A stretch of 64,000 nucleotides of DNA from an uncultured Tolumonas sp. (lineage in GTDB: Bacteria; Pseudomonadota; Gammaproteobacteria; Enterobacterales; Aeromonadaceae), in contig NZ_OY829945.1 of assembly GCF_963556105.2 (NCBI RefSeq), forward strand, positions 1,000,524 to 1,064,523, read 5' to 3'. The notes under the pieces are model-generated. The model worked only from the letters and a program-made list of their open reading frames with translations, did not search any database and was not told where the DNA came from. Shown here piece after piece: positions 1 through 64,000 of this stretch (positions within the stretch are counted from its first letter, which is position 1; each line of letters starts with the position of its first letter). Both the position numbers and the translations under genes were made by a program.

Positions 1-1971
<1,971 letters not shown>

Positions 1972-2010
1972 ATGAATTCCCTCATTAAACTGATGGTCTT
2001 GCGCCTGGCG

Positions 2011-2043
2011 GTAATAAAAAACCCGCGCTGTCTGCGCGGGTTT
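2011..2043 (-). terminator. leu operon attenuator (intrinsic terminator)
   Basis: On the minus strand a 9-bp GC-rich stem (AACCCGCGC paired with GCGCGGGTT, 5-base loop, 2020-2042) is followed by a T-rich run. It lies between the leader peptide stop and the leuA ribosome site, where the leu attenuator is expected. It would stop transcription when charged tRNA-Leu is plentiful. Confidence 0.85.
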
Positions 2044-2073
2044 GTTAGATTCTGAGCCTTTATTCAGCTGCAA

Positions 2074-2130
2074 CTAACCCACGCGAAAATCCGCGATGAG
2101 AAGGAGTAGGAGCAGAGACATAAAGCGCAT
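2074..2130 (-). CDS. leuL: leu operon leader peptide
   Basis: An 18-residue ORF, MRFMSLLLLLLIADFRVG, with six consecutive Leu codons (CTG CTC CTA CTC CTT CTC), including the usually rare CTA. AAGGATAT lies a few bases before its ATG. It sits between the leu promoter and the attenuator hairpin. In the known enterobacterial leu system, ribosome stalling at these codons when Leu-tRNA is scarce prevents the terminator from forming. The peptide itself has no expected function. Confidence 0.9.
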   Translation of the reverse strand: MRFMSLLLLLLIADFRVG

Positions 2131-2159
2131 AGATATATCCTTTTTTATCTGTTGAGTAA

Positions 2160-2188
2160 TGAATACGCCTTTTGCTGGAACTTGTCAA
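2160..2188 (-). promoter_or_regulatory. leu operon promoter (sigma-70)
   Basis: On the minus strand a perfect -35 TTGACA (2183-2188) is separated by exactly 17 bases from TATTCA (2160-2165), a 4/6 match to the -10 box. The predicted start is about 25 bases before the leuL ATG. No operator is evident nearby. Confidence 0.7.
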
Positions 2189-2411
2189 ACACCACTTGCA
2201 TAGTTGGTGTTGTTTTTGATGATAAATAGCTTAAAAAGTACTTTATTTGATATTTAATTGCGCCGTTGTGGCAATTAAATGCAACAAGTAGGATGTGATA
2301 GCCCAGTTCAATCCGGTAGTTAATAATCAGAGTTGCACGACCAATTGATCGCTTCGCTGCGGGTTGCGTACTGCTGAGTATAGTCAACAAACAGCAATAT
2401 GAGCTTGATGC

Positions 2412-3971
2412 ATGGCATCTTTGAATTTCGATAACCGCTTTATTCGCGAACTACCGGGCGATCCGCTGACAGTAAATCAAACCCGGCAGGTCAGCGCAGC
2501 ATTCTGGTCAACCGTTACACCAACGCCGGTGTCACAACCGCAACTGATCGCCAGTTCGGCAGATGCGGCTATGTTACTGGGTCTGACACCGGCTGATTTA
2601 CAACAACCGGAATGGGTTGCAGCTTTGTCGGGTAATGGTTTATTGACCGGGATGTCCCCCTTTGCCACTTGCTATGGCGGCCATCAGTTTGGCAATTGGG
2701 CCGGGCAGTTAGGTGATGGTCGAGCGATTAGTCTGGGTGAAATACTGCATGATCAGCTACGCTGGGAGTTGCAACTCAAAGGCGCGGGGCCGACACCTTA
2801 TTCACGTCGTGCCGATGGCCGAGCCGTATTGCGCTCATCAATTCGTGAATTTCTTTGTAGTGAAGCGATGTTCCATCTCGGCGTGCCGACCACGCGCGCG
2901 CTGAGTCTGGTGTTAACGGGCGATGCCATTTGGCGTGATATGTTTTACGACGGCAATCCGAAAGCAGAACCGGGCGCGATAGTCTGCCGGGTGGCTCCTT
3001 CGTTTATCCGCTTTGGTCATTTTCAGCTGCCCGCGATGCGTGGTGAGTTGAGCCAGTTAAATCAACTTATCGATTTCACCATCGATCGTGATTTTCCACA
3101 TCTGTTGGCAGAACCAGCCGAACAACGCCGTGCATTGTGGTTTCGTGAAATTTGCACGACGACAGCAAAACTAATGGTGGAATGGACTCGCGTTGGTTTT
3201 GTGCATGGCGTGATGAACACCGACAATATGTCGATCTTGGGCTTAACCATTGATTATGGCCCGTATGGTTGGGTCGATAATTTCGATCTGCACTGGACTC
3301 CCAACACCACCGATGCTGAGGGCTTGCGTTACTGCTTTGGCCGGCAACCGGCGATCGCGCGCTGGAACCTACAACGGCTAGCAGAAGCATTAGCGACAGT
3401 GATACCTGATCAGGCTATTTTCTCGGAAGGTCTTACTGCGTTTGATGAGGTCTTTGCGCTGGAAATGGGCAACATGCTGGCAGCGAAATTAGGTTGGCAG
3501 CAGTGGCAGCCGGAAGACAGTGAATTGGTTAATCGGCTGTTTGATTTGTTGCAGCAAGTCGAAGTTGATATGACGTTGTTTTTCCGTCTACTCGCAGATA
3601 TTGATGTGTACGCCCCGGATTTATCTCTGCTGGCGGAAGCTTTTTATCGTGATGATTTGTGGCGCCAATATCAACCAGCTTGCTCACAATGGCTGAATGA
3701 TTACTGTGCTCGGGTATTAGTGGAAGGCGAATTACCAGTAGATCGTGTGGCTCGCATGGAAAAAGTCAACCCACTGTATGTGCTACGCAATTATCTGGCC
3801 CAACAGGTTATTGAAGCGGCTGAGCAGGGCGATTATCAGCCGATCGCTGAGTTGTTAGCGGTGCTGCGTTCCCCTTATACCGAACAACCGGGAAAAGCAG
3901 CCTATGCGCAAAAACGGCCAGATTGGGCGCGACATAAACCCGGTTGTTCTATGTTGTCCTGCAGCTCTTAA
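2412..3971 (+). CDS. selO: SelO-family protein adenylyltransferase (YdiU)
   Basis: SelO proteins are pseudokinases that transfer AMP from ATP to Ser, Thr or Tyr of target proteins, linked to redox stress. This 519-residue protein shows the family core: GGHQFGNWAGQLGDGRA in the nucleotide region, ELQLKGAGPTPYSR with the conserved Lys, HGVMNTDNMS with the catalytic-type Asp near residue 271, and DYGPYGW with the metal-binding Asp near 281. It ends CSMLSCSS, matching the Cys-rich tail where eukaryotic homologues carry selenocysteine. It is somewhat longer than the roughly 480-residue E. coli protein. The ATG has only a weak upstream GAG. It converges on the nucleotidyltransferase-GNAT gene. Confidence 0.93.
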   Translation: MASLNFDNRFIRELPGDPLTVNQTRQVSAAFWSTVTPTPVSQPQLIASSADAAMLLGLTPADLQQPEWVAALSGNGLLTGMSPFATCYGGHQFGNWAGQLGDGRAISLGEILHDQLRWELQLKGAGPTPYSRRADGRAVLRSSIREFLCSEAMFHLGVPTTRALSLVLTGDAIWRDMFYDGNPKAEPGAIVCRVAPSFIRFGHFQLPAMRGELSQLNQLIDFTIDRDFPHLLAEPAEQRRALWFREICTTTAKLMVEWTRVGFVHGVMNTDNMSILGLTIDYGPYGWVDNFDLHWTPNTTDAEGLRYCFGRQPAIARWNLQRLAEALATVIPDQAIFSEGLTAFDEVFALEMGNMLAAKLGWQQWQPEDSELVNRLFDLLQQVEVDMTLFFRLLADIDVYAPDLSLLAEAFYRDDLWRQYQPACSQWLNDYCARVLVEGELPVDRVARMEKVNPLYVLRNYLAQQVIEAAEQGDYQPIAELLAVLRSPYTEQPGKAAYAQKRPDWARHKPGCSMLSCSS

Positions 3972-3986
3972 ATCAGGGGTTATCCA

Positions 3987-5210
3987 TCAGGCTAATTGTT
4001 TACTTAATAACTGCGATGATGCCGGGCAAAGTCCGGCAAATTGCGAGGTATTGCGGATCACATCCGGCGCGTCATTGCGCGGGGTGATCGTATAACCTTG
4101 GTGCCTAAAAAACGGCTCGGCAGTTTGCGTTAATAAATACAACGTCTTGATGTGTCGATCCTGAGCCTGCTGCTCCAGATACGTCACCAATTTTTGTCCG
4201 ATCCCTTGCTGACGTTCTGTTTCATGCACTGCCAGAGAGCGTAGTAGACCTATCTCACCATAACATTCCAGCCCAATGATGCCGGTCAGTTTTTCGCCGG
4301 TGAAGTAACCCCATAAACTGGTTTTATCTGATTGTAGATCGGTGCTGTTAAGCCCGGCATCTTGCAACAGTTGGTGGGTAGAATCATCTACCGTGACCGG
4401 GCGAATATTAAAACCAGATTGAATCAGCAACTGATCCAACGTTTCGATCAGTGTGTTTAATAACGACAACAACTCACCCGAACCGCTGGCTGATAACGTC
4501 AGGATCTCGGTGATCTGTGTCTCCATATTGTCGGGCAACAACGCGGCCTGCTGCTTCAACAGGGGTAATATTTTTTTCTCACCAGGGTGTTTTAGCTGGT
4601 TAACTGCAAACAAAATATCGAAATAGCTGGCAAGAAAAGCGGCGATCCGGTGATTCACGGACACCAGATCATGACGTAGTAACGCTTTTTCAATTTGGCC
4701 AAAATAAGAGGGGATCTTACCGCGCAGCAGGGCCCGATTTTTATCGATGATATTGCGCTGTAGTCGAATCGGATAGGTAACATCATATTGGTGTTGCAGG
4801 TTGGTAAATTGATGATGACGGTCAAACAAGACAATGCTGTTGACTACGTTACTCCAGAAACAAGTGCTGTAGCCAGTATCAGCCTGACAATCGACCACTG
4901 TCCGTTTTAAGGTATTTTCCAGCCAATGCAAATCACGATATATCAGCTCAATTTCTTTACCATTGAGTAAGACACCGTCATCCTCCGTTTCCCAATACTG
5001 ATTATTAAACTCCATATAAGAATAAAGGCCAGCTAAAACCTGTTTGCGCAGTTCTACGCTAATAGGGGTAGTGCTATACACATAAACATCGTAATCGGAA
5101 TGAGGGTCGGTCGTCTGTGTCGCGTAAGAACCCGCTAATACCACCGCTTCGACAGCGGGTAATTCGGCTAATCTGCGTACCACGTTTTGCAGTTGTTCAT
5201 CCTGAATCAT
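3987..5210 (-). CDS. Fusion of minimal nucleotidyltransferase and ArsN2-like GNAT acetyltransferase
   Basis: A 407-residue two-part protein. The N-terminal part has the polymerase-beta-type nucleotidyltransferase signature LAGSYATQTTDPHSDYDVYV (Gly27-Ser28, then Asp39 and Asp41) and a helical region to about residue 270, like DUF4037-type enzymes. The C-terminal 130 residues are a GNAT fold with LLRSLAVHETERQQGIGQKL (acetyl-CoA loop), LYLLTQTAEPFFRHQGY and an end FAGLCPASSQLL, which resembles ArsN2-type acetyltransferases linked to arsenic resistance. The start is chosen for GGGAATAACC before ATG; 21 more in-frame codons lie upstream. No arsenic genes are adjacent. Substrates of both halves are unknown, so the joint role is only inferred. 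Confidence 0.82.
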   Translation of the reverse strand: MIQDEQLQNVVRRLAELPAVEAVVLAGSYATQTTDPHSDYDVYVYSTTPISVELRKQVLAGLYSYMEFNNQYWETEDDGVLLNGKEIELIYRDLHWLENTLKRTVVDCQADTGYSTCFWSNVVNSIVLFDRHHQFTNLQHQYDVTYPIRLQRNIIDKNRALLRGKIPSYFGQIEKALLRHDLVSVNHRIAAFLASYFDILFAVNQLKHPGEKKILPLLKQQAALLPDNMETQITEILTLSASGSGELLSLLNTLIETLDQLLIQSGFNIRPVTVDDSTHQLLQDAGLNSTDLQSDKTSLWGYFTGEKLTGIIGLECYGEIGLLRSLAVHETERQQGIGQKLVTYLEQQAQDRHIKTLYLLTQTAEPFFRHQGYTITPRNDAPDVIRNTSQFAGLCPASSQLLSKQLA

Positions 5211-5428
5211 GGTTATTCCCGTCATGCTATTTTTGCTGCTCAATTGACACTTTTTAACACAATAAGGACTCAAAAAGTGGTGGTTAAATCAAATGATCGG
5301 CAACACGACCATTACATAACCAACTCTTCATATAGCGGAAGTAAATTGCAAGGGAGGCGGTGTCGCTGATTTGAACAGTGTTTTCAGTATGAACAGAAGA
5401 CGATTTGGCAGGGGGAATACAACTAAAG

Positions 5429-5471
5429 TTTGCTTGCCATACTTCTTTACAAGGGCGGTACGGCAAGCAAA
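5429..5471. repeat. 10-bp inverted repeat, possible terminator or operator
   Basis: TTTGCTTGCC (5429-5438) and GGCAAGCAAA (5462-5471) are perfect inverted arms around a 23-base loop. They lie in the 270-base gap between the fusion gene and the YehS-like gene, just past the latter's stop. There is no T-run on either side, so a classical intrinsic terminator is doubtful. I see no other feature in this gap. Confidence 0.4.
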
Positions 5472-5480
5472 ACAGACGGC

Positions 5481-5969
5481 TTATTCGAAAGTTTCAGACT
5501 GATCGCCAGGGCGAAGTTTTAGCTGAATACCTTTTAAGAAATTGCGTAAGATCTGATCCTTACATTCACGGTAATGCTTATGGTCTGGTTTGCGGAAAAA
5601 GGCACTCAGTTCATGTTTACTGATGCGTAAATCAGCCAGATCCATGAGGGCTAAGATGTCATCATCTTTCAGATCTAATGCGATCTTCAGTTTTCGGAAG
5701 ATAATGTTATTGGTCAACGATTGCTCTGGTGCTGGCTGTGCACCTTCTTTTTTACCGCGTTTTTCGTTGATCAAACCATTCAGAAACAAAGCAAAGGTGG
5801 CATCGTTGCAAGATTGATAATCGGGATCGGAATCATTTTTTAACCAGTTACTGACCTGTGCGCGGGTGACCTTGTGATCAGCTAAGCCAAAGATGGCAAC
5901 CATTTTGGAATCGTTAAAATCAAAGGCATAGCGGAGGCGGCGCAAAATATCATTATTGGTCACAAACAT
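5481..5969 (-). CDS. DUF1456 family protein, YehS-like
   Basis: A 162-residue protein made of two related halves: residues about 1-70 (TNNDILRRLRYAFDFNDSKM, then VSNWLKNDSDPDY) and about 88-150 (TNNIIFRKLKIALDLKDDDI, then LSAFFRKPDHKHYREC). This duplicated helical unit, ending each time in an aromatic and charged motif, is the pattern of DUF1456/YehS. The molecular function of the family is not known. It is cytoplasmic, with no signal peptide or membrane segment. Flanking genes do not suggest a pathway. Confidence 0.85.
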   Translation of the reverse strand: MFVTNNDILRRLRYAFDFNDSKMVAIFGLADHKVTRAQVSNWLKNDSDPDYQSCNDATFALFLNGLINEKRGKKEGAQPAPEQSLTNNIIFRKLKIALDLKDDDILALMDLADLRISKHELSAFFRKPDHKHYRECKDQILRNFLKGIQLKLRPGDQSETFE

Positions 5970-6112
5970 ATCCTGATTTGAGCTGCAGTCGTGTCACGGT
6001 GACATACTGCTAAAAGGTTTGAGAATTTTACCAGATATTCGGGGATCGCAGTCAGTTAGATGGCAGTTTTGTGTAAATAACCGGATGTGGCCATCCGGTT
6101 CGGAAGATGAGC

Positions 6113-6451
6113 TTAGGCTTTTTTCACAAATTCGGTTTTCAGTTGCATCGCACCGATACCATCGATTTTGCAGTCGATGTCATGATCACCGTCGATCAGG
6201 CGAATATTTTTTACTTTCGTGCCGATTTTCACGACTAATGACGAGCCTTTAACCTTCAGATCTTTAATCACGGTTACGGTGTCGCCATCTTTCAGTTCAT
6301 TGCCATGGGCATCACGGAACACTTTGGTTTCTTCTACGCTTTCGGCGGCATCTTTAGACCATTCATGCGCACACTCTGGGCAGATGATCATGCTGCCATC
6401 TTCATACGTGTATTCGGAGTTACATTTTGGGCACGGAGGTAAACTGCTCAT
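6113..6451 (-). CDS. yjdM: YjdM/PhnA-family zinc-ribbon protein
   Basis: A 112-residue protein with an N-terminal zinc ribbon ([14 protein letters not shown] then [10 protein letters not shown], two CxxC pairs) and a C-terminal KOW/SH3-like PhnA domain ([19 protein letters not shown]). The length equals that of E. coli YjdM, once called PhnA, although it has no proven role in phosphonate breakdown. ATG at 6451 is chosen because AGGTG precedes it; a 28-codon upstream extension has no homologous character. The 318 bases upstream (6452-6769) hold its leader and the tail of the cyclase transcription unit; I see no gene there. Confidence 0.92.
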
Positions 6452-6769
6452 GGGGCACCTTTGCTGATTAATTGACTTGTTGAAAGGCGAGTATCTACCG
6501 CCATTATGAGTTTTTGAGTCACATACTATGTGCATGTTTGCTCAAAGGGGCGACATAATAGCGCCTGTTTTCGTCCGGTTGTACTCAAAATGTGGTTTTT
6601 GTACGGAAAATAAGCAAAAAAGATTCGAAGTATAGTGTCGATTGGTGCAGATAATGTGTTTAAACAGATAAACCACATTTTTCGTTCGGCCAGACATTCG
6701 TGTTCCGCAATACAAACACGATTGCGCGAGGAAGCGGATGAACAGCGCGGAAAAAAGAGTCGTGTAGGG

Positions 6770-8104
6770 CTAGGGCCGAATTCGTTTGGCTTGATACATC
6801 GCATCGTCGGCATAACGGATCAATTCATTACTGTCAGTGCCGTTTTCTGGATACACAGCTACACCAATGCTGGGGGTTATTTGCAGCGTCGTTTTCGCGA
6901 GTTGATAAGGTTCAGATAGCGTTGTGATGATTTTTGCTTTAATAAGGTCGGTATCTACACGGTGTGTTATTTCATCAAGCAAAACAATAAATTCATCGCC
7001 ACCTAACCGACCAACAGTGTCAGATTCACGAATACAGTTGGTTAAACGACGAGCCACTTCCTGGAGTAAATGATCACCGGTTATATGCCCATAGGTGTCG
7101 TTGACTTGTTTAAATTTATCTAAATCAAGATACAAAATGGCCAGTTGTGAATGCCCCCGGTGCGCTCTGGCTAAGGCTGTGTGTAGGCGGTCCAAAAACA
7201 GAGCCCGGTTTGGTAAATTAGTCAGCTGATCATGACGTGCCATGTGTTCTAGCCGGGTATGCATTCTTTTGCGTTCAACCGCCGCCGCCACCTGAATAGC
7301 AATAAACTGCAGTAATTCTCTGTCTTGTTCAGTAAAAGCGACATTGTCAGTTGAGCTCAATACAACTAACGCTCCGATCAAGTCATCCGCTGATTTTAAT
7401 GGTGCACCAAGCCAGTTGAGCTCATCCAAACTGGCATCAATATCTAACTGTGATAACACAGATAGCGCATTTTTCGGTGTTAGCAACAGGCTTTGGCTCG
7501 TGTTAATAACAGTCGAGGTTAATGCGTGTAATATCTGCGCTTTAGATGTCGAAATGACGCTTTCTGGATGGGCATAATAAGGATAATGCAGCTTGTCGTT
7601 TTGTGCGTCGTAGAGTGCGACGATAAAATTTGTGGCTAGCAGCAGTTCATCCACTATTTCGTGAATGCGGTGGAACAGTGCCGTTAAATCGCCGGGAGTA
7701 TTAGCTGCCTCAGAGATAGCATAGACAGCCGCTTGCATGGATTCAGCGCGTTTTCGCTCGGACACATCGCGTGCTACCGCAACTCTGACTTGCTCTGACT
7801 CTGACCAGCGTGCAGACCACATGATGTGAGCTGTTTTTCCATCTTTACGCACATAGCGGTTTTCAAAATAAGGTTTCAGCTCACCGCTCATAATTTCATT
7901 GACGGTATTGAGTGTTTTTTCCTTATCACCCGGGTGTACAAACTCGATCATGGCTCTGCCAATCATCTCTTCTGGTTTATAACCAAAAATTTGCTCACTG
8001 GCGGCACTGACAAAAAGGAAATAGCCGTCCCGATCTACTACACAGACGGCATCGAGCAGTAAGTCAGTGAAATTATGTGGTGGTGCGTGAGATATTTTTT
8101 TCAT
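6770..8104 (-). CDS. PAS-GAF-GGDEF diguanylate cyclase
   Basis: Makes the second messenger c-di-GMP from two GTP. The 444 residues read in order as a PAS domain (about 10-115, LLLDAVCVVDRDGYFLF, PAC end ARDVSERKRAE), a GAF domain (about 130-275, LFHRIHEIVDELL to IQVAAAVERKR) and a GGDEF domain (about 285-444, HDQLTNLPNRALFL). The intact active-site motif RLGGDEF starts near residue 367, so cyclase activity is expected. There is no membrane segment, so it is a soluble sensor. Ligands of PAS and GAF cannot be told from sequence. It stands alone, with no partner phosphodiesterase next to it. Confidence 0.93.
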   Translation of the reverse strand: MKKISHAPPHNFTDLLLDAVCVVDRDGYFLFVSAASEQIFGYKPEEMIGRAMIEFVHPGDKEKTLNTVNEIMSGELKPYFENRYVRKDGKTAHIMWSARWSESEQVRVAVARDVSERKRAESMQAAVYAISEAANTPGDLTALFHRIHEIVDELLLATNFIVALYDAQNDKLHYPYYAHPESVISTSKAQILHALTSTVINTSQSLLLTPKNALSVLSQLDIDASLDELNWLGAPLKSADDLIGALVVLSSTDNVAFTEQDRELLQFIAIQVAAAVERKRMHTRLEHMARHDQLTNLPNRALFLDRLHTALARAHRGHSQLAILYLDLDKFKQVNDTYGHITGDHLLQEVARRLTNCIRESDTVGRLGGDEFIVLLDEITHRVDTDLIKAKIITTLSEPYQLAKTTLQITPSIGVAVYPENGTDSNELIRYADDAMYQAKRIRP

Positions 8105-8141
8105 AAAGTCACTATAGTACTTAATGAGTGTAATACGTAAC

Positions 8142-9125
8142 TTATCGGTCCGTTATATTGACCACATTTTGTCGATTGCCATTAAAAAAATTCACGACAT
8201 TTTCAAACGCCGTTTTGAAATACAGCTCATAGCTATTTTTCTCAACATAACCCAAATGTGGTGAACAAAGCACATTCGGCATGGTCAGTAATGGTTCTAT
8301 ATCTGCATTCATCGGTTCTGTCTCAAAAACATCCAGTGCCGCAAAACCGGGTTTTCCTGTCTGCAATGTACGTAATAACGCAGATTTTTCTATCAATTCA
8401 GCGCGGCTGACATTAACCAGCAACGCATCAGATTTCATCTGTTGTAGATCAGTAAAACGAACACACTCACGTGTGGCGTCATTTAATCTCAGGTGTAATG
8501 AAACAACATCAGCTTGAGAGAAAAACTCCGATTTTGAGTTGGCTGCCACAAAGCCATCATGAATTGCCTGCTGTCGGGATGGTTCTCTGCCCCACACCAG
8601 CACATGCATACCAAATGCTTTAGCATATTGCGCTATGCGTTGACCAATTCGCCCGTAGCCCCAAATACCGAATGTCAGCCCATCTAGCGAACGACCTAAG
8701 CCTAAACTGCCCGAGTTTTGCCACAACCCCGTCTGCAAATTTTGTGCATACGGTACAAGATGCCGACTTGCGGCTAGCACCAAAGTCCAACACAACTCCG
8801 CCGGTGCAACAGCAGAACCCACACCTTCGGTAATGGCTATGCCATGTCGGTGACAAGCTGAGATATCAATATGCTGGCTGATTTTGCCGGTTTGACTGAT
8901 CAGTTTCAGATTGGGTAATTGTGATAACAAAGCGTCGGTAATTTGTGTGCGTTCGCGGATAAGAACAACCGCATCCATGTTGGAAAGTTGTTGGATCTGT
9001 GCTTCAAGCGAAGTTGGTTTATCGATAAAAACAAAAACCTCATGTTCATTCAGCAAAGAGAAACAGGGCAGTGCTTTTACTGCATTTTGATAATCATCAA
9101 GAATGGCGATTTTCAATGTCATCAA
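8142..9125 (-). CDS. D-isomer-specific 2-hydroxyacid dehydrogenase family protein
   Basis: A 327-residue NAD(P)-dependent oxidoreductase. The Rossmann signature GIWGYGRIGQRIAQYAKAFG is clear. The catalytic triad of the family can be placed: Arg in VNVSRAELI, Glu in DVFETEP and His in CSPHLGY. The N-terminal catalytic half includes VLIRERTQITDALLSQLP. The substrate is not evident; relatives are often annotated as phosphoglycerate or glyoxylate/hydroxypyruvate reductase-like. The gene begins ATGATG, so the start could be one codon later. It is transcribed away from the VF530-like gene. Confidence 0.88.
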   Translation of the reverse strand: MMTLKIAILDDYQNAVKALPCFSLLNEHEVFVFIDKPTSLEAQIQQLSNMDAVVLIRERTQITDALLSQLPNLKLISQTGKISQHIDISACHRHGIAITEGVGSAVAPAELCWTLVLAASRHLVPYAQNLQTGLWQNSGSLGLGRSLDGLTFGIWGYGRIGQRIAQYAKAFGMHVLVWGREPSRQQAIHDGFVAANSKSEFFSQADVVSLHLRLNDATRECVRFTDLQQMKSDALLVNVSRAELIEKSALLRTLQTGKPGFAALDVFETEPMNADIEPLLTMPNVLCSPHLGYVEKNSYELYFKTAFENVVNFFNGNRQNVVNITDR

Positions 9126-9290
9126 CCTAGGTCGTAGAGTTTTAAATTTATCCCGTTCGATATTTATACTATTGGATGCTTATTTTATGAAGACAATACA
9201 AGGAAATCCTAAACTTCCCGATCATACGGCCACAATTTGTGTTCTAGCTGGTATAATTGCGAATTACTTTTTTACTTGGTTAATCCATTA

Positions 9291-9791
9291 ATGAACGATC
9301 CTGTTGGCTATCAGAACAACCCATTGCACGGCCTTAGTTTAAAAAGCTTACTCACTGAGATAGTCAATTATTATGGTTTTGAAATTCTTTTTGCTTACCT
9401 GAATATCAACTGTTTTAAAAGCAATCCAAGCATTGAGTCCAGTATTAAGTTCCTGAAAAAAACCGATTGGGCCCGAGAAAAGGTTGAAAATTTCTACCTA
9501 TATCAATTCAAAAGCCTACCTAAAGCTTCTGATGCTCAGTTTCAGCTTTCACCAAGAGAGCGTATTGTGCCTGCCAATCAGGTGCCTGGTTTACCTGCTG
9601 AATTGAGTTTGGAAGATGCCGAGCGTCTGCGTGAAAAACGCACCAGAAAAGCAGCATCGCATAGCCAGAATCGTGGTCATAGTTCAAATTTTGGTGGCCG
9701 GACTTCATCGTATAAAGAGAATAAATGGTCTTCGCCATCTTCTAATTCGTCATTGGATAGTGATGATCCATGGGCTAAATGGCGGAAATAA
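9291..9791 (+). CDS. VF530/DUF2132 family protein with basic Ser-rich tail
   Basis: Residues 1-75 match the small VF530 fold: [20 protein letters not shown], then a region with [22 protein letters not shown] and KVENFYL. The function of that DNA-binding-like family is not settled. Family members are usually about 70-80 residues; this one has an extra 90-residue tail rich in Arg, Lys, Ser and Asn ([19 protein letters not shown]) ending DDPWAKWRK, probably disordered. The start at 9291 is chosen because conserved sequence begins at MNDP; the reading frame is open 18 codons further upstream. Local base composition is AT-rich. Confidence 0.8.
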
Positions 9792-9881
9792 ACCGGCTAA
9801 AAAATTGTTACAATACACCAATTAAATCACCGCTCGTTGTAGTGGCGGTGATTAATATAAGATGATGAGGAAAATAATATA

Positions 9882-10094
9882 ATGAAAGAAATCGAAATTA
9901 ATCGAGAACCAGTCGAGCTTTATAAAATATTAAAATTTGAAAATATCGTATCAAGCGGTGGCGAAGCCAAAACAGTTATTGATGAAGGCCAAGTGATGGT
10001 GAATGGGTTGGTTGAGACCAGAAAGCGCAAGAAAATCATTTCTGGTGATATTATTGAATTCATGGGTAATGAATTTAAGATTGTACTGAAATAA
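9882..10094 (+). CDS. S4-domain RNA-binding protein, YbcJ-like
   Basis: A 70-residue protein made of one S4 RNA-binding module: EPVELYKILKFENIVSSGGEAK, then VNGLVETRKRKKIISGDII and a short last strand. Size and layout match the YbcJ/YaaA-type single-S4 proteins, which bind structured RNA and may help ribosome assembly. It lies 90 bases after the VF530-like gene in the same direction and may share its transcript. A hairpin of GGGCA and TGCCC arms follows near 10110-10132 without a clear T-run. Confidence 0.87.
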   Translation: MKEIEINREPVELYKILKFENIVSSGGEAKTVIDEGQVMVNGLVETRKRKKIISGDIIEFMGNEFKIVLK

Positions 10095-10317
10095 CAAATA
10101 CAGAAGCAGGGCAAGATTCGTAAGAATATGCCCCGCAATAAAATCATACTGACCATTCTACCGTAATCGCTCAGCATTCTTTTGCCAAAAAATCTACCTG
10201 TCATTTTTTGCTATTTGATAATAAATTTAATAAATTCATGTTGTTATGACATAAATCTGATAGTTCTTCAAACAGCAACAGCATGGCAATAATCAAAATT
10301 ATAGTAATATTAAAACA

Positions 10318-10333
10318 CTGATTTTATATACAT
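10318..10333 (+). promoter_or_regulatory. LexA-like box before the integron integrase
   Basis: CTGATTTTATATACAT fits the SOS box pattern CTG-N10-CAG with one changed base at the end (CAT) and the typical AT-rich alternating centre. It lies 12 bases before the intI ATG. Integron integrase genes are often LexA-repressed, so position and sequence agree, but the right half-site is imperfect. The rest of the 250-base gap (10095-10344) shows no GTTRRRY or RYYYAAC core site that would mark an attI. Confidence 0.5.
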
Positions 10334-10344
10334 GGGTATGGCGA

Positions 10345-11316
10345 ATGCAAAAACCATCCTCTCCATTTTTAGCCTCTATTTTTGAGTTTATGGTCACAAG
10401 GCAATATGCTCAAAAAACAATAGAGTCTTATATTTATTGGATCCGAATGTTCATTCGTTTCCATCATAATCAACATCCAACAAATATGGGAAATATTGAA
10501 GTTGAACAATTTCTCTCTTTTTTGGCAAATGACCGCACTGTCGCAGTAAAAACGCAAGCCTTAGCTTTAAATGCGTTGGCTTTTTTATATAAAGATATTA
10601 TTGCGGTACCTTTAACACTAACGCTTAATTTCCAACGCAGTCTGAAACAGCGAAAATTACCAACTGTATTAACGCCCACAGAAATTCGCGATTTACTGGC
10701 GGTATTACCTGCGCATTTACGTTTACCTGCACAGTTGATGTATGGCAGTGGGTTACGGGTCATGGAAGCGATGCGTTTACGCGTTCAAGATGTTGATTTT
10801 CATTATCTATCGTTAATGATTTGGAATGGTAAAGGCGGCAAACATCGACGAGTTACATTGGCCCCTGAATTGGTGCCAGCGTTACAAGAACAAATTCGCC
10901 AAGTGACGTTTTATCATACACAAGATTTGGAGCATCCGAATTATGCGGGGGTGTGGATGCCTTTTGCATTAGCAGTAAAAACACCGGAAGCGCCAAAGTC
11001 CATTTTGTGGCAATTTTTATTTGCTGCTCGCAGTTTAAGTCACGACCCTGAGAATGGTGCCTTACGGCGTCATCATATCGACCCTAGTTCAATACAAAAA
11101 GCCGTGAAACAGGCGGCACGTGAGGCGGGAATTAGTAAAAATGTCAGTTGTCACACCCTACGGCATTCATTTGCTACACACTTACTGTCCCGAGGTACGG
11201 ATATACGAACTGTACAAGAACAGCTGGGGCACAGTGATGTGAAAACTACGCAGATCTATACGCACGTGTTACAGCATGGTGCCAATGGGGTGCGAAGCCC
11301 GTTTTCAGATTTATAA
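10345..11316 (+). CDS. intI: Integron integrase (tyrosine recombinase)
   Basis: Recombines integron gene cassettes at attI and attC sites. The 323-residue protein has the tyrosine recombinase residues Arg138 (YGSGLRVMEA), His270 and Arg273 (CHTLRHSFATHLL), His296 (LGHSD) and Tyr305 (TQIYTH). It also has the extra segment that separates IntI from Xer proteins, about residues 190-258 (NYAGVWMPFAL, then RRHHIDPSSIQKAVKQAA). All catalytic residues are present and the frame is intact. No cassette array or recombination site was found on either side, and the neighbours upstream run in the same direction rather than divergently. It therefore looks like a stand-alone (In0-type) integrase. Confidence 0.92.
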   Translation: MQKPSSPFLASIFEFMVTRQYAQKTIESYIYWIRMFIRFHHNQHPTNMGNIEVEQFLSFLANDRTVAVKTQALALNALAFLYKDIIAVPLTLTLNFQRSLKQRKLPTVLTPTEIRDLLAVLPAHLRLPAQLMYGSGLRVMEAMRLRVQDVDFHYLSLMIWNGKGGKHRRVTLAPELVPALQEQIRQVTFYHTQDLEHPNYAGVWMPFALAVKTPEAPKSILWQFLFAARSLSHDPENGALRRHHIDPSSIQKAVKQAAREAGISKNVSCHTLRHSFATHLLSRGTDIRTVQEQLGHSDVKTTQIYTHVLQHGANGVRSPFSDL

Positions 11317-11355
11317 AATAATCCAACAGCCTTGTCTTAACCCACTGGCTGGTTC

Positions 11356-11757
11356 TTATTCGCTTCGCAACTGGCTTTTGAACTGGTTTTCATAAGCTTC
11401 GGTGTGTGCAGGGAATAGGGCGGCGTAATCGTGTTTCGGGATTCCAGTGATCTCAATTTCGAAACTGTCGCTGTCAAAGCCTCTGATCGTGGCAACTTCC
11501 CCGACAATGGGAATGTCTTTAGCATTGAAGATGTTTAACCCGCGAATTGATTCGGCATCAATGAATTTAAAATCCGGGTAATCGACATTGATTTGCGATT
11601 CGGTTTCTTTGCAGTAAACGGAAAAAAAGTCATAACCTGACTCGATATTTTCTAGCTCCATTTTACCGGATACCATGCCAAGCGGCGGATCGGCTTTTTC
11701 AAGCGAAGTGTAACCGATCACTACATCGTACAACTTGACCGCGTATCTTTCTGTCAC
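11356..11757 (-). CDS. Conserved hypothetical protein
   Basis: A 133-residue soluble protein without signal peptide or membrane segment. It is acidic, opens MTERYAVKLYDVVIGYTSLE and contains GKMELENIESGYDFF and FEIEITGIPKHDYAALFP. I recognise it only as a type of small hypothetical protein seen in Gammaproteobacteria and assign no function. It converges on the integrase, whose stop is 40 bases away. It could be a leftover cassette gene, but no attC site flanks it; the single RYYYAAC-like heptamer (11321-11327) has no GTTRRRY partner. Confidence 0.65.
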   Translation of the reverse strand: MTERYAVKLYDVVIGYTSLEKADPPLGMVSGKMELENIESGYDFFSVYCKETESQINVDYPDFKFIDAESIRGLNIFNAKDIPIVGEVATIRGFDSDSFEIEITGIPKHDYAALFPAHTEAYENQFKSQLRSE

Positions 11758-11902
11758 CGAAACACCCCATGAACAATATGTATGACTAATGAGGGGTACA
11801 GGTTAAGTGAAACGAATCAGCATTGGCAAATGAAACAAAGGCTAAACTTACGATCCAGATCAAATTGCTGAGTTGAATTTTGGGTTGCCAGCATATGGGT
11901 AC

Positions 11903-11931
11903 AAAAAAAGCCCACAAATTGTGAGCTTTTT
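11903..11931 (-). terminator. Intrinsic terminator after tRNA-Pro
   Basis: A 7-bp stem (GCTCACA with TGTGGGC, one G-U pair) with a T7 run on the minus strand, just downstream of the tRNA 3' end. The T-run on the other strand makes it potentially bidirectional. Confidence 0.8.
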
Positions 11932-11948
11932 CTTTGGGCGGGATATTT

Positions 11949-12025
11949 TGGTCGGCGCGAGAGGATTTGAACCTCCGACCCCTGACACCCCATGACAGTG
12001 CGCTACCTGGCTGCGCTACGCGCCG
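11949..12025 (-). tRNA. proL: tRNA-Pro, anticodon GGG
   Basis: A 77-base cloverleaf including an encoded CCA. It begins CGGCGCGTAGCGCAG and contains the T-arm GGTTCAAATCC; acceptor arms CGGCGCG and CGCGCCG pair. The anticodon loop ATGGGGT gives GGG, which reads CCC and CCU. It closely resembles E. coli proL, including the T-T mismatch in the anticodon stem. It lies alone, followed by its own terminator. Confidence 0.95.
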
Positions 12026-12131
12026 AATGCTAAACAAAATAACCGCTTAACGGTTGCAGAGTCTATGTGCCGACCTTGACCCTGTCAACCGTGCGTTGTT
12101 TTTCATAGCAATAATTACAGGCGCAGCACAA

Positions 12132-13481
12132 TTAGCCTCGGTTAAATAACAGTCGTTGACCAAATTGGCTGGTCTGAATTTGACCATTTTGATAAGCCAC
12201 TGTGCCATTCACGAGCGTAGTATGAATACGACTACGGAATTGATAACCTTCAAACGGTGACCAGCCACATAAATACAGCGTGTTTTCTGGTGTCACCAGA
12301 TAGGGGCTATTCAGATCAACCAACACGAGGTCGGCAAAATAGCCTTCACGAATATAACCACGCTCGCGGATCTGATAACGTTCAGCCACAGCATGTGAGG
12401 TGCGTTTTACGATAGTTTCCAGTGAAAAAATACCGTTGTGGTAATGTTCCAATAATGAAACCAGCGCATGCTGACACAGTGGTAATCCCGATGGTGCTTT
12501 GAAATAGCTATTCTGTTTTTCCTGCCAGGTGTGCGGTGCATGATCGGTGGCGATGATATCAATTACACCGCTGTTTACGGCGGCCAATAAGGCTTGTTGA
12601 TCGGCGGCAGTTTTGATTGAAGGGTTACATTTAATCAAATGGCCCAAACGATCGTAGTCAGCCTGATTAAAGAACAGATGATGCGCGCAGACTTCAGCAG
12701 TGATATTTTTGTTGGCCAGTTCGCATAACTCTTTGCTGGCAGTAAAGAGCGCCAGCTCTTTCGCGGTGGTAATATGCAGCACATGCAATTTGGCATTGTA
12801 TTTTTTTGCCAGTTCGACCGCCATGCTGGATGAAGCATAACAGGCATCCGCCGAGCGGATGTTAGCATGTTCGCGTGCAGGCACATCTTCCCCAAATCGT
12901 TCGCGTGCTGCGTCTTCCAACACTTTGATCATCGGGGTATTTTCGCAATGTGTTGCAATCAACATCGGCGCTTCACGGAAGATTGCTGCCAGTGTATCGG
13001 CATTATCGACCAGCATATTACCGGTTGATGCACCCATAAATACTTTGATGCCACAGGTTTGGTTTGCATCAAGTCGCTTGATCTGATCTAAGTTATCGTT
13101 CGTAGCACCAAAGTAGAAGCTGTGATTCGCGATCGCTTTTTGGCTGGCTAACGCATATTTTGCTTCCAGCGCTTCGACCGTCACTGTCTGTGGTGTGGTG
13201 TTGGGCATTTCCATAAAACTGGTGGTGCCGCCAGCGACCGCAGCGCGAGATTCACTGGCTAATGTGCCTTTGTGCGTCAGGCCTGGTTCACGGAAATGCA
13301 CTTGATCGTCGATCATACCGGGGAAGAGGTGCAGACCGGTGGCATCAATGAGTTGTGCTTGGCCATCATGAGGAATATCGGCCGCGATTTTTTCGATCCG
13401 CTGATTCACAATCAAGACATCGGCTTGTTGCTGACGATCTTCATTGACCAAGGTGGCATTTTTGATTAACAGTCTGTTCAT
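12132..13481 (-). CDS. Dihydroorotase, class I (amidohydrolase superfamily)
   Basis: Would interconvert carbamoyl aspartate and dihydroorotate in pyrimidine synthesis. The protein is about 449 residues. Visible motifs are FPGMIDDQVHFREPGLTHKG at the first metal site, GIKVFMGASTGNML with the bridging Lys, ATHCEN and HVLHITT with metal His residues, and IIATDHAPHTWQEK with the catalytic Asp. The first metal motif is DQVH instead of the usual HxH, a form I associate with Bacteroidetes-type dihydroorotases. It is not the short class II PyrC of enteric bacteria. An alternative GTG start lies three codons upstream (13490); neither start has a strong ribosome site. Confidence 0.8.
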   Translation of the reverse strand: MNRLLIKNATLVNEDRQQQADVLIVNQRIEKIAADIPHDGQAQLIDATGLHLFPGMIDDQVHFREPGLTHKGTLASESRAAVAGGTTSFMEMPNTTPQTVTVEALEAKYALASQKAIANHSFYFGATNDNLDQIKRLDANQTCGIKVFMGASTGNMLVDNADTLAAIFREAPMLIATHCENTPMIKVLEDAARERFGEDVPAREHANIRSADACYASSSMAVELAKKYNAKLHVLHITTAKELALFTASKELCELANKNITAEVCAHHLFFNQADYDRLGHLIKCNPSIKTAADQQALLAAVNSGVIDIIATDHAPHTWQEKQNSYFKAPSGLPLCQHALVSLLEHYHNGIFSLETIVKRTSHAVAERYQIRERGYIREGYFADLVLVDLNSPYLVTPENTLYLCGWSPFEGYQFRSRIHTTLVNGTVAYQNGQIQTSQFGQRLLFNRG

Positions 13482-13568
13482 AGAAGTCACATACTTATTA
13501 GCAGGAATGTTGTAATAATGATAAACGCAAATGCGCCTGTCAGGTACTTAAGATAATAGGGCTATCAC

Positions 13569-14444
13569 ATGATTTTATTTGTACGCGATCTGACCGTCAT
13601 TGACGCCGCCTATTTATGTCCGCATCGGGGCGTGGTGGGGGAGAGCTGGTTGGTAGATGTTGAGCTGACCGGTGAGCTAAATGAAATGAGCATGTTGTTT
13701 GATTTCGCCCGGGTGAAAAAACAACTGAAAGCGATCATTGATGCGGAAGTCGACCATCGTTTATTGGTGCCAAAACTGGCTGCGGAAACTTTGATTGAAC
13801 CCGCTGCGGCAGGTTATCTGTTTGTGGATTTTCTGGCCGAAGATCACACCATTCATTTGAATTGCCCTGAACAGGCGTTTGCAGTTATCCCTGCGACTGA
13901 AATCAATGTTGAAACTGTCACTGAATATTTGCTGACGCTGATCCGCTCACAACTGCCGGGTAATATCGATGGTCTGAAAATTACGTTACGCCATGAAGTG
14001 ATCCCAACCCCAAGTTATCACTACACACATGGTTTGAAAAAACATGATGGGAATTGTCAGCGCATCGCACATGGTCATCGTTCGATGATCGAATTGTGGG
14101 TTGATGATGTTCGTGATCATGCGTTGGAACAATATTGGGCCACCCGTTGGCAGGATATTTATCTCGGAACTAAAGAAGATCTGGTGCCCGTGACCGAATT
14201 AGAATTGAGTCAAACTGGGCAGGAACTGGTGAGTCCGCAGCATTATGCTTTCCGCTACACGTCGGCACAGGGCGATTTTCAGCTGGCGATCCCGATGGAA
14301 AGTTGTGAAATCATTGATACCGATACTACGGTGGAATTATTAGCAACCTACATTGCGCATCAGCTAAAACCACAGGTTGGTGAAAAATCATTAAAAGTGG
14401 TGGCTTATGAAGGGGTAGGGAAAGGCGCTATCGAAGTACTTTGA
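13569..14444 (+). CDS. Two-domain 6-pyruvoyl tetrahydropterin synthase/QueD-like protein
   Basis: A 291-residue protein that reads as two tandem PTPS-fold domains. The C-terminal half (about 140-291) keeps the catalytic pattern: SYHYTHGLKKHDGNCQRIAH followed by GH, which holds the zinc His residues and the Cys. The N-terminal half (about 1-130) has the same outline (HRGVVGESWLVDVELTG) but GES where HGH is expected, so it probably lost zinc binding. Family members act in queuosine or pterin synthesis. No queCEF gene is adjacent, so the exact reaction is uncertain. A terminator follows. Confidence 0.78.
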   Translation: MILFVRDLTVIDAAYLCPHRGVVGESWLVDVELTGELNEMSMLFDFARVKKQLKAIIDAEVDHRLLVPKLAAETLIEPAAAGYLFVDFLAEDHTIHLNCPEQAFAVIPATEINVETVTEYLLTLIRSQLPGNIDGLKITLRHEVIPTPSYHYTHGLKKHDGNCQRIAHGHRSMIELWVDDVRDHALEQYWATRWQDIYLGTKEDLVPVTELELSQTGQELVSPQHYAFRYTSAQGDFQLAIPMESCEIIDTDTTVELLATYIAHQLKPQVGEKSLKVVAYEGVGKGAIEVL

Positions 14445-14472
14445 ACGCATTAAGCTATTTATTGAATATAAG

Positions 14473-14499
14473 GCTGTGCCAGAATAGGTGCAGCTTTTT
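14473..14499 (+). terminator. Intrinsic terminator after PTPS-like gene
   Basis: Stem GCTGTGCC with GGTGCAGC (two G-U pairs, 6-base loop) followed by TTTTT. It separates the PTPS-like gene from hinT. Confidence 0.8.
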
Positions 14500-14531
14500 C
14501 TCTTTTACCTCTGTCAGATTAAGGGTGCATC

Positions 14532-14888
14532 ATGGCCGAAGAAACTATTTTCAGTAAAATCATTCGTCAGGAAATTCCCGCGCAATTGTTGTATCAAGAT
14601 GATTTAGTGACCGCATTCCGCGATATTCATCCACAGGCACCCACACACATTCTGATCATCCCGAATAAACTTATTCCAACCGTAAACGATGTGACAACAG
14701 AAGATGAAGTCGCATTAGGGCGTTTATTTACCGTAGCCCGTAAACTGGCCGCCGAAGAAGGTATCGATGAATCGGGTTATCGTTTAGTGGTGAACTGCAA
14801 TCGTGATGGTGGTCAGGAAGTTTTCCATTTGCACATGCATTTGTTGGGCGGTAAACGTATTGGTCGTCTGGTTCAGGCTGACGCATGA
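14532..14888 (+). CDS. hinT: HIT family purine nucleoside phosphoramidase
   Basis: Hydrolyses adenosine phosphoramidates and acyl adenylates in the cytoplasm. The 118-residue protein has the histidine triad [14 protein letters not shown] and the N-terminal [11 protein letters not shown] and [16 protein letters not shown] motifs, and matches the length of E. coli HinT (YcfF). It begins the hinT-lpoB-thiK run known from enterobacteria; its end overlaps the lpoB start by four bases (ATGA). Confidence 0.96.
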
Positions 14889-15478
14889 TGATGGCCTTAA
14901 CACAATATCGTGTCCGGCAACCCCACTGGCTGTTATGGCTGGTGGCTTTTCTGCTGACGGGTTGTAATACCACATTATATAAACCCGCCGGTAAAAGCAC
15001 TACCACTCAGACGGTGACTACGGGATCTACAGGCGTAACACAGCCTCCGCGGCCATTGGATTTGCAAGCATTAGCAAAACGCACTGCGGCATCGGTGATC
15101 AAGCGCAGTGATAAGGCTGAGCTGGGGAAATCACCGACGTTATATGTCGATATGATCCGCAATAGCACGGGTTCAACGTTAGATACCGCCAAAATCACCA
15201 ATGTTTTGCATACTGAGCTGGCTCGTTCGGGGCGGTTTAAATTGATCCCACTAGAAAAAAATGCGGCCTTTCAGCAATCATTGGAATATCAGCAAAGTGA
15301 AGATGCGCTTAACCCTTCTACCGCCGTGCAGTTGGGAAAACAAACCGGGGCTGATTTGATGTTATACGGCAATGTCAGTCGGGTTAAGAAGAGCCGAACC
15401 TATCAATTGACCACCAGTATGATGGATCTGAGATCGGGCGAGTTGCTGTTTACCGATAAACAATCTGTCCGCAAATAA
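14885..15478 (+). CDS. lpoB: Outer-membrane lipoprotein activator of PBP1b
   Basis: LpoB reaches from the outer membrane to stimulate peptidoglycan synthase PBP1b. This 197-residue protein has a lipobox LLTGC with the lipidated Cys at residue 27, after a hydrophobic stretch. A Thr/Pro-rich linker follows (residues about 30-58), then the folded domain ([51 protein letters not shown]). The start overlaps hinT by four bases; ATGATG gives two possible starts. Gene order agrees with E. coli ycfM. Confidence 0.92.
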
Positions 15479-15494
15479 CAGTTTGTTGGCAAAC

Positions 15495-16304
15495 ATGCTT
15501 CCGTTACCAGCACCTTATCATCAGGCAGACGCGGTGTTATTGGCGCAAGGGCTGACTAATTACACCTACCGTCTGCAACTTCAGCATAAAAGCTATTTTT
15601 ATCGGCAGGGAATTGCCCAACCAGAAAGCTTGTTCATCGACAGAGCACAAGAACGTCAGGCGCTGTTACTCGCAGAAGCGGCGGGGTTGTTACCGAAAAT
15701 CCATTATCACTCGGCAGATGGGCAGCAACTGATTTTGGATTGGTGCGATGAACCATCCTGGCAAGTGGAGTATTTTGCATCGGCAACAGGCATAACCCAA
15801 CTGGGTCAATTAGCCGCACAAATACACGCGATTCCTGCCCGATTGAAAATTTTAGATCTGGCTGATTACCTGCAGCAACTGATGGCTGGTTTGCCATCGT
15901 TATCTCAAACCGTACGCCAGCGAATTGAGCAACAACAAGCTATGTTGCATGCGCTGCCGGTGATATGCCCCGTGTTTTGCCACAACGATATTAACCCAAC
16001 CAATTTGCTGGGCATGAAACCGTGGTTAGTTGATTGGGAGTATGCGGCGTTGGGGGATCCAGCGTTTGAACTGGCCGGGATCTGCCGTGCCGGTCAGTTT
16101 GATCGGCAACAACAACAAGCATTAGTTGATAGCTATCAAGCCGCGGGCGGATGTTGTGAGTTGAACCGGGTCATTCAAATGCTGATGGTGGTTGATGTGG
16201 TCAGCCTGTTGTGGTGCGAAAAAATGCTGTTGCTGCGTGCTGAAACGCAATATCACCTGTTACGTCAGCAGTTGTATCGGGCTCTTGGGATTGCCGAAGT
16301 CTGA
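15495..16304 (+). CDS. thiK: Thiamine kinase-like phosphotransferase
   Basis: A protein of the choline/aminoglycoside kinase fold that would phosphorylate thiamine for salvage. Visible motifs are LAQGLTNYTYRLQL (nucleotide loop), PVFCHNDINPTNLL (catalytic Brenner-type loop with Asp and Asn) and PWLVDWEYAALGDPAFEL (metal-binding Asp). The position after lpoB matches E. coli thiK (ycfN). The start is uncertain: an in-frame TTG four codons upstream (15483) sits only five bases after lpoB, and neither has a clear ribosome site. NagZ, the next gene in E. coli, is absent here. Confidence 0.85.
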   Translation: MLPLPAPYHQADAVLLAQGLTNYTYRLQLQHKSYFYRQGIAQPESLFIDRAQERQALLLAEAAGLLPKIHYHSADGQQLILDWCDEPSWQVEYFASATGITQLGQLAAQIHAIPARLKILDLADYLQQLMAGLPSLSQTVRQRIEQQQAMLHALPVICPVFCHNDINPTNLLGMKPWLVDWEYAALGDPAFELAGICRAGQFDRQQQQALVDSYQAAGGCCELNRVIQMLMVVDVVSLLWCEKMLLLRAETQYHLLRQQLYRALGIAEV

Positions 16305-16321
16305 TGGGCTAAATCTGTAGG

Positions 16322-16350
16322 AATAAAAAACGCGCCGTTAAAGGCGCGTT
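16322..16350 (-). terminator. Intrinsic terminator after raiA
   Basis: On the minus strand AACGCGCC and GGCGCGTT pair around a 6-base loop and are followed by a T6 run. Being symmetric in its stem, it may also serve thiK from the other side. Confidence 0.85.
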
Positions 16351-16370
16351 GGGTACTTCAGAGGGAAAAA

Positions 16371-16703
16371 TCAGAACATTGCAGCCATTGAACTTTGGCG
16401 TTGTACTTGTCTGTTGCGGCGCGCATCTGGACGATGAATGTGTCGAATAATTTGACGTTCCAGTTTTTGCTCTAAGGCGTTAATTGCCGCATAAAGATCT
16501 GAGTGCTCCGCTTCGGCAAACAGTTTGCCAAAAGGGATTTGAATTCTAGCTTCTACAACGTATTGTTCACCTTCCTTGCCAACATACACATGTGGAGAAA
16601 TCATTGGTATCTGCATGCGTTCCAGCTTCTCAAATTTAGAAGCGATACACTCGCGGATGGATGGGGTTACATCAATAATTTTGCTGGTAATTTCGATCAG
16701 CAT
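16371..16703 (-). CDS. raiA: Ribosome-associated inhibitor RaiA (HPF/YfiA family)
   Basis: Binds the 30S decoding region and silences 70S ribosomes in stationary phase or cold shock. The 110-residue protein has the family features ITSKIIDVTPSIRECIASKF, the EARIQIPFGKLFAEAEHSDL strand-helix region and YAAINALEQKLERQIIRH, with a basic end. The length fits short-type RaiA (about 113) better than HPF (about 95). A strong AGGAGG lies upstream of ATG. The gap 16704-16957 to the divergent EAL gene shows no further gene. Confidence 0.9.
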   Translation of the reverse strand: MLIEITSKIIDVTPSIRECIASKFEKLERMQIPMISPHVYVGKEGEQYVVEARIQIPFGKLFAEAEHSDLYAAINALEQKLERQIIRHIHRPDARRNRQVQRQSSMAAMF

Positions 16704-16957
16704 ATTCGCATCCTCCTGCTTTGTTTCTACAACCCACGTGTTAAGAATAGTGTTTTGAGGAAGTAAATCTGTGACAGAGATCGTCTAAATGAAGCTCGTG
16801 ATATGAGGATTGCCTAATGTGTGATCCCTGCGCATAGCAGGCGGTGTGCGGGCTTGCCAGATAAAGAGTATCTATGTCATAGTTCATTGAATGAAATGAC
16901 TAGTGCTATGCATTAGTTTCTGTGCCAGATCGTATAAGAGCAGGCTATAGAGCGAAC

Positions 16958-19609
16958 ATGATGTTATCCGCCCCGTTTTCAAGTCTGTTATCTCATAAAA
17001 ATACGGATAGTTTGTCGGTAGCTGCTTTTGAGACGCACATCCATCAGCTATGTCAAATGATGCAGACCCTATTACATGCTGGAAAAGTGACTTTCTGGTT
17101 GCTGCATCCTGCCCGTAGTGAAGTGATCTGCTTACAAGATATTCCTCATCCTGAGCGAATCGGTCTTTCTATTCCAATTGATACGGTATCGGCGTTGTCG
17201 GACGCGTTTAACCATACCTCTGTTTTAGAATTTCCCAATGCGCATCTAGATATCCGATTGCGAAACACGCCAATTGGTCATGAACCTGTCGATATCATTA
17301 TGGCGCGCGTGGTTTGTGATGATGATACGCAAGGGATGTTGGTTTGTAGAAAAGAACAAGATCACGATTGGCCAGTAAATAGTCGCGCCTTGGTTAACCA
17401 TTTTGTCGCATTAGCTGAACAAGCGTTACTTATGCTGAAACCCGATGCGAGCGCTTGGCGACATCTCTTATGGCAACAACGGCTACATAAACTGACCTAT
17501 CAATTAGCCACCAAAACAGGACGGCTCTTTTTTACCGAGTTAGTTGAACAACTGGCCAATGAAATAGGTGCGGATGCTGTTTGGATCGGGGAATTATTGC
17601 AGGCCGGGCATGGAGCCGCGTCTGTGCGTATTATTGCCGGTTGTGGTGCCACAATTGCATTAGAACATCATCGTTATCCCTTGCAAGAAAGTAGTTGTCG
17701 TCTGCTTTATCTGGCTGATGATTGGATCATCCAATCGATGCCTGATTTACCGGCAACGATGCTGATCCAACCAAAATGGCTGATTGCAGTGCCACTACGG
17801 CATAATCAGCAACGAATCATTGGGCATCTCTCATTCACTTTTGCAGATCAGCACCCTGATCCTGATGAGCTTGTTCGAGCGCTACAACCCTTATTGACTC
17901 GTATTGAAGCTGAATTGATCCGCTATCAGGCGGAATCCGAACTGCGTCTTTCCTCAGTTGCTTTTGATACCAATAAAGGCTGCATCATCACTGATCCGAC
18001 CTTAACTATTATGCGCGTTAACCAAGCGTTTACCGACATTACCGGAATCAGCGCGGAACAGGCGATAGGTTGTGAACTAGGCAAAGAAATCTGGTCGTTC
18101 TCGGAACAGCAAGGTGATGCATTATTAAAAGGGCAGCACTGGCGTGGTGAGGTGGAGCGCAAACGGCTCAACGGCGATCTCTATCCGCAATGGGAAACGT
18201 GGACACCGGTACAGGATGAAACCAATCGTTTCAGCCATTATGTCATTAGTATTGATGATTTGACCGAACGGGTGCGGAGCAGTCAACGGATCCAGGCGCT
18301 GGCTTATTACGATGAATTAACCGGATTGGCTAATCGTCGTCGTTTACTGGAACAAGTAAACGTTTTGTTTGAACAGGCTAAAGTGCAAGATGAGGTCGGT
18401 GCTTTACTGTTTATCGATCTGGATCATTTTAAAAATATCAACGATTCGCTGGGGCATGCGGCTGGTGATTGGGTGTTACAGCAAGTTGCCGAACGGCTGA
18501 AACCCTTTTTTACTAAAAACGACGAGTTGGCTCGTTTGGGGGGCGATGAATTTGTCGCATTATTACCTGGTTTATCCAGCAACCCTCCGCAGGCAGAAAT
18601 GCATGCCACCTTATTGGCTGAACAAGTTATCGAAGCTGTTTCTGCACCTTATTATTATGCCGGACAAGTTCTGCATTTAGGTGCCAGTATTGGAATGACG
18701 TTATATCCGACTCGTCATCAGACGCCAGCTGATTTATTAAAACAAGCCGATACCGCGATGTATCAGGCAAAAGCCGATGGCCGTAGCACGGTGCGCGCGT
18801 TTGATGCCACCATGCAGCGTAAGGTGGATAAACGACTACGAATTCACAACCAGTTACGTGATGCACTACGGAATCACGAATTATCATTGCACTATCAACC
18901 GCAGCATATGGTTGCAACGGGTGAACTGATCGGCGCAGAAGCCTTGATCCGTTGGCAAATGCCGGAAGGCGGCATGATTAGCCCAATTGAATTTATTCCT
19001 ATTGCTGAAGAAACAGATCTGATCATCGATATTGGTCAATGGGTAATGGAAGAGGCATGCCATCAGTACATGCATTGGTATGCGCTGGATATTAAGCTGC
19101 CGCAATTATCTGTAAACGTGAGCGCTAAACAATTCCACCACTCTAAATTTACCGAACGTGTTTACGAAGTGCTGGATAAAACCGGCATGTTACCGGAAGC
19201 TCTGAATCTGGAAATTACCGAATCGGTGGTATTGGAAGGGCTGGAAGATACTATTCAAAAGATGACCGAACTGAAATCGATCGGGATCAGTTTTTCTATT
19301 GATGATTTCGGGACCGGATATTCATCATTGGGTTATCTGACCCGGTTGCCGGTCAATGAACTTAAAATTGATCGAACCTTTATTAAAGGCATCCCCAATG
19401 ATGTCAGTAATATGGCGATTGCGGAAGCGGTGTTAGCTATGGCACGCCATCTCGGTTTTAATGTCACGGCTGAAGGCGTGGAAACCCGTCAACAGCTGCA
19501 ATTTCTGAAGCAACAATCTTGTCATTTCTATCAAGGTTATCTGGCAAGTAAGCCGTTATCTGCCGATGTGATGTCTATCTATGCGTCAGATCATCTTCGT
19601 AAAAAATAA
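16958..19609 (+). CDS. GAF-PAS-GGDEF-EAL c-di-GMP signalling protein
   Basis: An 883-residue soluble protein. Domains in order: a region with two GAF-like segments (about 20-315), a PAS domain (about 325-440, SSVAFDTNKGCIITDP, DDLTERVRSS), a GGDEF domain (about 445-615, YDELTGLANRRRLL, RLGGDEFVALL near 525) and an EAL domain (about 625-880, IGAEALIRWQ near 660, LNLEITESVV, SIDDFGTGYSSL, LKIDRTFI, VTAEGVET). Both catalytic motifs look intact, so it could make and degrade c-di-GMP; such tandems often act mainly as phosphodiesterases. The frame starts at a GTG (16922); the ATG at 16958 is preferred for GAGCG before it. Confidence 0.92.
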   Translation: MMLSAPFSSLLSHKNTDSLSVAAFETHIHQLCQMMQTLLHAGKVTFWLLHPARSEVICLQDIPHPERIGLSIPIDTVSALSDAFNHTSVLEFPNAHLDIRLRNTPIGHEPVDIIMARVVCDDDTQGMLVCRKEQDHDWPVNSRALVNHFVALAEQALLMLKPDASAWRHLLWQQRLHKLTYQLATKTGRLFFTELVEQLANEIGADAVWIGELLQAGHGAASVRIIAGCGATIALEHHRYPLQESSCRLLYLADDWIIQSMPDLPATMLIQPKWLIAVPLRHNQQRIIGHLSFTFADQHPDPDELVRALQPLLTRIEAELIRYQAESELRLSSVAFDTNKGCIITDPTLTIMRVNQAFTDITGISAEQAIGCELGKEIWSFSEQQGDALLKGQHWRGEVERKRLNGDLYPQWETWTPVQDETNRFSHYVISIDDLTERVRSSQRIQALAYYDELTGLANRRRLLEQVNVLFEQAKVQDEVGALLFIDLDHFKNINDSLGHAAGDWVLQQVAERLKPFFTKNDELARLGGDEFVALLPGLSSNPPQAEMHATLLAEQVIEAVSAPYYYAGQVLHLGASIGMTLYPTRHQTPADLLKQADTAMYQAKADGRSTVRAFDATMQRKVDKRLRIHNQLRDALRNHELSLHYQPQHMVATGELIGAEALIRWQMPEGGMISPIEFIPIAEETDLIIDIGQWVMEEACHQYMHWYALDIKLPQLSVNVSAKQFHHSKFTERVYEVLDKTGMLPEALNLEITESVVLEGLEDTIQKMTELKSIGISFSIDDFGTGYSSLGYLTRLPVNELKIDRTFIKGIPNDVSNMAIAEAVLAMARHLGFNVTAEGVETRQQLQFLKQQSCHFYQGYLASKPLSADVMSIYASDHLRKK

Positions 19610-19720
19610 GTCTGCCAGTAAGCAGTAAATTCGCTATCAGCACCTTGAGGCTGAGTTTATAATCTTTCGGTTACAGCCGGAGTTGTGCTGTTGTTAATAC
19701 CCGGAATGGATTGTATTTTC

Positions 19721-21637
19721 ATGAAAACGCGAATAGTTGTGCTATTACTCGGTAGTTTGATGGCATTCAATGTCATGGCATCATCTTCTTTGACTGCTGA
19801 ACGCACCCGCTTTACGACCATATTGCAACAACTCAAAAACGGCAATTTCAGCTCGCTGGCTTCTGCGAAAGAAGAGCTAGCTGACTATCCGCTATTACCT
19901 TATCTTGATTATTATGCGCTCTCCACGTCGCCGGATATCACTCGTTTGAATGAGGTGCAGCATTTTGTTGCGCAATATCCGCAAAGTTATCTCGCCAGCC
20001 GGCTGACAGAAAGTTATGCCTATCTGTTGATGCAAAACAATCTGTGGAAAGAATATTTACAACTGCAGCCGACCGAACCGCAATCGATGACGTTACGTTG
20101 CGCTTGGTATATGGCGCAATATCAAACCGGGCAAACAGATAAAGCCGCTGAATTTGCTCGTAGCATCTGGTTTTATGGCCATTCTCGCCCAGCCACCTGT
20201 GACAGCTTATTTTCATTATGGAAACAAGCGGGTGGAATGACAGAAGAAGATATATGGCAACGTATGGTTCTCGCGTTTAAAGCAGACGAACCTCGGTTGA
20301 TGAACCATCTGCTGCAACAAATGACGAGCAGCAATAATATTTTTTACGCCAGTAAACTGATTTCTGTGTATGCGCAGCCAGAAAAGGTCGAAACGTTATT
20401 ACCCGTCGCCAGTGACAGTAAAACCCGACAAATTGCCGGTTTAGCGTTACAACGCTGGGCGGATAACAGCACTGAAGCTGTGTTATCGCGTTATTTGGGC
20501 ATAAAAGCGCGTTATCAGCTCAGTGAAGCCGATTTGGTTGCTGTTAAAACCCAAATCGCCCGTGACATGATGTTGGAACGCATTAAAACCTCCCGTTCGT
20601 GGCTAGATAATAGCCTGCTGCAATTACGGGACAATTCTTTGCTGGAACTGCGCGTTCGTTTAGCACTGGCAGAAATGGACTGGCCAGCCATTAAAAAATG
20701 GATCAACCTGATGCCGCGTGCCGGACGCGATGATATCCACTGGTCATATTGGTTAGCGCGCGCGGAACAGCAGCTGGGTAATAAAGCGCATGCCAACGCT
20801 CTGTTCCAGCAAGCCAGTTATGATCGCAGTTATTACGGTTTTATGGCCGCGATTCAGTCGGGAATGCCGATCCATATTACCGAAGATAATTTGGAACCAG
20901 AGTATGACTGGCGTGAGGCAACCCGGTTATGGCCGGCGTTACTGCGTATTGAAGAGCTGATTGCGTTAGATGAAACCGGTATGGCGCGTAATGAATGGCT
21001 GTTTCTGCTCGATCAATCACCTTATGAAAACAAACTACAGTTAGGGCTGGTAGCACAACAGCGTGGCTGGGCGCATCTGGGCATTCAGGCCAGCATTCGC
21101 GCCAAAGCAAAAAATGCCCTGTCTTTGCGTTTTCCGACGCCGAAACAGTCGATGTTTTCCCGTTATGCCAAAGCCCGTGATGTTGATGCCAGTTTGTTGT
21201 ATGCATTGGCGCGTCAGGAAAGTGCGATGTATGAACGTGCACAGTCACAAGTCGGGGCATCTGGTCTGATGCAACTGATGCCGGCAACTGCGGCTCTGAC
21301 AGCGAAAAAATTAGGGGAAACACCGCCATCGCCTTCTTCGTTGACGAATGCCGACACCAACATTCGGTTGGGTAGTGCTTATATCAAAGGCTTGCTCGAT
21401 CAATATGATGGCAACCGTGTATTGGCGGCGGCGGCCTATAATGCGGGCCCAGGTCGGGTGCGTAAATGGCGTAATCAAAGTAATGGTCAACCGGTAGATT
21501 TATGGGTAGAAAATATTCCGTATAAAGAAACCCGTAATTATGTGCAGAACGTGATGGTCTTTAATGCCATTTATCAGGAACGTCTGAACCAGCCGGTTGA
21601 TTTTTTGAGCGACAGTGAACGTCGACTGCGTTATTAA
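19721..21637 (+). CDS. slt: Soluble lytic murein transglycosylase (Slt70 type)
   Basis: Cleaves the glycan strand of peptidoglycan in the periplasm, leaving 1,6-anhydromuramic ends. The protein is 638 residues: signal peptide (MKTRIVVLLLGSLM, ending in an AXA-like VMAS), a long alpha-helical superhelix of repeats to about residue 450, and a lysozyme-like domain. There LYALARQESAMYERAQSQVG supplies the catalytic Glu at about residue 500, followed by ASGLMQLMPATA and AYNAGPGRVRKW. An in-frame TTG start 12 codons earlier is rejected because it would spoil the signal peptide. The length is close to E. coli Slt70. Confidence 0.95.
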   Translation: MKTRIVVLLLGSLMAFNVMASSSLTAERTRFTTILQQLKNGNFSSLASAKEELADYPLLPYLDYYALSTSPDITRLNEVQHFVAQYPQSYLASRLTESYAYLLMQNNLWKEYLQLQPTEPQSMTLRCAWYMAQYQTGQTDKAAEFARSIWFYGHSRPATCDSLFSLWKQAGGMTEEDIWQRMVLAFKADEPRLMNHLLQQMTSSNNIFYASKLISVYAQPEKVETLLPVASDSKTRQIAGLALQRWADNSTEAVLSRYLGIKARYQLSEADLVAVKTQIARDMMLERIKTSRSWLDNSLLQLRDNSLLELRVRLALAEMDWPAIKKWINLMPRAGRDDIHWSYWLARAEQQLGNKAHANALFQQASYDRSYYGFMAAIQSGMPIHITEDNLEPEYDWREATRLWPALLRIEELIALDETGMARNEWLFLLDQSPYENKLQLGLVAQQRGWAHLGIQASIRAKAKNALSLRFPTPKQSMFSRYAKARDVDASLLYALARQESAMYERAQSQVGASGLMQLMPATAALTAKKLGETPPSPSSLTNADTNIRLGSAYIKGLLDQYDGNRVLAAAAYNAGPGRVRKWRNQSNGQPVDLWVENIPYKETRNYVQNVMVFNAIYQERLNQPVDFLSDSERRLRY

Positions 21638-21653
21638 CTAGTCAGGAGCCAGC

Positions 21654-22466
21654 ATGACTCGCGATATTTCCATTATTGGTCTTGGCTGGCTTGGATGGCC
21701 ACTGGCAAAACAATTGATGGCCAGTGGTTACAACGTACGGGGTTCAGTCACCTCAATTGCCAAACAACAGCAATTATTGGCCGAGTTACCTGAGATGAAT
21801 GTGCACTGTTGGCAAGCTGATGAACAAGCGGCATTGCCTGAAGCTTTGCTTGCTCCAGTGATGATCATCACCATCCCACCGGGAAAACTCAGTCATTACT
21901 TCTTAGCATTACAGTCGTTGGTTTCACAAGCCAGACAACACGGTGTAGAGCGACTGATTTATATCAGTTCGACCTCGGTTTATGGTGGTACGGGGTGTTG
22001 TGACGAAACCACGCCATTGCAACCAGAAACGGCACAAGCAGCCACACTCGTGCAAGTTGAGCAGTGCGTACAACAAGCTGGATTTATGTGCTGGAACATA
22101 TTGCGACCGTCCGGTCTCATTGGTCCGGGTCGTTATCCGGGGCGTTTTCTGAGTGGTAAAACACTGGATGCCGGTGGCCGAGTCGTTAATTTAGTACATC
22201 AGCGTGATGTGATCGGGGTCATCATGGCTTTATTAAAGCAGCCTCACAGCGGCATATTTAATCTGGCGGCACCTGATCATCCAACCCGGGCCACCTTTTA
22301 TCAGCAGGCCTGCCAACTAGCCGAATTACCACTACCGCTGTTTAGTGATATGAACGATGACGGCAAAATGATCTGTGCGGATAAAGTGGAAACAGAACTG
22401 GGTTACCATTATCAAATTCACGATCTTCTCTTATGGTTGCAACAAGTTGCTGCAGGTGAGCAATGA
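21654..22466 (+). CDS. NAD(P)-binding SDR/epimerase-like protein, YeeZ-like
   Basis: A 270-residue extended short-chain dehydrogenase-like protein. It opens ISIIGLGWLGWPLAKQLMAS with a GxGxxG-type dinucleotide site and contains RLIYISSTSVYGGTG, the active-site Ser region, and NILRPSGLIGPGR. The family includes E. coli YeeZ, of unknown substrate. The usual YxxxK pair is not obvious, so catalysis is uncertain. It begins 17 bases after slt and overlaps the next gene by four bases (ATGA), so the three are likely co-transcribed. Confidence 0.82.
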   Translation: MTRDISIIGLGWLGWPLAKQLMASGYNVRGSVTSIAKQQQLLAELPEMNVHCWQADEQAALPEALLAPVMIITIPPGKLSHYFLALQSLVSQARQHGVERLIYISSTSVYGGTGCCDETTPLQPETAQAATLVQVEQCVQQAGFMCWNILRPSGLIGPGRYPGRFLSGKTLDAGGRVVNLVHQRDVIGVIMALLKQPHSGIFNLAAPDHPTRATFYQQACQLAELPLPLFSDMNDDGKMICADKVETELGYHYQIHDLLLWLQQVAAGEQ

Positions 22467-23308
22467 GATTGCCTTTTTTTGTTGTTGCCATCATTGCGGT
22501 ATTTCTGAGCGGATGTTTAGAGATCCCATCGCAGGAAACCTTATCGACCAATGTGGGGCCACGGCTGGTTGACCGTTGTCCGCTCGTGGTTCCGGCTACG
22601 CGTCAGCAGGTCAATGGTTTTGCTTCAAGCTTTCGGTTAACCACTTGGAATTTGCATAAATTTCAGCGTGCAAATTGGCAAAAACAAGCCACGGTTTTAG
22701 CACAGCACAGCGACATCTTGTTGTTTCAGGAAGCGATGGAGCGACCTGCGTTAAGCCAGTTGTTACAACAAGCGCATTTTAACTGGCAGCAAGTGCAGGC
22801 ATTTAGGTTGGAAGGCGAAGTAACCGGAGTGTTAAATGCCTCATCTGTACCGGCATTATATAACTGCTCATTACGTGAATTAGAGCCGGTGAGCCGTATT
22901 CCTAAATCTGCATTGGTGACACTCTATCCACTAGCGGAGAGTAGCTACCCATTACTGGCGATTAATGTGCATGGTATCAACTTTGAATTATCGATGGCGG
23001 CTTATCACCGGCAGATGGAGCGCATATTCCTGCTTGCAAAAGGTTACCCAGGCCCGGTTGTCTTAGCGGGGGATTTTGCAACCTGGGGCGATAGACGTAG
23101 TGCGTATTTGTTAACGCTGGCCAGACAAAGTGGTTTTGATGAAGCGCTGCCAATGCCTGATTTACGGGCGTTGGTGATGTCGAGGCCGGTAGATCATATT
23201 TTTTACCGCAAATTACTGTTAAAAACAGTGGGTAATCAAGCGACGAATACTTCTGATCATAACCCGCTCTGGGCCGAATTTTCGGTGATCAGAAATCAAG
23301 TCAAATAA
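22463..23308 (+). CDS. Endonuclease/exonuclease/phosphatase-fold lipoprotein, YafD-like
   Basis: A 281-residue protein with an N-terminal signal and lipobox (VFLSGC, Cys about residue 18), so probably anchored in a membrane facing the periplasm. The fold is that of metal-dependent phosphodiesterases: RLTTWNLHKFQ (Asn), DILLFQEAM (Glu), VVLAGDFATWGD (Asp and, in place of Asn, Ala), VDHIFYR and NTSDHNPLWAEF (Asp-His). The substitution GDFAT for the usual GDFN/GDLN may affect activity. Substrate unknown. It is translationally coupled to the SDR gene before it. Confidence 0.82.
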   Translation: MRLPFFVVAIIAVFLSGCLEIPSQETLSTNVGPRLVDRCPLVVPATRQQVNGFASSFRLTTWNLHKFQRANWQKQATVLAQHSDILLFQEAMERPALSQLLQQAHFNWQQVQAFRLEGEVTGVLNASSVPALYNCSLRELEPVSRIPKSALVTLYPLAESSYPLLAINVHGINFELSMAAYHRQMERIFLLAKGYPGPVVLAGDFATWGDRRSAYLLTLARQSGFDEALPMPDLRALVMSRPVDHIFYRKLLLKTVGNQATNTSDHNPLWAEFSVIRNQVK

Positions 23309-23360
23309 GAAAGGAGCAATATCCTTTTACTCTATATGGTTAAAAAATAACCATCGCCAA

Positions 23361-23396
23361 GGCGGATTACACGGGCTATAATCCGCCGCCATTTTT
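23361..23396 (+). terminator. Intrinsic terminator before ygiQ
   Basis: GGCGGATTA and TAATCCGCC pair perfectly (9 bp, 9-base loop) and a T5 run follows shortly after. It ends the slt-SDR-lipoprotein unit. Confidence 0.75.
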
Positions 23397-23416
23397 CTCT
23401 GTGATGTAAATAGAAT

Positions 23417-25774
23417 ATGACCCAACCAGAAACCTTACTGTTTGATTATCCGAAATATTGGGCGGAATGCTTTGGGCCTGCGCCGTTTCTGCCCATGTCC
23501 CGCAGTGAGATGGATCAACTCGGTTGGGACAGTTGCGATATTATTGTGGTCTGCGGTGATGCCTATGTTGATCATCCGAGTTTCGGTATGGCGATTGTTG
23601 GCCGTTTTCTGGAAGCACAGGGGTTCCGCGTTGGTTTGATCTGTCAGCCAGATTGGAACAATAAAAACGACTTCATGAAGCTGGGTAAACCGAATCTGTT
23701 TTTCGGGGTCAGCGCCGGCAACATGGATTCGATGATCAACCGTTATACCGCGGATAAAAAATTACGTCACGATGACGCTTATACACCAAATAATGAAGGT
23801 GGTAAGCGCCCGGATCGTGCCACCTTGGTTTATTCTCAGCGCTGTAAAGAAGCCTATAAAGATGTGCCAGTGGTGTTAGGGGGTATTGAAGCCTCGCTGC
23901 GTCGTATTGGTCACTACGATTACTGGTCGGAAACCATTCGCCGTTCGGTGCTGGTCGATGCTAAAGCCGATCTGCTGGTATTCGGTAACGCGGAACGTCC
24001 GTTAACTGAAATTGCGCATCGTTTTGCCCGCGGTGAAACCGTCGCTGATATGCAGGATATTCGCGGCACGGCGGTGATCAGAAAAGGGCCACTACCGGAA
24101 TGGAAAGGCGTCGACTCTTCACGGTTAGATCAAATTGGTCATATTGATCCGATCCCAAATCCGTATATGGAAAATGCGCCTTGCGCAACCGATGCCGCTG
24201 TTGAGCCCGAAAAACCGAAAGCGGTGGTGGTGCAGCCACCAAAACCGAAGCCATGGGAAAAAACCTATGTGCTGCTGCCTTCGTATGAAAAAGTAAAAGC
24301 CGATCGGGTGTTGTACGCTCACACTTCGCGAATTTTACATCACGAAACTAATCCGGGTTGTGCGCGAGCGCTGTTGCAGCAGCATGGCGATAAAACATTG
24401 TGGGTGAACCCACCCGCATTACCGTTGAATACTGAAGAGATGGATTGGGTGTTTGCCTTACCCTTCCAGCGTGTGCCGCATCCATCGTATAAAGGCGCGA
24501 AAATTCCCGCCTACGACATGATCAAAACTTCCGTGAATATCATGCGTGGTTGTTTTGGTGGCTGTTCATTCTGCTCAATCACCGAGCATGAAGGGCGTCA
24601 GATCCAAAGCCGTTCGCATGAATCGATTTTGACTGAGATTGAAGAGATCCGCGATAAAGTGCCGGGTTTTACCGGTGTGATTTCCGATCTGGGTGGCCCG
24701 ACTGCCAACATGTATAAGCTGCGCTGTAAGAGCCCTCGCGCGGAAGAAACCTGCCGTCGTGCCTCGTGCGTGTTCCCAAGCATCTGTCCACATATGGACA
24801 CCGACCACACGCCAACGATTGAACTGTATCGCAAAGCGCGTGATCTGAAAGGCATCAAGAAGATCCTGATTGCATCGGGTGTGCGTTACGATCTGGCGGT
24901 ACAAGATCCGCGTTATGTGCGCGAATTGGTGAAACACCATGTCGGCGGTTATCTAAAAATTGCCCCGGAACATACCGAAGAAGGCCCATTATCGAAGATG
25001 ATGAAGCCGGGTATGGGCAGTTATTACAAATTCAAAGAGCTGTTTGATAAATATTCCAAGGAAGCGGGAAAAGAGCAGTTCCTGATCCCGTATTTTATTG
25101 CCGCCCATCCGGGTACCACCGATGAAGATATGGTGAATCTGGCGTTGTGGCTCAAGCAAAATAACTTCCGTCTGGATCAGGTGCAAAACTTCTACCCGTC
25201 ACCGCTGGCAAACGCGACGACCATGTATTACACCGAGCTCGATCCGCTGCATAAGATCGATTACAAGTCGGATAAAATGTTTGTTGCAAAAGGCGAGATC
25301 CGTCGTCGCTTCCACAAAGCAGTGTTGCGTTATCACGACCCGGCGAACTGGCCGAAACTGCGCGAAGAGTTCATGGCGCGCGGTTGGGGTCATCTGATTG
25401 GTAAAGGGCCGGGTTGTCTGATCCCCGAAGAGAGCAAAACACCAAGCCGTCAGCGTAAATTGGCCACAATGCAGAAAACCGGTCAGATCGCTCTGACGCG
25501 TCATTTACCGATGGAACAGCAACGTCGTTCAGCAGATGACAGCCATAAAGCAAAACCAGCTGGCAACAATGGTAAACGCCCGGCAAGTAATAAAAAGCCG
25601 GTGTTAGCGAAACCTGTTGCAGGCGCTTCAGCCCAAGGTAAACCGGCCCAAGGGAAAGCGACTCATGGTAAACCTGCGCACGGTAAATCGTCAGCCAATG
25701 GCAAACCGGCAGCACAACGCCCAGCGGCAAGTAGCCAACGTCAGCAAGGTGGTGGGGCTTCACGCGCCCGTTAA
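23417..25774 (+). CDS. ygiQ: YgiQ family radical SAM protein
   Basis: A 785-residue radical S-adenosylmethionine protein. The cluster-binding motif [10 protein letters not shown] (CxxxCxxC) is at about residue 380, after [11 protein letters not shown]. The N-terminal part matches UPF0313/YgiQ ([32 protein letters not shown]). The reaction of the family is unknown. The last 90 residues form a low-complexity basic tail rich in Gly, Lys, Pro, Ala and Gln with loose repeats such as [19 protein letters not shown], likely disordered. A terminator precedes the gene, so it probably has its own promoter. Confidence 0.93.
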
Positions 25775-25833
25775 TGGGCGCTATTCTGGCAGGCGGGTAT
25801 TCAGATAAGTTGTTAATCAGATAGGTTATTAAC

Positions 25834-26289
25834 ATGCGTACATGGATCAACCGCCTGCTGTTGTTAGTCAGTTTTGTCAGTGTCAGTGTTTGGGCTGCCA
25901 CGGAAGATAGTGCGTTGACACTGGCTGATCTGATCGGTGGCAAACAGCAATTCAATCTGTTCAGTCATCAGGTGTTGAATAAGATGATCCGTCAGCAACC
26001 CGAGCTGGCACGTTATCAACCGGTGGTACAGAAATGGGGTAAGGAAAATCTGACTTGGGCGCGTATGCGTACTGAGTTAGCTATCGCCTACCATGCTCAT
26101 TTTACCGAGCAGGAGATCCAACAGATGATCCTGTTTTTCCGCACGGCGGCCGGGCAAAAATATCTGCGTTATTCTCCGTTATTGCAGGAAGAAACGGTGA
26201 CTATCGGTCAACGTATTACGCATGAACAGCAGCCGAAATTACTGGAAATGTTGCAACAGGCCAGACAAAATTCTTCATCCAGCCACTGA
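25834..26289 (+). CDS. DUF2059 family secreted protein
   Basis: A 151-residue protein with a signal peptide ending near VWAAT (residue about 22). The mature part is helical: ELAIAYHAHFTEQEIQQMIL and FFRTAAGQKYL are the typical DUF2059 stretch. The function is unknown; it is probably periplasmic. Its last 15 bases overlap the end of the convergent EAL-CBS-GGDEF gene. Confidence 0.8.
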   Translation: MRTWINRLLLLVSFVSVSVWAATEDSALTLADLIGGKQQFNLFSHQVLNKMIRQQPELARYQPVVQKWGKENLTWARMRTELAIAYHAHFTEQEIQQMILFFRTAAGQKYLRYSPLLQEETVTIGQRITHEQQPKLLEMLQQARQNSSSSH

Positions 26290-28056
26290 GCATAATTCCG
26301 GTGCCGAGCATTCGGATTCGGATACGGCAGAGAAATCAAACCGCTGATTATCAAGACAATAGAGATGCCCAGGTGTTCCTTTGGCGCGATGTTTGGCGGT
26401 GCTTAACGTGGTACTCACCTGGCTGGCAGTCAAAGACAGATCGGGTGTGTAAGGGAAGACTCCAACCGATAAGTCAACCAGCGGAAATTTCCGCGGATTC
26501 CCGTCCCGATCCTTACTGTAAATACCGTTATTGATGATGTCTTCATTGCGATAATAATGCAGTCGCTGCCGGCGGAACTCGGCTTGTAGCTCTTTAATCG
26601 GCGCGATCCATTCATCCTGTTGTAACAACAAAATAAAGTCGTCACCGCCCAAATGGCCGATGAAATTATGTTGTTGGCCAAAATACTGCCGTAACAATCT
26701 GGCGACCAGCTTGATCATCATATCACCGCGTTCATAGCCACAAACATCATTGTAGGGTTTGAAATCATTCAAATCGCAATATGCCAGCAGGAAGGGTTTG
26801 TTTTCCTGTAAGCTTTTTTCGATAGCCCGCTGGATCGGTACATTACCGGGTAACAAGGTCAGCGGGTTGGCATAACGTGCCATAGTAAGCTTGTATTGGG
26901 TTAGTTTGCGCATCAGATCGCGTAAGCGTCCCAGACCCAGATATTTACCGTCTTCACAAATAATGAACCAGGCGTCTAATTCCTCTTCTTCTTCATGTTC
27001 AACCAGTAATTGACTGACTTTCAGTAAAGATTGATTCACATCGACCATGATGGGTTTATCCATCAACTTGGCGACCGGCGCTTTGGCGTACAGTGAATGA
27101 CCAAACTGCTCAGCAAAATGACGCAGTAACGTATGGCGTTTCAAGATGCCTAATGGTGTACCTTGCGCATCTAACACGGGGTAGCAGTTAGCGTCGGGTT
27201 GTTTACGAAACAACTCCATGGCATTCATGCCATTCACATCTGGTGAGATAGGTGGGATATGCACGACTAACTCACGTAGAGGGGCGGTCGCCTGACGAGA
27301 TTCTTCACTGTCGACCAGTAACTCTGCCGGGAACGGTGCGGGAACGGTGGCGGGTTTGCCAAACAGATAACCCTGACAATACTGAATGCCAATTTTGCGG
27401 GCGACCAGATATTCCTCTTTGCGCTCAACACCTTCCAAAATCATTTTGCAGCCGAGTTTACCGGCCAGATCACACAGACTGGCGACGAACTGACGTTTAG
27501 TACCATCACTATCAATGTTGGCGGCAAAATAGATATCCAGTTTGACGAAATCCGGGCGTAATTCTGACCATAAACGCAGCCCCGAATTACCGGCACCCAA
27601 ATCATCAATCGCGACCATAAAGCCATTTTCTTTTAATGACTTAACCATCTCGATAATGTTGTCACCGGCAGCAGCGGGATGATTTTCTGTTAATTCGATA
27701 ACCACTAAGGCTGGTGATAAGCGAGCTTGTTGGGTTGCCTGCAACAGTGGATCAATACCCAGTGTGAGCAATACCGAAGGGGAAATATTAACAAATAATT
27801 TGCCGTTCAATTGTTGCGTCACAAAGCGTTTCATTGCCAATGAGACACACAGCAGCTCAAGCTCGGCTTGCCGCCCTTCTAATTCTGATTGGCGAAATAG
27901 TTCCAAAGGCGAATGTAATAAACTATCTGATGGCCCGCGGCTTAATGCCTCATAACCGAGCACCTGACGTTGTACATTATCAAAAATAGGCTGAAACAAA
28001 GTTTGGATCTGACACCGCGCCATAATGACGTCGAGTTCGGTAATCACTATGATCAT
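26275..28056 (-). CDS. EAL-CBS-GGDEF c-di-GMP signalling protein
   Basis: A 593-residue protein with the unusual order EAL first, GGDEF last. The EAL domain (about 12-250) keeps GYEALSRGP, VVIELTENHP, VAIDDLGAGNSG, VKLDIYF and ILEGVERKEEY. Two CBS modules (about 270-400) follow; they often sense adenine nucleotides. The GGDEF domain (about 410-580) has LGGDDF, an accepted variant, near residue 468. Phosphodiesterase activity is likely; cyclase activity is possible. Start uncertain: ATG at 28056 lacks a spaced ribosome site, while GTG (28047) has AGGA nine bases upstream, and ATG (28023) begins the conserved part. Confidence 0.88.
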   Translation of the reverse strand: MIIVITELDVIMARCQIQTLFQPIFDNVQRQVLGYEALSRGPSDSLLHSPLELFRQSELEGRQAELELLCVSLAMKRFVTQQLNGKLFVNISPSVLLTLGIDPLLQATQQARLSPALVVIELTENHPAAAGDNIIEMVKSLKENGFMVAIDDLGAGNSGLRLWSELRPDFVKLDIYFAANIDSDGTKRQFVASLCDLAGKLGCKMILEGVERKEEYLVARKIGIQYCQGYLFGKPATVPAPFPAELLVDSEESRQATAPLRELVVHIPPISPDVNGMNAMELFRKQPDANCYPVLDAQGTPLGILKRHTLLRHFAEQFGHSLYAKAPVAKLMDKPIMVDVNQSLLKVSQLLVEHEEEEELDAWFIICEDGKYLGLGRLRDLMRKLTQYKLTMARYANPLTLLPGNVPIQRAIEKSLQENKPFLLAYCDLNDFKPYNDVCGYERGDMMIKLVARLLRQYFGQQHNFIGHLGGDDFILLLQQDEWIAPIKELQAEFRRQRLHYYRNEDIINNGIYSKDRDGNPRKFPLVDLSVGVFPYTPDLSLTASQVSTTLSTAKHRAKGTPGHLYCLDNQRFDFSAVSESECSAPELCSVAG

Positions 28057-28201
28057 TCCTGATTAAATAGTGTGATGCCGGTCATGCTAACGCGGGTGTA
28101 TGACAATTTTATTGCCGCTTTCTGGTTCACCATATTTTGCAAGCAATGCCTCATGCTCTCTGTTAAAATGCGCGCCAGTTTAGTGAGTACAGGGAGTTCA
28201 T

Positions 28202-28684
28202 GTGGTCTGGATTGATTACGCAATTCTGGCGGTGATTGGTTTATCATCCCTGATCAGTCTGATCCGTGGTTTCGTTAAAGAAGCCCTTTCTCTCGTCACC
28301 TGGTTTGCTGCTTTCTTTGTCGCCAGTCGGTTCTTTGGCGATCTAGCCGTCTATTTCACTTCTGTTTCCGATAGCATGGTGCGTAATGGTATGGCGATTG
28401 CCGTGCTGTTCGTGGCAACACTGATTGTGGGTGCCATCGTTAACTATGTTGTTAGTGTACTGGTGAATAAGACGGGATTATCGGGTACTGATCGAGTGCT
28501 CGGTATTTGTTTTGGCGCAATTCGTGGCGTATTAATTGTTAGTGCGTTGCTGTTCTTTATGGATACTTTTACCAGTGCTCATGATGCAATTTGGTGGAAG
28601 CAATCCATACTTATTCCAGAATTTGGTGTAGTGGTGAACTGGTTCTTTGAGTTCATGAAACACTCATCCAGTTTTATTAAGTGA
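28202..28684 (+). CDS. cvpA: CvpA family membrane protein
   Basis: A 160-residue inner-membrane protein with four hydrophobic segments (about 5-25, 30-48, 62-85, 100-122). It opens [13 protein letters not shown] and has [20 protein letters not shown], the family signature. In E. coli the family is linked to colicin V production and to resistance to bile acids. The start is GTG, supported by AGGGAG six to eight bases before it; an ATG overlapping it is in another frame. It leads the cvpA-purF pair found in E. coli. Confidence 0.94.
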
Positions 28685-28711
28685 TTATTGGCATTTCGAG
28701 GAAGAGAAGAG

Positions 28712-30235
28712 ATGTGTGGTATTGTCGGCATTGTTGGCACCAGTCCTGTCAACCAGGCCTTATATGATTCACTGACGGTGTTACAACACCGCGGGCAGGA
28801 CGCCGCAGGGATCGTGACTATCAGTGATAACACGTTCAAGCAGCGTAAAGCCAATGGCCTCGTGAAAGACGTATTCGAAACACGTCATATGCAACGTCTG
28901 AAAGGCAATATCGGTATCGGTCATGTGCGTTATCCGACTGCTGGTAGCTCCAGTGCCGCAGAAGCACAGCCATTTTACGTCAACTCTCCATTTGGTATTG
29001 CGCTGGCCCATAACGGTAACCTGACCAATGCGAAAGAACTGCGCGATTTACAAACTCAACAAACTCGCCGTCACATCAATACGACGTCTGATTCTGAAGT
29101 TCTGCTGAATACCTTTGCTTATGAGCTGGATAAAACAGTCGGTACTGATTTATCTGCGGAAGAAGTTTTTGCGGCGGTCAGCCGTGTACATGCGCAGATC
29201 CGTGGTGCATATGCGGTAGTTGCTGTGATCATCGGTCATGGTCTGCTGGCATTCCGCGATCCAAACGGCATTCGTCCGTTGGTGCTGGGTCGTCGTGCTT
29301 CTGAAGAAAGCGGTCGTTACGAATACATGGTGGCTTCTGAAAGCGTGGCGTTGGATGTACAAGGCTTTGAAGTGATGCGTGATGTGGCACCGGGTGAAGC
29401 GGTGTACATTTCTGCGCAAGGCGAACTGTCGACCAAACAGTGTGCGCATAATCCTGATCATTGCCCATGTATTTTCGAATATGTGTATTTTGCTCGTCCT
29501 GATTCATTTATCGACAAAGTGTCTGTGTATGCGGCTCGTGTGCATATGGGTCAGAAGCTGGGCGATAAAATTGCGCGTGACTGGAAAGATTTGGATATCG
29601 ATGTAGTTATCCCGATCCCGGAAACTTCTTGCGATATCGCGCTGGAAATTGCGCAGAAGCTGAATAAACCATACCGTCAGGGTTTTGTGAAAAACCGCTA
29701 CATCGGTCGTACCTTCATTATGCCGGGTCAGACCCAGCGTAAAAAATCAGTGCGCAACAAACTGAACGCGATCTCTTCTGAATTCAAAGGCAAGAATGTG
29801 CTGCTGGTGGATGACTCGATTGTGCGTGGTACTACCTCGGCGCAGATCGTGGATATGGCGCGTGAAGCGGGTGCAGAGAAAGTTTACTTTGCCTCAGCGG
29901 CTCCGGAAATTCGTTTCCCGAACGTGTACGGTATCGATATGCCAGTAGCCAGCGAACTGATTGCTTATGGTCGTGAAGTGAATGAGATCTGTCAGCTGAT
30001 CCGCGCTGATGGGCTGATTTTCCAAGACTTAAGTGATTTGGAAGCGGCAGTGCGTGAATGTAATCCAGAAATCAAACAATTTGAAACATCGGTATTTAAT
30101 GGCAAATATATTACCGGTGATATCAATGATGATTATCTGGCATTCCTGAACAACCTGCGTAATGACGATGCCAAAGCCGATCGTGAGTGGAGTGAATCCA
30201 CGGCCGATTTAGAGCTGTATAACGGCGAAAATTAA
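28712..30235 (+). CDS. purF: Amidophosphoribosyltransferase
   Basis: Makes phosphoribosylamine from PRPP and glutamine, the first step of purine synthesis. The 507-residue protein starts [10 protein letters not shown], where Cys2 becomes the N-terminal catalytic nucleophile; this fixes the start against an 8-codon in-frame extension. The glutaminase part has [12 protein letters not shown] and LAHNGNLTN; the phosphoribosyltransferase part has [13 protein letters not shown], the PRPP loop. The length agrees with the E. coli enzyme (505). It lies 27 bases after cvpA. I see no convincing PurR box upstream of cvpA. Confidence 0.97.
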
Positions 30236-30243
30236 GCTTAAAG

Positions 30244-30272
30244 CAGAGCCCCGTTAAGGGGCTCTGTTGTTT
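30244..30272 (+). terminator. Intrinsic terminator of cvpA-purF
   Basis: CAGAGCCCC and GGGGCTCTG pair perfectly around GTTAA and are followed by a T-rich run. Confidence 0.9.
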
Positions 30273-30589
30273 CAACAGCACTCGATTTCAACGATATCTA
30301 ATAATGCTAACGCTTCATCATCTTGATACAACTCAAATAACTCTCTGATCTGATTCAAGTTACTGTGAATTAAAAACAGATCGTCGGGTTTTGGCCCATT
30401 TCCACCCACTGCTTTTTGCTTAAAATATTCCCAGAACTTATTAGTCTTTTCCGGCAGATCAATGTGTTTGCGTATGTAAGACATCAATAAGCGCGCATTA
30501 CCATCACAATCAATACCATCAAAGGTGACATACCGATCTGTAGTGGCAACGGCAGGGGCATTTTTTTTCTGTTTACAGCTGCAGGGCAT
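30272..30589 (-). CDS. cowN: CowN, CO-protection protein of nitrogenase
   Basis: CowN sustains N2-dependent growth when carbon monoxide would inhibit nitrogenase. This 105-residue protein has the family pattern TDRYVTFDGIDCDGNARLLM, KFWEYFKQK, DLFLIHSNLNQIRELFELYQ and the end EALALLDIVEIECC. About 17 extra residues at the N-terminus carry a PCSC motif (MPCSCKQKK) not essential to the family core; GAGGA eight bases before ATG supports this start. It lies 18-25 kb from the nifF and rnf-nifLA genes of this window, alone between purF and dps. Confidence 0.87.
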   Translation of the reverse strand: MPCSCKQKKNAPAVATTDRYVTFDGIDCDGNARLLMSYIRKHIDLPEKTNKFWEYFKQKAVGGNGPKPDDLFLIHSNLNQIRELFELYQDDEALALLDIVEIECC

Positions 30590-30698
30590 CGGCTAATTCC
30601 TCAATATTTAAGTGAAGGATCGACCAGCCGGTGTAAAAAGACATTGTTGAATTACTGCGTAATTGCAGCAAAACATACAATAAAAAATGAACAAATCA

Positions 30699-30742
30699 GG
30701 CTGGCACAAGCTAACGCATTATCTTTGCGCAAACTGTGCCAG
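30699..30742 (-). promoter_or_regulatory. Hairpin after dps overlapping a sigma-54-like promoter candidate for cowN
   Basis: CTGGCACA (30699-30706) and TGTGCCAG (30735-30742) are perfect inverted arms with further inner pairing, a likely end of the dps transcript although the T-run is distant. On the minus strand 30726-30741 reads TGGCACAGTTTGCGCA, with GG-N10-GC spacing and a perfect -24 half (TGGCAC) but a weak -12 half. If used, it would start cowN about 125 bases before its ATG. No TGT-N10-ACA site was found upstream, so the promoter reading is tentative. Confidence 0.4.
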
Positions 30743-30768
30743 TTTCGGATGATGTGCTCGCGTTTAAC

Positions 30769-31245
30769 TTATTCCAGTAAACTACGCAGCATCCATGCAG
30801 TTTTTTCGTGTAACTGAATGCGTTGCGTCAACAGATCTGCAGATGCTTCATCACTGGCTTTTTCAATCAGCGGGAACAATGAACGTGCTGTACGCACCAC
30901 GGCTTCCTGACCAGCAACCAGATTTTTAATCATGTCCTGCGCTTTCGGTACGCTGGTGTCTTCCGGGATCACGGTCAGTTTAGCGAATTCTTTGTAGGTG
31001 CCTGGCGCATACACACCCAGTGCACGGATACGTTCAGCAATTAAATCAACCGCCAGAGACAGTTCGGTATATTGTGTTTCAAACATCAGGTGCAATGTAT
31101 TAAACATCGGGCCAGTGACGTTCCAGTGGTAATAATGGGTTTTCAGATACAGCGTGTAGCTATCGGCAAGAAAACGTGACAGACCTGCTGCAATTTCCAG
31201 ACGATCATTTTCAGCAATCCCGATATCAATAGGTTGATGTGACAT
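30769..31245 (-). CDS. dps: Dps-family ferritin-like DNA-protection protein
   Basis: Stores iron and shields DNA during oxidative stress or starvation as a dodecamer. The 158-residue protein has the ferroxidase-site residues of the family: [15 protein letters not shown] (His, with Asp/Glu downstream), [20 protein letters not shown] and RIRALG. The length is typical. A gap of 199 bases separates it from psiE upstream; nothing else is visible there. Confidence 0.93.
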
Positions 31246-31444
31246 AATTCGCTCCTTGGTAAGTGATGATTTTCCGTATTACAAACAGGCATGTTTGCCT
31301 TGCTATGTATGTATATTAGGCACAACCGAGAAGCATCGCCAATTGGAAATATGTAATATTGTAATAGGTAATAACTATTAATGTGCGGAGTTTAATCGTT
31401 GGCAGTGACAGGTTTGCGTTAATCACAGTCACTGCCGAAGGGGC

Positions 31445-31858
31445 TTACAGATCGGTATGTTTATCCTGATGATCGTTGTCATAAGGTAACTTGAGATGAC
31501 CGTAGCGGATCACCAAGACGGTGACAGCCAGTAAAAACGCGCTGGCGGAAACCCCAACCAGCTGCCACGCATCCATCGATTTCATATCCAAAATCAGATA
31601 ACGCGCCAGCGCAACGATCGCAATATAAAGCGGAATACGGATCGGCATTTTGCCGGATTCCAGATACATCGAAATCATGGCTAATACTTCTAAATAGATA
31701 AACATCAGCAACAGATCAGCCAAGGCTACTTTTTGTAAACTGATCATCGAAACGACTTCAGTGCCAATGGCAAAAATACTGGCAATCGCAATGATCACTA
31801 AGCCAACGTTTTGCGCCCATTCCAGAAATGTTCTGATAAGGAGATTTATTCGGTTCAT
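31445..31858 (-). CDS. psiE: Phosphate-starvation-inducible membrane protein PsiE
   Basis: A 137-residue inner-membrane protein with four hydrophobic segments (about 15-38, 48-66, 78-95, 103-122). The family signature DLLLMFIYLEVLAMISMYLE and the basic RIPLYIAIVALARYLILD are present. The function is unknown; in E. coli the gene responds to phosphate limitation. ATG at 31858 is chosen because the conserved N-terminus MNRINLLIRTFLEW starts there and AAGGAG-like bases lie upstream; the frame is open 25 codons further. It is divergent from gntR. Confidence 0.85.
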   Translation of the reverse strand: MNRINLLIRTFLEWAQNVGLVIIAIASIFAIGTEVVSMISLQKVALADLLLMFIYLEVLAMISMYLESGKMPIRIPLYIAIVALARYLILDMKSMDAWQLVGVSASAFLLAVTVLVIRYGHLKLPYDNDHQDKHTDL

Positions 31859-31987
31859 AGTTAGACCTGCTTTTTTGTTACTCAGATCACAATATAACCT
31901 TGATTTACGCTTTTTGTTAATGATTTGTAACATTAACGGCCAGTTTGTTTCCTGTAATCTTTATGGCGGTAGTCGCTTGGGTTTGTT

Positions 31988-32002
31988 ATGTTACTGTAAC
32001 AT
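31988..32002. promoter_or_regulatory. GntR operator upstream of gntR
   Basis: ATGTTACTGTAACAT is a perfect 7+1+7 palindrome and matches the ATGTTAC...GTAACAT half-sites of GntR operators, with one base less in the centre than the 16-base sites at 36254-36283. It lies 21 bases before the gntR ATG, so it suggests autorepression. A second inverted repeat, GTTAATG and CATTAAC (31916-31937), lies further upstream in the psiE-gntR gap. Confidence 0.65.
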
Positions 32003-32022
32003 TGTCTTACTGGATAAAGTTG

Positions 32023-33024
32023 ATGAGTCAAAAACCCCGCCGCCCGACGTTACAGGATGTGGCCGATCTTGTCGGTATCACCAAAATGACGGTGAGCCGC
32101 TATTTAAAAGATCCTGCGCTAGTTTCTGCTGCTGTACAGGAGAAAATAGCGGTCGCACTAGATACGCTGGGCTACATTCCAAATCGGGCGCCGGATCTGT
32201 TATCAAATGCCAAAAGCAAAGCGATCGGCGTGTTGTTGCCATCGTTGACCAACCAGGTATTTGCGGAAGTGATCCGTGGCATCGAGTCGGTGACAGAGCC
32301 GGCGGGCTATCAGACTATGCTGGCGCACTACGGTTATAGCTCAGAGGTAGAGCAGGAGCGTATTGCTTCATTGCTGTCTTATCATGTCGATGGTTTGATC
32401 TTATCGGAAAGTTATCACACCGAACGCACGTTACGGATGATCCAAACTGCGGGTATTCCGGTCATTGAGGTGATGGATTCTCGTTCGCCCGTTGTGGAAC
32501 AAGCCGTTGGTTTTGATAATGCGGCAGCCAGTTATGCGATGACCGAATTAATGCTGCAAAAAGGCTATCGGCGAATTGTTTATCTTGGCGCGCGGATGGA
32601 CGTGCGAACCCGGCTGAAAATGGAAGGTTATGCTGCTGCGATGCAAGCGCACGGGCTGGAACCACTAACGATGACCACCGATGCCGCATCGTCATTTTCA
32701 CTGGGAGCTAAATTGCTATCGGAAGCCCGTATGCGTTACCCAGATATGGATGGCGTGATCTGTACCAACGATGACTTAGCTGTCGGGGCCATTTTTGAGT
32801 GCCAGCGACAAAATATTGCAGTGCCCGGAGAGATTGGCGTGGCGGGGTTCCACGGTCATGACATTGGTCAGGCAATGGTGCCGAAACTGGCCAGCGTGAT
32901 CACGCCACGCGAAGCGATTGGCCGCGTAGCTGCAGAACAATTGCTGGCGCGGATCAATGGGGTGGCATTAACTGAGCCGGTGATTGATTTAGGTTTTGAG
33001 TTGTCGGCGGGGCAGAGTATTTAG
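32023..33024 (+). CDS. gntR: Gluconate utilisation repressor, LacI family
   Basis: Represses gluconate genes until gluconate is present. The 333-residue protein has a LacI-type helix-turn-helix at its N-terminus (TLQDVADLVGITKMTVSRYL), a hinge (NRAPDLLSNAKSK) and a periplasmic-binding-like sensor domain (AIGVLLPSLTNQVFAEVIRG to the C-terminus). The length is that of E. coli GntR (331). The ATG is chosen where the conserved MSQKPRRPTLQDV begins; the frame is open upstream through the operator. Unlike E. coli, where gntR precedes gntK, here gntR converges on the gntK-edd-eda operon. Confidence 0.94.
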   Translation: MSQKPRRPTLQDVADLVGITKMTVSRYLKDPALVSAAVQEKIAVALDTLGYIPNRAPDLLSNAKSKAIGVLLPSLTNQVFAEVIRGIESVTEPAGYQTMLAHYGYSSEVEQERIASLLSYHVDGLILSESYHTERTLRMIQTAGIPVIEVMDSRSPVVEQAVGFDNAAASYAMTELMLQKGYRRIVYLGARMDVRTRLKMEGYAAAMQAHGLEPLTMTTDAASSFSLGAKLLSEARMRYPDMDGVICTNDDLAVGAIFECQRQNIAVPGEIGVAGFHGHDIGQAMVPKLASVITPREAIGRVAAEQLLARINGVALTEPVIDLGFELSAGQSI

Positions 33025-33101
33025 TTTTTGGTTTTTTTGACGCCAGCAGTAGGTAATAAAACACGGACGTGTTATTCGATGTTACAACTCAATAGTAAAG
33101 A

Positions 33102-33204
33102 AGATAGCCGGAAGTAAATAAGCAGACCGTCGGCGGCAAGGATGCCGCCGTCGAGCGTCCATGGATGGATTTACAGCGAGTCTGTGTTTTACTTTCGGCT
33201 ATCT
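33102..33204. repeat. Large nested palindromic element (103 bp)
   Basis: Outer arms 33102-33127 (starting AGATAGCCGGAAGTAAA) and 33180-33204 (ending TTTACTTTCGGCTATCT) pair over about 25 positions with a few mismatches. Inside lies a perfect 8-bp hairpin CGGCGGCA-AGGA-TGCCGCCG (33131-33150) and, beyond it, unpaired sequence containing TCCATGGA. It separates convergent gntR and eda, so it can end both transcripts, but it is far larger than a terminator. It resembles dispersed intergenic palindromes of Gammaproteobacteria; only one copy is in this window. Confidence 0.7.
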
Positions 33205-33210
33205 GACTAG

Positions 33211-33858
33211 TTACCCTTTCAGGCCGTTGATCAGCGCAACCGCTTCTGCTGACAGCGCAGTAATGCTTTCCCAATCGCCGGCTTTGACTTTATCCGCCGG
33301 GATCATCCAGGAACCACCCACGGTTGCAACGCATTTCAGTGCCAGATAAGCGGCGACGTTTTTCGGGCCGATACCGCCGGTTGGGCAGAATTTTATCTGT
33401 GCTAATGGTGCTGAAATGGCCTGCAACGCTGGTGCACCACCATTAGCTTCCGCCGGGAAGAATTTCAGATGGGTGTAACCCAGATCCAGCGCCGTCATCA
33501 CTTCTGATGGAGTGCTGACACCGGGGATCAACGGCACGGCATTGGCAGCAGCATGGGTCAGCAGTTTGTCGGTAAAGCCCGGAGAGATAATAAACTGTGC
33601 ACCGGCTGCTACGGCATCATCATATTGTTGTGGATTCAGGATCGTACCGGCACCGACTAAAGCCTCGGGCATCGCTTCACGAATGGCGCGAATGGCATCT
33701 AACGCAACGGGGGTACGCAAAGTAATTTCAAAAACAGTAATACCGCCTGCAGCCAAAGCCTTGGCCATCGGTACGGCATGCGCCAGATCGTCGATTACCA
33801 TCACGGGTACAACCGGTGATGCGGCAAATACGGTAGCAGGAGAAAGTGTCCAATTCAT
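33211..33858 (-). CDS. eda: KDPG/KHG aldolase
   Basis: Splits 2-keto-3-deoxy-6-phosphogluconate into pyruvate and glyceraldehyde-3-phosphate, the last Entner-Doudoroff step. The 215-residue protein has FEITLRT (Glu), the GAGTIL phosphate loop, and HLKFFPAEANGG with the Schiff-base Lys. The start MNWTLSP aligns with the usual family N-terminus and has AGGA upstream. An ATG six codons earlier (33876) overlaps the edd stop but lacks a ribosome site. It is the last gene of the gntK-edd-eda operon. Confidence 0.96.
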   Translation of the reverse strand: MNWTLSPATVFAASPVVPVMVIDDLAHAVPMAKALAAGGITVFEITLRTPVALDAIRAIREAMPEALVGAGTILNPQQYDDAVAAGAQFIISPGFTDKLLTHAAANAVPLIPGVSTPSEVMTALDLGYTHLKFFPAEANGGAPALQAISAPLAQIKFCPTGGIGPKNVAAYLALKCVATVGGSWMIPADKVKAGDWESITALSAEAVALINGLKG

Positions 33859-33875
33859 GTTGCTGTTATCCTTCA

Positions 33876-35684
33876 TTAAAAATCGTTATCGGAAAATAAG
33901 ATCGAAGCACCTTGTTCCGCGCTGGAAACAACGCGACGGAATGCGCCAAACAATTCGCGGCCTAAACCATGGTGTTGCGCAAACAGATTCGATTTGGCTA
34001 ATGGGCGCTGACGAATATCGTCGAGCACATGTAAGGTGCCATGCGTGGCATCGAGACGAATGCGATCGCCGTTTTGCAGTTGTGCCAGTGGGCCACCTTT
34101 GGCAGCTTCTGGTGTCACGTGGATGGCTGCCGGGATCTTGCCGGACGCTCCGGATAAACGACCATCGGTCACCAACGCAACTTTATGACCGGCTTTTTGC
34201 AAATTGCCGAGGATCGGCATCAGTTTATGCAACTCAGGCATGCCATTGGCGGCGGGGCCGTTGAAACGCACGACAATGATGGCATCTCGATTCAATTCAC
34301 CGGCTTTATAAGCAGCCTCCACATCATGCTGGGAATCGAACACTGCCGCTTCCGCATCGATATAGTGGTATTGCTCGGCCACCGCACTGACTTTCATGAC
34401 ACAACGGCCTAAGTTGCCTGACAGCACTTTTAAGCCACCGGTTTGATTAAAGACCGCATCGTCATCCGAGAGCACGGCTTTATCCTGGCTGGTGGTGGCG
34501 GGTTGCCATGTCAGTTGTTTGTCATTAAGCAGCGGATGTTGCAGATAATCTTCCATGTTGCCCGTCAGTGGTGTGGTATCCATGTGCAGTAAGCCACGTT
34601 TCGCCAAACCACGTAACAGCAATGGAACACCGCCCGCCTGATGGAAAGCATTGATATCAGCCGGGCCATTTGGATAAACCTTGGCCAGTAATGGCACCAC
34701 ATCTGACAGATCTCGGAAATCATCCCACGTCAAAATCAGACCCGCCGCACGTGCAATCGCCACCATGTGCATGGTGTGATTGGTACTGCCACCTGATGCC
34801 AGCAGTGCAACCAGACCGTTCACTAATGATTTTTCATCGACCAGTTTATACAGCGGACGATATTGGGTGGAACCGGACACCAGTGTTGGCATTAAAGCCG
34901 TTACTTCATTCGTTAATGCCTGACGCAACTCGCTGTTTGGTGCAATAAACGCCGAGCCAGGCAGCATCAAGCCCATGGCTTCAAACACCAGTTGATTGGT
35001 ATTAGCCGTGCCATAGAAGGTACAGGTTCCGGCGCTGTGATAAGCCTGATTTTCCATCTGTTGCAAGGCCTCACGGCCAAGTTCACCCGCCGCATATTGC
35101 TGACGAATGCGCGTTTTTTCATCATTACTGATGCCGGTGCTCATCGGGCCGGCAGGCACAAAAGCAGTGGGCAGATGACCAAACGAGAGGGCGCCGATCA
35201 GCTGGCCGGGGGCGATTTTGTCGCAGATCCCCAGCAGTAAAGTAGCATCAAATGCATTGTGACTGAGCGAAACGGCAGTGGCTTGCGCGATCACGTCACG
35301 TGAGAACAGTGACAGATCCATGCCCGCCTGACCTTGTGTGACACCATCACACATGGCTGGTACGCCACCGGCGACCTGCGCGCTGTGACCTGTGGCAGAC
35401 AGCACTGCTTTGATCTGCTCCGGATAATGTTCATACGGCTGATGCGCACTGAGCAGGTCGTTATAGGCGGTGACGATGGCGACGTTAACGCGCGTCATAT
35501 CCAGCAATGTATTTTTTTGCGCATGCGAACATGCGGCAATGACATGAGCTAAATTTCCGCAAGCCAGTGTGCCGCGAGGGCGACCGGCTGCAGCCTGCGC
35601 TTGCATGCGTGTTATGTAGTCAGCCCGGAGGTCAGCGCTACGTTCACGAATACGCTCTGTTACCTGTTGGATCACTGGGTGCAT
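33876..35684 (-). CDS. edd: 6-phosphogluconate dehydratase
   Basis: Dehydrates 6-phosphogluconate to KDPG in the Entner-Doudoroff pathway, using a [4Fe-4S] cluster. The 602-residue protein belongs to the IlvD/Edd family: [20 protein letters not shown] holds one cluster Cys, GICDKIAPG another, and [16 protein letters not shown]-type sequence ([14 protein letters not shown]) the third; [20 protein letters not shown] is the C-terminal signature. AGGGAG precedes ATG at 35684. It starts one base after the gntK stop and ends at the edge of eda, so the three are one operon. Confidence 0.96.
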
Positions 35685-35685
35685 G

Positions 35686-36195
35686 TTATTCTCCCTGTAA
35701 CGCGGCCACACAACGGTTGACCACAGTGGTTAAATCACCATCAATATTGACATGATAAACATCGGATTCTTCGGCGTTCGGTTCTTCTAATGCGTCAAAC
35801 TGGCTTTTTAGCAAACCAGAGGGCATAAAATGACCGGCCCGCGCCATCATTCTGGCTTCGATTAATTCGTAGCTACCATGCAGGTAAATAAAACGCATGG
35901 TTGGGTTGCCTTCGCGTAGGCGGTCTCGATACCGACGTTTCAATGCAGAACAGACAATGATACCGGTCTCGTTTTTATGGCACAGGCTATAAGCTGCATC
36001 ACTGAGACGCTCCAGCCATGGCGCACGATCATCGTCATTGAGCGGGTTACCACCGGCCATTTTCTGAATATTGGCGCGCGGATGCAGATCGTCGCCATCG
36101 ATAAACTTTGCATTTATTGCGCGACTCAAAGCTGCGCCAACGGATGATTTACCACATCCGGATACTCCCATCAGAATAATGCTCTGTCCTGCCAT
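35686..36195 (-). CDS. gntK: Gluconokinase
   Basis: Phosphorylates gluconate to 6-phosphogluconate with ATP, feeding Edd. The 169-residue protein has a P-loop ILMGVSGCGKSSVG, DGDDLHPRANIQKMAGG in the substrate site, and CSALKRRYRDRLR. The length is typical of thermoresistant GntK (175). It heads the gntK-edd-eda operon and faces gntT across a region with two GntR operators. Confidence 0.95.
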   Translation of the reverse strand: MAGQSIILMGVSGCGKSSVGAALSRAINAKFIDGDDLHPRANIQKMAGGNPLNDDDRAPWLERLSDAAYSLCHKNETGIIVCSALKRRYRDRLREGNPTMRFIYLHGSYELIEARMMARAGHFMPSGLLKSQFDALEEPNAEESDVYHVNIDGDLTTVVNRCVAALQGE

Positions 36196-36253
36196 AATTT
36201 GACCTCAGTCCCAAATTTGATAATTGCCAGTGGTTGATGGTTTTTACTTTATC

Positions 36254-36283
36254 ATGTTACCGGTATCATGTTACCGGTAACAA
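36254..36283. promoter_or_regulatory. Two overlapping GntR operators between gntK and gntT
   Basis: ATGTTACCGGTATCAT (36254-36269) and ATGTTACCGGTAACAA (36268-36283) both match the palindromic ATGTTACCGGTAACAT form of GntR operators, with one mismatch each. Their starts are 14 bases apart. They lie 59 bases from gntK and about 160 bases from gntT, so one bound repressor array could control both directions. Confidence 0.85.
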
Positions 36284-36342
36284 GTTGATTTGTGAAGCGC
36301 GCCACAAATTGAAACCGAACCATCACCCTAAGAGAGACAACT

Positions 36343-36450
36343 ATGTTTGCAGCCACCTTCATTATGCCAATATCACCACCGCTGTGCATCCTGAGCTCTA
36401 ATTCAGTGTGTTCAATCAGCGCGTTTACAGGAGTTTCATCATGCCATTAA
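36343..36450 (+). CDS. Possible short upstream ORF overlapping the gntT start
   Basis: A 35-codon ORF (MFAATFIMPISPPLCILSS and onward) with AAGAGAGA about six bases before ATG. Its stop (TAA, 36448-36450) lies ten bases inside gntT, which starts at 36441. The arrangement would allow translational coupling or a leader-peptide role. No homology is recognised and it could be fortuitous. Confidence 0.35.
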   Translation: MFAATFIMPISPPLCILSSNSVCSISAFTGVSSCH

Positions 36451-37757
36451 TCATTGTTGCTGTTGGGGTAGCGCTGCTGCTCTTATTGATGTTGCGTTTT
36501 AAATTAAATGGATTTTTATCGCTGATCTTAGTAGCACTGGCGGTGGGGTTATTAGAAGGAATGCCGATTGCTAAAGTAATGGCATCGGTTAAAACCGGTG
36601 TCGGTGGCACATTAGGCAGTTTGGCACTGGTGCTGGCATTTGGTGCCATGCTGGGTAAATTAATGGCGGACAGCGGTGGCGCACAACGTATTGCTACCAC
36701 GCTGATTGCCTGGTTTGGTGTGAAGCGGATTCAATGGGCGGTGGTGATCACCGGGTTTGTGGTCGGTTTTGCACTGTTTTATGAAGTGGGCTTCGTGTTG
36801 ATGATTCCACTGGTGTTTACCATTGCTGCATCCGCCCGTATTCCGTTGTTATATATTGGTGTGCCGATGGCGGCCGCTTTGTCTGTGACCCACGGCTTCT
36901 TGCCACCACACCCAGGCCCAACCGCAATTGCGGCTGTGTATGGCGCGGATATGGGCAAAACGCTGCTGTACGGCATTATTCTGGCTGTGCCAACCGTTAT
37001 TATCGCAGGCCCGCTGTTTGCGATGACACTGAAAAAAATGGATAAACCAATTCCAACCGGTTTGTACAATCCAAAAGTATTCTCAGAAGCAGAAATGCCT
37101 GGCTTTGGTGTCAGCGTATTTACGGCGTTGATTCCAGTGATTCTGATGGCAGTACAAGCGATTGCCAAAATGACACTGCCAGCAGGCTCTGTAATTTTGG
37201 GTTATACCGGTTTCTTTGGTGACCCGGTGATTGCGACTATGCTGTCGGTATTAGTGGCGATTTACACGTTTGGTTTGCAACGTGGCAAAGAGATGAAAGA
37301 GGTAATGACCACAATTACCGAATCAATCAGTGCGATTGCGATGATTATTCTGGTTATCGGTGGTGGTGGTGCATTTAAACAAGTGCTGGTGGATAGCGGC
37401 GTTGATAAATACATTGCTGCCATGATGCACGGCAGTGGAATTTCTCCGCTGGTATTGGCGTGGGGGGTGGCTTCTGCACTGCGCTTGGCGTTAGGTTCTG
37501 CTACGGTTGCGGCGATGACTACCGCAGGTATCGTGGCACCGATTATTGCGACTACCGGTGTCAGCCCTGAGCTAATGGTCATTGCCACCGGTGCCGGCAG
37601 CGTGATTTTCTCTCATGTGAACGATCCTGGATTTTGGATCTTCAAAGAGTACTTCAACCTGTCTATTCCGGAAACTTTCAAATCCTGGTCAATTCTGGAA
37701 ACCCTGATTGCACTTTGTGGTCTGGCTGGCACGCTGATTTTGAGCAATATGATCTAA
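36441..37757 (+). CDS. gntT: High-affinity gluconate:H+ symporter
   Basis: Imports gluconate across the inner membrane. The 438-residue protein equals E. coli GntT in length and follows it closely (MPLIIVAVGVALLLLLMLRF, GVGGTLGSLALVLAFGAML, GFALFYEVGFVLM, SVTHGFLPPHPGPTAIA, FSHVNDPGFWIFKEYFNL). About 12-14 hydrophobic segments are visible. AGGAG precedes ATG. The frame is open 11 codons upstream. Divergent from gntK with shared GntR operators, so it should be induced by gluconate. Confidence 0.95.
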   Translation: MPLIIVAVGVALLLLLMLRFKLNGFLSLILVALAVGLLEGMPIAKVMASVKTGVGGTLGSLALVLAFGAMLGKLMADSGGAQRIATTLIAWFGVKRIQWAVVITGFVVGFALFYEVGFVLMIPLVFTIAASARIPLLYIGVPMAAALSVTHGFLPPHPGPTAIAAVYGADMGKTLLYGIILAVPTVIIAGPLFAMTLKKMDKPIPTGLYNPKVFSEAEMPGFGVSVFTALIPVILMAVQAIAKMTLPAGSVILGYTGFFGDPVIATMLSVLVAIYTFGLQRGKEMKEVMTTITESISAIAMIILVIGGGGAFKQVLVDSGVDKYIAAMMHGSGISPLVLAWGVASALRLALGSATVAAMTTAGIVAPIIATTGVSPELMVIATGAGSVIFSHVNDPGFWIFKEYFNLSIPETFKSWSILETLIALCGLAGTLILSNMI

Positions 37758-37772
37758 TTTACGGCATATTTT

Positions 37773-37803
37773 GGAGCATCTCAGGTGGATGCTCCTTCTC
37801 TTG
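37773..37803 (+). terminator. Intrinsic terminator of gntT
   Basis: GGAGCATC and GATGCTCC pair around a 7-base loop, followed by the pyrimidine run TTCTCTTGCTT. The T-run is imperfect. Confidence 0.65.
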
Positions 37804-37804
37804 C

Positions 37805-37833
37805 TTGACCCGCACCGGTTCTGCCAATACGCT
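37805..37833 (+). promoter_or_regulatory. Sigma-70-type promoter before the TerC-CBS gene
   Basis: TTGACC (37805-37810) and TACGCT (37828-37833) are spaced by 17 bases. A 190-base leader would follow, containing the short ORF at 37865. Confidence 0.5.
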
Positions 37834-37864
37834 AGAGCCGTCTGGTTAACCAATGAGGCCATTT

Positions 37865-38038
37865 ATGGACGATAGCAGTCGCCACTCTGACTACTATTCA
37901 GCTAAGTTTTGTTTTTTTTGTTCTTTTCCCCGCTATTCAGGTGTTTCAGCCATCGAGTCTGAATTACCGTCAGATGCCGATCATCTGTCTGTAAAACTGA
38001 GCGCTTATTCTGCCAATCCGGAGGCGCAAAATGTTTGA
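37865..38038 (+). CDS. Possible small upstream ORF overlapping the TerC-CBS start
   Basis: A 57-codon ORF ([20 protein letters not shown] and onward) with GAGG six bases before ATG and a promoter candidate upstream. It ends eight bases inside the next gene, so coupling is possible. An ATG four codons earlier is in frame. It has no recognised family. A small ORF (yoaL) is, to my recollection, known before E. coli yoaE, but I could not compare the sequences. A U-rich tract lies inside it. Confidence 0.4.
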
Positions 38039-39581
38039 ATGGATGATGGATCCCACCGCATGGTTGGGCTTATTAACGCTGGTTGTGCTTGAGATCATTC
38101 TCGGCATCGACAACTTGTTATTTATTGCCATATTGGCGGAAAAACTTCCCCCTGAGCAACGAGATCGGGCCCGTTATTATGGTCTGGCGTTAGCATTGTT
38201 AATGCGCTTTGGCCTGTTGGCCAGCCTGTCGCATATGGTGAGTTTTACCCAACCCTTATTCACGATCTGGTCACTGCCCTTATCCGGGCGCGATCTGATC
38301 TTGCTGATTGGCGGCTTTTTCCTGCTGTTTAAAGCAACCCGCGAATTACACGGCCGCATTGAAGGCGTATTGCATAGCGACGATAAGAAAATTGTGTATC
38401 TGGGCTTTTGGGTCGTAGTGACACAGATTGTTGTGTTAGATGCCGTCTTTTCGCTGGATGCCGTTATTACGGCTGTTGGGATGTCCGATCATCTGACCGT
38501 CATGATGCTGGCCGTCACCATCGCGATCGCTATCATGATGTGGGCCAGCAAACCACTGACCCTGTTTATCAACCGTCATCCGACGCTGGTGATCCTGTGT
38601 CTGGGTTTCCTGCTGATGATTGGTTTTAGCCTGATGGCCGATGGTCTGGGTTTCCATGTACCAAAAGGTTACCTATATGCTGCTATTGGTTTCTCGATAC
38701 TGATCGAATTCTTCAATCAGCTGGCGCGGGCTAATCACGAAAAACTGTTTAAAGGTAAGATCCGTCGTCGTGAACGCACCGCCGAGATGGTTATGAGTTT
38801 GTTGGGGGCAAAACAAGAAACCTCGACCCATCAGGATGATGAGCCAACCCATGTATCGAAACGTCCGGATGCCGTGTTCAGTGAAGAAGAAAAAGACATG
38901 GTTTCGCGTGTACTGCAACTGTCATCGCTGCCAATTCGTGCCGTGATGACAGTGCGTCGTGATATTGAAATGCTGGATTTAACATCGCCACAGCAGGATA
39001 TTTTGCAGTTACTGGCACAGACGCCCCATTCACGCTTGGTTGTCACGCGCGACAATAACCGTGATGCACCACTGGGCATTATTCGTAAACGGGATGTGCT
39101 GGCGCAATTGCTGGAAGATAAAAGTCTGCGGATAGAATCATTGATCCAGCCAGCGTTGTGTTTACCGGAAACCATCTCGGTATTGAATGCGTTGGAACAA
39201 TTCCGTCTGGCGAAAAATTATCTGGCGTTTGTGGTTGATGAATTCGGTAATTTTGAAGGGCTGGTGTCGATCCGCGATATTATGGAAGAGATCGCCGGTA
39301 AGTTACCGGAAACCGGTGAAGAGTCGGAATATGTCATGTTGGCACCCGGCAGTTACCGTGTCAGTGGTGATATGTTACTGACCGAATTACAACGTGAGCT
39401 GGCGTTTCCGGCGGCGGCGACCGAACACTATCATACGGTGGCAGGTTGGTTGCTGGAATGGCTGCAACGTCTGCCAACAATCGATGAAGTGATTGAATAT
39501 GAAGGCTGGCAAATCACCGTGACAGATATTCGAGCACACCGTATTGAATCGGTTTGGCTCACGCGTCAACCAACAGAATAA
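38031..39581 (+). CDS. TerC-family membrane protein with CBS and CorC/HlyC domains (YoaE/YegH type)
   Basis: A 516-residue protein. Residues 1-235 are a TerC domain with about seven membrane segments and acidic motifs ([39 protein letters not shown]), which in relatives relate to metal ion or membrane protein handling. A cytoplasmic part follows: two CBS modules (about 300-425, [37 protein letters not shown]) and a CorC/HlyC transporter-associated domain (about 435-510). This layout matches E. coli YoaE and YegH. The transported ion is not established. GGAGGCG lies before ATG. Confidence 0.9.
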
Positions 39582-39600
39582 AAACAGCAAACTTGGAATA

Positions 39601-41373
39601 ATGATGATGCAACTAATGCAACGCTGGCAACAAGCCAGTCAATATCTGGCCGATTGGCGTGATAGTTTGCTGGCAGCTGAAACATCTCTGCAGCAGCACG
39701 ACAAAGCTTATAGCTGGCGGGCATGGTCACTGCCCACGCTATTGGCGTTATTGTTTGCACTGCAAAACCCACTGCTATTCGGTATGGCGCCGGCTTACGA
39801 CGCCTCATTGTTCGCGACAATGGGCAAAATGTGGGCCGACGGCGGCGTGATATATCGGGATATGATCGATATTAAAGGGCCGGTTATTTTCCTGTTGGAT
39901 GCGGTGGGGTATGCCATTGGTGGTTTCCAGGGCATCTGGTTGTTGGAAACAGTGCTGCTGATCTGGGGGCTGAATGCACTCTATCGCACGCTGGCCCTAT
40001 GGGGCATTGCACCGTTAAGTCGATTGACCGGTATGTTGGCGTGGATGTTTTTGTACGCCTACCGTTATTACTACGGCAACATGACGGAAGACTACACGTT
40101 CTGCTTTAGTCTGATCGCGCAGTATTATTTTGTCCGTATGTTATTGGCGACACAATTCCGCTGGCAAGATGCAGTGATCCCAGCCGTAACGTTTGGTTTG
40201 ATTGCTATGTTACGTATGAATAATGCGGCCATGTGGTGCGGCTATTATCTGGCGTTGTTTGTTTACTGGGCATGGCAACGCCGTTGGTTGGATGCACTCA
40301 AGCTGACCATCAGTGGTGTGGCTGGTTTACTGTGCGTCACCTTGCCGCTGCTGGCTTATTTTGTCTGGCACGGTGTGTTAGCTGATTTCTGGTTTTACTC
40401 GTTTGGTATCTTCTTTGGTAACAGCTACGGAAATGGCCACTCGTTGATGGTGGGTTTCCTCGGGTTGGCGAGAACGGGTTTGCTGATTTTGTTGCCTGTC
40501 TTCATTGGTTTGGTATGGCAGCAACTGCGTCAGCCGGAAAATAAGCGTCCGTGGGGCGCTTTGTTAGGCATGCAATTGAGCGGTATTGTGCTGGGTATTG
40601 TGGCTAACTCGGTGTCGGGTCATACCTACGAACACTATGAGATCCTGTTCTTCAGCTTTGCCATATTATTGCTACCGATAGTTATTCAGGCTGCTCGTAA
40701 TGGTGGTTTGGCGGGCCAGATTGGTTGTCGTCACATACAACGAGCCGGTTGTGTGACTTTGCTGATCTTGCTGGGTTATTTGCTGGCACAACACATTATC
40801 TTTACCTGGTCACGATTTGAGTCACCCATTCCTAAGCTGACTCATGAGCTATTGGTGAGTTTCGCTGCAGGTAGCATCGCTGCGATCTTGCTGGTGGGCG
40901 CGTGGTTTATCACCCGTAGTCGTCAGTTATATTTACCGGCTATGTCGTTGTTAGTTGCGCTGGTTGTCTTGATGGTGGTCTTGCCAATTGGGCGAGGATT
41001 AACGAAAGGCCGTCCGTTTGATGATGTTTCTGCACAAATGGTCGATTATGTTCGCCAACACTCCGGTTATAACGATCTGTTGTGGGTGGATGGTGTGATC
41101 CCACAATATTATGTTTGGACCGAACGTCGTCCGGCTTCAGCATATTTATATTTTGATAACGTTACACCGCCTTATGACGTTCGGGCGAGAATGATGGATG
41201 ATCTGAAGCGCAATCAACCGAAATTCATCATTGTGAATTTGAAGCGAATGGAAAAAGTGCAGGGTGGAAAAGATAAAGACAGCACACCGTCATTTATCGC
41301 GTATTACAACTACATTAATGAAGCCTATCAGCCGGTATCGCCTGAACTGCCAAGGTTATATCAGCGAAAATAA
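39601..41373 (+). CDS. Multi-pass membrane protein, GT39/ArnT-like glycosyltransferase
   Basis: A 590-residue protein with about 11-12 hydrophobic segments. Near the first segment it has APAYDASLFATMGKMWADGG and YRDMIDIKGPVIFLLDAVGY, the acidic loop pattern of the lipid-linked sugar transferases of the GT39/GT83 class (Asp residues after the first helix). The C-terminal part is periplasmic and begins near RGLTKGRPFDD. Donor and acceptor are unknown. ATG at 39601 is chosen as first of ATGATGATG after GGAAT; the frame runs upstream into the previous gene. It lies 19 bases from the TerC-CBS gene, probably in one transcript. Confidence 0.78.
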   Translation: MMMQLMQRWQQASQYLADWRDSLLAAETSLQQHDKAYSWRAWSLPTLLALLFALQNPLLFGMAPAYDASLFATMGKMWADGGVIYRDMIDIKGPVIFLLDAVGYAIGGFQGIWLLETVLLIWGLNALYRTLALWGIAPLSRLTGMLAWMFLYAYRYYYGNMTEDYTFCFSLIAQYYFVRMLLATQFRWQDAVIPAVTFGLIAMLRMNNAAMWCGYYLALFVYWAWQRRWLDALKLTISGVAGLLCVTLPLLAYFVWHGVLADFWFYSFGIFFGNSYGNGHSLMVGFLGLARTGLLILLPVFIGLVWQQLRQPENKRPWGALLGMQLSGIVLGIVANSVSGHTYEHYEILFFSFAILLLPIVIQAARNGGLAGQIGCRHIQRAGCVTLLILLGYLLAQHIIFTWSRFESPIPKLTHELLVSFAAGSIAAILLVGAWFITRSRQLYLPAMSLLVALVVLMVVLPIGRGLTKGRPFDDVSAQMVDYVRQHSGYNDLLWVDGVIPQYYVWTERRPASAYLYFDNVTPPYDVRARMMDDLKRNQPKFIIVNLKRMEKVQGGKDKDSTPSFIAYYNYINEAYQPVSPELPRLYQRK

Positions 41374-41467
41374 CTTGAGTTCGGTTAAATTTATATCGGT
41401 GAGCTTATGCCTAGAGCATTTATATAATATAGATGGGTGAGGTTATGAAAAGGACTTATATGGAAAT

Positions 41468-41556
41468 CATTTATCACATTTCAGCTAACTGAAATTTTTC
41501 CCATTTACTCATGTCTGTGATCTTATACTTTTCTTTATATATGAAGAAAAATAATG
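41468..41556 (+). mobile_element. Remnant of an ISAs1-type 5' end in opposite orientation
   Basis: This stretch, including TGTGATCTTATACTTTTCTT and ATGAAGAAAAAT, is about 80-85% identical by eye to the minus strand of 42688-42778, the leader and start region of the decayed ISAs1 transposase. Similarity stops just after an ATG at 41554. It thus looks like the left-over start of a second copy. The remaining bases between 41374 and 41640 show no gene. Confidence 0.65.
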
Positions 41557-41638
41557 CAGGTTAAAAATCGCATCAATGATAAAAACCATATTGAATTGAA
41601 TCTAAATTTGGGATCAATTTAATGACTAGAAATTAAGT

Positions 41639-41696
41639 AAAGTAAAAATCCGCCTTCTATGAAGGCGGATTTTTACTTTAGCGCCCCATAGGGGCG
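41639..41696. terminator. Strong bidirectional hairpin plus second hairpin
   Basis: AAAGTAAAAATCCGCCTTC and its exact complement flank TAT (41639-41679), a perfect 19-bp stem with A- and T-rich ends, so it works as terminator in both directions. CGCCCC-ATA-GGGGCG (41682-41696) follows. It closes the glycosyltransferase-like transcription unit and lies just outside the ISAs1 left end. Confidence 0.8.
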
Positions 41697-41723
41697 TACT
41701 TGGCTCTTACCCTTAGGCCTTCG

Positions 41724-42814
41724 CAGGGCAAGATTACGAAAGCCCTTGCCCCGCAAGGACTAGTGCCAGATAGCCTGGACTAAGTGCCGCTTTTAATCGT
41801 TAACGCTTGATTCCCGCTTTCACAGTTTTCTCATTTGTCAGCAGATTCATTGCCATATGTCTGAATTCGGCTAAGTTCTCGGCAGCATCACCTCGGCGTA
41901 TCCTGCACTCATTTTCCCTCATTGTAACGTCGAGTTTCCAGTGTAATTGAACCTCGATTTGCCAATGGGCCCTGATCGCCTTGGCAAACTCTTTCGCGGT
42001 CCATTTCGCTGAACTGATGTAGTAGCGAACTGACATGGTTTTGTCCCGAATATCATCACCCTCTTGCCGAAATGAGATCGCCACTCCTAACGTTTTTAAT
42101 CCAGGCCATTCGAATGATAAATCACCAAAAACATCTCTCACTAAATGAAAACGTTGTTCGCTGCTTCCAGTTTTCTCTAGTTACCTTTCACTGCTAGCAA
42201 GTAATCAGCTTCACGTTCTAGAATGGTTTTTGCGATCTCTTTCTTACATCCCAAGGCGTCAATAGTGACAATACATCCTATTATTTCCAATAAGTTAAGT
42301 AACTCTGGGATCGCCGTTATCTCATTGGATTTAGTGGCTGTTTTAAGCTGGCCTAACACCACTTTATTGGCTGTTGATAAGGCGCTCACCATATGAATGG
42401 CACTTTGCCATCCAGCAAATAAAGCTTTTCTGAAACTGCTTTGGGTTGATCTGGCTTATCACGCGTGCAATGGTGTCATGTACAAGAATGCCATTTTCGA
42501 AATCACCGTATTTTTTAAGCCAATCCAGCCGTTCGTTTCCTAACTCGTCTATGTCCTCCCAGCTATCAGCACCAGCAATAACAGCTCAGATAGTCAGAAG
42601 CAGAATATCAAATAGTTTATGCTCTATTTTCCAGCTTTGGCGAGGGTCTTTAATGATAGAAAAGTGTTCGAATAAGTGGCCTGTTTTCATGATTTTTCTT
42701 CATAGATAAAGAAAAGTATAAGATCACAAGCATAAGTAAATAGGAAGAAATTTTAGCTAACTGAAGTATGATAAATGGTTTTCTTAAGAGTCTTGTTTTT
42801 GTGGTCTCGCCCTG
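41724..42814 (-). mobile_element. Decayed ISAs1-family insertion sequence
   Basis: The left end reads CAGGGCAAGATTACGAAA inward from 41724, the right end reads CAGGGCGAGACCACAAAA inward from 42814 on the minus strand: 14 of 18 positions agree, as for terminal inverted repeats. The flanks AGGCCTTCG and AGGACTTTCG may be a worn target duplication. The element, about 1.09 kb, is shorter than a full member because its transposase has internal deletions. Confidence 0.8.
41734..42690 (-). pseudogene. ISAs1-family transposase, broken
   Basis: The minus strand reads [20 protein letters not shown], then TGA in LLTI(stop)AVIAG, then ADSWEDIDELGNERLDWLKK and FICWMAK. The next segment, which should hold the DGKTLR catalytic motif, is missing, and reading resumes in another frame at [14 protein letters not shown]. 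After DYLLAVKGN a stop and another deletion follow; reading resumes at EQRFHLVRDVFGDLSFEWPG and continues to VKAGIKR, stop, then LKAALSPGYLALVLAGQGLS. So at least two nonsense codons and two deletions are present and one catalytic Asp is lost; the gene cannot work. Confidence 0.88.
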
Positions 42815-42833
42815 AGGACTTTCGCCTTTCAGT

Positions 42834-43184
42834 TTAGATATTCTGTAATGACAATTGATTATCATCCAGCTCGTGTTTTTCTTGGTACTTTACATATTTC
42901 TTTATCATTATTGCATTCACACCTACGGTGTCAACGCAATAACCCTTTACCCAAAAATGATTTCCTCATAACTTATGCTTTCTCAAATAGGGAAATTTAT
43001 TGAACAATCGGCTCGCTGTTCTTCCTTTCAAATGCCCCGTAACTTTAGATACTGATAGCCTAGGTGTAATTTTACCAAAAGATGTACATGGCCTTTCAAT
43101 ATACGGAAACGGCACTTAGGGGGCCAAATCATGTGATTTTGACGATACCAGGTCACATGGAATGCTTTTTTCAAATCTACTCAT
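42834..43184 (-). pseudogene. IS200/IS605-family TnpA transposase, broken
   Basis: The minus strand starts MSRFEK and, with frame changes, reads HVTWYRQNHMIWPPKCRFRI, then jumps to GHVHLLVK (the HUH metal motif), then through further shifts to RLFNKFPYLRKHKL, FWVKGYCVDTVGVNA, MIKKYVKYQEKHELDDNQLS and a stop. This is a Y1 (HUH) single-strand transposase. The part between the opening strand and HVHLLVK is deleted and there are several frameshifts, so it is dead. It abuts the ISAs1 right end with only 19 bases between. Confidence 0.82.
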
Positions 43185-43238
43185 GGATTTTCCTTATCGG
43201 TTGTGGGGACAACAGATTTGGATTTTCCATGAGTAGCA
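43179..43238. repeat. Inverted repeat covering the TnpA start codon
   Basis: CTACTCATGGA (43179-43189) and TCCATGAGTAG (43226-43236) are perfect inverted arms. The left arm contains the TnpA start codon on the minus strand. Such a hairpin could hide the start in the mRNA, as known for internal hairpins of IS200 leaders; here this is only inferred. Confidence 0.5.
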
Positions 43239-43264
43239 TCTATAGACAGAGCTGAAAAGTAGAT

Positions 43265-43287
43265 AACCACGTCCATAGGACGTGGTT
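43265..43287. repeat. Subterminal hairpin of the IS200/IS605 remnant
   Basis: AACCACGTCC-ATA-GGACGTGGTT is a perfect 10-bp stem with a 3-base loop near the upstream end of the broken transposase. IS200/IS605 elements carry such hairpins at their ends as recognition sites. It lacks a T-run, so it is not a terminator by itself. Confidence 0.65.
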
Positions 43288-43300
43288 TTCAGTTATAAAT

Positions 43301-43326
43301 AAAAAAGGGAGGCCTGTTAGCCTCCC
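43301..43326 (-). terminator. Intrinsic terminator of pntAB
   Basis: On the minus strand GGGAGGC and GCCTCCC pair around a 6-base loop and a T6 run follows, 23 bases after the pntB stop. Confidence 0.9.
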
Positions 43327-43348
43327 TCTTTGCATTCTGATGGTGCTG

Positions 43349-44845
43349 TTACAGCGCTTTCAGGATCGCTTCTACGGTCGCTTTGGCATCACCAAAGCAC
43401 ATGTGCGAGTTCTCTTTGAAGAACAGCGGGTTCTGCACACCGGCGTAACCAGTGTTCATCGAGCGTTTGAACACCACGACGTTCTGTGCTTTCCACACTT
43501 CCAGTACCGGCATACCGGCAATCGGGCTGCCCGGGTCTTCCATCGCCGCTGGGTTCACGGTGTCGTTGGCACCGATAACCAGTACAGTGTCGGTTTCTGG
43601 GAAGTCTTCGTTGATTTCGTCCATTTCCAGCACGATATCGTAAGGTACTTTCGCTTCCGCCAGCAGGACGTTCATGTGACCCGGCAGACGACCCGCCACT
43701 GGGTGGATACCAAAGCGCACGTTGATGCCTTTATCACGCAGTTTCTGGGTGATGTCCGCCACCGGATATTGTGCCTGTGCCACCGCCATGCCGTAGCCCG
43801 GAGTGATGATAACGGAGCTGGAGTTCTTCAGCAGCTCAGCCACCTCTTCCGGTGACATTTCACGGTATTCGCCCATCTCTTCTTCAGAAGATGAAGACGC
43901 TACACCGTCAGTACCAAAACCACCGGCGATAACAGAGATAAACGAGCGGTTCATCGCCTTACACATGATGTAAGACAGGATGGCACCTGATGAACCAACC
44001 AGCGCACCGGTGACAATCAGCAGGTCGTTCGACAGCATAAAGCCCGCCGCCGCCGCCGCCCAACCGGAGTAGGAGTTCAGCATAGACACGACTACTGGCA
44101 TATCGGCACCACCGATAGAAGCCACTAAATGCCAGCCAAACGCCAGTGCAATCAGGGTCATCACGATGATAGCGAAAGTAGAACCACCGACTTTGATGAA
44201 GAACACCATCAGCAGGAACGAAGCCACTGCCGCCAGCAGGTTCAGTTTATGTTTGTGTGGAATGTTCAGCGGTTTTGAGCTGATAGTGCCACGCAATTTA
44301 CCGAACGCCACGATAGAGCCGGTGAAGGTCACCGCGCCGATGAACACCCCTAAGAAGATTTCAGTCAGGTGGATGTTCAGCATGGCACCAGTCAGATGAC
44401 CGTGACCATTCGCGGTTTGTTGCGCAATCTGGCTGATGGCAGCTTGCGCTGCCGCCATGATTTCTTCCGGTGAACCGTTCAGTGGCAACACCAGTTGTTG
44501 CACGGCGTTCGCCGGTAACAGTTCGATGAAGCTGTTATAGCCCACCAAAACGGCCGCTAAACCCACAAAGCTGTGCAATACCGCTACCAGCTCCGGCATC
44601 TGGGTCATTTCCACTTTCAGTGCCAAACGTGCACCAATCGCGCCACCGATGACCATCGCCACCAGAATGAAGACCACACCATGCACGCTTGGGCTGGCGA
44701 TAGTCGCCACCAGGGCAATCGCCATCCCGGTCATACCAAACAAGTTACCGTATTTTGCGGTCTCTTGTTTCGACAAACCCGCCAGACTGGCAATGAACAG
44801 CACCGCTGCCACGATGTATGAAGCAGTTACTAAACCTTGAGACAT
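43349..44845 (-). CDS. pntB: NAD(P) transhydrogenase subunit beta
   Basis: Membrane and NADP(H)-binding subunit of the proton-pumping transhydrogenase that reduces NADP+ with NADH. The 498 residues include nine or so membrane helices (1-290), then the soluble domain III with [16 protein letters not shown] and [14 protein letters not shown]. It is 36 residues longer than the usual 462. The extra sequence sits about residues 110-156 (including [20 protein letters not shown] and a His/Gly stretch NGHGHLTG) between two helices, a loop that is short in E. coli. GGGGAG precedes ATG and pntA ends 11 bases upstream. Confidence 0.95.
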
Positions 44846-44856
44846 GTCAGCTCCCC

Positions 44857-46389
44857 TTAACCCTTACGGAACATCTTCAGCATGCGCTGAGTCACGGTGA
44901 AACCACCGACGATGTTAATGGTGGCAATCAGTACGGCGACAAACGCCAGTGCTGAAACCAGACCCGAGCCACTGCCAATCTGTAACAGGGCGCCAACCAC
45001 GATGATGCCGGAAATCGCGTTAGTGACCGACATCAGTGGTGTATGCAGTGAGTGGCTGACGTTCCATACCACGTAATAACCCACCACACAGGCCAGTACA
45101 AACACGGTGAAGTGCGACAGGAATTCTGGCGGTGCCACATGGCCTAACAGACCAAACAGACCTAAGCCCACCACGCCCAGCCATTTTTTCGACTTGCACG
45201 GTTTTTTCTCTTCGACTTTCGCCGCGGCGGGTTTGGCCGCTTCTTGTTTCGGTGCCGCAGACACACTAATCGCCGGTGGCGGGAAGGTCACTTCACCCTG
45301 ATGCACCACGGTCATGTTACGCAACACGACGTCGTTGAAATCCAGATTGATGTTACCGTCTTTCTCTTTGCACCACAGTTTGGCTAAGTTCACCAGGTTG
45401 GTCGCATACAACTGTGAAGACTGGGTTGGCAGACGACCTGGCAGGTCGGTGTAACCAATTACTTTCACACCAGAGTCGGTCACGGACAGTGTACCCGGTA
45501 CGGTGTATTCACAGTTACCACCGGTCGCCGCAGCCAAATCGACAATCACCGAGCCCGGTTTCATCGAATCAACCATTTCCTTGGTGATGAGTTTTGGTGC
45601 TGGTTTGCCTGGGATCAACGCGGTAGTGATGATGATATCCACGTCTTTGGCTTGTTCCGCGAACAGTGCCATTTCCGCTTTGATAAATTCATCGGACATT
45701 ACTTTGGCGTAACCGTCAGACGATGAACCGTCTTCTCCACCGAAGTCGAGTTTCAGGAACTCGCCACCCATGGATTCGATTTGTTCCGCTACTTCTAAAC
45801 GGGTATCAAAGGCACGCACAATGGCGCCCAGTGAGCGCGCTGAACCAATCGCGGCCAGACCGGCGACACCGGCACCAATTACCAGTACTTTAGCTGGCGG
45901 GACTTTACCGGCGGCGGTGATTTGACCGGTAAAGAAACGACCAAATGAATGGGCGGCTTCAATCACCGCACGGTAACCACCGATGTTGGCCATGGAAGAC
46001 AAGGCATCCAAAGACTGCGCACGCGAGATACGCGGCACCATGTCCATCGCCAGCACATTGATTTTTTTAGTCGACAGTTTGGCGACGAGCTCAGGGTTTT
46101 GTGCTGGCCACAGGAAACTGACTAAGGTGGCACCCTCTTTAATCAGACCGATTTCGGCATCGGACGGGGCATTCACCTTGTAAATAATATCGGCCTGCCA
46201 GATATCGGCAGACGCCGCGACGCTGGCGCCGGCGGCCACATACGCGGCATCATCAAAGCTGGCCAGTGCACCCGCGCCAGACTCGACAACCACGTCGAAG
46301 CCGAGTTTTTTTAGTTGCTCAACGGTGTTCGGAGTCGCAGCGACCCGCGTCTCACCGGCAAGGCTTTCTCTCGGTATTCCTACTAACAT
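44857..46389 (-). CDS. pntA: NAD(P) transhydrogenase subunit alpha
   Basis: NAD(H)-binding subunit of the transhydrogenase. The 510-residue protein has exactly the E. coli length: the alanine-dehydrogenase-like domain I ([20 protein letters not shown], Rossmann loop [22 protein letters not shown]), a linker rich in Ala, Lys and Glu near 385-405 ([16 protein letters not shown]) and four membrane helices at the C-terminus. ATG at 46389 follows GAGG; the longer frame is rejected. Genes pntA-pntB are one operon. The 315 bases upstream (46390-46704) hold a small inverted repeat TCTTAAC/GTTAAGA (46474-46493), perhaps an operator, and hairpins of the next gene. Confidence 0.96.
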
Positions 46390-46628
46390 GCAAGGATCCT
46401 CGTAACGAATAGAGTAGGGTTGCGCTGTACTTAACAGCCTCAAAGCGAGGTTGATTGGCATTGCAATAAACGTTCTTAACATGAAAGTTAAGAGTCGTTA
46501 ATGGCTAAAACTGGAATTTATAGTAACAAAAACATTTAGTTAGCATGCAATGTATTGTAAATGCAGCTTTTTTAGCAATTTACTCATCATTTTAGCCATG
46601 CGCTGAAAATGACAATTTGCGGGAAAAC

Positions 46629-46692
46629 TGTGCTATTCAGCACAAAACCAGAATGTAGGCCGGATGCTGGCACATGAGTAAGCCATGTGCCA
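46629..46692 (-). terminator. Two hairpins after the YjeH-like gene
   Basis: TGGCACATG and CATGTGCCA (46668-46692, 9-bp stem, 7-base loop) come first in the minus-strand transcript; TGTGCT and AGCACA (46629-46644) follow, and then GTTTTCCC. Only the second has a partial T-run, so termination is likely but not certain. Confidence 0.5.
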
Positions 46693-46704
46693 ACCTCGCT
46701 AAAA

Positions 46705-47949
46705 CTACTTCTGGTTATCGGGTTGTGGATGGCGCTTGTGTAATAAACAAGCCCCCAATACTGCTGCGGCATATAGCGTATGCAGTGCCAGTGATGCCGC
46801 TACCAGCAGACAAACGGCAGTCGCCATGATAGCCAGTTTGCGTTCTTTCCCCGGCAGTAGTTTCAAGCCCGACAACGCAGCCGAAAGGTAGATCAATACA
46901 AATACGCCATTGGCATAACCGATCAATCCATCAAGCGGTAAATGCACATTCATCCGAAGTAATAAGGTGATGGCAATGAGCCCGCAGGTGATCAGCAGGC
47001 CATTGGTGGGCGCACCGTAACGGTTGAGTTTACCGGCCCAGGCATGGATCTGCCCGCGTTCTGCCATGCTGTAAAACAGGCGCGAAAAGCTGGTGATATA
47101 GAGATTTACCGCGATAAAACAGGTCATCAGGCCAAATAAGCCGATCAGCAGATGGCCGGTCTGGCCGGTGAGGGAGCTCATCAACTGAATAATTGAGGTC
47201 AGATTTTGTGCTTCATTGCCATAAAAACCAGAAGAAAGCAGCACAGTGCTCAGGCACAGATATAACACCAACGCGATGAGCATCCCCAGCATCACGACTC
47301 GCGGGAAATCACGTTCTGGATGATGAAATTCACCACTTAAGTGAGCAATCGCTTCGATGCCGACGAAACACCAGAAAATCAGCCCGGTTGCTTGTGCCAG
47401 ATTGGTCAGTGAAAAAGCCGTAGCAGGTAAACTGACAGGATGACCGTAAAGATATAAACCAACCGCTAACAACAACGTGCTGCAAATGCCAAAGCTGATA
47501 AAACTTTGGATCCACGCCGCTGTTTTCATGTTCAGTAAATTCAGCCCCAGCATGCTGCCCAATAGCAGAAATTGCCAGATGCCGTGTTGGCTTTCCGGTA
47601 GACCAAATGTTTGACACAAATAACCGGTAGCAGTGACGATCACCACGGGCGGGCCAATCATGATCACGGACAAAAATAACCAGCTGATGGCATCGGCAGC
47701 ACGTTCGCCAAATGCTTGCTCGACAAAAAAAGCGGTACCACCGGCATCGGGGTAACGTTTACCTAACGAGGCAAACGTAAAAACGATAGGCAAGATCAGC
47801 CCGCCCATTAATACCCAAGCCAGTAACGACCAGCTTCCTGCCAGACTGGCGGTCATGGCCGGAACAATAAAAACGCCGGAGCCGAGCAGGGTGGAAACCA
47901 GTAAGCCGGTGCCTTGCCACAAACCAATGTGTTGTTTCAAATGTGCCAT
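46705..47949 (-). CDS. yjeH: APC-family amino acid transporter, YjeH-like
   Basis: A 414-residue inner-membrane protein with about 12 hydrophobic segments, starting MAHLKQHIGLWQGTGLLVST and with LLGSGVFIVPAM, the APC substrate-binding break in helix 1, and FWCFVGIEAIAHLSGEFHHP in the middle. The pattern follows E. coli YjeH, an exporter of methionine and branched-chain amino acids. The actual substrate here is inferred from that likeness. The ATG has no strong ribosome site. The 160 bases before it (47950-48109) show no gene. Confidence 0.85.
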   Translation of the reverse strand: MAHLKQHIGLWQGTGLLVSTLLGSGVFIVPAMTASLAGSWSLLAWVLMGGLILPIVFTFASLGKRYPDAGGTAFFVEQAFGERAADAISWLFLSVIMIGPPVVIVTATGYLCQTFGLPESQHGIWQFLLLGSMLGLNLLNMKTAAWIQSFISFGICSTLLLAVGLYLYGHPVSLPATAFSLTNLAQATGLIFWCFVGIEAIAHLSGEFHHPERDFPRVVMLGMLIALVLYLCLSTVLLSSGFYGNEAQNLTSIIQLMSSLTGQTGHLLIGLFGLMTCFIAVNLYITSFSRLFYSMAERGQIHAWAGKLNRYGAPTNGLLITCGLIAITLLLRMNVHLPLDGLIGYANGVFVLIYLSAALSGLKLLPGKERKLAIMATAVCLLVAASLALHTLYAAAVLGACLLHKRHPQPDNQK

Positions 47950-48109
47950 TGGGAAAAGAACCCATGGAGTCAGAAGAGAGCGTAATTATGCGTCAAACAG
48001 GGTGGTGGTGTAAAATGCACGGCAGCGGAACAAATGCTATAAGACAGAAAAAGGAGCCGCCGGTGCAGGATCCTGCGGCTCAAAACTTGACGAGTAGTAG
48101 AACGGAGTA

Positions 48110-48646
48110 TCAGATTGCAAATTCAGTTTTCAGGCTGGAAACCCAAGTTTTAACGCGTTCTGGCGTCAGGCTGGATTGGTTGTCTTGATCGATAACCAGA
48201 CCAACAAAATCATCGCCATCCAACGCATTAGAACTGTTAAATTCATAACCTTCGTTAGGCCAGAAACCCACCACAGACGCGCCGGCTTCAGACACCACAT
48301 CATATAATTCACCTAAGGCATCGACGAAGGCGTCACCATAGCTGGCCTGATCGCCTAACCCAAACAGTGCGACTTTTTTACCGCTCAGATCGGCTGCTTC
48401 CAAATCCGGTACAAACTCAGCCCAGCTTTCTGCCTGGCAGTCACAATCTAAGCCTGGTAAGGCACCATCACCCAGCGTTGGTGTGCCTAAAATCAGGTAT
48501 TCGTAACCCAACAGATCATCAATGCTGGCTTTGTTGATGTTCACTGGGGCGGCCACTTCATCACTACCAAATGCGTCTTGGATCAGTTTCGCAACCTTGC
48601 GAGTTTTACCTGTGTCACTTCCGAAGAAAATGCCGACTTTAGCCAT
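48110..48646 (-). CDS. nifF: Flavodoxin, NifF type
   Basis: A 178-residue FMN flavodoxin. The phosphate loop is GIFFGSDTGKTRKVAK; the long-chain form shows in the inserted strand, and TPTLGDGALPGLDCDCQAES plus GLGDQASYGDAFVDALGELY hold the FMN-flanking loops. Ending motifs GFWPNEGYEF and DDFVGLVIDQDNQ are close to Klebsiella NifF, the electron donor to nitrogenase. The promoter region supports this: a sigma-54 site and a NifA-type site lie upstream. General-purpose flavodoxin (FldA/FldB) is the alternative. Confidence 0.86.
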   Translation of the reverse strand: MAKVGIFFGSDTGKTRKVAKLIQDAFGSDEVAAPVNINKASIDDLLGYEYLILGTPTLGDGALPGLDCDCQAESWAEFVPDLEAADLSGKKVALFGLGDQASYGDAFVDALGELYDVVSEAGASVVGFWPNEGYEFNSSNALDGDDFVGLVIDQDNQSSLTPERVKTWVSSLKTEFAI

Positions 48647-48682
48647 GGTGTCTCTCCTTGAATACGGTGTTGTTTCTTATGC

Positions 48683-48698
48683 TGCATGAACGGTGCCG
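48683..48698 (-). promoter_or_regulatory. Sigma-54 promoter of nifF
   Basis: On the minus strand CGGCACCGTTCATGCA keeps the invariant GG-N10-GC spacing and most of TGGCAC-N5-TTGCA. It lies 37 bases before the nifF ATG. Confidence 0.7.
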
Positions 48699-48763
48699 TA
48701 GCTGGTTTTTATTTAATTAATTGAAAATAAAGGAAATGTTATTTTTGGTTGTTTGAAGTGACT

Positions 48764-48779
48764 TGTGATAAAACGCACA
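48764..48779. promoter_or_regulatory. NifA upstream activator site of nifF
   Basis: TGTGATAAAACGCACA fits TGT-N10-ACA exactly, the NifA binding motif. It lies about 66 bases upstream of the -24 element of the nifF sigma-54 promoter. Confidence 0.65.
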
Positions 48780-48796
48780 ATCTGCGACAAAACCGC

Positions 48797-48822
48797 AAAA
48801 AAAGACCACCGCAAGGGTGGTC
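48797..48822 (-). terminator. Intrinsic terminator of the ion transporter gene
   Basis: On the minus strand GACCACC and GGTGGTC pair around a 5-base loop and are followed by a T7 run. It insulates nifF from upstream transcription. Confidence 0.85.
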
Positions 48823-48850
48823 TCTGGGTTAACAAATTATTCTTTGTCGA

Positions 48851-50182
48851 TTAAGCATCAGGCTTGGTCGTGATTTCTTGTTTCACGATATTTTCCTGCG
48901 AGGCTTTATGGGGGGCATGGGGCGCCCAACCAGATAATGCCAGTAATACGAAGAAGCCAATGACATAAGCTGCAGCGACATGCCAGCCTTGACGCAACCA
49001 GCTTACAGCAGAACGTGCTTCCGGATACATGTTGGCGAGCGCGACACCGGCTGATGAACCGAACCACAACATAGAACCACCAAAACCCACGGCATAAGCG
49101 AGAAAGCCCCAGTCATAACCACCTTGTTCCAGACACAGTTTGGTCAGCGGAATGTTGTCAAACACGGCAGAAACAAAACCGAGATAAAATGTGGTCAGCC
49201 AAGTTGCTGGCGGTAGCTCATCCACCGGCATCAAAGAGGCACAAGTCACCAGACCAACTAGAAATACCGTTCCTGCTGCGGCATTTTTCAGCTCATTCCA
49301 CGGTGTTTTTACCGTTAGAGCGCCCAGCAAAATAGCGACCCAGACACCGAGAGCCGGAAAATCTAATGCATAGTTAGCAATAATTGCACACACCAAGATC
49401 AGCGCGACAATACCTAATTTCTTCCACTCAACTGTCACACCGATTGGCGCATCTTTAGTGATACGCTGATATTTGTCTTGTTGAATAGAAGCCATTACAC
49501 CAAATAGGATTAATGCAGTGCCTGCAGCGATATACGCATGTAACACGTGTAGCGGATTAACGCCGTCGATCCACATCAGTGTGGTGGTGGTGTCACCGAC
49601 CACAGAGCCTGAACCACCGGCATTACTGGCGGCCACAATGGCGGCGAGATAACCGACATGCACACGTTTGTTGAACACCACAAAGGCTACTGCACCACCG
49701 ATCATGGCGGCGGCAATATTGTCGAGGAAGGCACTGATCACGAAAATCATGATCAGTAATACGAAACCACCTTTCCAATCATCCGGCAGATATTTAGGCA
49801 ATATCTTCGGCAATTCCGATTCTTCAAAATGTTTGGCCAAAATAGCAAAACCAAACAGCAGACCAATCAAGTTAAGCAGAACTCGCCATTCGCCTTCATG
49901 CCCGATGCTGCCAAAAATGTGCTGTGTAAATGAAAAGTCATTCAGGAACAGATATTTACTGATCAAAATGGCGGAAAGCCCTGCCAATGACACCCACATG
50001 GTGTAGTTGTGAAACAAAGCTACCCCGAGCAGGGTGATAGCGAAGAGTATAAATTCAATCCGGATGCCACCTAATTGCGGCATGCCACTGCCATCAGAAG
50101 CGAGTGCTAATGTGGGCAATAACAGAGTGAACAGTACACAGAGAGAGCGGGTAAAACCGGAAACGACAGTATTTTTTTTCAT
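48851..50182 (-). CDS. NhaD/ArsB-type ion transporter
   Basis: A 443-residue inner-membrane protein of the IT superfamily. It begins with a cleavable-looking signal segment (about 10-29, VLFTLLLPTLALAS), then about 11 membrane helices. Conserved half-repeats are SAFLDNIAAAMIGGAVAFVV with SNAGGSGSVVGDTTTTLMW, and SAVFDNIPLTKLCLEQGG with GGSMLWFGSSAGVALANM. These Asn/Asp/Ser-rich breaks carry ions in NhaD Na+/H+ antiporters and citrate-type carriers. Which ion is moved cannot be told. It lies between nifF and the rnf operon; it might relate to the Na+/H+ gradient used by Rnf, which is speculation. Confidence 0.8.
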   Translation of the reverse strand: MKKNTVVSGFTRSLCVLFTLLLPTLALASDGSGMPQLGGIRIEFILFAITLLGVALFHNYTMWVSLAGLSAILISKYLFLNDFSFTQHIFGSIGHEGEWRVLLNLIGLLFGFAILAKHFEESELPKILPKYLPDDWKGGFVLLIMIFVISAFLDNIAAAMIGGAVAFVVFNKRVHVGYLAAIVAASNAGGSGSVVGDTTTTLMWIDGVNPLHVLHAYIAAGTALILFGVMASIQQDKYQRITKDAPIGVTVEWKKLGIVALILVCAIIANYALDFPALGVWVAILLGALTVKTPWNELKNAAAGTVFLVGLVTCASLMPVDELPPATWLTTFYLGFVSAVFDNIPLTKLCLEQGGYDWGFLAYAVGFGGSMLWFGSSAGVALANMYPEARSAVSWLRQGWHVAAAYVIGFFVLLALSGWAPHAPHKASQENIVKQEITTKPDA

Positions 50183-50201
50183 CTACAACTTATCCAGAAA
50201 C

Positions 50202-50241
50202 ACCACAACCAGAAAACTTAACAAGCTTTTCTGGTTGTGGT
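50202..50241. terminator. Long hairpin between rnfH and the ion transporter
   Basis: ACCACAACCAGAAAA and TTTTCTGGTTGTGGT form a perfect 15-bp stem around 10 bases. It lies after the last rnf gene, so it is the probable operon end, though its 3' flank on the minus strand has only GTGTTTC. Confidence 0.55.
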
Positions 50242-50351
50242 TCGTAATAGCCAACGTTGGCTAGAATTATTTTCCGGAATTTTAACAGGCTTTTTATGAA
50301 CGAGGATATTTATCTTAGAGCCATTCTTCGTTCATATCATTTGCCTGAGTA

Positions 50352-50615
50352 TTAATCTTCTTCCTCATCTTCATCGGCATCCGGCTGGCGTTGCACGGGC
50401 AGATAGATTTCCACTCGATCGCCTGCTTTCAACTCGGTATCGGGTGTACAGAATTTGCCAAAAATACCGATGCGGTGCGTTTCTAAATCCAGATCCGGAT
50501 AATGCTGGAATACCGGTGAAGCGCGCAGTGCTTCTGCCGCAGTAATTGGTTCGGGTAAATCAAGATGATACCAGTTGCCCTTAGCGCCTCGGGCATGCGC
50601 AACACTGATTTTCAT
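50352..50615 (-). CDS. rnfH: RnfH family protein (ubiquitin-like fold)
   Basis: An 87-residue protein starting MKISVAHARGAKGNWYHLDL with IGIFGKFCTPDTELKAGDRV EIYLP, the RnfH/UPF0125 core, and an acidic end (PDADEDEEED). Its role is unclear; it accompanies nif-linked rnf operons. The start ATG shares a base with the rnfE stop (TAATG), which favours it over a TTG three codons earlier. Last gene of rnfABCDGEH. Confidence 0.9.
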   Translation of the reverse strand: MKISVAHARGAKGNWYHLDLPEPITAAEALRASPVFQHYPDLDLETHRIGIFGKFCTPDTELKAGDRVEIYLPVQRQPDADEDEEED

Positions 50616-51307
50616 TAGTGACAACCTCCAGCTTGAATGGCAACCACAGGCGTTGTTTCTTTGGCAAACAAACGCTTACGCAGACGAATACCTGCCAGCA
50701 ATAACCCCATGACCACAAAACCACCCGGCGGTAACAGCATTAACAAAAAGCCGTGATAGCCCGGTAATACGTGCATTTCCAAAAATTTAAAATGCGGGCC
50801 AAGCAGTAATGACGCACCCGAAAACAGGGTGCCGCTGCCGATGATTTCACGCACCGCACCCACGCTGGTCACACCGATGGTAAAGCCGATACCGGTGGCA
50901 AAACCATCCATGGCGGCGGCTAAAGGTTTGTTTTTCATGGCAAAGGCTTCAGCGCGGCCTAATGGTGCACAGTTTGCCACAATCAAAGGAATGAACAGCC
51001 CCAGCACTTTGTGTAGATCGTGCATCCAGGCGTTCATGGTCAGATCGAGTAGCGTTACCAAAAACGCGATAATGACAATGAAAATAGGAATACGGATCTG
51101 ATTTGGCGTCAGCTTACGCAGCAACGACACCATCAAATTCGCACCGGTCATGACCATCATGGTCAATACACCGATCCCGACACCGTTGGTCGCAGTGGTG
51201 GTGATGGCCATCAAAGGGCACAGTCCTAAAATCTGAACAAACGTAACGTTATTGCGCCAAACACCATCAGCAAAGATGTCATAGTAGCTCTGTTCGGAAT
51301 GGCTCAT
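50615..51307 (-). CDS. rnfE: Rnf complex membrane subunit RnfE
   Basis: A 230-residue inner-membrane protein with about six helices, homologous to RnfA and NqrD/E. Signatures are FVQILGLCPLMAITTTATNG and VANCAPLGRAEAFAMKNKPL, with the Cys residues that in homologues help carry the iron-sulphur site across the membrane. It starts in a four-base overlap with rnfG (ATGA). Confidence 0.95.
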   Translation of the reverse strand: MSHSEQSYYDIFADGVWRNNVTFVQILGLCPLMAITTTATNGVGIGVLTMMVMTGANLMVSLLRKLTPNQIRIPIFIVIIAFLVTLLDLTMNAWMHDLHKVLGLFIPLIVANCAPLGRAEAFAMKNKPLAAAMDGFATGIGFTIGVTSVGAVREIIGSGTLFSGASLLLGPHFKFLEMHVLPGYHGFLLMLLPPGGFVVMGLLLAGIRLRKRLFAKETTPVVAIQAGGCH

Positions 51308-51945
51308 GATTTCTCTCCCTGTTTGACACTTAGAATCTCGCCTTTATGTTTTGCAAAAAGCTGCAGCCCTTCATAGACCCCTTTGACCACACCGCGCGGC
51401 GTGATGGTGGCTCCGGTAAAGGAGTCAAATTCCCCGCCATCTTTCTTCACATGCCAGTTTTTCTGTGAGGTGTTATCCAGCGATTTGCCTTCAAAACCAA
51501 AGATCCACTTACTTTTGGCGGGTTCAATCAAATCGCCCAGACCCGGTGTTTCTTTGTGGTTGGTTACCCGCACGCCGGTCAGTACGCCATTGGCATCAAT
51601 GCCTAACAGCATATTGATAGCACCGGAATAACCGGTGGTGTCAGCAAACAACACGATGCCGCTGGGCACACCATTTTTGCGACCCAGAAAGAAATGCACG
51701 GGTTTGCCATCTAACGTCAGGGTGTATTCCTCTTGACCTAAATGGTTGTCATACAGGCTGGTTGGAAAAACCTGCGACAGCATGTTTTGCGTATCTTCGA
51801 TCTGGCGTTGTTTGATCGGTGATTTGGTGACAAATGCCACGGCGGAAACAAATACACACACCAACAAAGTAAACGTGCCTAAGATCAGCCCTTGGGTATA
51901 GGGTTTATCACGAAACGGAATAGTAGTTGCAGTCTGGGAACTCAT
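51304..51945 (-). CDS. rnfG: Rnf complex FMN-binding subunit RnfG
   Basis: A 213-residue protein with one N-terminal membrane anchor (about 18-40) and a periplasmic FMN-binding domain. The FMN is attached to Thr in FDSFTGATITPRGVVKGV. It passes electrons inside the ion-pumping Rnf complex. It overlaps rnfD by four bases at its start. Confidence 0.95.
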   Translation of the reverse strand: MSSQTATTIPFRDKPYTQGLILGTFTLLVCVFVSAVAFVTKSPIKQRQIEDTQNMLSQVFPTSLYDNHLGQEEYTLTLDGKPVHFFLGRKNGVPSGIVLFADTTGYSGAINMLLGIDANGVLTGVRVTNHKETPGLGDLIEPAKSKWIFGFEGKSLDNTSQKNWHVKKDGGEFDSFTGATITPRGVVKGVYEGLQLFAKHKGEILSVKQGEKS

Positions 51946-52922
51946 GATTGTCCCTCCTTCTTCATCTGATAGCCGTAGGCTTTCGGGCGGGTAAAGTTAT
52001 CAATCAGCGGGGTAGCGGCATTGGTCAACAGCACCGCAAATGCAACACCTTCCGGGAAGTTGCCGAAGCTGCGGATGATGTAAATCAGGAAGCCGGTCAT
52101 CAGGCCATACACCAGCTTGCCTTTGGTGCTGCTCGGTGTGGTGACCGGATCGGTGACAATGAAGAACGCGCCAATCAACAAACCGCCGCTGGTTAATTGC
52201 GCTAAAGGCTCGGTAATTGATGCAGGAGACAGCAACCAATGCAGAGCGCCTGGCACCAGACAGCCTGCGAGTGTTGCCACCGGCGCATGCCAGGTGAACA
52301 CTTTTTGCTGTAACAACCACAAACCACCCAGCAGCAACAGAATGGAAGAGGTTTCACCCATACTGCCTTTGCTGGTGCCCATCAGGTGATGCATCCACTC
52401 AAAGCTCTGTTTATGGCTTTCTTTGAAATAGCCCAACGTCGTGGCGCCAGAGACACCATCTACGCCCATCTTGTAGAACTGACCGTCCATAAAGGCACTC
52501 GGTTCCACCCAATGGGTCATCTGCACGGGGAAAGCGATCAACAAGACGACGCGGGCCAGCATGGCAGGGTTAAACAGGTTTTGCCCCAAACCACCGTAGA
52601 TGTGTTTACCGAATAAAATAGCAATCATGCCACCCAACGCACCCAGCCAAAGCGGGGCGTGCGGCGGTAAGCTCATGCCTAAAATCAATGCTGTCAGCAA
52701 GCTGGCGCCATCAGTCAATTCACCACCCGCTTTCGGGTTGAGCTTTAACGCGATCAACTCACACAGCCAGCAACTGAACACACAGGTCAGCATCAAAAAC
52801 AGCGCGGGCATCCCAAACTGCAACACGCCAAACAGCGCGGCGGGGATCAGCGCCAGGTTAACTTTAAACATCACACGCTGGATGGTGAGTCCTTCGTGTG
52901 CATGTGGGGCCATTAGAGTCAT
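51942..52922 (-). CDS. rnfD: Rnf complex membrane subunit RnfD
   Basis: A 326-residue inner-membrane protein with about ten helices, homologous to NqrB. GVDGVSGATTLGYFKE holds the Thr to which FMN is attached. FGKHIYGGLGQNLFNPAMLA is a further family signature. The start overlaps rnfC by four bases (ATGA). Confidence 0.95.
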   Translation of the reverse strand: MTLMAPHAHEGLTIQRVMFKVNLALIPAALFGVLQFGMPALFLMLTCVFSCWLCELIALKLNPKAGGELTDGASLLTALILGMSLPPHAPLWLGALGGMIAILFGKHIYGGLGQNLFNPAMLARVVLLIAFPVQMTHWVEPSAFMDGQFYKMGVDGVSGATTLGYFKESHKQSFEWMHHLMGTSKGSMGETSSILLLLGGLWLLQQKVFTWHAPVATLAGCLVPGALHWLLSPASITEPLAQLTSGGLLIGAFFIVTDPVTTPSSTKGKLVYGLMTGFLIYIIRSFGNFPEGVAFAVLLTNAATPLIDNFTRPKAYGYQMKKEGQS

Positions 52923-54367
52923 GATGCCTCCTGCGATGTAGTTGAGCGACGAGATGGACGTCGTGTTTGTTGTTTGGCTGCTTTAGCAGCTTCGCGTTCT
53001 GCGGCTTCACGTTCCATGCGTTCACGGTGTGCGGCGCTGTTGTCACAAGTGCGTTTGGTTTTTTGTTCCATACGCCACTGACGGTTGAGCTCTTGTTGCC
53101 CCCAGTCAAAATACTGTGTCAGCGGAATTGCAGCCGGGCAGACATAGGAACAAGAGCCACACAACAGACACTCCTCCAGCCCCATATTTTTTGCAGTGTT
53201 CAGATTGTCGACTTTGATCTCAACGACCATATCCAGCGGCGGCAGGCTCATTGGGCAGACATCCATGCAACGGCCACAACGTACACAAGCACTGGCTTGT
53301 GGTTTGGGCAGCTCATTTTGTGTCAGTAATAACAGACCGCTGGTGCCTTTGGTGACTGGTTCATGAATGTCGGTAATCGCACGGCCCATCATGGGGCCAC
53401 CGAGTACCATACGGGCGGCATCTTCTTTCAACCCGCCACACTGTTCGATCAGCTCAGACACTGGCGTACCAATTGGTACCATCAGATTGGTGGGTTCTTC
53501 AATCGCGCCACCGCTGACCGTCACGACACGATGGGTCAGTGGTTTTTCAAAGCGAATGGCGTTAAAGATGGCAATACAGGTGCCGACGTTTTGTACTAGT
53601 ACGCCCATTTCAGTGGAACGTTTACCCTGTGGGATCTGCATACCCGTTACAGCTTCGATCATCTGTTTGGCCGAGCCCATCGGGTATAAAGCCGGTAATG
53701 CCACCACATCCATATCGGCTTCTAATTCACACAAGGCATCGAGGGTTGCCAATGCATCGGGTTTGTTATCTTCAATACCGATATACACACGCTTGGCTTT
53801 GGTGATCTGTTTCAGAAAACGAATGCCACCAATCAGCTGTTCACCTTGTTCCTGCATCAGGCGGTCATCGACGGTCAGGTAAGGCTCACATTCACTACCA
53901 TTGATGATCAGCGTTTCGATTGGGAAACGCAGGCTCATGCGAATTTTGTCGGCGGCCGGGAACATCGCACCACCCATGCCGACAATACCGGCTTGTTCGA
54001 TCAGCGACAGTAATGCATCACGTTCCGGCAGCTCTTCATAGCGCATCAGCGATTTGCTGCTTTCCTGATTATCCTGATCGACCTTGATAGTGATGGTCTG
54101 TTTATCCAGATTGATTTCGGTGATATTACCCGCCAGTGGTGCATGCACCGGTGATGAAGCACGGCCATTACCTTTGGCCAGCAATTGATTCCCGATCACT
54201 CGATCACCGACTTCCACCACCGGTACGGCAGGGGCGCCAGTGTGTTGTTTCAGCGACACAATTAAGCGACGTGGCAGCTTCATCGCTTTGATCGGGCTCT
54301 GACTGGTCAGATGTTTATGTCCATCAGGATGCACACCACCATGCGGTTTGATCTTGGCCTTAAGCAT
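52919..54367 (-). CDS. rnfC: Rnf complex NADH/ferredoxin-linking subunit RnfC
   Basis: A 482-residue peripheral subunit with an NADH/FMN-binding domain like NuoF (AGIVGMGGAMFPAADKIRMS, NGSECEPYLTVDDRLM) and two [4Fe-4S] motifs, CVRCGRCMDVCPM and CLLCGSCSYVCPA. It ends in a short basic region (about 440-482) instead of the very long Ala-rich tail of E. coli RsxC, as is usual for nif-type Rnf. It overlaps rnfB by eight bases. Confidence 0.95.
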   Translation of the reverse strand: MLKAKIKPHGGVHPDGHKHLTSQSPIKAMKLPRRLIVSLKQHTGAPAVPVVEVGDRVIGNQLLAKGNGRASSPVHAPLAGNITEINLDKQTITIKVDQDNQESSKSLMRYEELPERDALLSLIEQAGIVGMGGAMFPAADKIRMSLRFPIETLIINGSECEPYLTVDDRLMQEQGEQLIGGIRFLKQITKAKRVYIGIEDNKPDALATLDALCELEADMDVVALPALYPMGSAKQMIEAVTGMQIPQGKRSTEMGVLVQNVGTCIAIFNAIRFEKPLTHRVVTVSGGAIEEPTNLMVPIGTPVSELIEQCGGLKEDAARMVLGGPMMGRAITDIHEPVTKGTSGLLLLTQNELPKPQASACVRCGRCMDVCPMSLPPLDMVVEIKVDNLNTAKNMGLEECLLCGSCSYVCPAAIPLTQYFDWGQQELNRQWRMEQKTKRTCDNSAAHRERMEREAAEREAAKAAKQQTRRPSRRSTTSQEAS

Positions 54368-54905
54368 GATTCCATTCTCCTGCTGGGCTGGTTCCTGGTT
54401 TGCTGACTTGCAATGTTAATGCGGGGTCGGCATAGAGATTGACGCTACCGTGCGGGCAGACTTTGACGCAAGCACCACAACCGGTACAGGCATCGGCAAT
54501 TACCCCATGTAACTGACGAGTCGCACCCACAATCGCGTCGTAAGTGCACTGTTTGATACAACGGCCACATCCATCGCAGCTGCTCATATCAATCGCGGCA
54601 ACAACGGGGCCTTGCTGATCATCGGCATTCAGGCTGACACCTAATACGGCGGCAATTTTCTGCGCCAGCACCGTACCACCCGGTGGGCACACCGTCGGGG
54701 CTGCTTCACCGCGTGCCATTGCCTTAGCCGCTTGCGCACAACCAGGGTAACCACATTGCCCACAGTGACCGTGTGGTAACAAATCGTTGATGGCTTCCGC
54801 CAACGGATCACCTTCCACTTTAAAGTGGATCGCGGCATAACCCAGCGCATAACCGATCACGGCTGCGAACAGAGGAATGGCCACTACTGCTAGTAAAGTC
54901 ATCAT
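54360..54905 (-). CDS. rnfB: Rnf complex ferredoxin-like subunit RnfB
   Basis: A 181-residue protein: one membrane helix at the N-terminus (about 3-25), a four-Cys domain (GHCGQCGYPGCAQAA, with CPPGG) that binds one cluster, and two [4Fe-4S] ferredoxin motifs (CDGCGRCIKQC and CTGCGACVKVCPHG). It receives or delivers electrons to ferredoxin. It starts 11 bases after rnfA. Confidence 0.95.
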   Translation of the reverse strand: MMTLLAVVAIPLFAAVIGYALGYAAIHFKVEGDPLAEAINDLLPHGHCGQCGYPGCAQAAKAMARGEAAPTVCPPGGTVLAQKIAAVLGVSLNADDQQGPVVAAIDMSSCDGCGRCIKQCTYDAIVGATRQLHGVIADACTGCGACVKVCPHGSVNLYADPALTLQVSKPGTSPAGEWNHA

Positions 54906-54916
54906 CGTTATTCTCC

Positions 54917-55495
54917 TTAACCCGCCAGACCCGCAAAGCCGGCAAATGACAATGCCAGAATGCCGGCAGTGATAAAGTTGAGTGGGACACCACGGAATAA
55001 ATCAGGTAACTGCGCGCGTTCCTGACGTTCACGCAAGCCGGAAAACAACACCATCACCAGCGAATAACCCAACGCCGAGCTGAACGAGAAGAACAGACAT
55101 TTAATGAAGCTCAGGTCTTCTTCGATCACCAGCAACGCCACCCCCAGCACCGCACAGTTGGTGGTGATCAACGGCAGGAAGATCCCCAGTGTGCGATACA
55201 ACTCAGGGCTGTATTTGGCGACAAACAGTTCGGTTAACTGCACCAGCGATGCAATAACCATGATGAAAGAAATAAGACGCAGATAACCGAGCCCGAGCGG
55301 GTCTAACACGGCGTAGTTCAGCACCCAGCTGACACAGCTCGATACCGTAATAACGAAGGTAGTGGCCATCGACATGCCAATGGCAGATTCGATTTTGTTG
55401 GTCACCCCCATGAATGAGCACAGCCCCAAAAAGCGGGACAGCACCACATTATTCACCAGCCCATTGGCCAGTATGATTAGCAGCAGTTCATGCAT
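54917..55495 (-). CDS. rnfA: Rnf complex membrane subunit RnfA
   Basis: A 192-residue inner-membrane protein with six helices (LLLIILANGLVNNVVLSRFL at the start, TTNCAVLGVALLVI in the middle). It is the first gene of the operon, which in nif systems drives reverse electron flow to reduce ferredoxin or flavodoxin for nitrogenase. ATG at 55495 is chosen because family members start MHELLLI and AGAGG lies upstream; ten more in-frame codons are rejected. It is divergent from nifL. Confidence 0.94.
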   Translation of the reverse strand: MHELLLIILANGLVNNVVLSRFLGLCSFMGVTNKIESAIGMSMATTFVITVSSCVSWVLNYAVLDPLGLGYLRLISFIMVIASLVQLTELFVAKYSPELYRTLGIFLPLITTNCAVLGVALLVIEEDLSFIKCLFFSFSSALGYSLVMVLFSGLRERQERAQLPDLFRGVPLNFITAGILALSFAGFAGLAG

Positions 55496-55532
55496 TCCGA
55501 TTGCCTCTTCTAAACCCAGATGCAAGGGAAAA

Positions 55533-55549
55533 TGCGAAACTTATGCCAA
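55533..55549 (-). promoter_or_regulatory. Sigma-54 promoter of rnfA
   Basis: On the minus strand TTGGCATAAGTTTCGCA keeps GG-N10-GC and matches TTGGCA and -GCA of the consensus. It lies 38 bases before the rnfA ATG. A one-mismatch NifA site (TGC-N10-ACA, 55624-55639) lies about 75 bases upstream of it. Confidence 0.75.
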
Positions 55550-55553
55550 AAAT

Positions 55554-55569
55554 TGTGTGCTGCATCACA
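55554..55569. promoter_or_regulatory. NifA upstream activator site
   Basis: TGTGTGCTGCATCACA fits TGT-N10-ACA exactly. It lies right behind the rnfA sigma-54 promoter, too close for classical activation of it, but about 170 bases upstream of the nifL sigma-54 promoter, a normal distance for an enhancer. Confidence 0.55.
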
Positions 55570-55735
55570 GTGAGGCGTTGCCCCATAACGAGGCATTTGG
55601 ATCTGACAAAACCGGACTTTGATTGCGTTAAAGCCGACAGCACGCCGCTATTTTTGTCGTTATAAACCTAATTTTTGTATGGTTTTGTTCTGGATATGAC
55701 AAGCGAGCCAGTTGATCGCGTCAAATTGATTTTTT

Positions 55736-55751
55736 CGGAACAACTCTTGCT
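55736..55751 (+). promoter_or_regulatory. Sigma-54 promoter of nifLA
   Basis: CGGAACAACTCTTGCT has GG-N10-GC spacing and a perfect TTGCT -12 half; the -24 half is CGGAAC against TGGCAC. It lies 105 bases before the nifL ATG. No NtrC-type GCACY-N5-GGTGC site was found in the 361-base rnfA-nifL gap (55496-55856). Confidence 0.6.
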
Positions 55752-55806
55752 TTTATTAAACAGGTCTGGCGACAACCACATCACAGATTCATCAACACCG
55801 ACAAAT

Positions 55807-55822
55807 TGTCTGATTGCTCACA
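55807..55822. promoter_or_regulatory. Second NifA-type site, in the nifL leader
   Basis: TGTCTGATTGCTCACA fits TGT-N10-ACA exactly. It is downstream of the predicted nifL start point and about 260 bases upstream of the rnfA -24 element, so it could act on rnfA or repress nifL. Confidence 0.45.
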
Positions 55823-55856
55823 GCTGGCGAATAATCGCGAGAAGAAAGGAGAGGAT

Positions 55857-57383
55857 ATGAACATCCTGCAAAACTATATCCCTGAGACCACCGGAGCGGT
55901 CTGCATCAACAGTGCCAGCTTACAGCAAATGCTCTCTGTGCTGCCGATGGAACTGTTTTATGGTGTGGTTGAGCAATCGTCCGTCGGGATATCGATCACC
56001 GACCCGAAAGCCAACATTCTGTATTGTAATACCGCTTTTTGTCGCACCACCGGCTATAAGCGCGGTGAGCTGCAATATCGAAACCACAATATTCTGGCCA
56101 GCCAGCAAACCCCGAAATCGCGTTATCAGGCGATGTGGCATCAATTATCTCAACATCAACCGTGGACTGGCCGGCTGATCAACAAACGTAAAGATGGCTC
56201 TTTATATCTGGCGGAAGTGACCGTCACGCCGGTGGTCAATAGTGAAGGCCAGATCACGCACTATCTGGGCATGCACCGTGATATCAGCGAACAATTTGCG
56301 CTGGAACAGCGGGTGCATAACCAAAAAGCGATGATTGAAGCGGTGCTCGATGCCGCCCCAACCGCTATTGCCGTGCTTGATGAACATCATAAGGTCGTTC
56401 TCGACAACCTGACCTACAAAACCTTACGCACTGACCTGCGAGGTAACGAACCTTACACTGCACTGGGTTTTACACCGGGAGCCCAACGCCCGGATCGTGA
56501 CCAGCTGTGGCCACTGACCATCCGTGGTCGTCAGCGTTGGTTCAGCATTCTGATCCAACCACTATCTGAACTGAATGAAGAGGCGAGCCTTTATTTTGGT
56601 GACGGGAAACGACCTTGTTCATTATTGATGATCAGCGATCAGACTGAACGTCGACAGCAAATCGAACAATCGCGTCTGGAACAACTGCGTGTGCAGGTGG
56701 AAGAACAAACCCTGTTCTCTGCTATTCGGGAAACGCTGGATGTGGCGATGGTACAAAGTCAGGCGCCACTCAACATGCTGCAAGCTGCGTTACGTCTGGA
56801 AGCCAACCCTGACAGCCGCGCGGCGATTGCGATCCAGACTGCCTTAGATGCCGGTCACGAAGCATTACAACGACTGGAACAATATCGCCCGGCTATTAAG
56901 GTGGAAGAACCGACCCAGTTTGAGCTGATGAGTCTGTTTGCTGATCTGCACGACATGCTGACACTACGTTTAGAGCATCTCGATGTGCTGATGCAACTGG
57001 ACATCGCCGCTGATCTACCGGAACTGTTTACCCAACGTACCCGCTTATTAACGGCATTGAGTCTGTTGTTTGATCGCGCTTGTCAGGCGGTCACCGGCCA
57101 ATCCGCCGGGCAACTCAAATTATGTGCCTATCAGAACGAACAGGAACTTTGTCTGGAAGTACACGACAGCGGGCAAGCACCTGCTGTCACCGCGACCCAC
57201 CGCTTATTACAACCACAAACCGACAATGGTGGGAAGCGTAACGACACTATCGAATTAGGTTTTGCACAAAATATCGTTAACGATCATAGAGGGGTGATCG
57301 AAGTGGAAACGAGTGATTTAGGGGGAAGTTGTATCCGGCTCAGGCTGCCTCTGTGCGCCATTATCAGGGAGGATAAAAAATGA
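55857..57383 (+). CDS. nifL: Nitrogen fixation negative regulator NifL
   Basis: Redox- and nitrogen-sensing partner that inhibits NifA. The 508-residue protein has a first PAS domain (about 30-135, EQSSVGISITDPKANILYCN, QTPKSRYQAMW, GQITHYLGMHRDIS) that binds FAD in the family, a second PAS (about 150-260, AVLDAAPTAIAVLDEHHKVV), a coiled central part and a C-terminal histidine-kinase-like region (DRACQAVTGQ, IVNDHRGVIEVET, GGSCIRLRLPL). AAGGAGAGG precedes ATG; 17 upstream codons are rejected. Its stop overlaps the nifA start by four bases (ATGA), so the two are made together. Confidence 0.93.
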   Translation: MNILQNYIPETTGAVCINSASLQQMLSVLPMELFYGVVEQSSVGISITDPKANILYCNTAFCRTTGYKRGELQYRNHNILASQQTPKSRYQAMWHQLSQHQPWTGRLINKRKDGSLYLAEVTVTPVVNSEGQITHYLGMHRDISEQFALEQRVHNQKAMIEAVLDAAPTAIAVLDEHHKVVLDNLTYKTLRTDLRGNEPYTALGFTPGAQRPDRDQLWPLTIRGRQRWFSILIQPLSELNEEASLYFGDGKRPCSLLMISDQTERRQQIEQSRLEQLRVQVEEQTLFSAIRETLDVAMVQSQAPLNMLQAALRLEANPDSRAAIAIQTALDAGHEALQRLEQYRPAIKVEEPTQFELMSLFADLHDMLTLRLEHLDVLMQLDIAADLPELFTQRTRLLTALSLLFDRACQAVTGQSAGQLKLCAYQNEQELCLEVHDSGQAPAVTATHRLLQPQTDNGGKRNDTIELGFAQNIVNDHRGVIEVETSDLGGSCIRLRLPLCAIIREDKK

Positions 57384-58972
57384 ATACGCACGCTAGCCTA
57401 TTTTCCGCCAATGGAAACAAAAGCCTCAGCATGCAGCAGCAGCTGAATGCGTTACACCAGATCAGTATCGTGCTGAGTCGCTCACTCGATCTGGAAGAAA
57501 CGTTACGCAGTACTTTGCAAACGCTGAGTGATATCGCACACATGCAATATGGTCTGGTTTCTCTGTTTGATCACAACCGGAGCGCCTTGTTTATCCAGGC
57601 TGTACACGGCATTGATGCGGAAGTGGTAAAAGATGTGAAAGGCGTTCGCTACCGTATGGGCGAGGGCATCATGGGGACCGTAATGCATCAGGGCCATGCG
57701 CTGGTGATCCCGCGGGTGGCGGATGATCCGCGGTTTCTTGATCGTTTGAATTTGTATGATTATGCGCTGCCATTCATCTGTGTGCCGATCCCCGGTGCGG
57801 ACAGCCAGCCGATTGGGGTGTTAGCTGCACAACCGCAGTCATTGGATGAAACCGAGCTGCCAGCCCGCACTCGTTTTATGGAAATGGTGGCGAACCTGAT
57901 CGGGCAGACTGTACGTCTGATTGGTAAGGTACATACCGAACATGAAGCGATAAAAACGGAGCGTGACAGTTTGCGCCGTAAAGTTCGTAGCCAATATGGT
58001 TTCGACAATATGGTTGGTCAGACACAAGCGATGCGGCAGATCTTTGATTCCATTCGTCAGGTGGCGAAATGGGATACTACCGTGCTGGTGCGGGGTGAAA
58101 GTGGTACCGGTAAAGAGTTAATTGCCACCGCGATCCATTACAACTCACCACGGGTGAACGGGCCGTTTGTCAAACTGAACTGTGCGGCGCTGCCGGATAC
58201 GCTGTTGGAAAGTGAGCTGTTCGGGCATGAAAAAGGGGCTTTTACCGGTGCGGTGAAACAGCGGAAAGGCCGTTTTGAAATGGCCGATGGTGGCACACTG
58301 TTCCTGGATGAAATCGGCGAAATCAGTGCTTCATTCCAAGCCAAATTACTGCGTATCTTGCAGGAAGGGGAAATGGAGCGCGTCGGTGGCACTGACACCC
58401 TGAAAGTGGATGTACGCATTGTCACCGCGACCAACCGCAATCTGGAAGATGAAGTGCGCAAAGGCAATTTCCGTGAAGACCTCTATTATCGTCTGAACGT
58501 TATGCCGATCCAGCTGCCGCCACTGCGCGAGCGTCTGGAAGACATTCCTGAACTGGCTAAATTCTTAGTGCAAAAACTGTCAGAAAAACAGGGGCGGGAA
58601 ATTAAAATCAGCGATGGTGCGATCCGTATGCTGATGGGGCATGACTGGCCGGGCAACGTGCGTGAACTGGAAAACTGTCTGGAGCGTGCCACCATCATGT
58701 CAGAAACTGGCTTGATCGACCGTGATGTGGTGTTGTTTCATGCTAACGAACGTCCACAAACTGGTTTCAGTGCACCTGTAGCGGTCAGCAAACCGGCCAT
58801 TGCCACCGATGTTGATTTCACTGATCCACAATTGGATGAACGTCAACGTCTGATTGCCGCGTTAGAACGTTGTGGCTGGGTGCAAGCCAAAGCGGCGCGT
58901 TTATTAGGCATGACACCACGCCAGATTGCCTATCGTATTCAGATCATGAATATCAATATGCGGCGGATGTAA
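57380..58972 (+). CDS. nifA: nif-specific transcriptional activator NifA
   Basis: Sigma-54-dependent enhancer-binding activator of nif genes. The 530-residue protein has an N-terminal GAF domain (about 35-185), an AAA+ domain with RGESGTGKELIATAIH (Walker A, about 238), the sigma-54 contact loop GAFTGA (about 286) and LFLDEIGEIS (Walker B), and a C-terminal FIS-type helix-turn-helix (AKAARLLGMTPRQIAYRIQI). The linker before the DNA-binding part has no CxxxxC oxygen-sensing motif, as expected for NifA proteins controlled by NifL. Confidence 0.96.
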   Translation: MNTHASLFSANGNKSLSMQQQLNALHQISIVLSRSLDLEETLRSTLQTLSDIAHMQYGLVSLFDHNRSALFIQAVHGIDAEVVKDVKGVRYRMGEGIMGTVMHQGHALVIPRVADDPRFLDRLNLYDYALPFICVPIPGADSQPIGVLAAQPQSLDETELPARTRFMEMVANLIGQTVRLIGKVHTEHEAIKTERDSLRRKVRSQYGFDNMVGQTQAMRQIFDSIRQVAKWDTTVLVRGESGTGKELIATAIHYNSPRVNGPFVKLNCAALPDTLLESELFGHEKGAFTGAVKQRKGRFEMADGGTLFLDEIGEISASFQAKLLRILQEGEMERVGGTDTLKVDVRIVTATNRNLEDEVRKGNFREDLYYRLNVMPIQLPPLRERLEDIPELAKFLVQKLSEKQGREIKISDGAIRMLMGHDWPGNVRELENCLERATIMSETGLIDRDVVLFHANERPQTGFSAPVAVSKPAIATDVDFTDPQLDERQRLIAALERCGWVQAKAARLLGMTPRQIAYRIQIMNINMRRM

Positions 58973-58990
58973 GTTTTTCCACAGAAACAA

Positions 58991-59016
58991 CAGAGGCATG
59001 CGTTGGCATGCCTCTG
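58991..59016. terminator. Bidirectional terminator between nifA and purB
   Basis: CAGAGGCATGC and GCATGCCTCTG pair perfectly (11 bp) around GTTG, with short T-rich flanks on both strands, between two convergent genes. Confidence 0.8.
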
Positions 59017-59045
59017 GTTTATCATTCAACGGTTGTTTTCAGAAT

Positions 59046-60440
<1,395 letters not shown>

Positions 60441-60452
60441 TCACTGATAAGA

Positions 60453-61076
60453 TTAAAGTTGGCGCAAAGCAGCTTCGGCAGCGGCAATGACTTTTTTACG
60501 GAAAAACAGGATATGACGGCGACGGCCTCCCAGCTGTCGCCAGAGCACACAGGCCCGGATCCCGGCAAGCAACAACGCGCGGATTTTGTGCTGCACCTGC
60601 GGTTGCTGTAAATAAAGCGGCGCACCGGAAACCTGGATACGGGGGCCCAGATTACTGATCACGTCGCTGTAAATTCCGGCCAGATTACCTATTACGGTAT
60701 CAGCCATCAGATCAAAATGCAGAGCCTGACGCTTGATCTGGCCTACACGTTCACCGAGCACGGATAATACGCGGCGCTTACCACTTAATTTGCGTTCCAG
60801 CGCGACCATGCCGATGACATAGCGGGTCAACTCTACATTTTTCGGGTTACGGTTATTGCCCAGTTGCTCCACTAATGTGGAATAACCATTACGCAATAGC
60901 GCATGATTCGGATAAACAGACTCCGCTTTATCAGGATCAGTCACTAAAATCCCCTGCAACAGGCAGCGCATTGACTCTTCATCGCAACTGCCGTGTCGTG
61001 CGACTTGTTGTACTAACCAGGCGGCCTGGCAGACAGCGGCCAGTGCCATGGTTTGTACTGCCTGCTTATTACGCAT
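60453..61076 (-). CDS. hflD: High-frequency lysogenisation protein HflD
   Basis: A 207-residue, mainly helical, peripheral membrane protein that in E. coli binds the phage lambda CII protein; its normal role is unclear. Features are QTMALAAVCQAAWLVQQVAR, RYVIGMVALERKL and SNLGPRIQVSGAPLYLQQPQ with an Arg-rich end (RIRALLLAGIRACVLWRQLG). The length is typical (213). It starts two bases after the mnmA stop, as in E. coli. Confidence 0.93.
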   Translation of the reverse strand: MRNKQAVQTMALAAVCQAAWLVQQVARHGSCDEESMRCLLQGILVTDPDKAESVYPNHALLRNGYSTLVEQLGNNRNPKNVELTRYVIGMVALERKLSGKRRVLSVLGERVGQIKRQALHFDLMADTVIGNLAGIYSDVISNLGPRIQVSGAPLYLQQPQVQHKIRALLLAGIRACVLWRQLGGRRRHILFFRKKVIAAAEAALRQL

Positions 61077-61078
61077 GG

Positions 61079-62188
61079 CTACACACTCCCGGAAAATCGT
61101 TGTTCAATGATACCGCCACCCAAACACTCTTCGCCCAGATAAAACACAGCAGACTGGCCTGGGGTAACAGCAGCTTGTGGCGATGCAAATGTCACTTTAA
61201 TGGTTTCGTCGTCTAACGGCTCGACATGACAAGGAATATCTTGCTGGCGATAGCGCGTTTTTACCACGCAGTCAAACGGCTCACGACGTACCTGGCGATC
61301 AACCCAATCCAGTTGTTTTGCGATCAGGCCATCTGAGAACAGGCGAGGGTGATCATGACCCTGCGCGACAATCAAAACGTTACGGGCAACGTCTTTGTCC
61401 ACCACATACCATGGGTTTTCATCGCCGTCTTTTAAACCACCGATACCCAAACCTTTGCGCTGGCCCAGTGTGTGGTACATCAAGCCCTGATGTTCACCAA
61501 TCACTTTGCCATCAACGGTTTCGATAACGCCGGGTTGTGCGGGCAAATAACGACCTAAGAATTCAGTAAATTTCCGCTCACCGATAAAACAGATGCCGGT
61601 ACTGTCTTTTTTCTTTGCCGTGGCTAAACCTAACTGTTCTGCAATAGCGCGAACGGCAGGTTTTTCTAAATCACCCACGGGGAACAGGCTTTGTGCGATC
61701 TGTTTTGAACTCAAGGTGTAGAGGAAATAACTCTGGTCTTTGTTGTTATCCAAACCACGCAACAAACGGGCTTGACCCGTGCTGTCATCACGGCGCACAT
61801 AATGGCCGGTAGCAATATAATCAGCACCTAAGTCTTCGGCTGCAAATTCCAGAAACGCCTTAAATTTGATCTCTTTATTGCACAGAATATCGGGGTTTGG
61901 CGTGCGGCCAGCTTTGTATTCGGCCAAGAACAGCTCAAATACATTATCCCAATATTCGGCGGCAAAATTCACGGTATGCAGTTTGATCCCGAGTTTGTCA
62001 CAAACAGCCTGGGCATCGGCCAGATCGGTCGCGGCAGAGCAATACTCGTCTGAATCATCCTCTTCCCAGTTTTTCATGAACAGGCCTTCAACTTGATAGC
62101 CTTGTTGCTGGAGCAAATACGCTGAAACGGAAGAGTCTACACCGCCGGACATGCCGACGATGACTTTGATTTGGCTGTTGTTTGTCAT
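61079..62188 (-). CDS. mnmA: tRNA-specific 2-thiouridylase
   Basis: Puts sulphur on uridine 34 of Glu, Gln and Lys tRNAs. The 369-residue protein has the ATP PP-loop [20 protein letters not shown], the first catalytic Cys in [13 protein letters not shown] and the second in [12 protein letters not shown], with GDHQ-like tRNA-binding ([20 protein letters not shown]). The length matches E. coli MnmA (368). Confidence 0.97.
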
Positions 62189-62255
62189 CGGGATATCAGT
62201 AAAGATGGAAAATCGGCGCTTATTTTAGCAAAAAAGCAACACTAAGCCTACAACC

Positions 62256-62711
62256 TCAGCGGCGATCTTTCAGTGCTGAAAGCGGTAATCGCACGCCAGC
62301 CAGATAATCATTAAAACATTCCATGACCAGCGGGCTGCGCAATTGGCGTCCTAATGCGCGGATCTCATCAATGGTTTTCCAGTGACAAGCCAAAATATCG
62401 TTATCCGGATCTTGCGGATAATGTTCACCCGGCGCTTCGGTTAACTCGCAATAAAAACAAAAACGCAGATAAGTCAGCTTACGGTAAGGGCTGGAATACA
62501 TATAAGTACCCAACCAGCCATCCGGCGCCAACGTTAATCCGGTCTCTTCTTTAATTTCGCGGCAAGCAGCCTGATAAATGGATTCACCGAATTCCAGATG
62601 GCCTGCAGGCTGATTAAAAACATGTCGACGACGATCCATCTCCTCAACCAACAAGAAGCGATCTTCAAAGCGAATAACGGCAGCAACCGTTACATTGGGA
62701 CGAAAAGTCAT
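62256..62711 (-). CDS. nudJ: Nudix phosphatase NudJ
   Basis: Hydrolyses thiamine pyrophosphate precursors and nucleotide tri/diphosphates. The 151-residue protein has the full Nudix box GHLEFGESIYQAACREIKEE followed by TGL. It begins MTFRPNVTVAAVIRFEDRFL like E. coli NudJ (YmfB, 153 residues). First gene of nudJ-mnmA-hflD-purB. The 267 bases to icd hold no clear gene; rluE, present at this point in E. coli, is absent. Confidence 0.93.
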   Translation of the reverse strand: MTFRPNVTVAAVIRFEDRFLLVEEMDRRRHVFNQPAGHLEFGESIYQAACREIKEETGLTLAPDGWLGTYMYSSPYRKLTYLRFCFYCELTEAPGEHYPQDPDNDILACHWKTIDEIRALGRQLRSPLVMECFNDYLAGVRLPLSALKDRR

Positions 62712-62978
62712 GCGAACTCCTCAGAAAACAGCTATAGATTACCTGATTTGCTGTTGTGCCGTCATCCTTCACTGTGCCCAACAAACTGATTAAATGTATT
62801 TTGTTTTCATGAAATCAGCGTTCTGGCGCCCTGACGCCGTTTGCAGAAATGCAGCGATGGGCTAAGATGGCTGTCACAAAAATAATTTGAAAAGTGTGCA
62901 TGACTAACCAACGACGTACCTTGCCGCTGGTGCAGGTTAGTTCAGGCGAGACAATAAACCGGAAGTCAGGAGACACAG

Positions 62979-64000
62979 ATGGAAAGTAAAATCGTTGTAC
63001 CCGCTACAGGCGAAAAAATTTCTTTAGACGCCACGGGCAAGCTGGTTGTACCGAACAATCCAATCATCCCTTTTATCGAGGGTGATGGTATTGGTGTTGA
63101 TGTGACTCCGGCCATGCTGAAAGTAGTGGATGCCGCTGTTGAGAAAGCCTACAAGGGCGAAAAGAAAATCTCCTGGATGGAAATCTACACCGGTGAGAAA
63201 TCAACCAAAGTTTACGGTGATGATGTTTGGTTGCCAGCCGAAACGTTAGATGCCATGCGTGAATACCACGTCGGTATCAAAGGCCCGCTGACCACACCAG
63301 TTGGTGGCGGCATTCGTTCTCTGAACGTGGCACTGCGTCAGGAATTGGATCTGTACGTTTGTCTGCGTCCGGTACGTTATTACGAAGGCACACCAAGCCC
63401 GGTTAAACAGCCAGAATTGACTGACATGGTGATCTTCCGTGAAAACGCTGAAGACATCTACGCTGGTATCGAGTGGAAAGCTGACTCTGCTGAAGCGAAA
63501 AAAGTGATCGACTTCCTGCGTAATGAAATGGGCGTGAAGAAGATCCGTTTCCCTGACAACTGTGGTATCGGTATCAAACCAATGTCAGAAGCCGGCACAC
63601 AACGTCTGGTACGTGCTGCGCTGCAGTATGTTATCGACAATGACCGTGACTCACTGACACTGGTTCACAAAGGCAACATCATGAAATTCACCGAAGGCGC
63701 GTTCAAAGACTGGGGTTACCAGTTAGCGCGTGAAGAGTTCGGTGCAGAACTGATTGATGGCGGCCCATGGTGCCAGTTCAAAAAACCCGAACACTGGCAA
63801 AAACATCATCGTTAAAGATGTGATTGCTGATGCGTTCCTGCAACAGATCCTGCTGCGACCAGCTGAATATGACGTTATCGCCACCATGAACCTGAACGGT
63901 GACTACATCTCTGATGCACTGGCAGCTCAGGTTGGTGGTATCGGTATCGCGCCAGGCGCCAACATCGGTGACGGTGTGGCACTGTTTGAAGCAACCCACG
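62979..64000 (+). pseudogene. icd: Isocitrate dehydrogenase (NADP), frameshifted and cut by window edge
   Basis: Oxidises isocitrate to 2-oxoglutarate in the TCA cycle. The frame opens [20 protein letters not shown] and reads well to [11 protein letters not shown] (about residue 266), with [20 protein letters not shown] (Ser of the AceK phosphorylation site) and [14 protein letters not shown]. At 63780-63789 a run of six A gives [11 protein letters not shown] and a stop at 63813-63815. Reading one base further on gives [18 protein letters not shown] and runs open to the window end with normal Icd sequence ([20 protein letters not shown]). One extra A explains it. As a core enzyme, a base-calling error in the homopolymer is likelier than a real loss. 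Confidence 0.9.

Follow-up and report, generated by a model that had tools for sequence, protein, structure and literature searches.

A conserved, predicted sigma-54 control region between the divergent rnfA and nifLA genes of Tolumonas: a variant of the Klebsiella nifF-nifLA layout

In an uncultured Tolumonas sp., the rnf operon and nifLA are read in opposite directions from a gap of 361 bp, which raises the question of which regulators act on the two operons and from which side of the gap each of them works. The gap lies within a stretch of 64,000 nucleotides that was analysed as a whole (the window). The start codon of rnfA is at 55495 on the minus strand and that of nifL at 55857 on the plus strand, and rnfA, nifL, and nifA were all identified above the NCBIfam cut-offs (Table 1). 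A divergent control region of comparable layout is that of Klebsiella nifF-nifLA, reportedly described by Minchin, Austin, and Dixon in 1988 and 1989. According to the available text of two sources, Klebsiella nifLA is activated by NtrC (PMC3723869, PMC8381380).

Table 1. Genes and predicted control elements at the rnfA-nifLA gap (positions in the window)
Feature	Position	Strand	Basis
rnfA, first gene of the divergent rnf operon	54917..55495	-	TIGR01943, 259.1 bits (cut-off 229.3)
rnfA sigma-54 promoter candidate, TGGCATAAGTTTCGCA	55534..55549	-	2 mismatches to TGGCAC-N5-TTGCW
Site A, CRP-like, also exact TGT-N10-ACA, TGTGTGCTGCATCACA	55554..55569	.	TGT/ACA perfect in 10/10 Tolumonas
NtrC-type dyad, proposed nifLA enhancer, TGCCCCATAACGAGGCA	55579..55595	.	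best aligned NtrC position in 10 Tolumonas
Site D, degenerate NifA-like TGC-N10-ACA	55624..55639	.	TG and ACA in 10/10 Tolumonas
Conserved block running into site B, TTTTTGTATGGTTTTGT	55672..55688	.	near invariant in Tolumonas
Site B, exact TGT-N10-ACA	55686..55701	.	perfect in 10/10 Tolumonas
nifL sigma-54 promoter candidate, CGGAACAACTCTTGCT	55736..55751	+	2 mismatches to TGGCAC-N5-TTGCW
Leader element containing site E (55807-55822), ACAAATTGTCTGATTGCTCACA	55801..55822	+	TGT/ACA in 10/10 Tolumonas
nifL	55857..57383	+	TIGR02938, 340.1 bits (cut-off 242.45)
nifA	57380..58972	+	TIGR01817, 713.3 bits (cut-off 528.85)

The gap was aligned across ten Tolumonas genomes, with nifL identity down to 72%, and two loci of g5, another genus of the same family. 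T. osonensis DSM 22975, a harmless species that can be cultured, also has the locus. Loci L013 and L014 duplicate L037 and L041, and each was counted once; genome G010 was represented by L036 because its loci L006 and L032 lack the gap, and G008, with a partial nifL match (70% complete), stands outside the ten. Measured against the sigma-54 consensus (TGGCAC-N5-TTGCW), the GG/GC bases of the rnfA box are kept in all ten Tolumonas (1-2 mismatches) and in both g5 loci, and those of the nifL box likewise in all ten (2-3 mismatches) and in both g5 loci. Thus, -24/-12 boxes are present on both sides of the gap in 10/10 Tolumonas, which is the promoter arrangement of the nifF-nifLA type. The original prediction had proposed two divergent sigma-54 candidates, both of which are present, although the rnfA box starts at 55534 rather than 55533. 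It had also proposed a common rnfA/nifLA control region, and this is borne out by the gap comparison, in which the GG/GC and TGT/ACA bases are conserved in relatives (10/10 Tolumonas). What separates the two operons is therefore a conserved, divergent control region of the sigma-54 type with two predicted promoters.

Three exact NifA-type motifs (TGT-N10-ACA) lie in the gap, namely sites A, B, and E. Those at A and E had been predicted, whereas the third, site B, had been missed; the predicted one-mismatch site, D, is also present, and its third base is T in none of the ten Tolumonas. The motif shows no enrichment over the whole window (20 found, 22.0 expected), so that the letters alone prove little, and the chance of at least one exact copy in a comparable gap is about 10%. 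A pattern combining a NifA site with a strict sigma-54 box gave 10 matches in 11 genomes of the genus, two of them in the genome studied here, vs. 6 for the reversed control, and was set aside. In the aligned gap, TGT/ACA is perfect at A, B, and E throughout Tolumonas, and three such positions appeared in 0 of 5000 column permutations (mean 0.0012). Because the spacers of A and E are largely invariant too (7/10 and 8/10 columns, respectively), conservation at the genus level says less for these two sites. At site B, the core is invariant (6/6 columns) and the spacer variable (1/10 columns invariant), as would be expected of a protein site.

As for the activation of nifLA, the original prediction saw no NtrC site, and this is contradicted by the dyad that adjoins the rnfA promoter on the partner's side of the gap. 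It has 2-3 mismatches out of 12 in all ten Tolumonas (mean 2.8, vs. 4.3 at the next-best gap position; column-permutation P = 0.0022), although in the window itself it is weak (3/12 mismatches); variants in other species read TGCACCATAACAATGCA and TGCCCCATTAAGGTGCG. The dyad lies 150 bp above the nifL GG in the window and 139-151 bp across the ten Tolumonas. The genome studied here has an ntrC gene above the family cut-off, approximately 1.8 kb from glnA, and upstream of glnA CGCACCATAAAAGCGCA and two more dyads, with 3-4 mismatches, precede a sigma-54 box with one mismatch. These dyads are built like the one in the rnfA-nifL gap; the glnA region also holds one isolated 4-mismatch dyad far away. 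The GC-N11-GC core is that described for P. stutzeri NtrC sites in the accessible part of PMC8443478. In f19, which behaves as a Klebsiella-like family, the best dyad stands 148-150 bp above the nifL GG in 11/20 nifF-nifLA loci, whereas in the remaining nifF-type loci it stands at other steps or is weaker or ambiguous. Relatives thus differ in this respect: the dyads of g5 are all ambiguous, with 3-4 mismatches, and several f19 loci (L121-L125) have none better than 4 mismatches.

Site A had been regarded as the NifA site on the nifL side. Its centre lies 15.5 bp from the rnfA GG; relative to the nifL GG, the site is 175.5 bp upstream. Nothing in the two g5 loci aligns with it, and within this comparison it is confined to Tolumonas. 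The CRP core is TGTGA-N6-TCACA, from which site A departs by a mean of only 1.0/10 positions in the ten Tolumonas (permutation P = 0.0004). TGT/ACA agrees with NifA as well, and since the site keeps both TGTG and TCACA, it is compatible with CRP and NifA alike. Site A was rejected as a nifL enhancer, as it is CRP-like and adjoins the rnfA box and as site B is better placed for nifL. A role in modulating rnfA as a CRP-type site is more probable than one as a NifA enhancer, and the site might place rnfA under carbon control. A perfect CRP-type core, TGTGATTCCTGTCACA, also occurs in one rnfA-nifL gap of f19 (L114), approximately 204 bp before nifL, a position that differs from that of site A.

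In nine Tolumonas, including that of the window, site B precedes the nifL GG by 43.5 bp; in G007, where approximately one helical turn has been lost, it does so by 33.5 bp. Although NifA sites are usually found approximately 100 bp above the start, the shorter spacing matches that of a nif promoter in the same genus: in 7/7 Mo-type nifE loci (L136-L142, the partial L147 being excluded), the promoter GG is invariant and an exact NifA site precedes it by 42.5 bp. By its predicted function, site B is the NifA site best placed for nifL and for nifLA autoactivation, and because its spacing is nifE-like, it probably gives nifLA positive feedback. At 147.5 bp from the rnfA GG, it would also be placed to serve rnfA. 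The block that runs into site B is identical in the g5 locus L012, where no exact NifA site comes after it, and T-rich TGTGTGG blocks resembling it are found in other families.

Site E is part of a longer element, ACAAWTTGT-N10-ACA, in the nifL leader. Among 22 leaders (one to three per genus), in which TGT and ACA are present by selection and the preceding six bases are unselected, those six bases fit ACAAWT in 20, with L121 and L130 departing. The ACAAWT block, which lies outside the TGT-N10-ACA consensus, is thus nearly as conserved as TGT/ACA itself, in contrast to the spacer, most of which differs from genus to genus. Of the 16 occurrences of the full element in 11 Tolumonas genomes, 10 are in the nifL leaders of the 10 locus-bearing genomes. 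A NifA site in the nifL leader is found in Tolumonas, g5, g74 (L058 and L059, where it is the sole exact NifA site), and 24/24 f19 loci, opposite either rnfA or nifF; the element is absent in L110 and L112. The leader site is also present in the nifF-nifL gap of a Pantoea sp. At-9b plasmid, in which the divergent gene is annotated as a flavodoxin. These f19 sites agree with Klebsiella, in which the NifA site of nifF was reportedly located in the nifLA leader by Minchin et al. in 1988. The leader site stands 75.5-77.5 bp from the nifL GG in 31/39 rows, 67.5-68.5 bp from it in g74, and 86.5 bp from it in L122, the latter two being approximately one turn off the main value. As this distance is nearly fixed, a role for the partner alone is insufficient as an explanation.

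Nonetheless, the occurrence of NifA sites follows the divergent partner. The nifL gene was found in 24/394 genomes drawn from the order, 21/369 from the class, and 24/295 from family f19 (the genome studied here is in the order and class samples, and G156 in the order and f19 samples). It is preceded by divergent rnfA in 21/24 order loci, including our own, and in f19 its partner is nifF in 20/24 and rnfA in 4/24 loci. Outside Tolumonas, at least one exact NifA site within 400 bp was present in 58/61 gaps with a divergent partner vs. 3/10 without one (Fisher 9.5e-6, ignoring relatedness; chance approx. 0.10 per gap), with L103 and L105 counted as site-less, although pairs occur further out. 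It appears, therefore, that the sites serve mainly the partner. Indeed, no exact NifA site was found in the 400 bp above nifL in the Serratia proteamaculans and Rahnella aceris plasmids, whose nifL lacks a divergent partner; these two related plasmids make up the no-partner control in this clade. Exceptions to the partner rule are L053 and L055, which have NifA sites without rnfA found within the locus, and L091. In genus g10, a NifA pair 39 bp apart lies above nifL in both L053 and L054, and the 597-bp gap of L054 has a second 39-bp pair near rnfA, i.e., a separate pair per operon. Given these exceptions and the pair near each promoter in L054, nifLA may have its own NifA sites elsewhere. Among the 14 class-level rnfA-divergent loci, nine have two exact NifA sites 39-42 bp apart in the gap, two have a 33-bp pair, two have a single site, and one, with a gap of 78 bp, has none. 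Such central twin sites 39-42 bp apart between the promoters are absent from the window gap, where successive exact sites are 132 and 121 bp apart.

Spacing provides a second link with the partner. Distances between the leader site and the divergent promoter's GG (20 values at the genus level) cluster near 192, 234.5, 246, 257, and 267 bp, with a best period of 10.7 bp (R 0.79; periods 6 to 25 scanned). For the distance between the nifL GG and its best NtrC dyad, 29 values, among which ties and weak dyads were included, have a best period of 10.6 bp (R 0.755). Neither R was reached in 2000 uniform draws, six control motifs gave R values of 0.20-0.50, and 300 shuffles gave at most 0.42. Both distances thus shift in steps of approximately 10.7 bp, which means that the helical face is kept. 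The values are not independent, as relatives share spacing by descent, and when each cluster contributes a single value (from hand-compiled genus-level lists that omit ties, NtrC dyads with 4 mismatches, and unclear promoters), the phase P is 0.0085 for the leader site and 0.15 for NtrC. In the 29-value NtrC set, L125, L130, L134, and L135 are excluded because their nifL promoter is unclear, and the L124 promoter was set to -113 by hand. The nifL starts of relatives were set by a ribosome-site rule and hand choice, so that distances to the ATG are approximate, whereas site-to-GG distances do not depend on the starts. The presence, conservation, spacing, and phase of the sites are direct observations from this comparison.

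The most probable reading, which we consider likely, is that the two operons share a crossed and divergent sigma-54 control region like that of Klebsiella nifF-nifLA, in which the rnf operon occupies the place of nifF. Upon nitrogen limitation, phosphorylated NtrC would bind the dyad and, acting across the gap, switch on the nifL promoter at a distance of 150 bp. The NifA that is then produced from nifLA would bind the leader element, which lies inside the nifLA transcript, together with site B, and activate rnfA in the opposite direction, such that electron supply to nitrogenase would follow NifA; NifA at site B would raise nifLA further. The crossed layout of the original prediction is therein supported as far as the service of the leader site to the divergent gene is concerned. 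The idea appears to hold with NtrC, and not NifA at 55554, serving nifL and with leader-bound NifA serving rnfA. Protein binding at each site is predicted from sequence, as are the directions of the effects, the autoactivation, and the role of CRP.

It might be argued instead that the leader element autoregulates nifLA, with NifA bound approximately 77 bp below the nifL GG acting as a downstream enhancer of, or a roadblock on, its own operon. The near-constant distance to the nifL GG, with deviations in g74 and L122 of approximately one turn, is what such a role would produce; however, the leader site goes with the divergent partner, it is absent in the two partner-less plasmids, and its spacing from the partner promoter likewise changes in 10.7-bp steps, which makes this explanation doubtful. 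The autoregulatory and partner roles can, in fact, be combined. In a speculative extension that is just as doubtful, the leader element would be a two-way, helix-phased device in which NifA, bound within the transcribed leader of nifLA, activates the divergent electron-supply operon while nifLA traffic and bound NifA limit each other. If true, one piece of DNA would balance regulator against electron supply, and would do so in several families, whether the partner is nifF or the unrelated rnfA. That the conserved leader acts instead within the nifL messenger, as an element of RNA or translation, is very improbable: ACAAWT, which is no part of the NifA consensus, would be accounted for, but TGT and ACA are fixed on either side of a spacer that mostly differs from genus to genus, an Rfam search of 55300-56000 gave no match, and L110 and L112 do without the element.

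The remaining alternatives concern the other sites. An arrangement in which site A is the NifA enhancer of nifL and E that of rnfA, so that nifLA is under NifA alone, would make use of the exact, genus-wide motif at A. The NtrC dyad speaks against it, as do the CRP-like sequence of A, its restriction to Tolumonas in the comparison, its place beside the rnfA box, and the better position of B for nifL, and there is little reason to expect it. Nor is it at all likely that site B is the main rnfA enhancer, in the manner of the central sites of other families, and the leader site a relic. The distance of B from the rnfA GG would suit such a function, and class-level loci with central pairs show that rnfA can diverge from nifL where a leader site is not needed; however, in Tolumonas-like lineages the leader element is more widely kept than B, and in g74 it is the only exact site.

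The preferred reading, crossed NtrC and NifA control, places the window gap as a variant of the Klebsiella nifF-nifLA layout, one that carries a further, central NifA site, and not as a new kind of system; it is classed as a variant because the partner is rnfA and not nifF. Both have divergent sigma-54 promoters and NtrC sites for nifLA on the partner's side, and the f19 relatives of nifF type share the leader NifA element, whereas Tolumonas differs in its partner, in site B, and in the CRP-like site A. In P. stutzeri A1501, rnfA and nifLA are likewise divergent, both are predicted NifA-sigma-54 operons, and putative NtrC sites are given at nifA and rnfA; a leader element is not reported in the accessible portions of these sources (PMC2820453, PMC8443478). 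In Azoarcus BH72, according to the part of PMC3916325 that is available, NifA sites are predicted in tandem ahead of rnfA1 and nifL and resemble the central pairs of the class-level loci, whereas Tolumonas, in place of a pair, combines a single exact central site with one in the leader. More generally, as far as the accessible text of PMC6490700 goes, most NifL groups have rnf in divergent orientation to nifLA, and rnf1 is controlled by NifA in A. vinelandii, P. stutzeri, and A. olearius. A. vinelandii resembles Tolumonas in having rnf1 beside nifLA and under NifA control (PMC6490700, PMC8219145). However, its nifLA is not autoactivated by NifA, as stated in the available part of PMC8219145, unlike the autoactivation proposed here. 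Within the titles and abstracts on Tolumonas and nifA, nothing on nif control was found, and the literature searched, with most subscription journals outside its reach, yielded no account of a phased leader element.

These comparisons suggest that the crossed NtrC/NifA layout of Klebsiella nifF-nifLA reaches beyond that group and that it tolerates a swap of the partner, from the flavodoxin gene nifF to the rnf complex, with helical phase kept between families. For any attempt to uncouple the supply of regulator from that of electrons in nitrogen-fixing bacteria, the exact bases named here are candidate targets for mutation.

The same genome has further nif features. A Mo nitrogenase nifH is located at C2:948914, and contig C1 (L087:3581-7883 and L088:402-7322) encodes AnfD and AnfK of an iron-only nitrogenase above the cut-offs, a VnfK-like protein just below its cut-off (854.5 vs. 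873.95), two further NifH genes, a second NifE-family gene, and a NifA-like activator. Approximately 450 bp before nifU, at L084:11040-11100 (C2, approx. 961058), a perfect sigma-54 box, TGGCACCTCATTTGCA, is preceded by two exact NifA sites and followed by a perfect CRP-type core, TGTGATCACGGTCACA.
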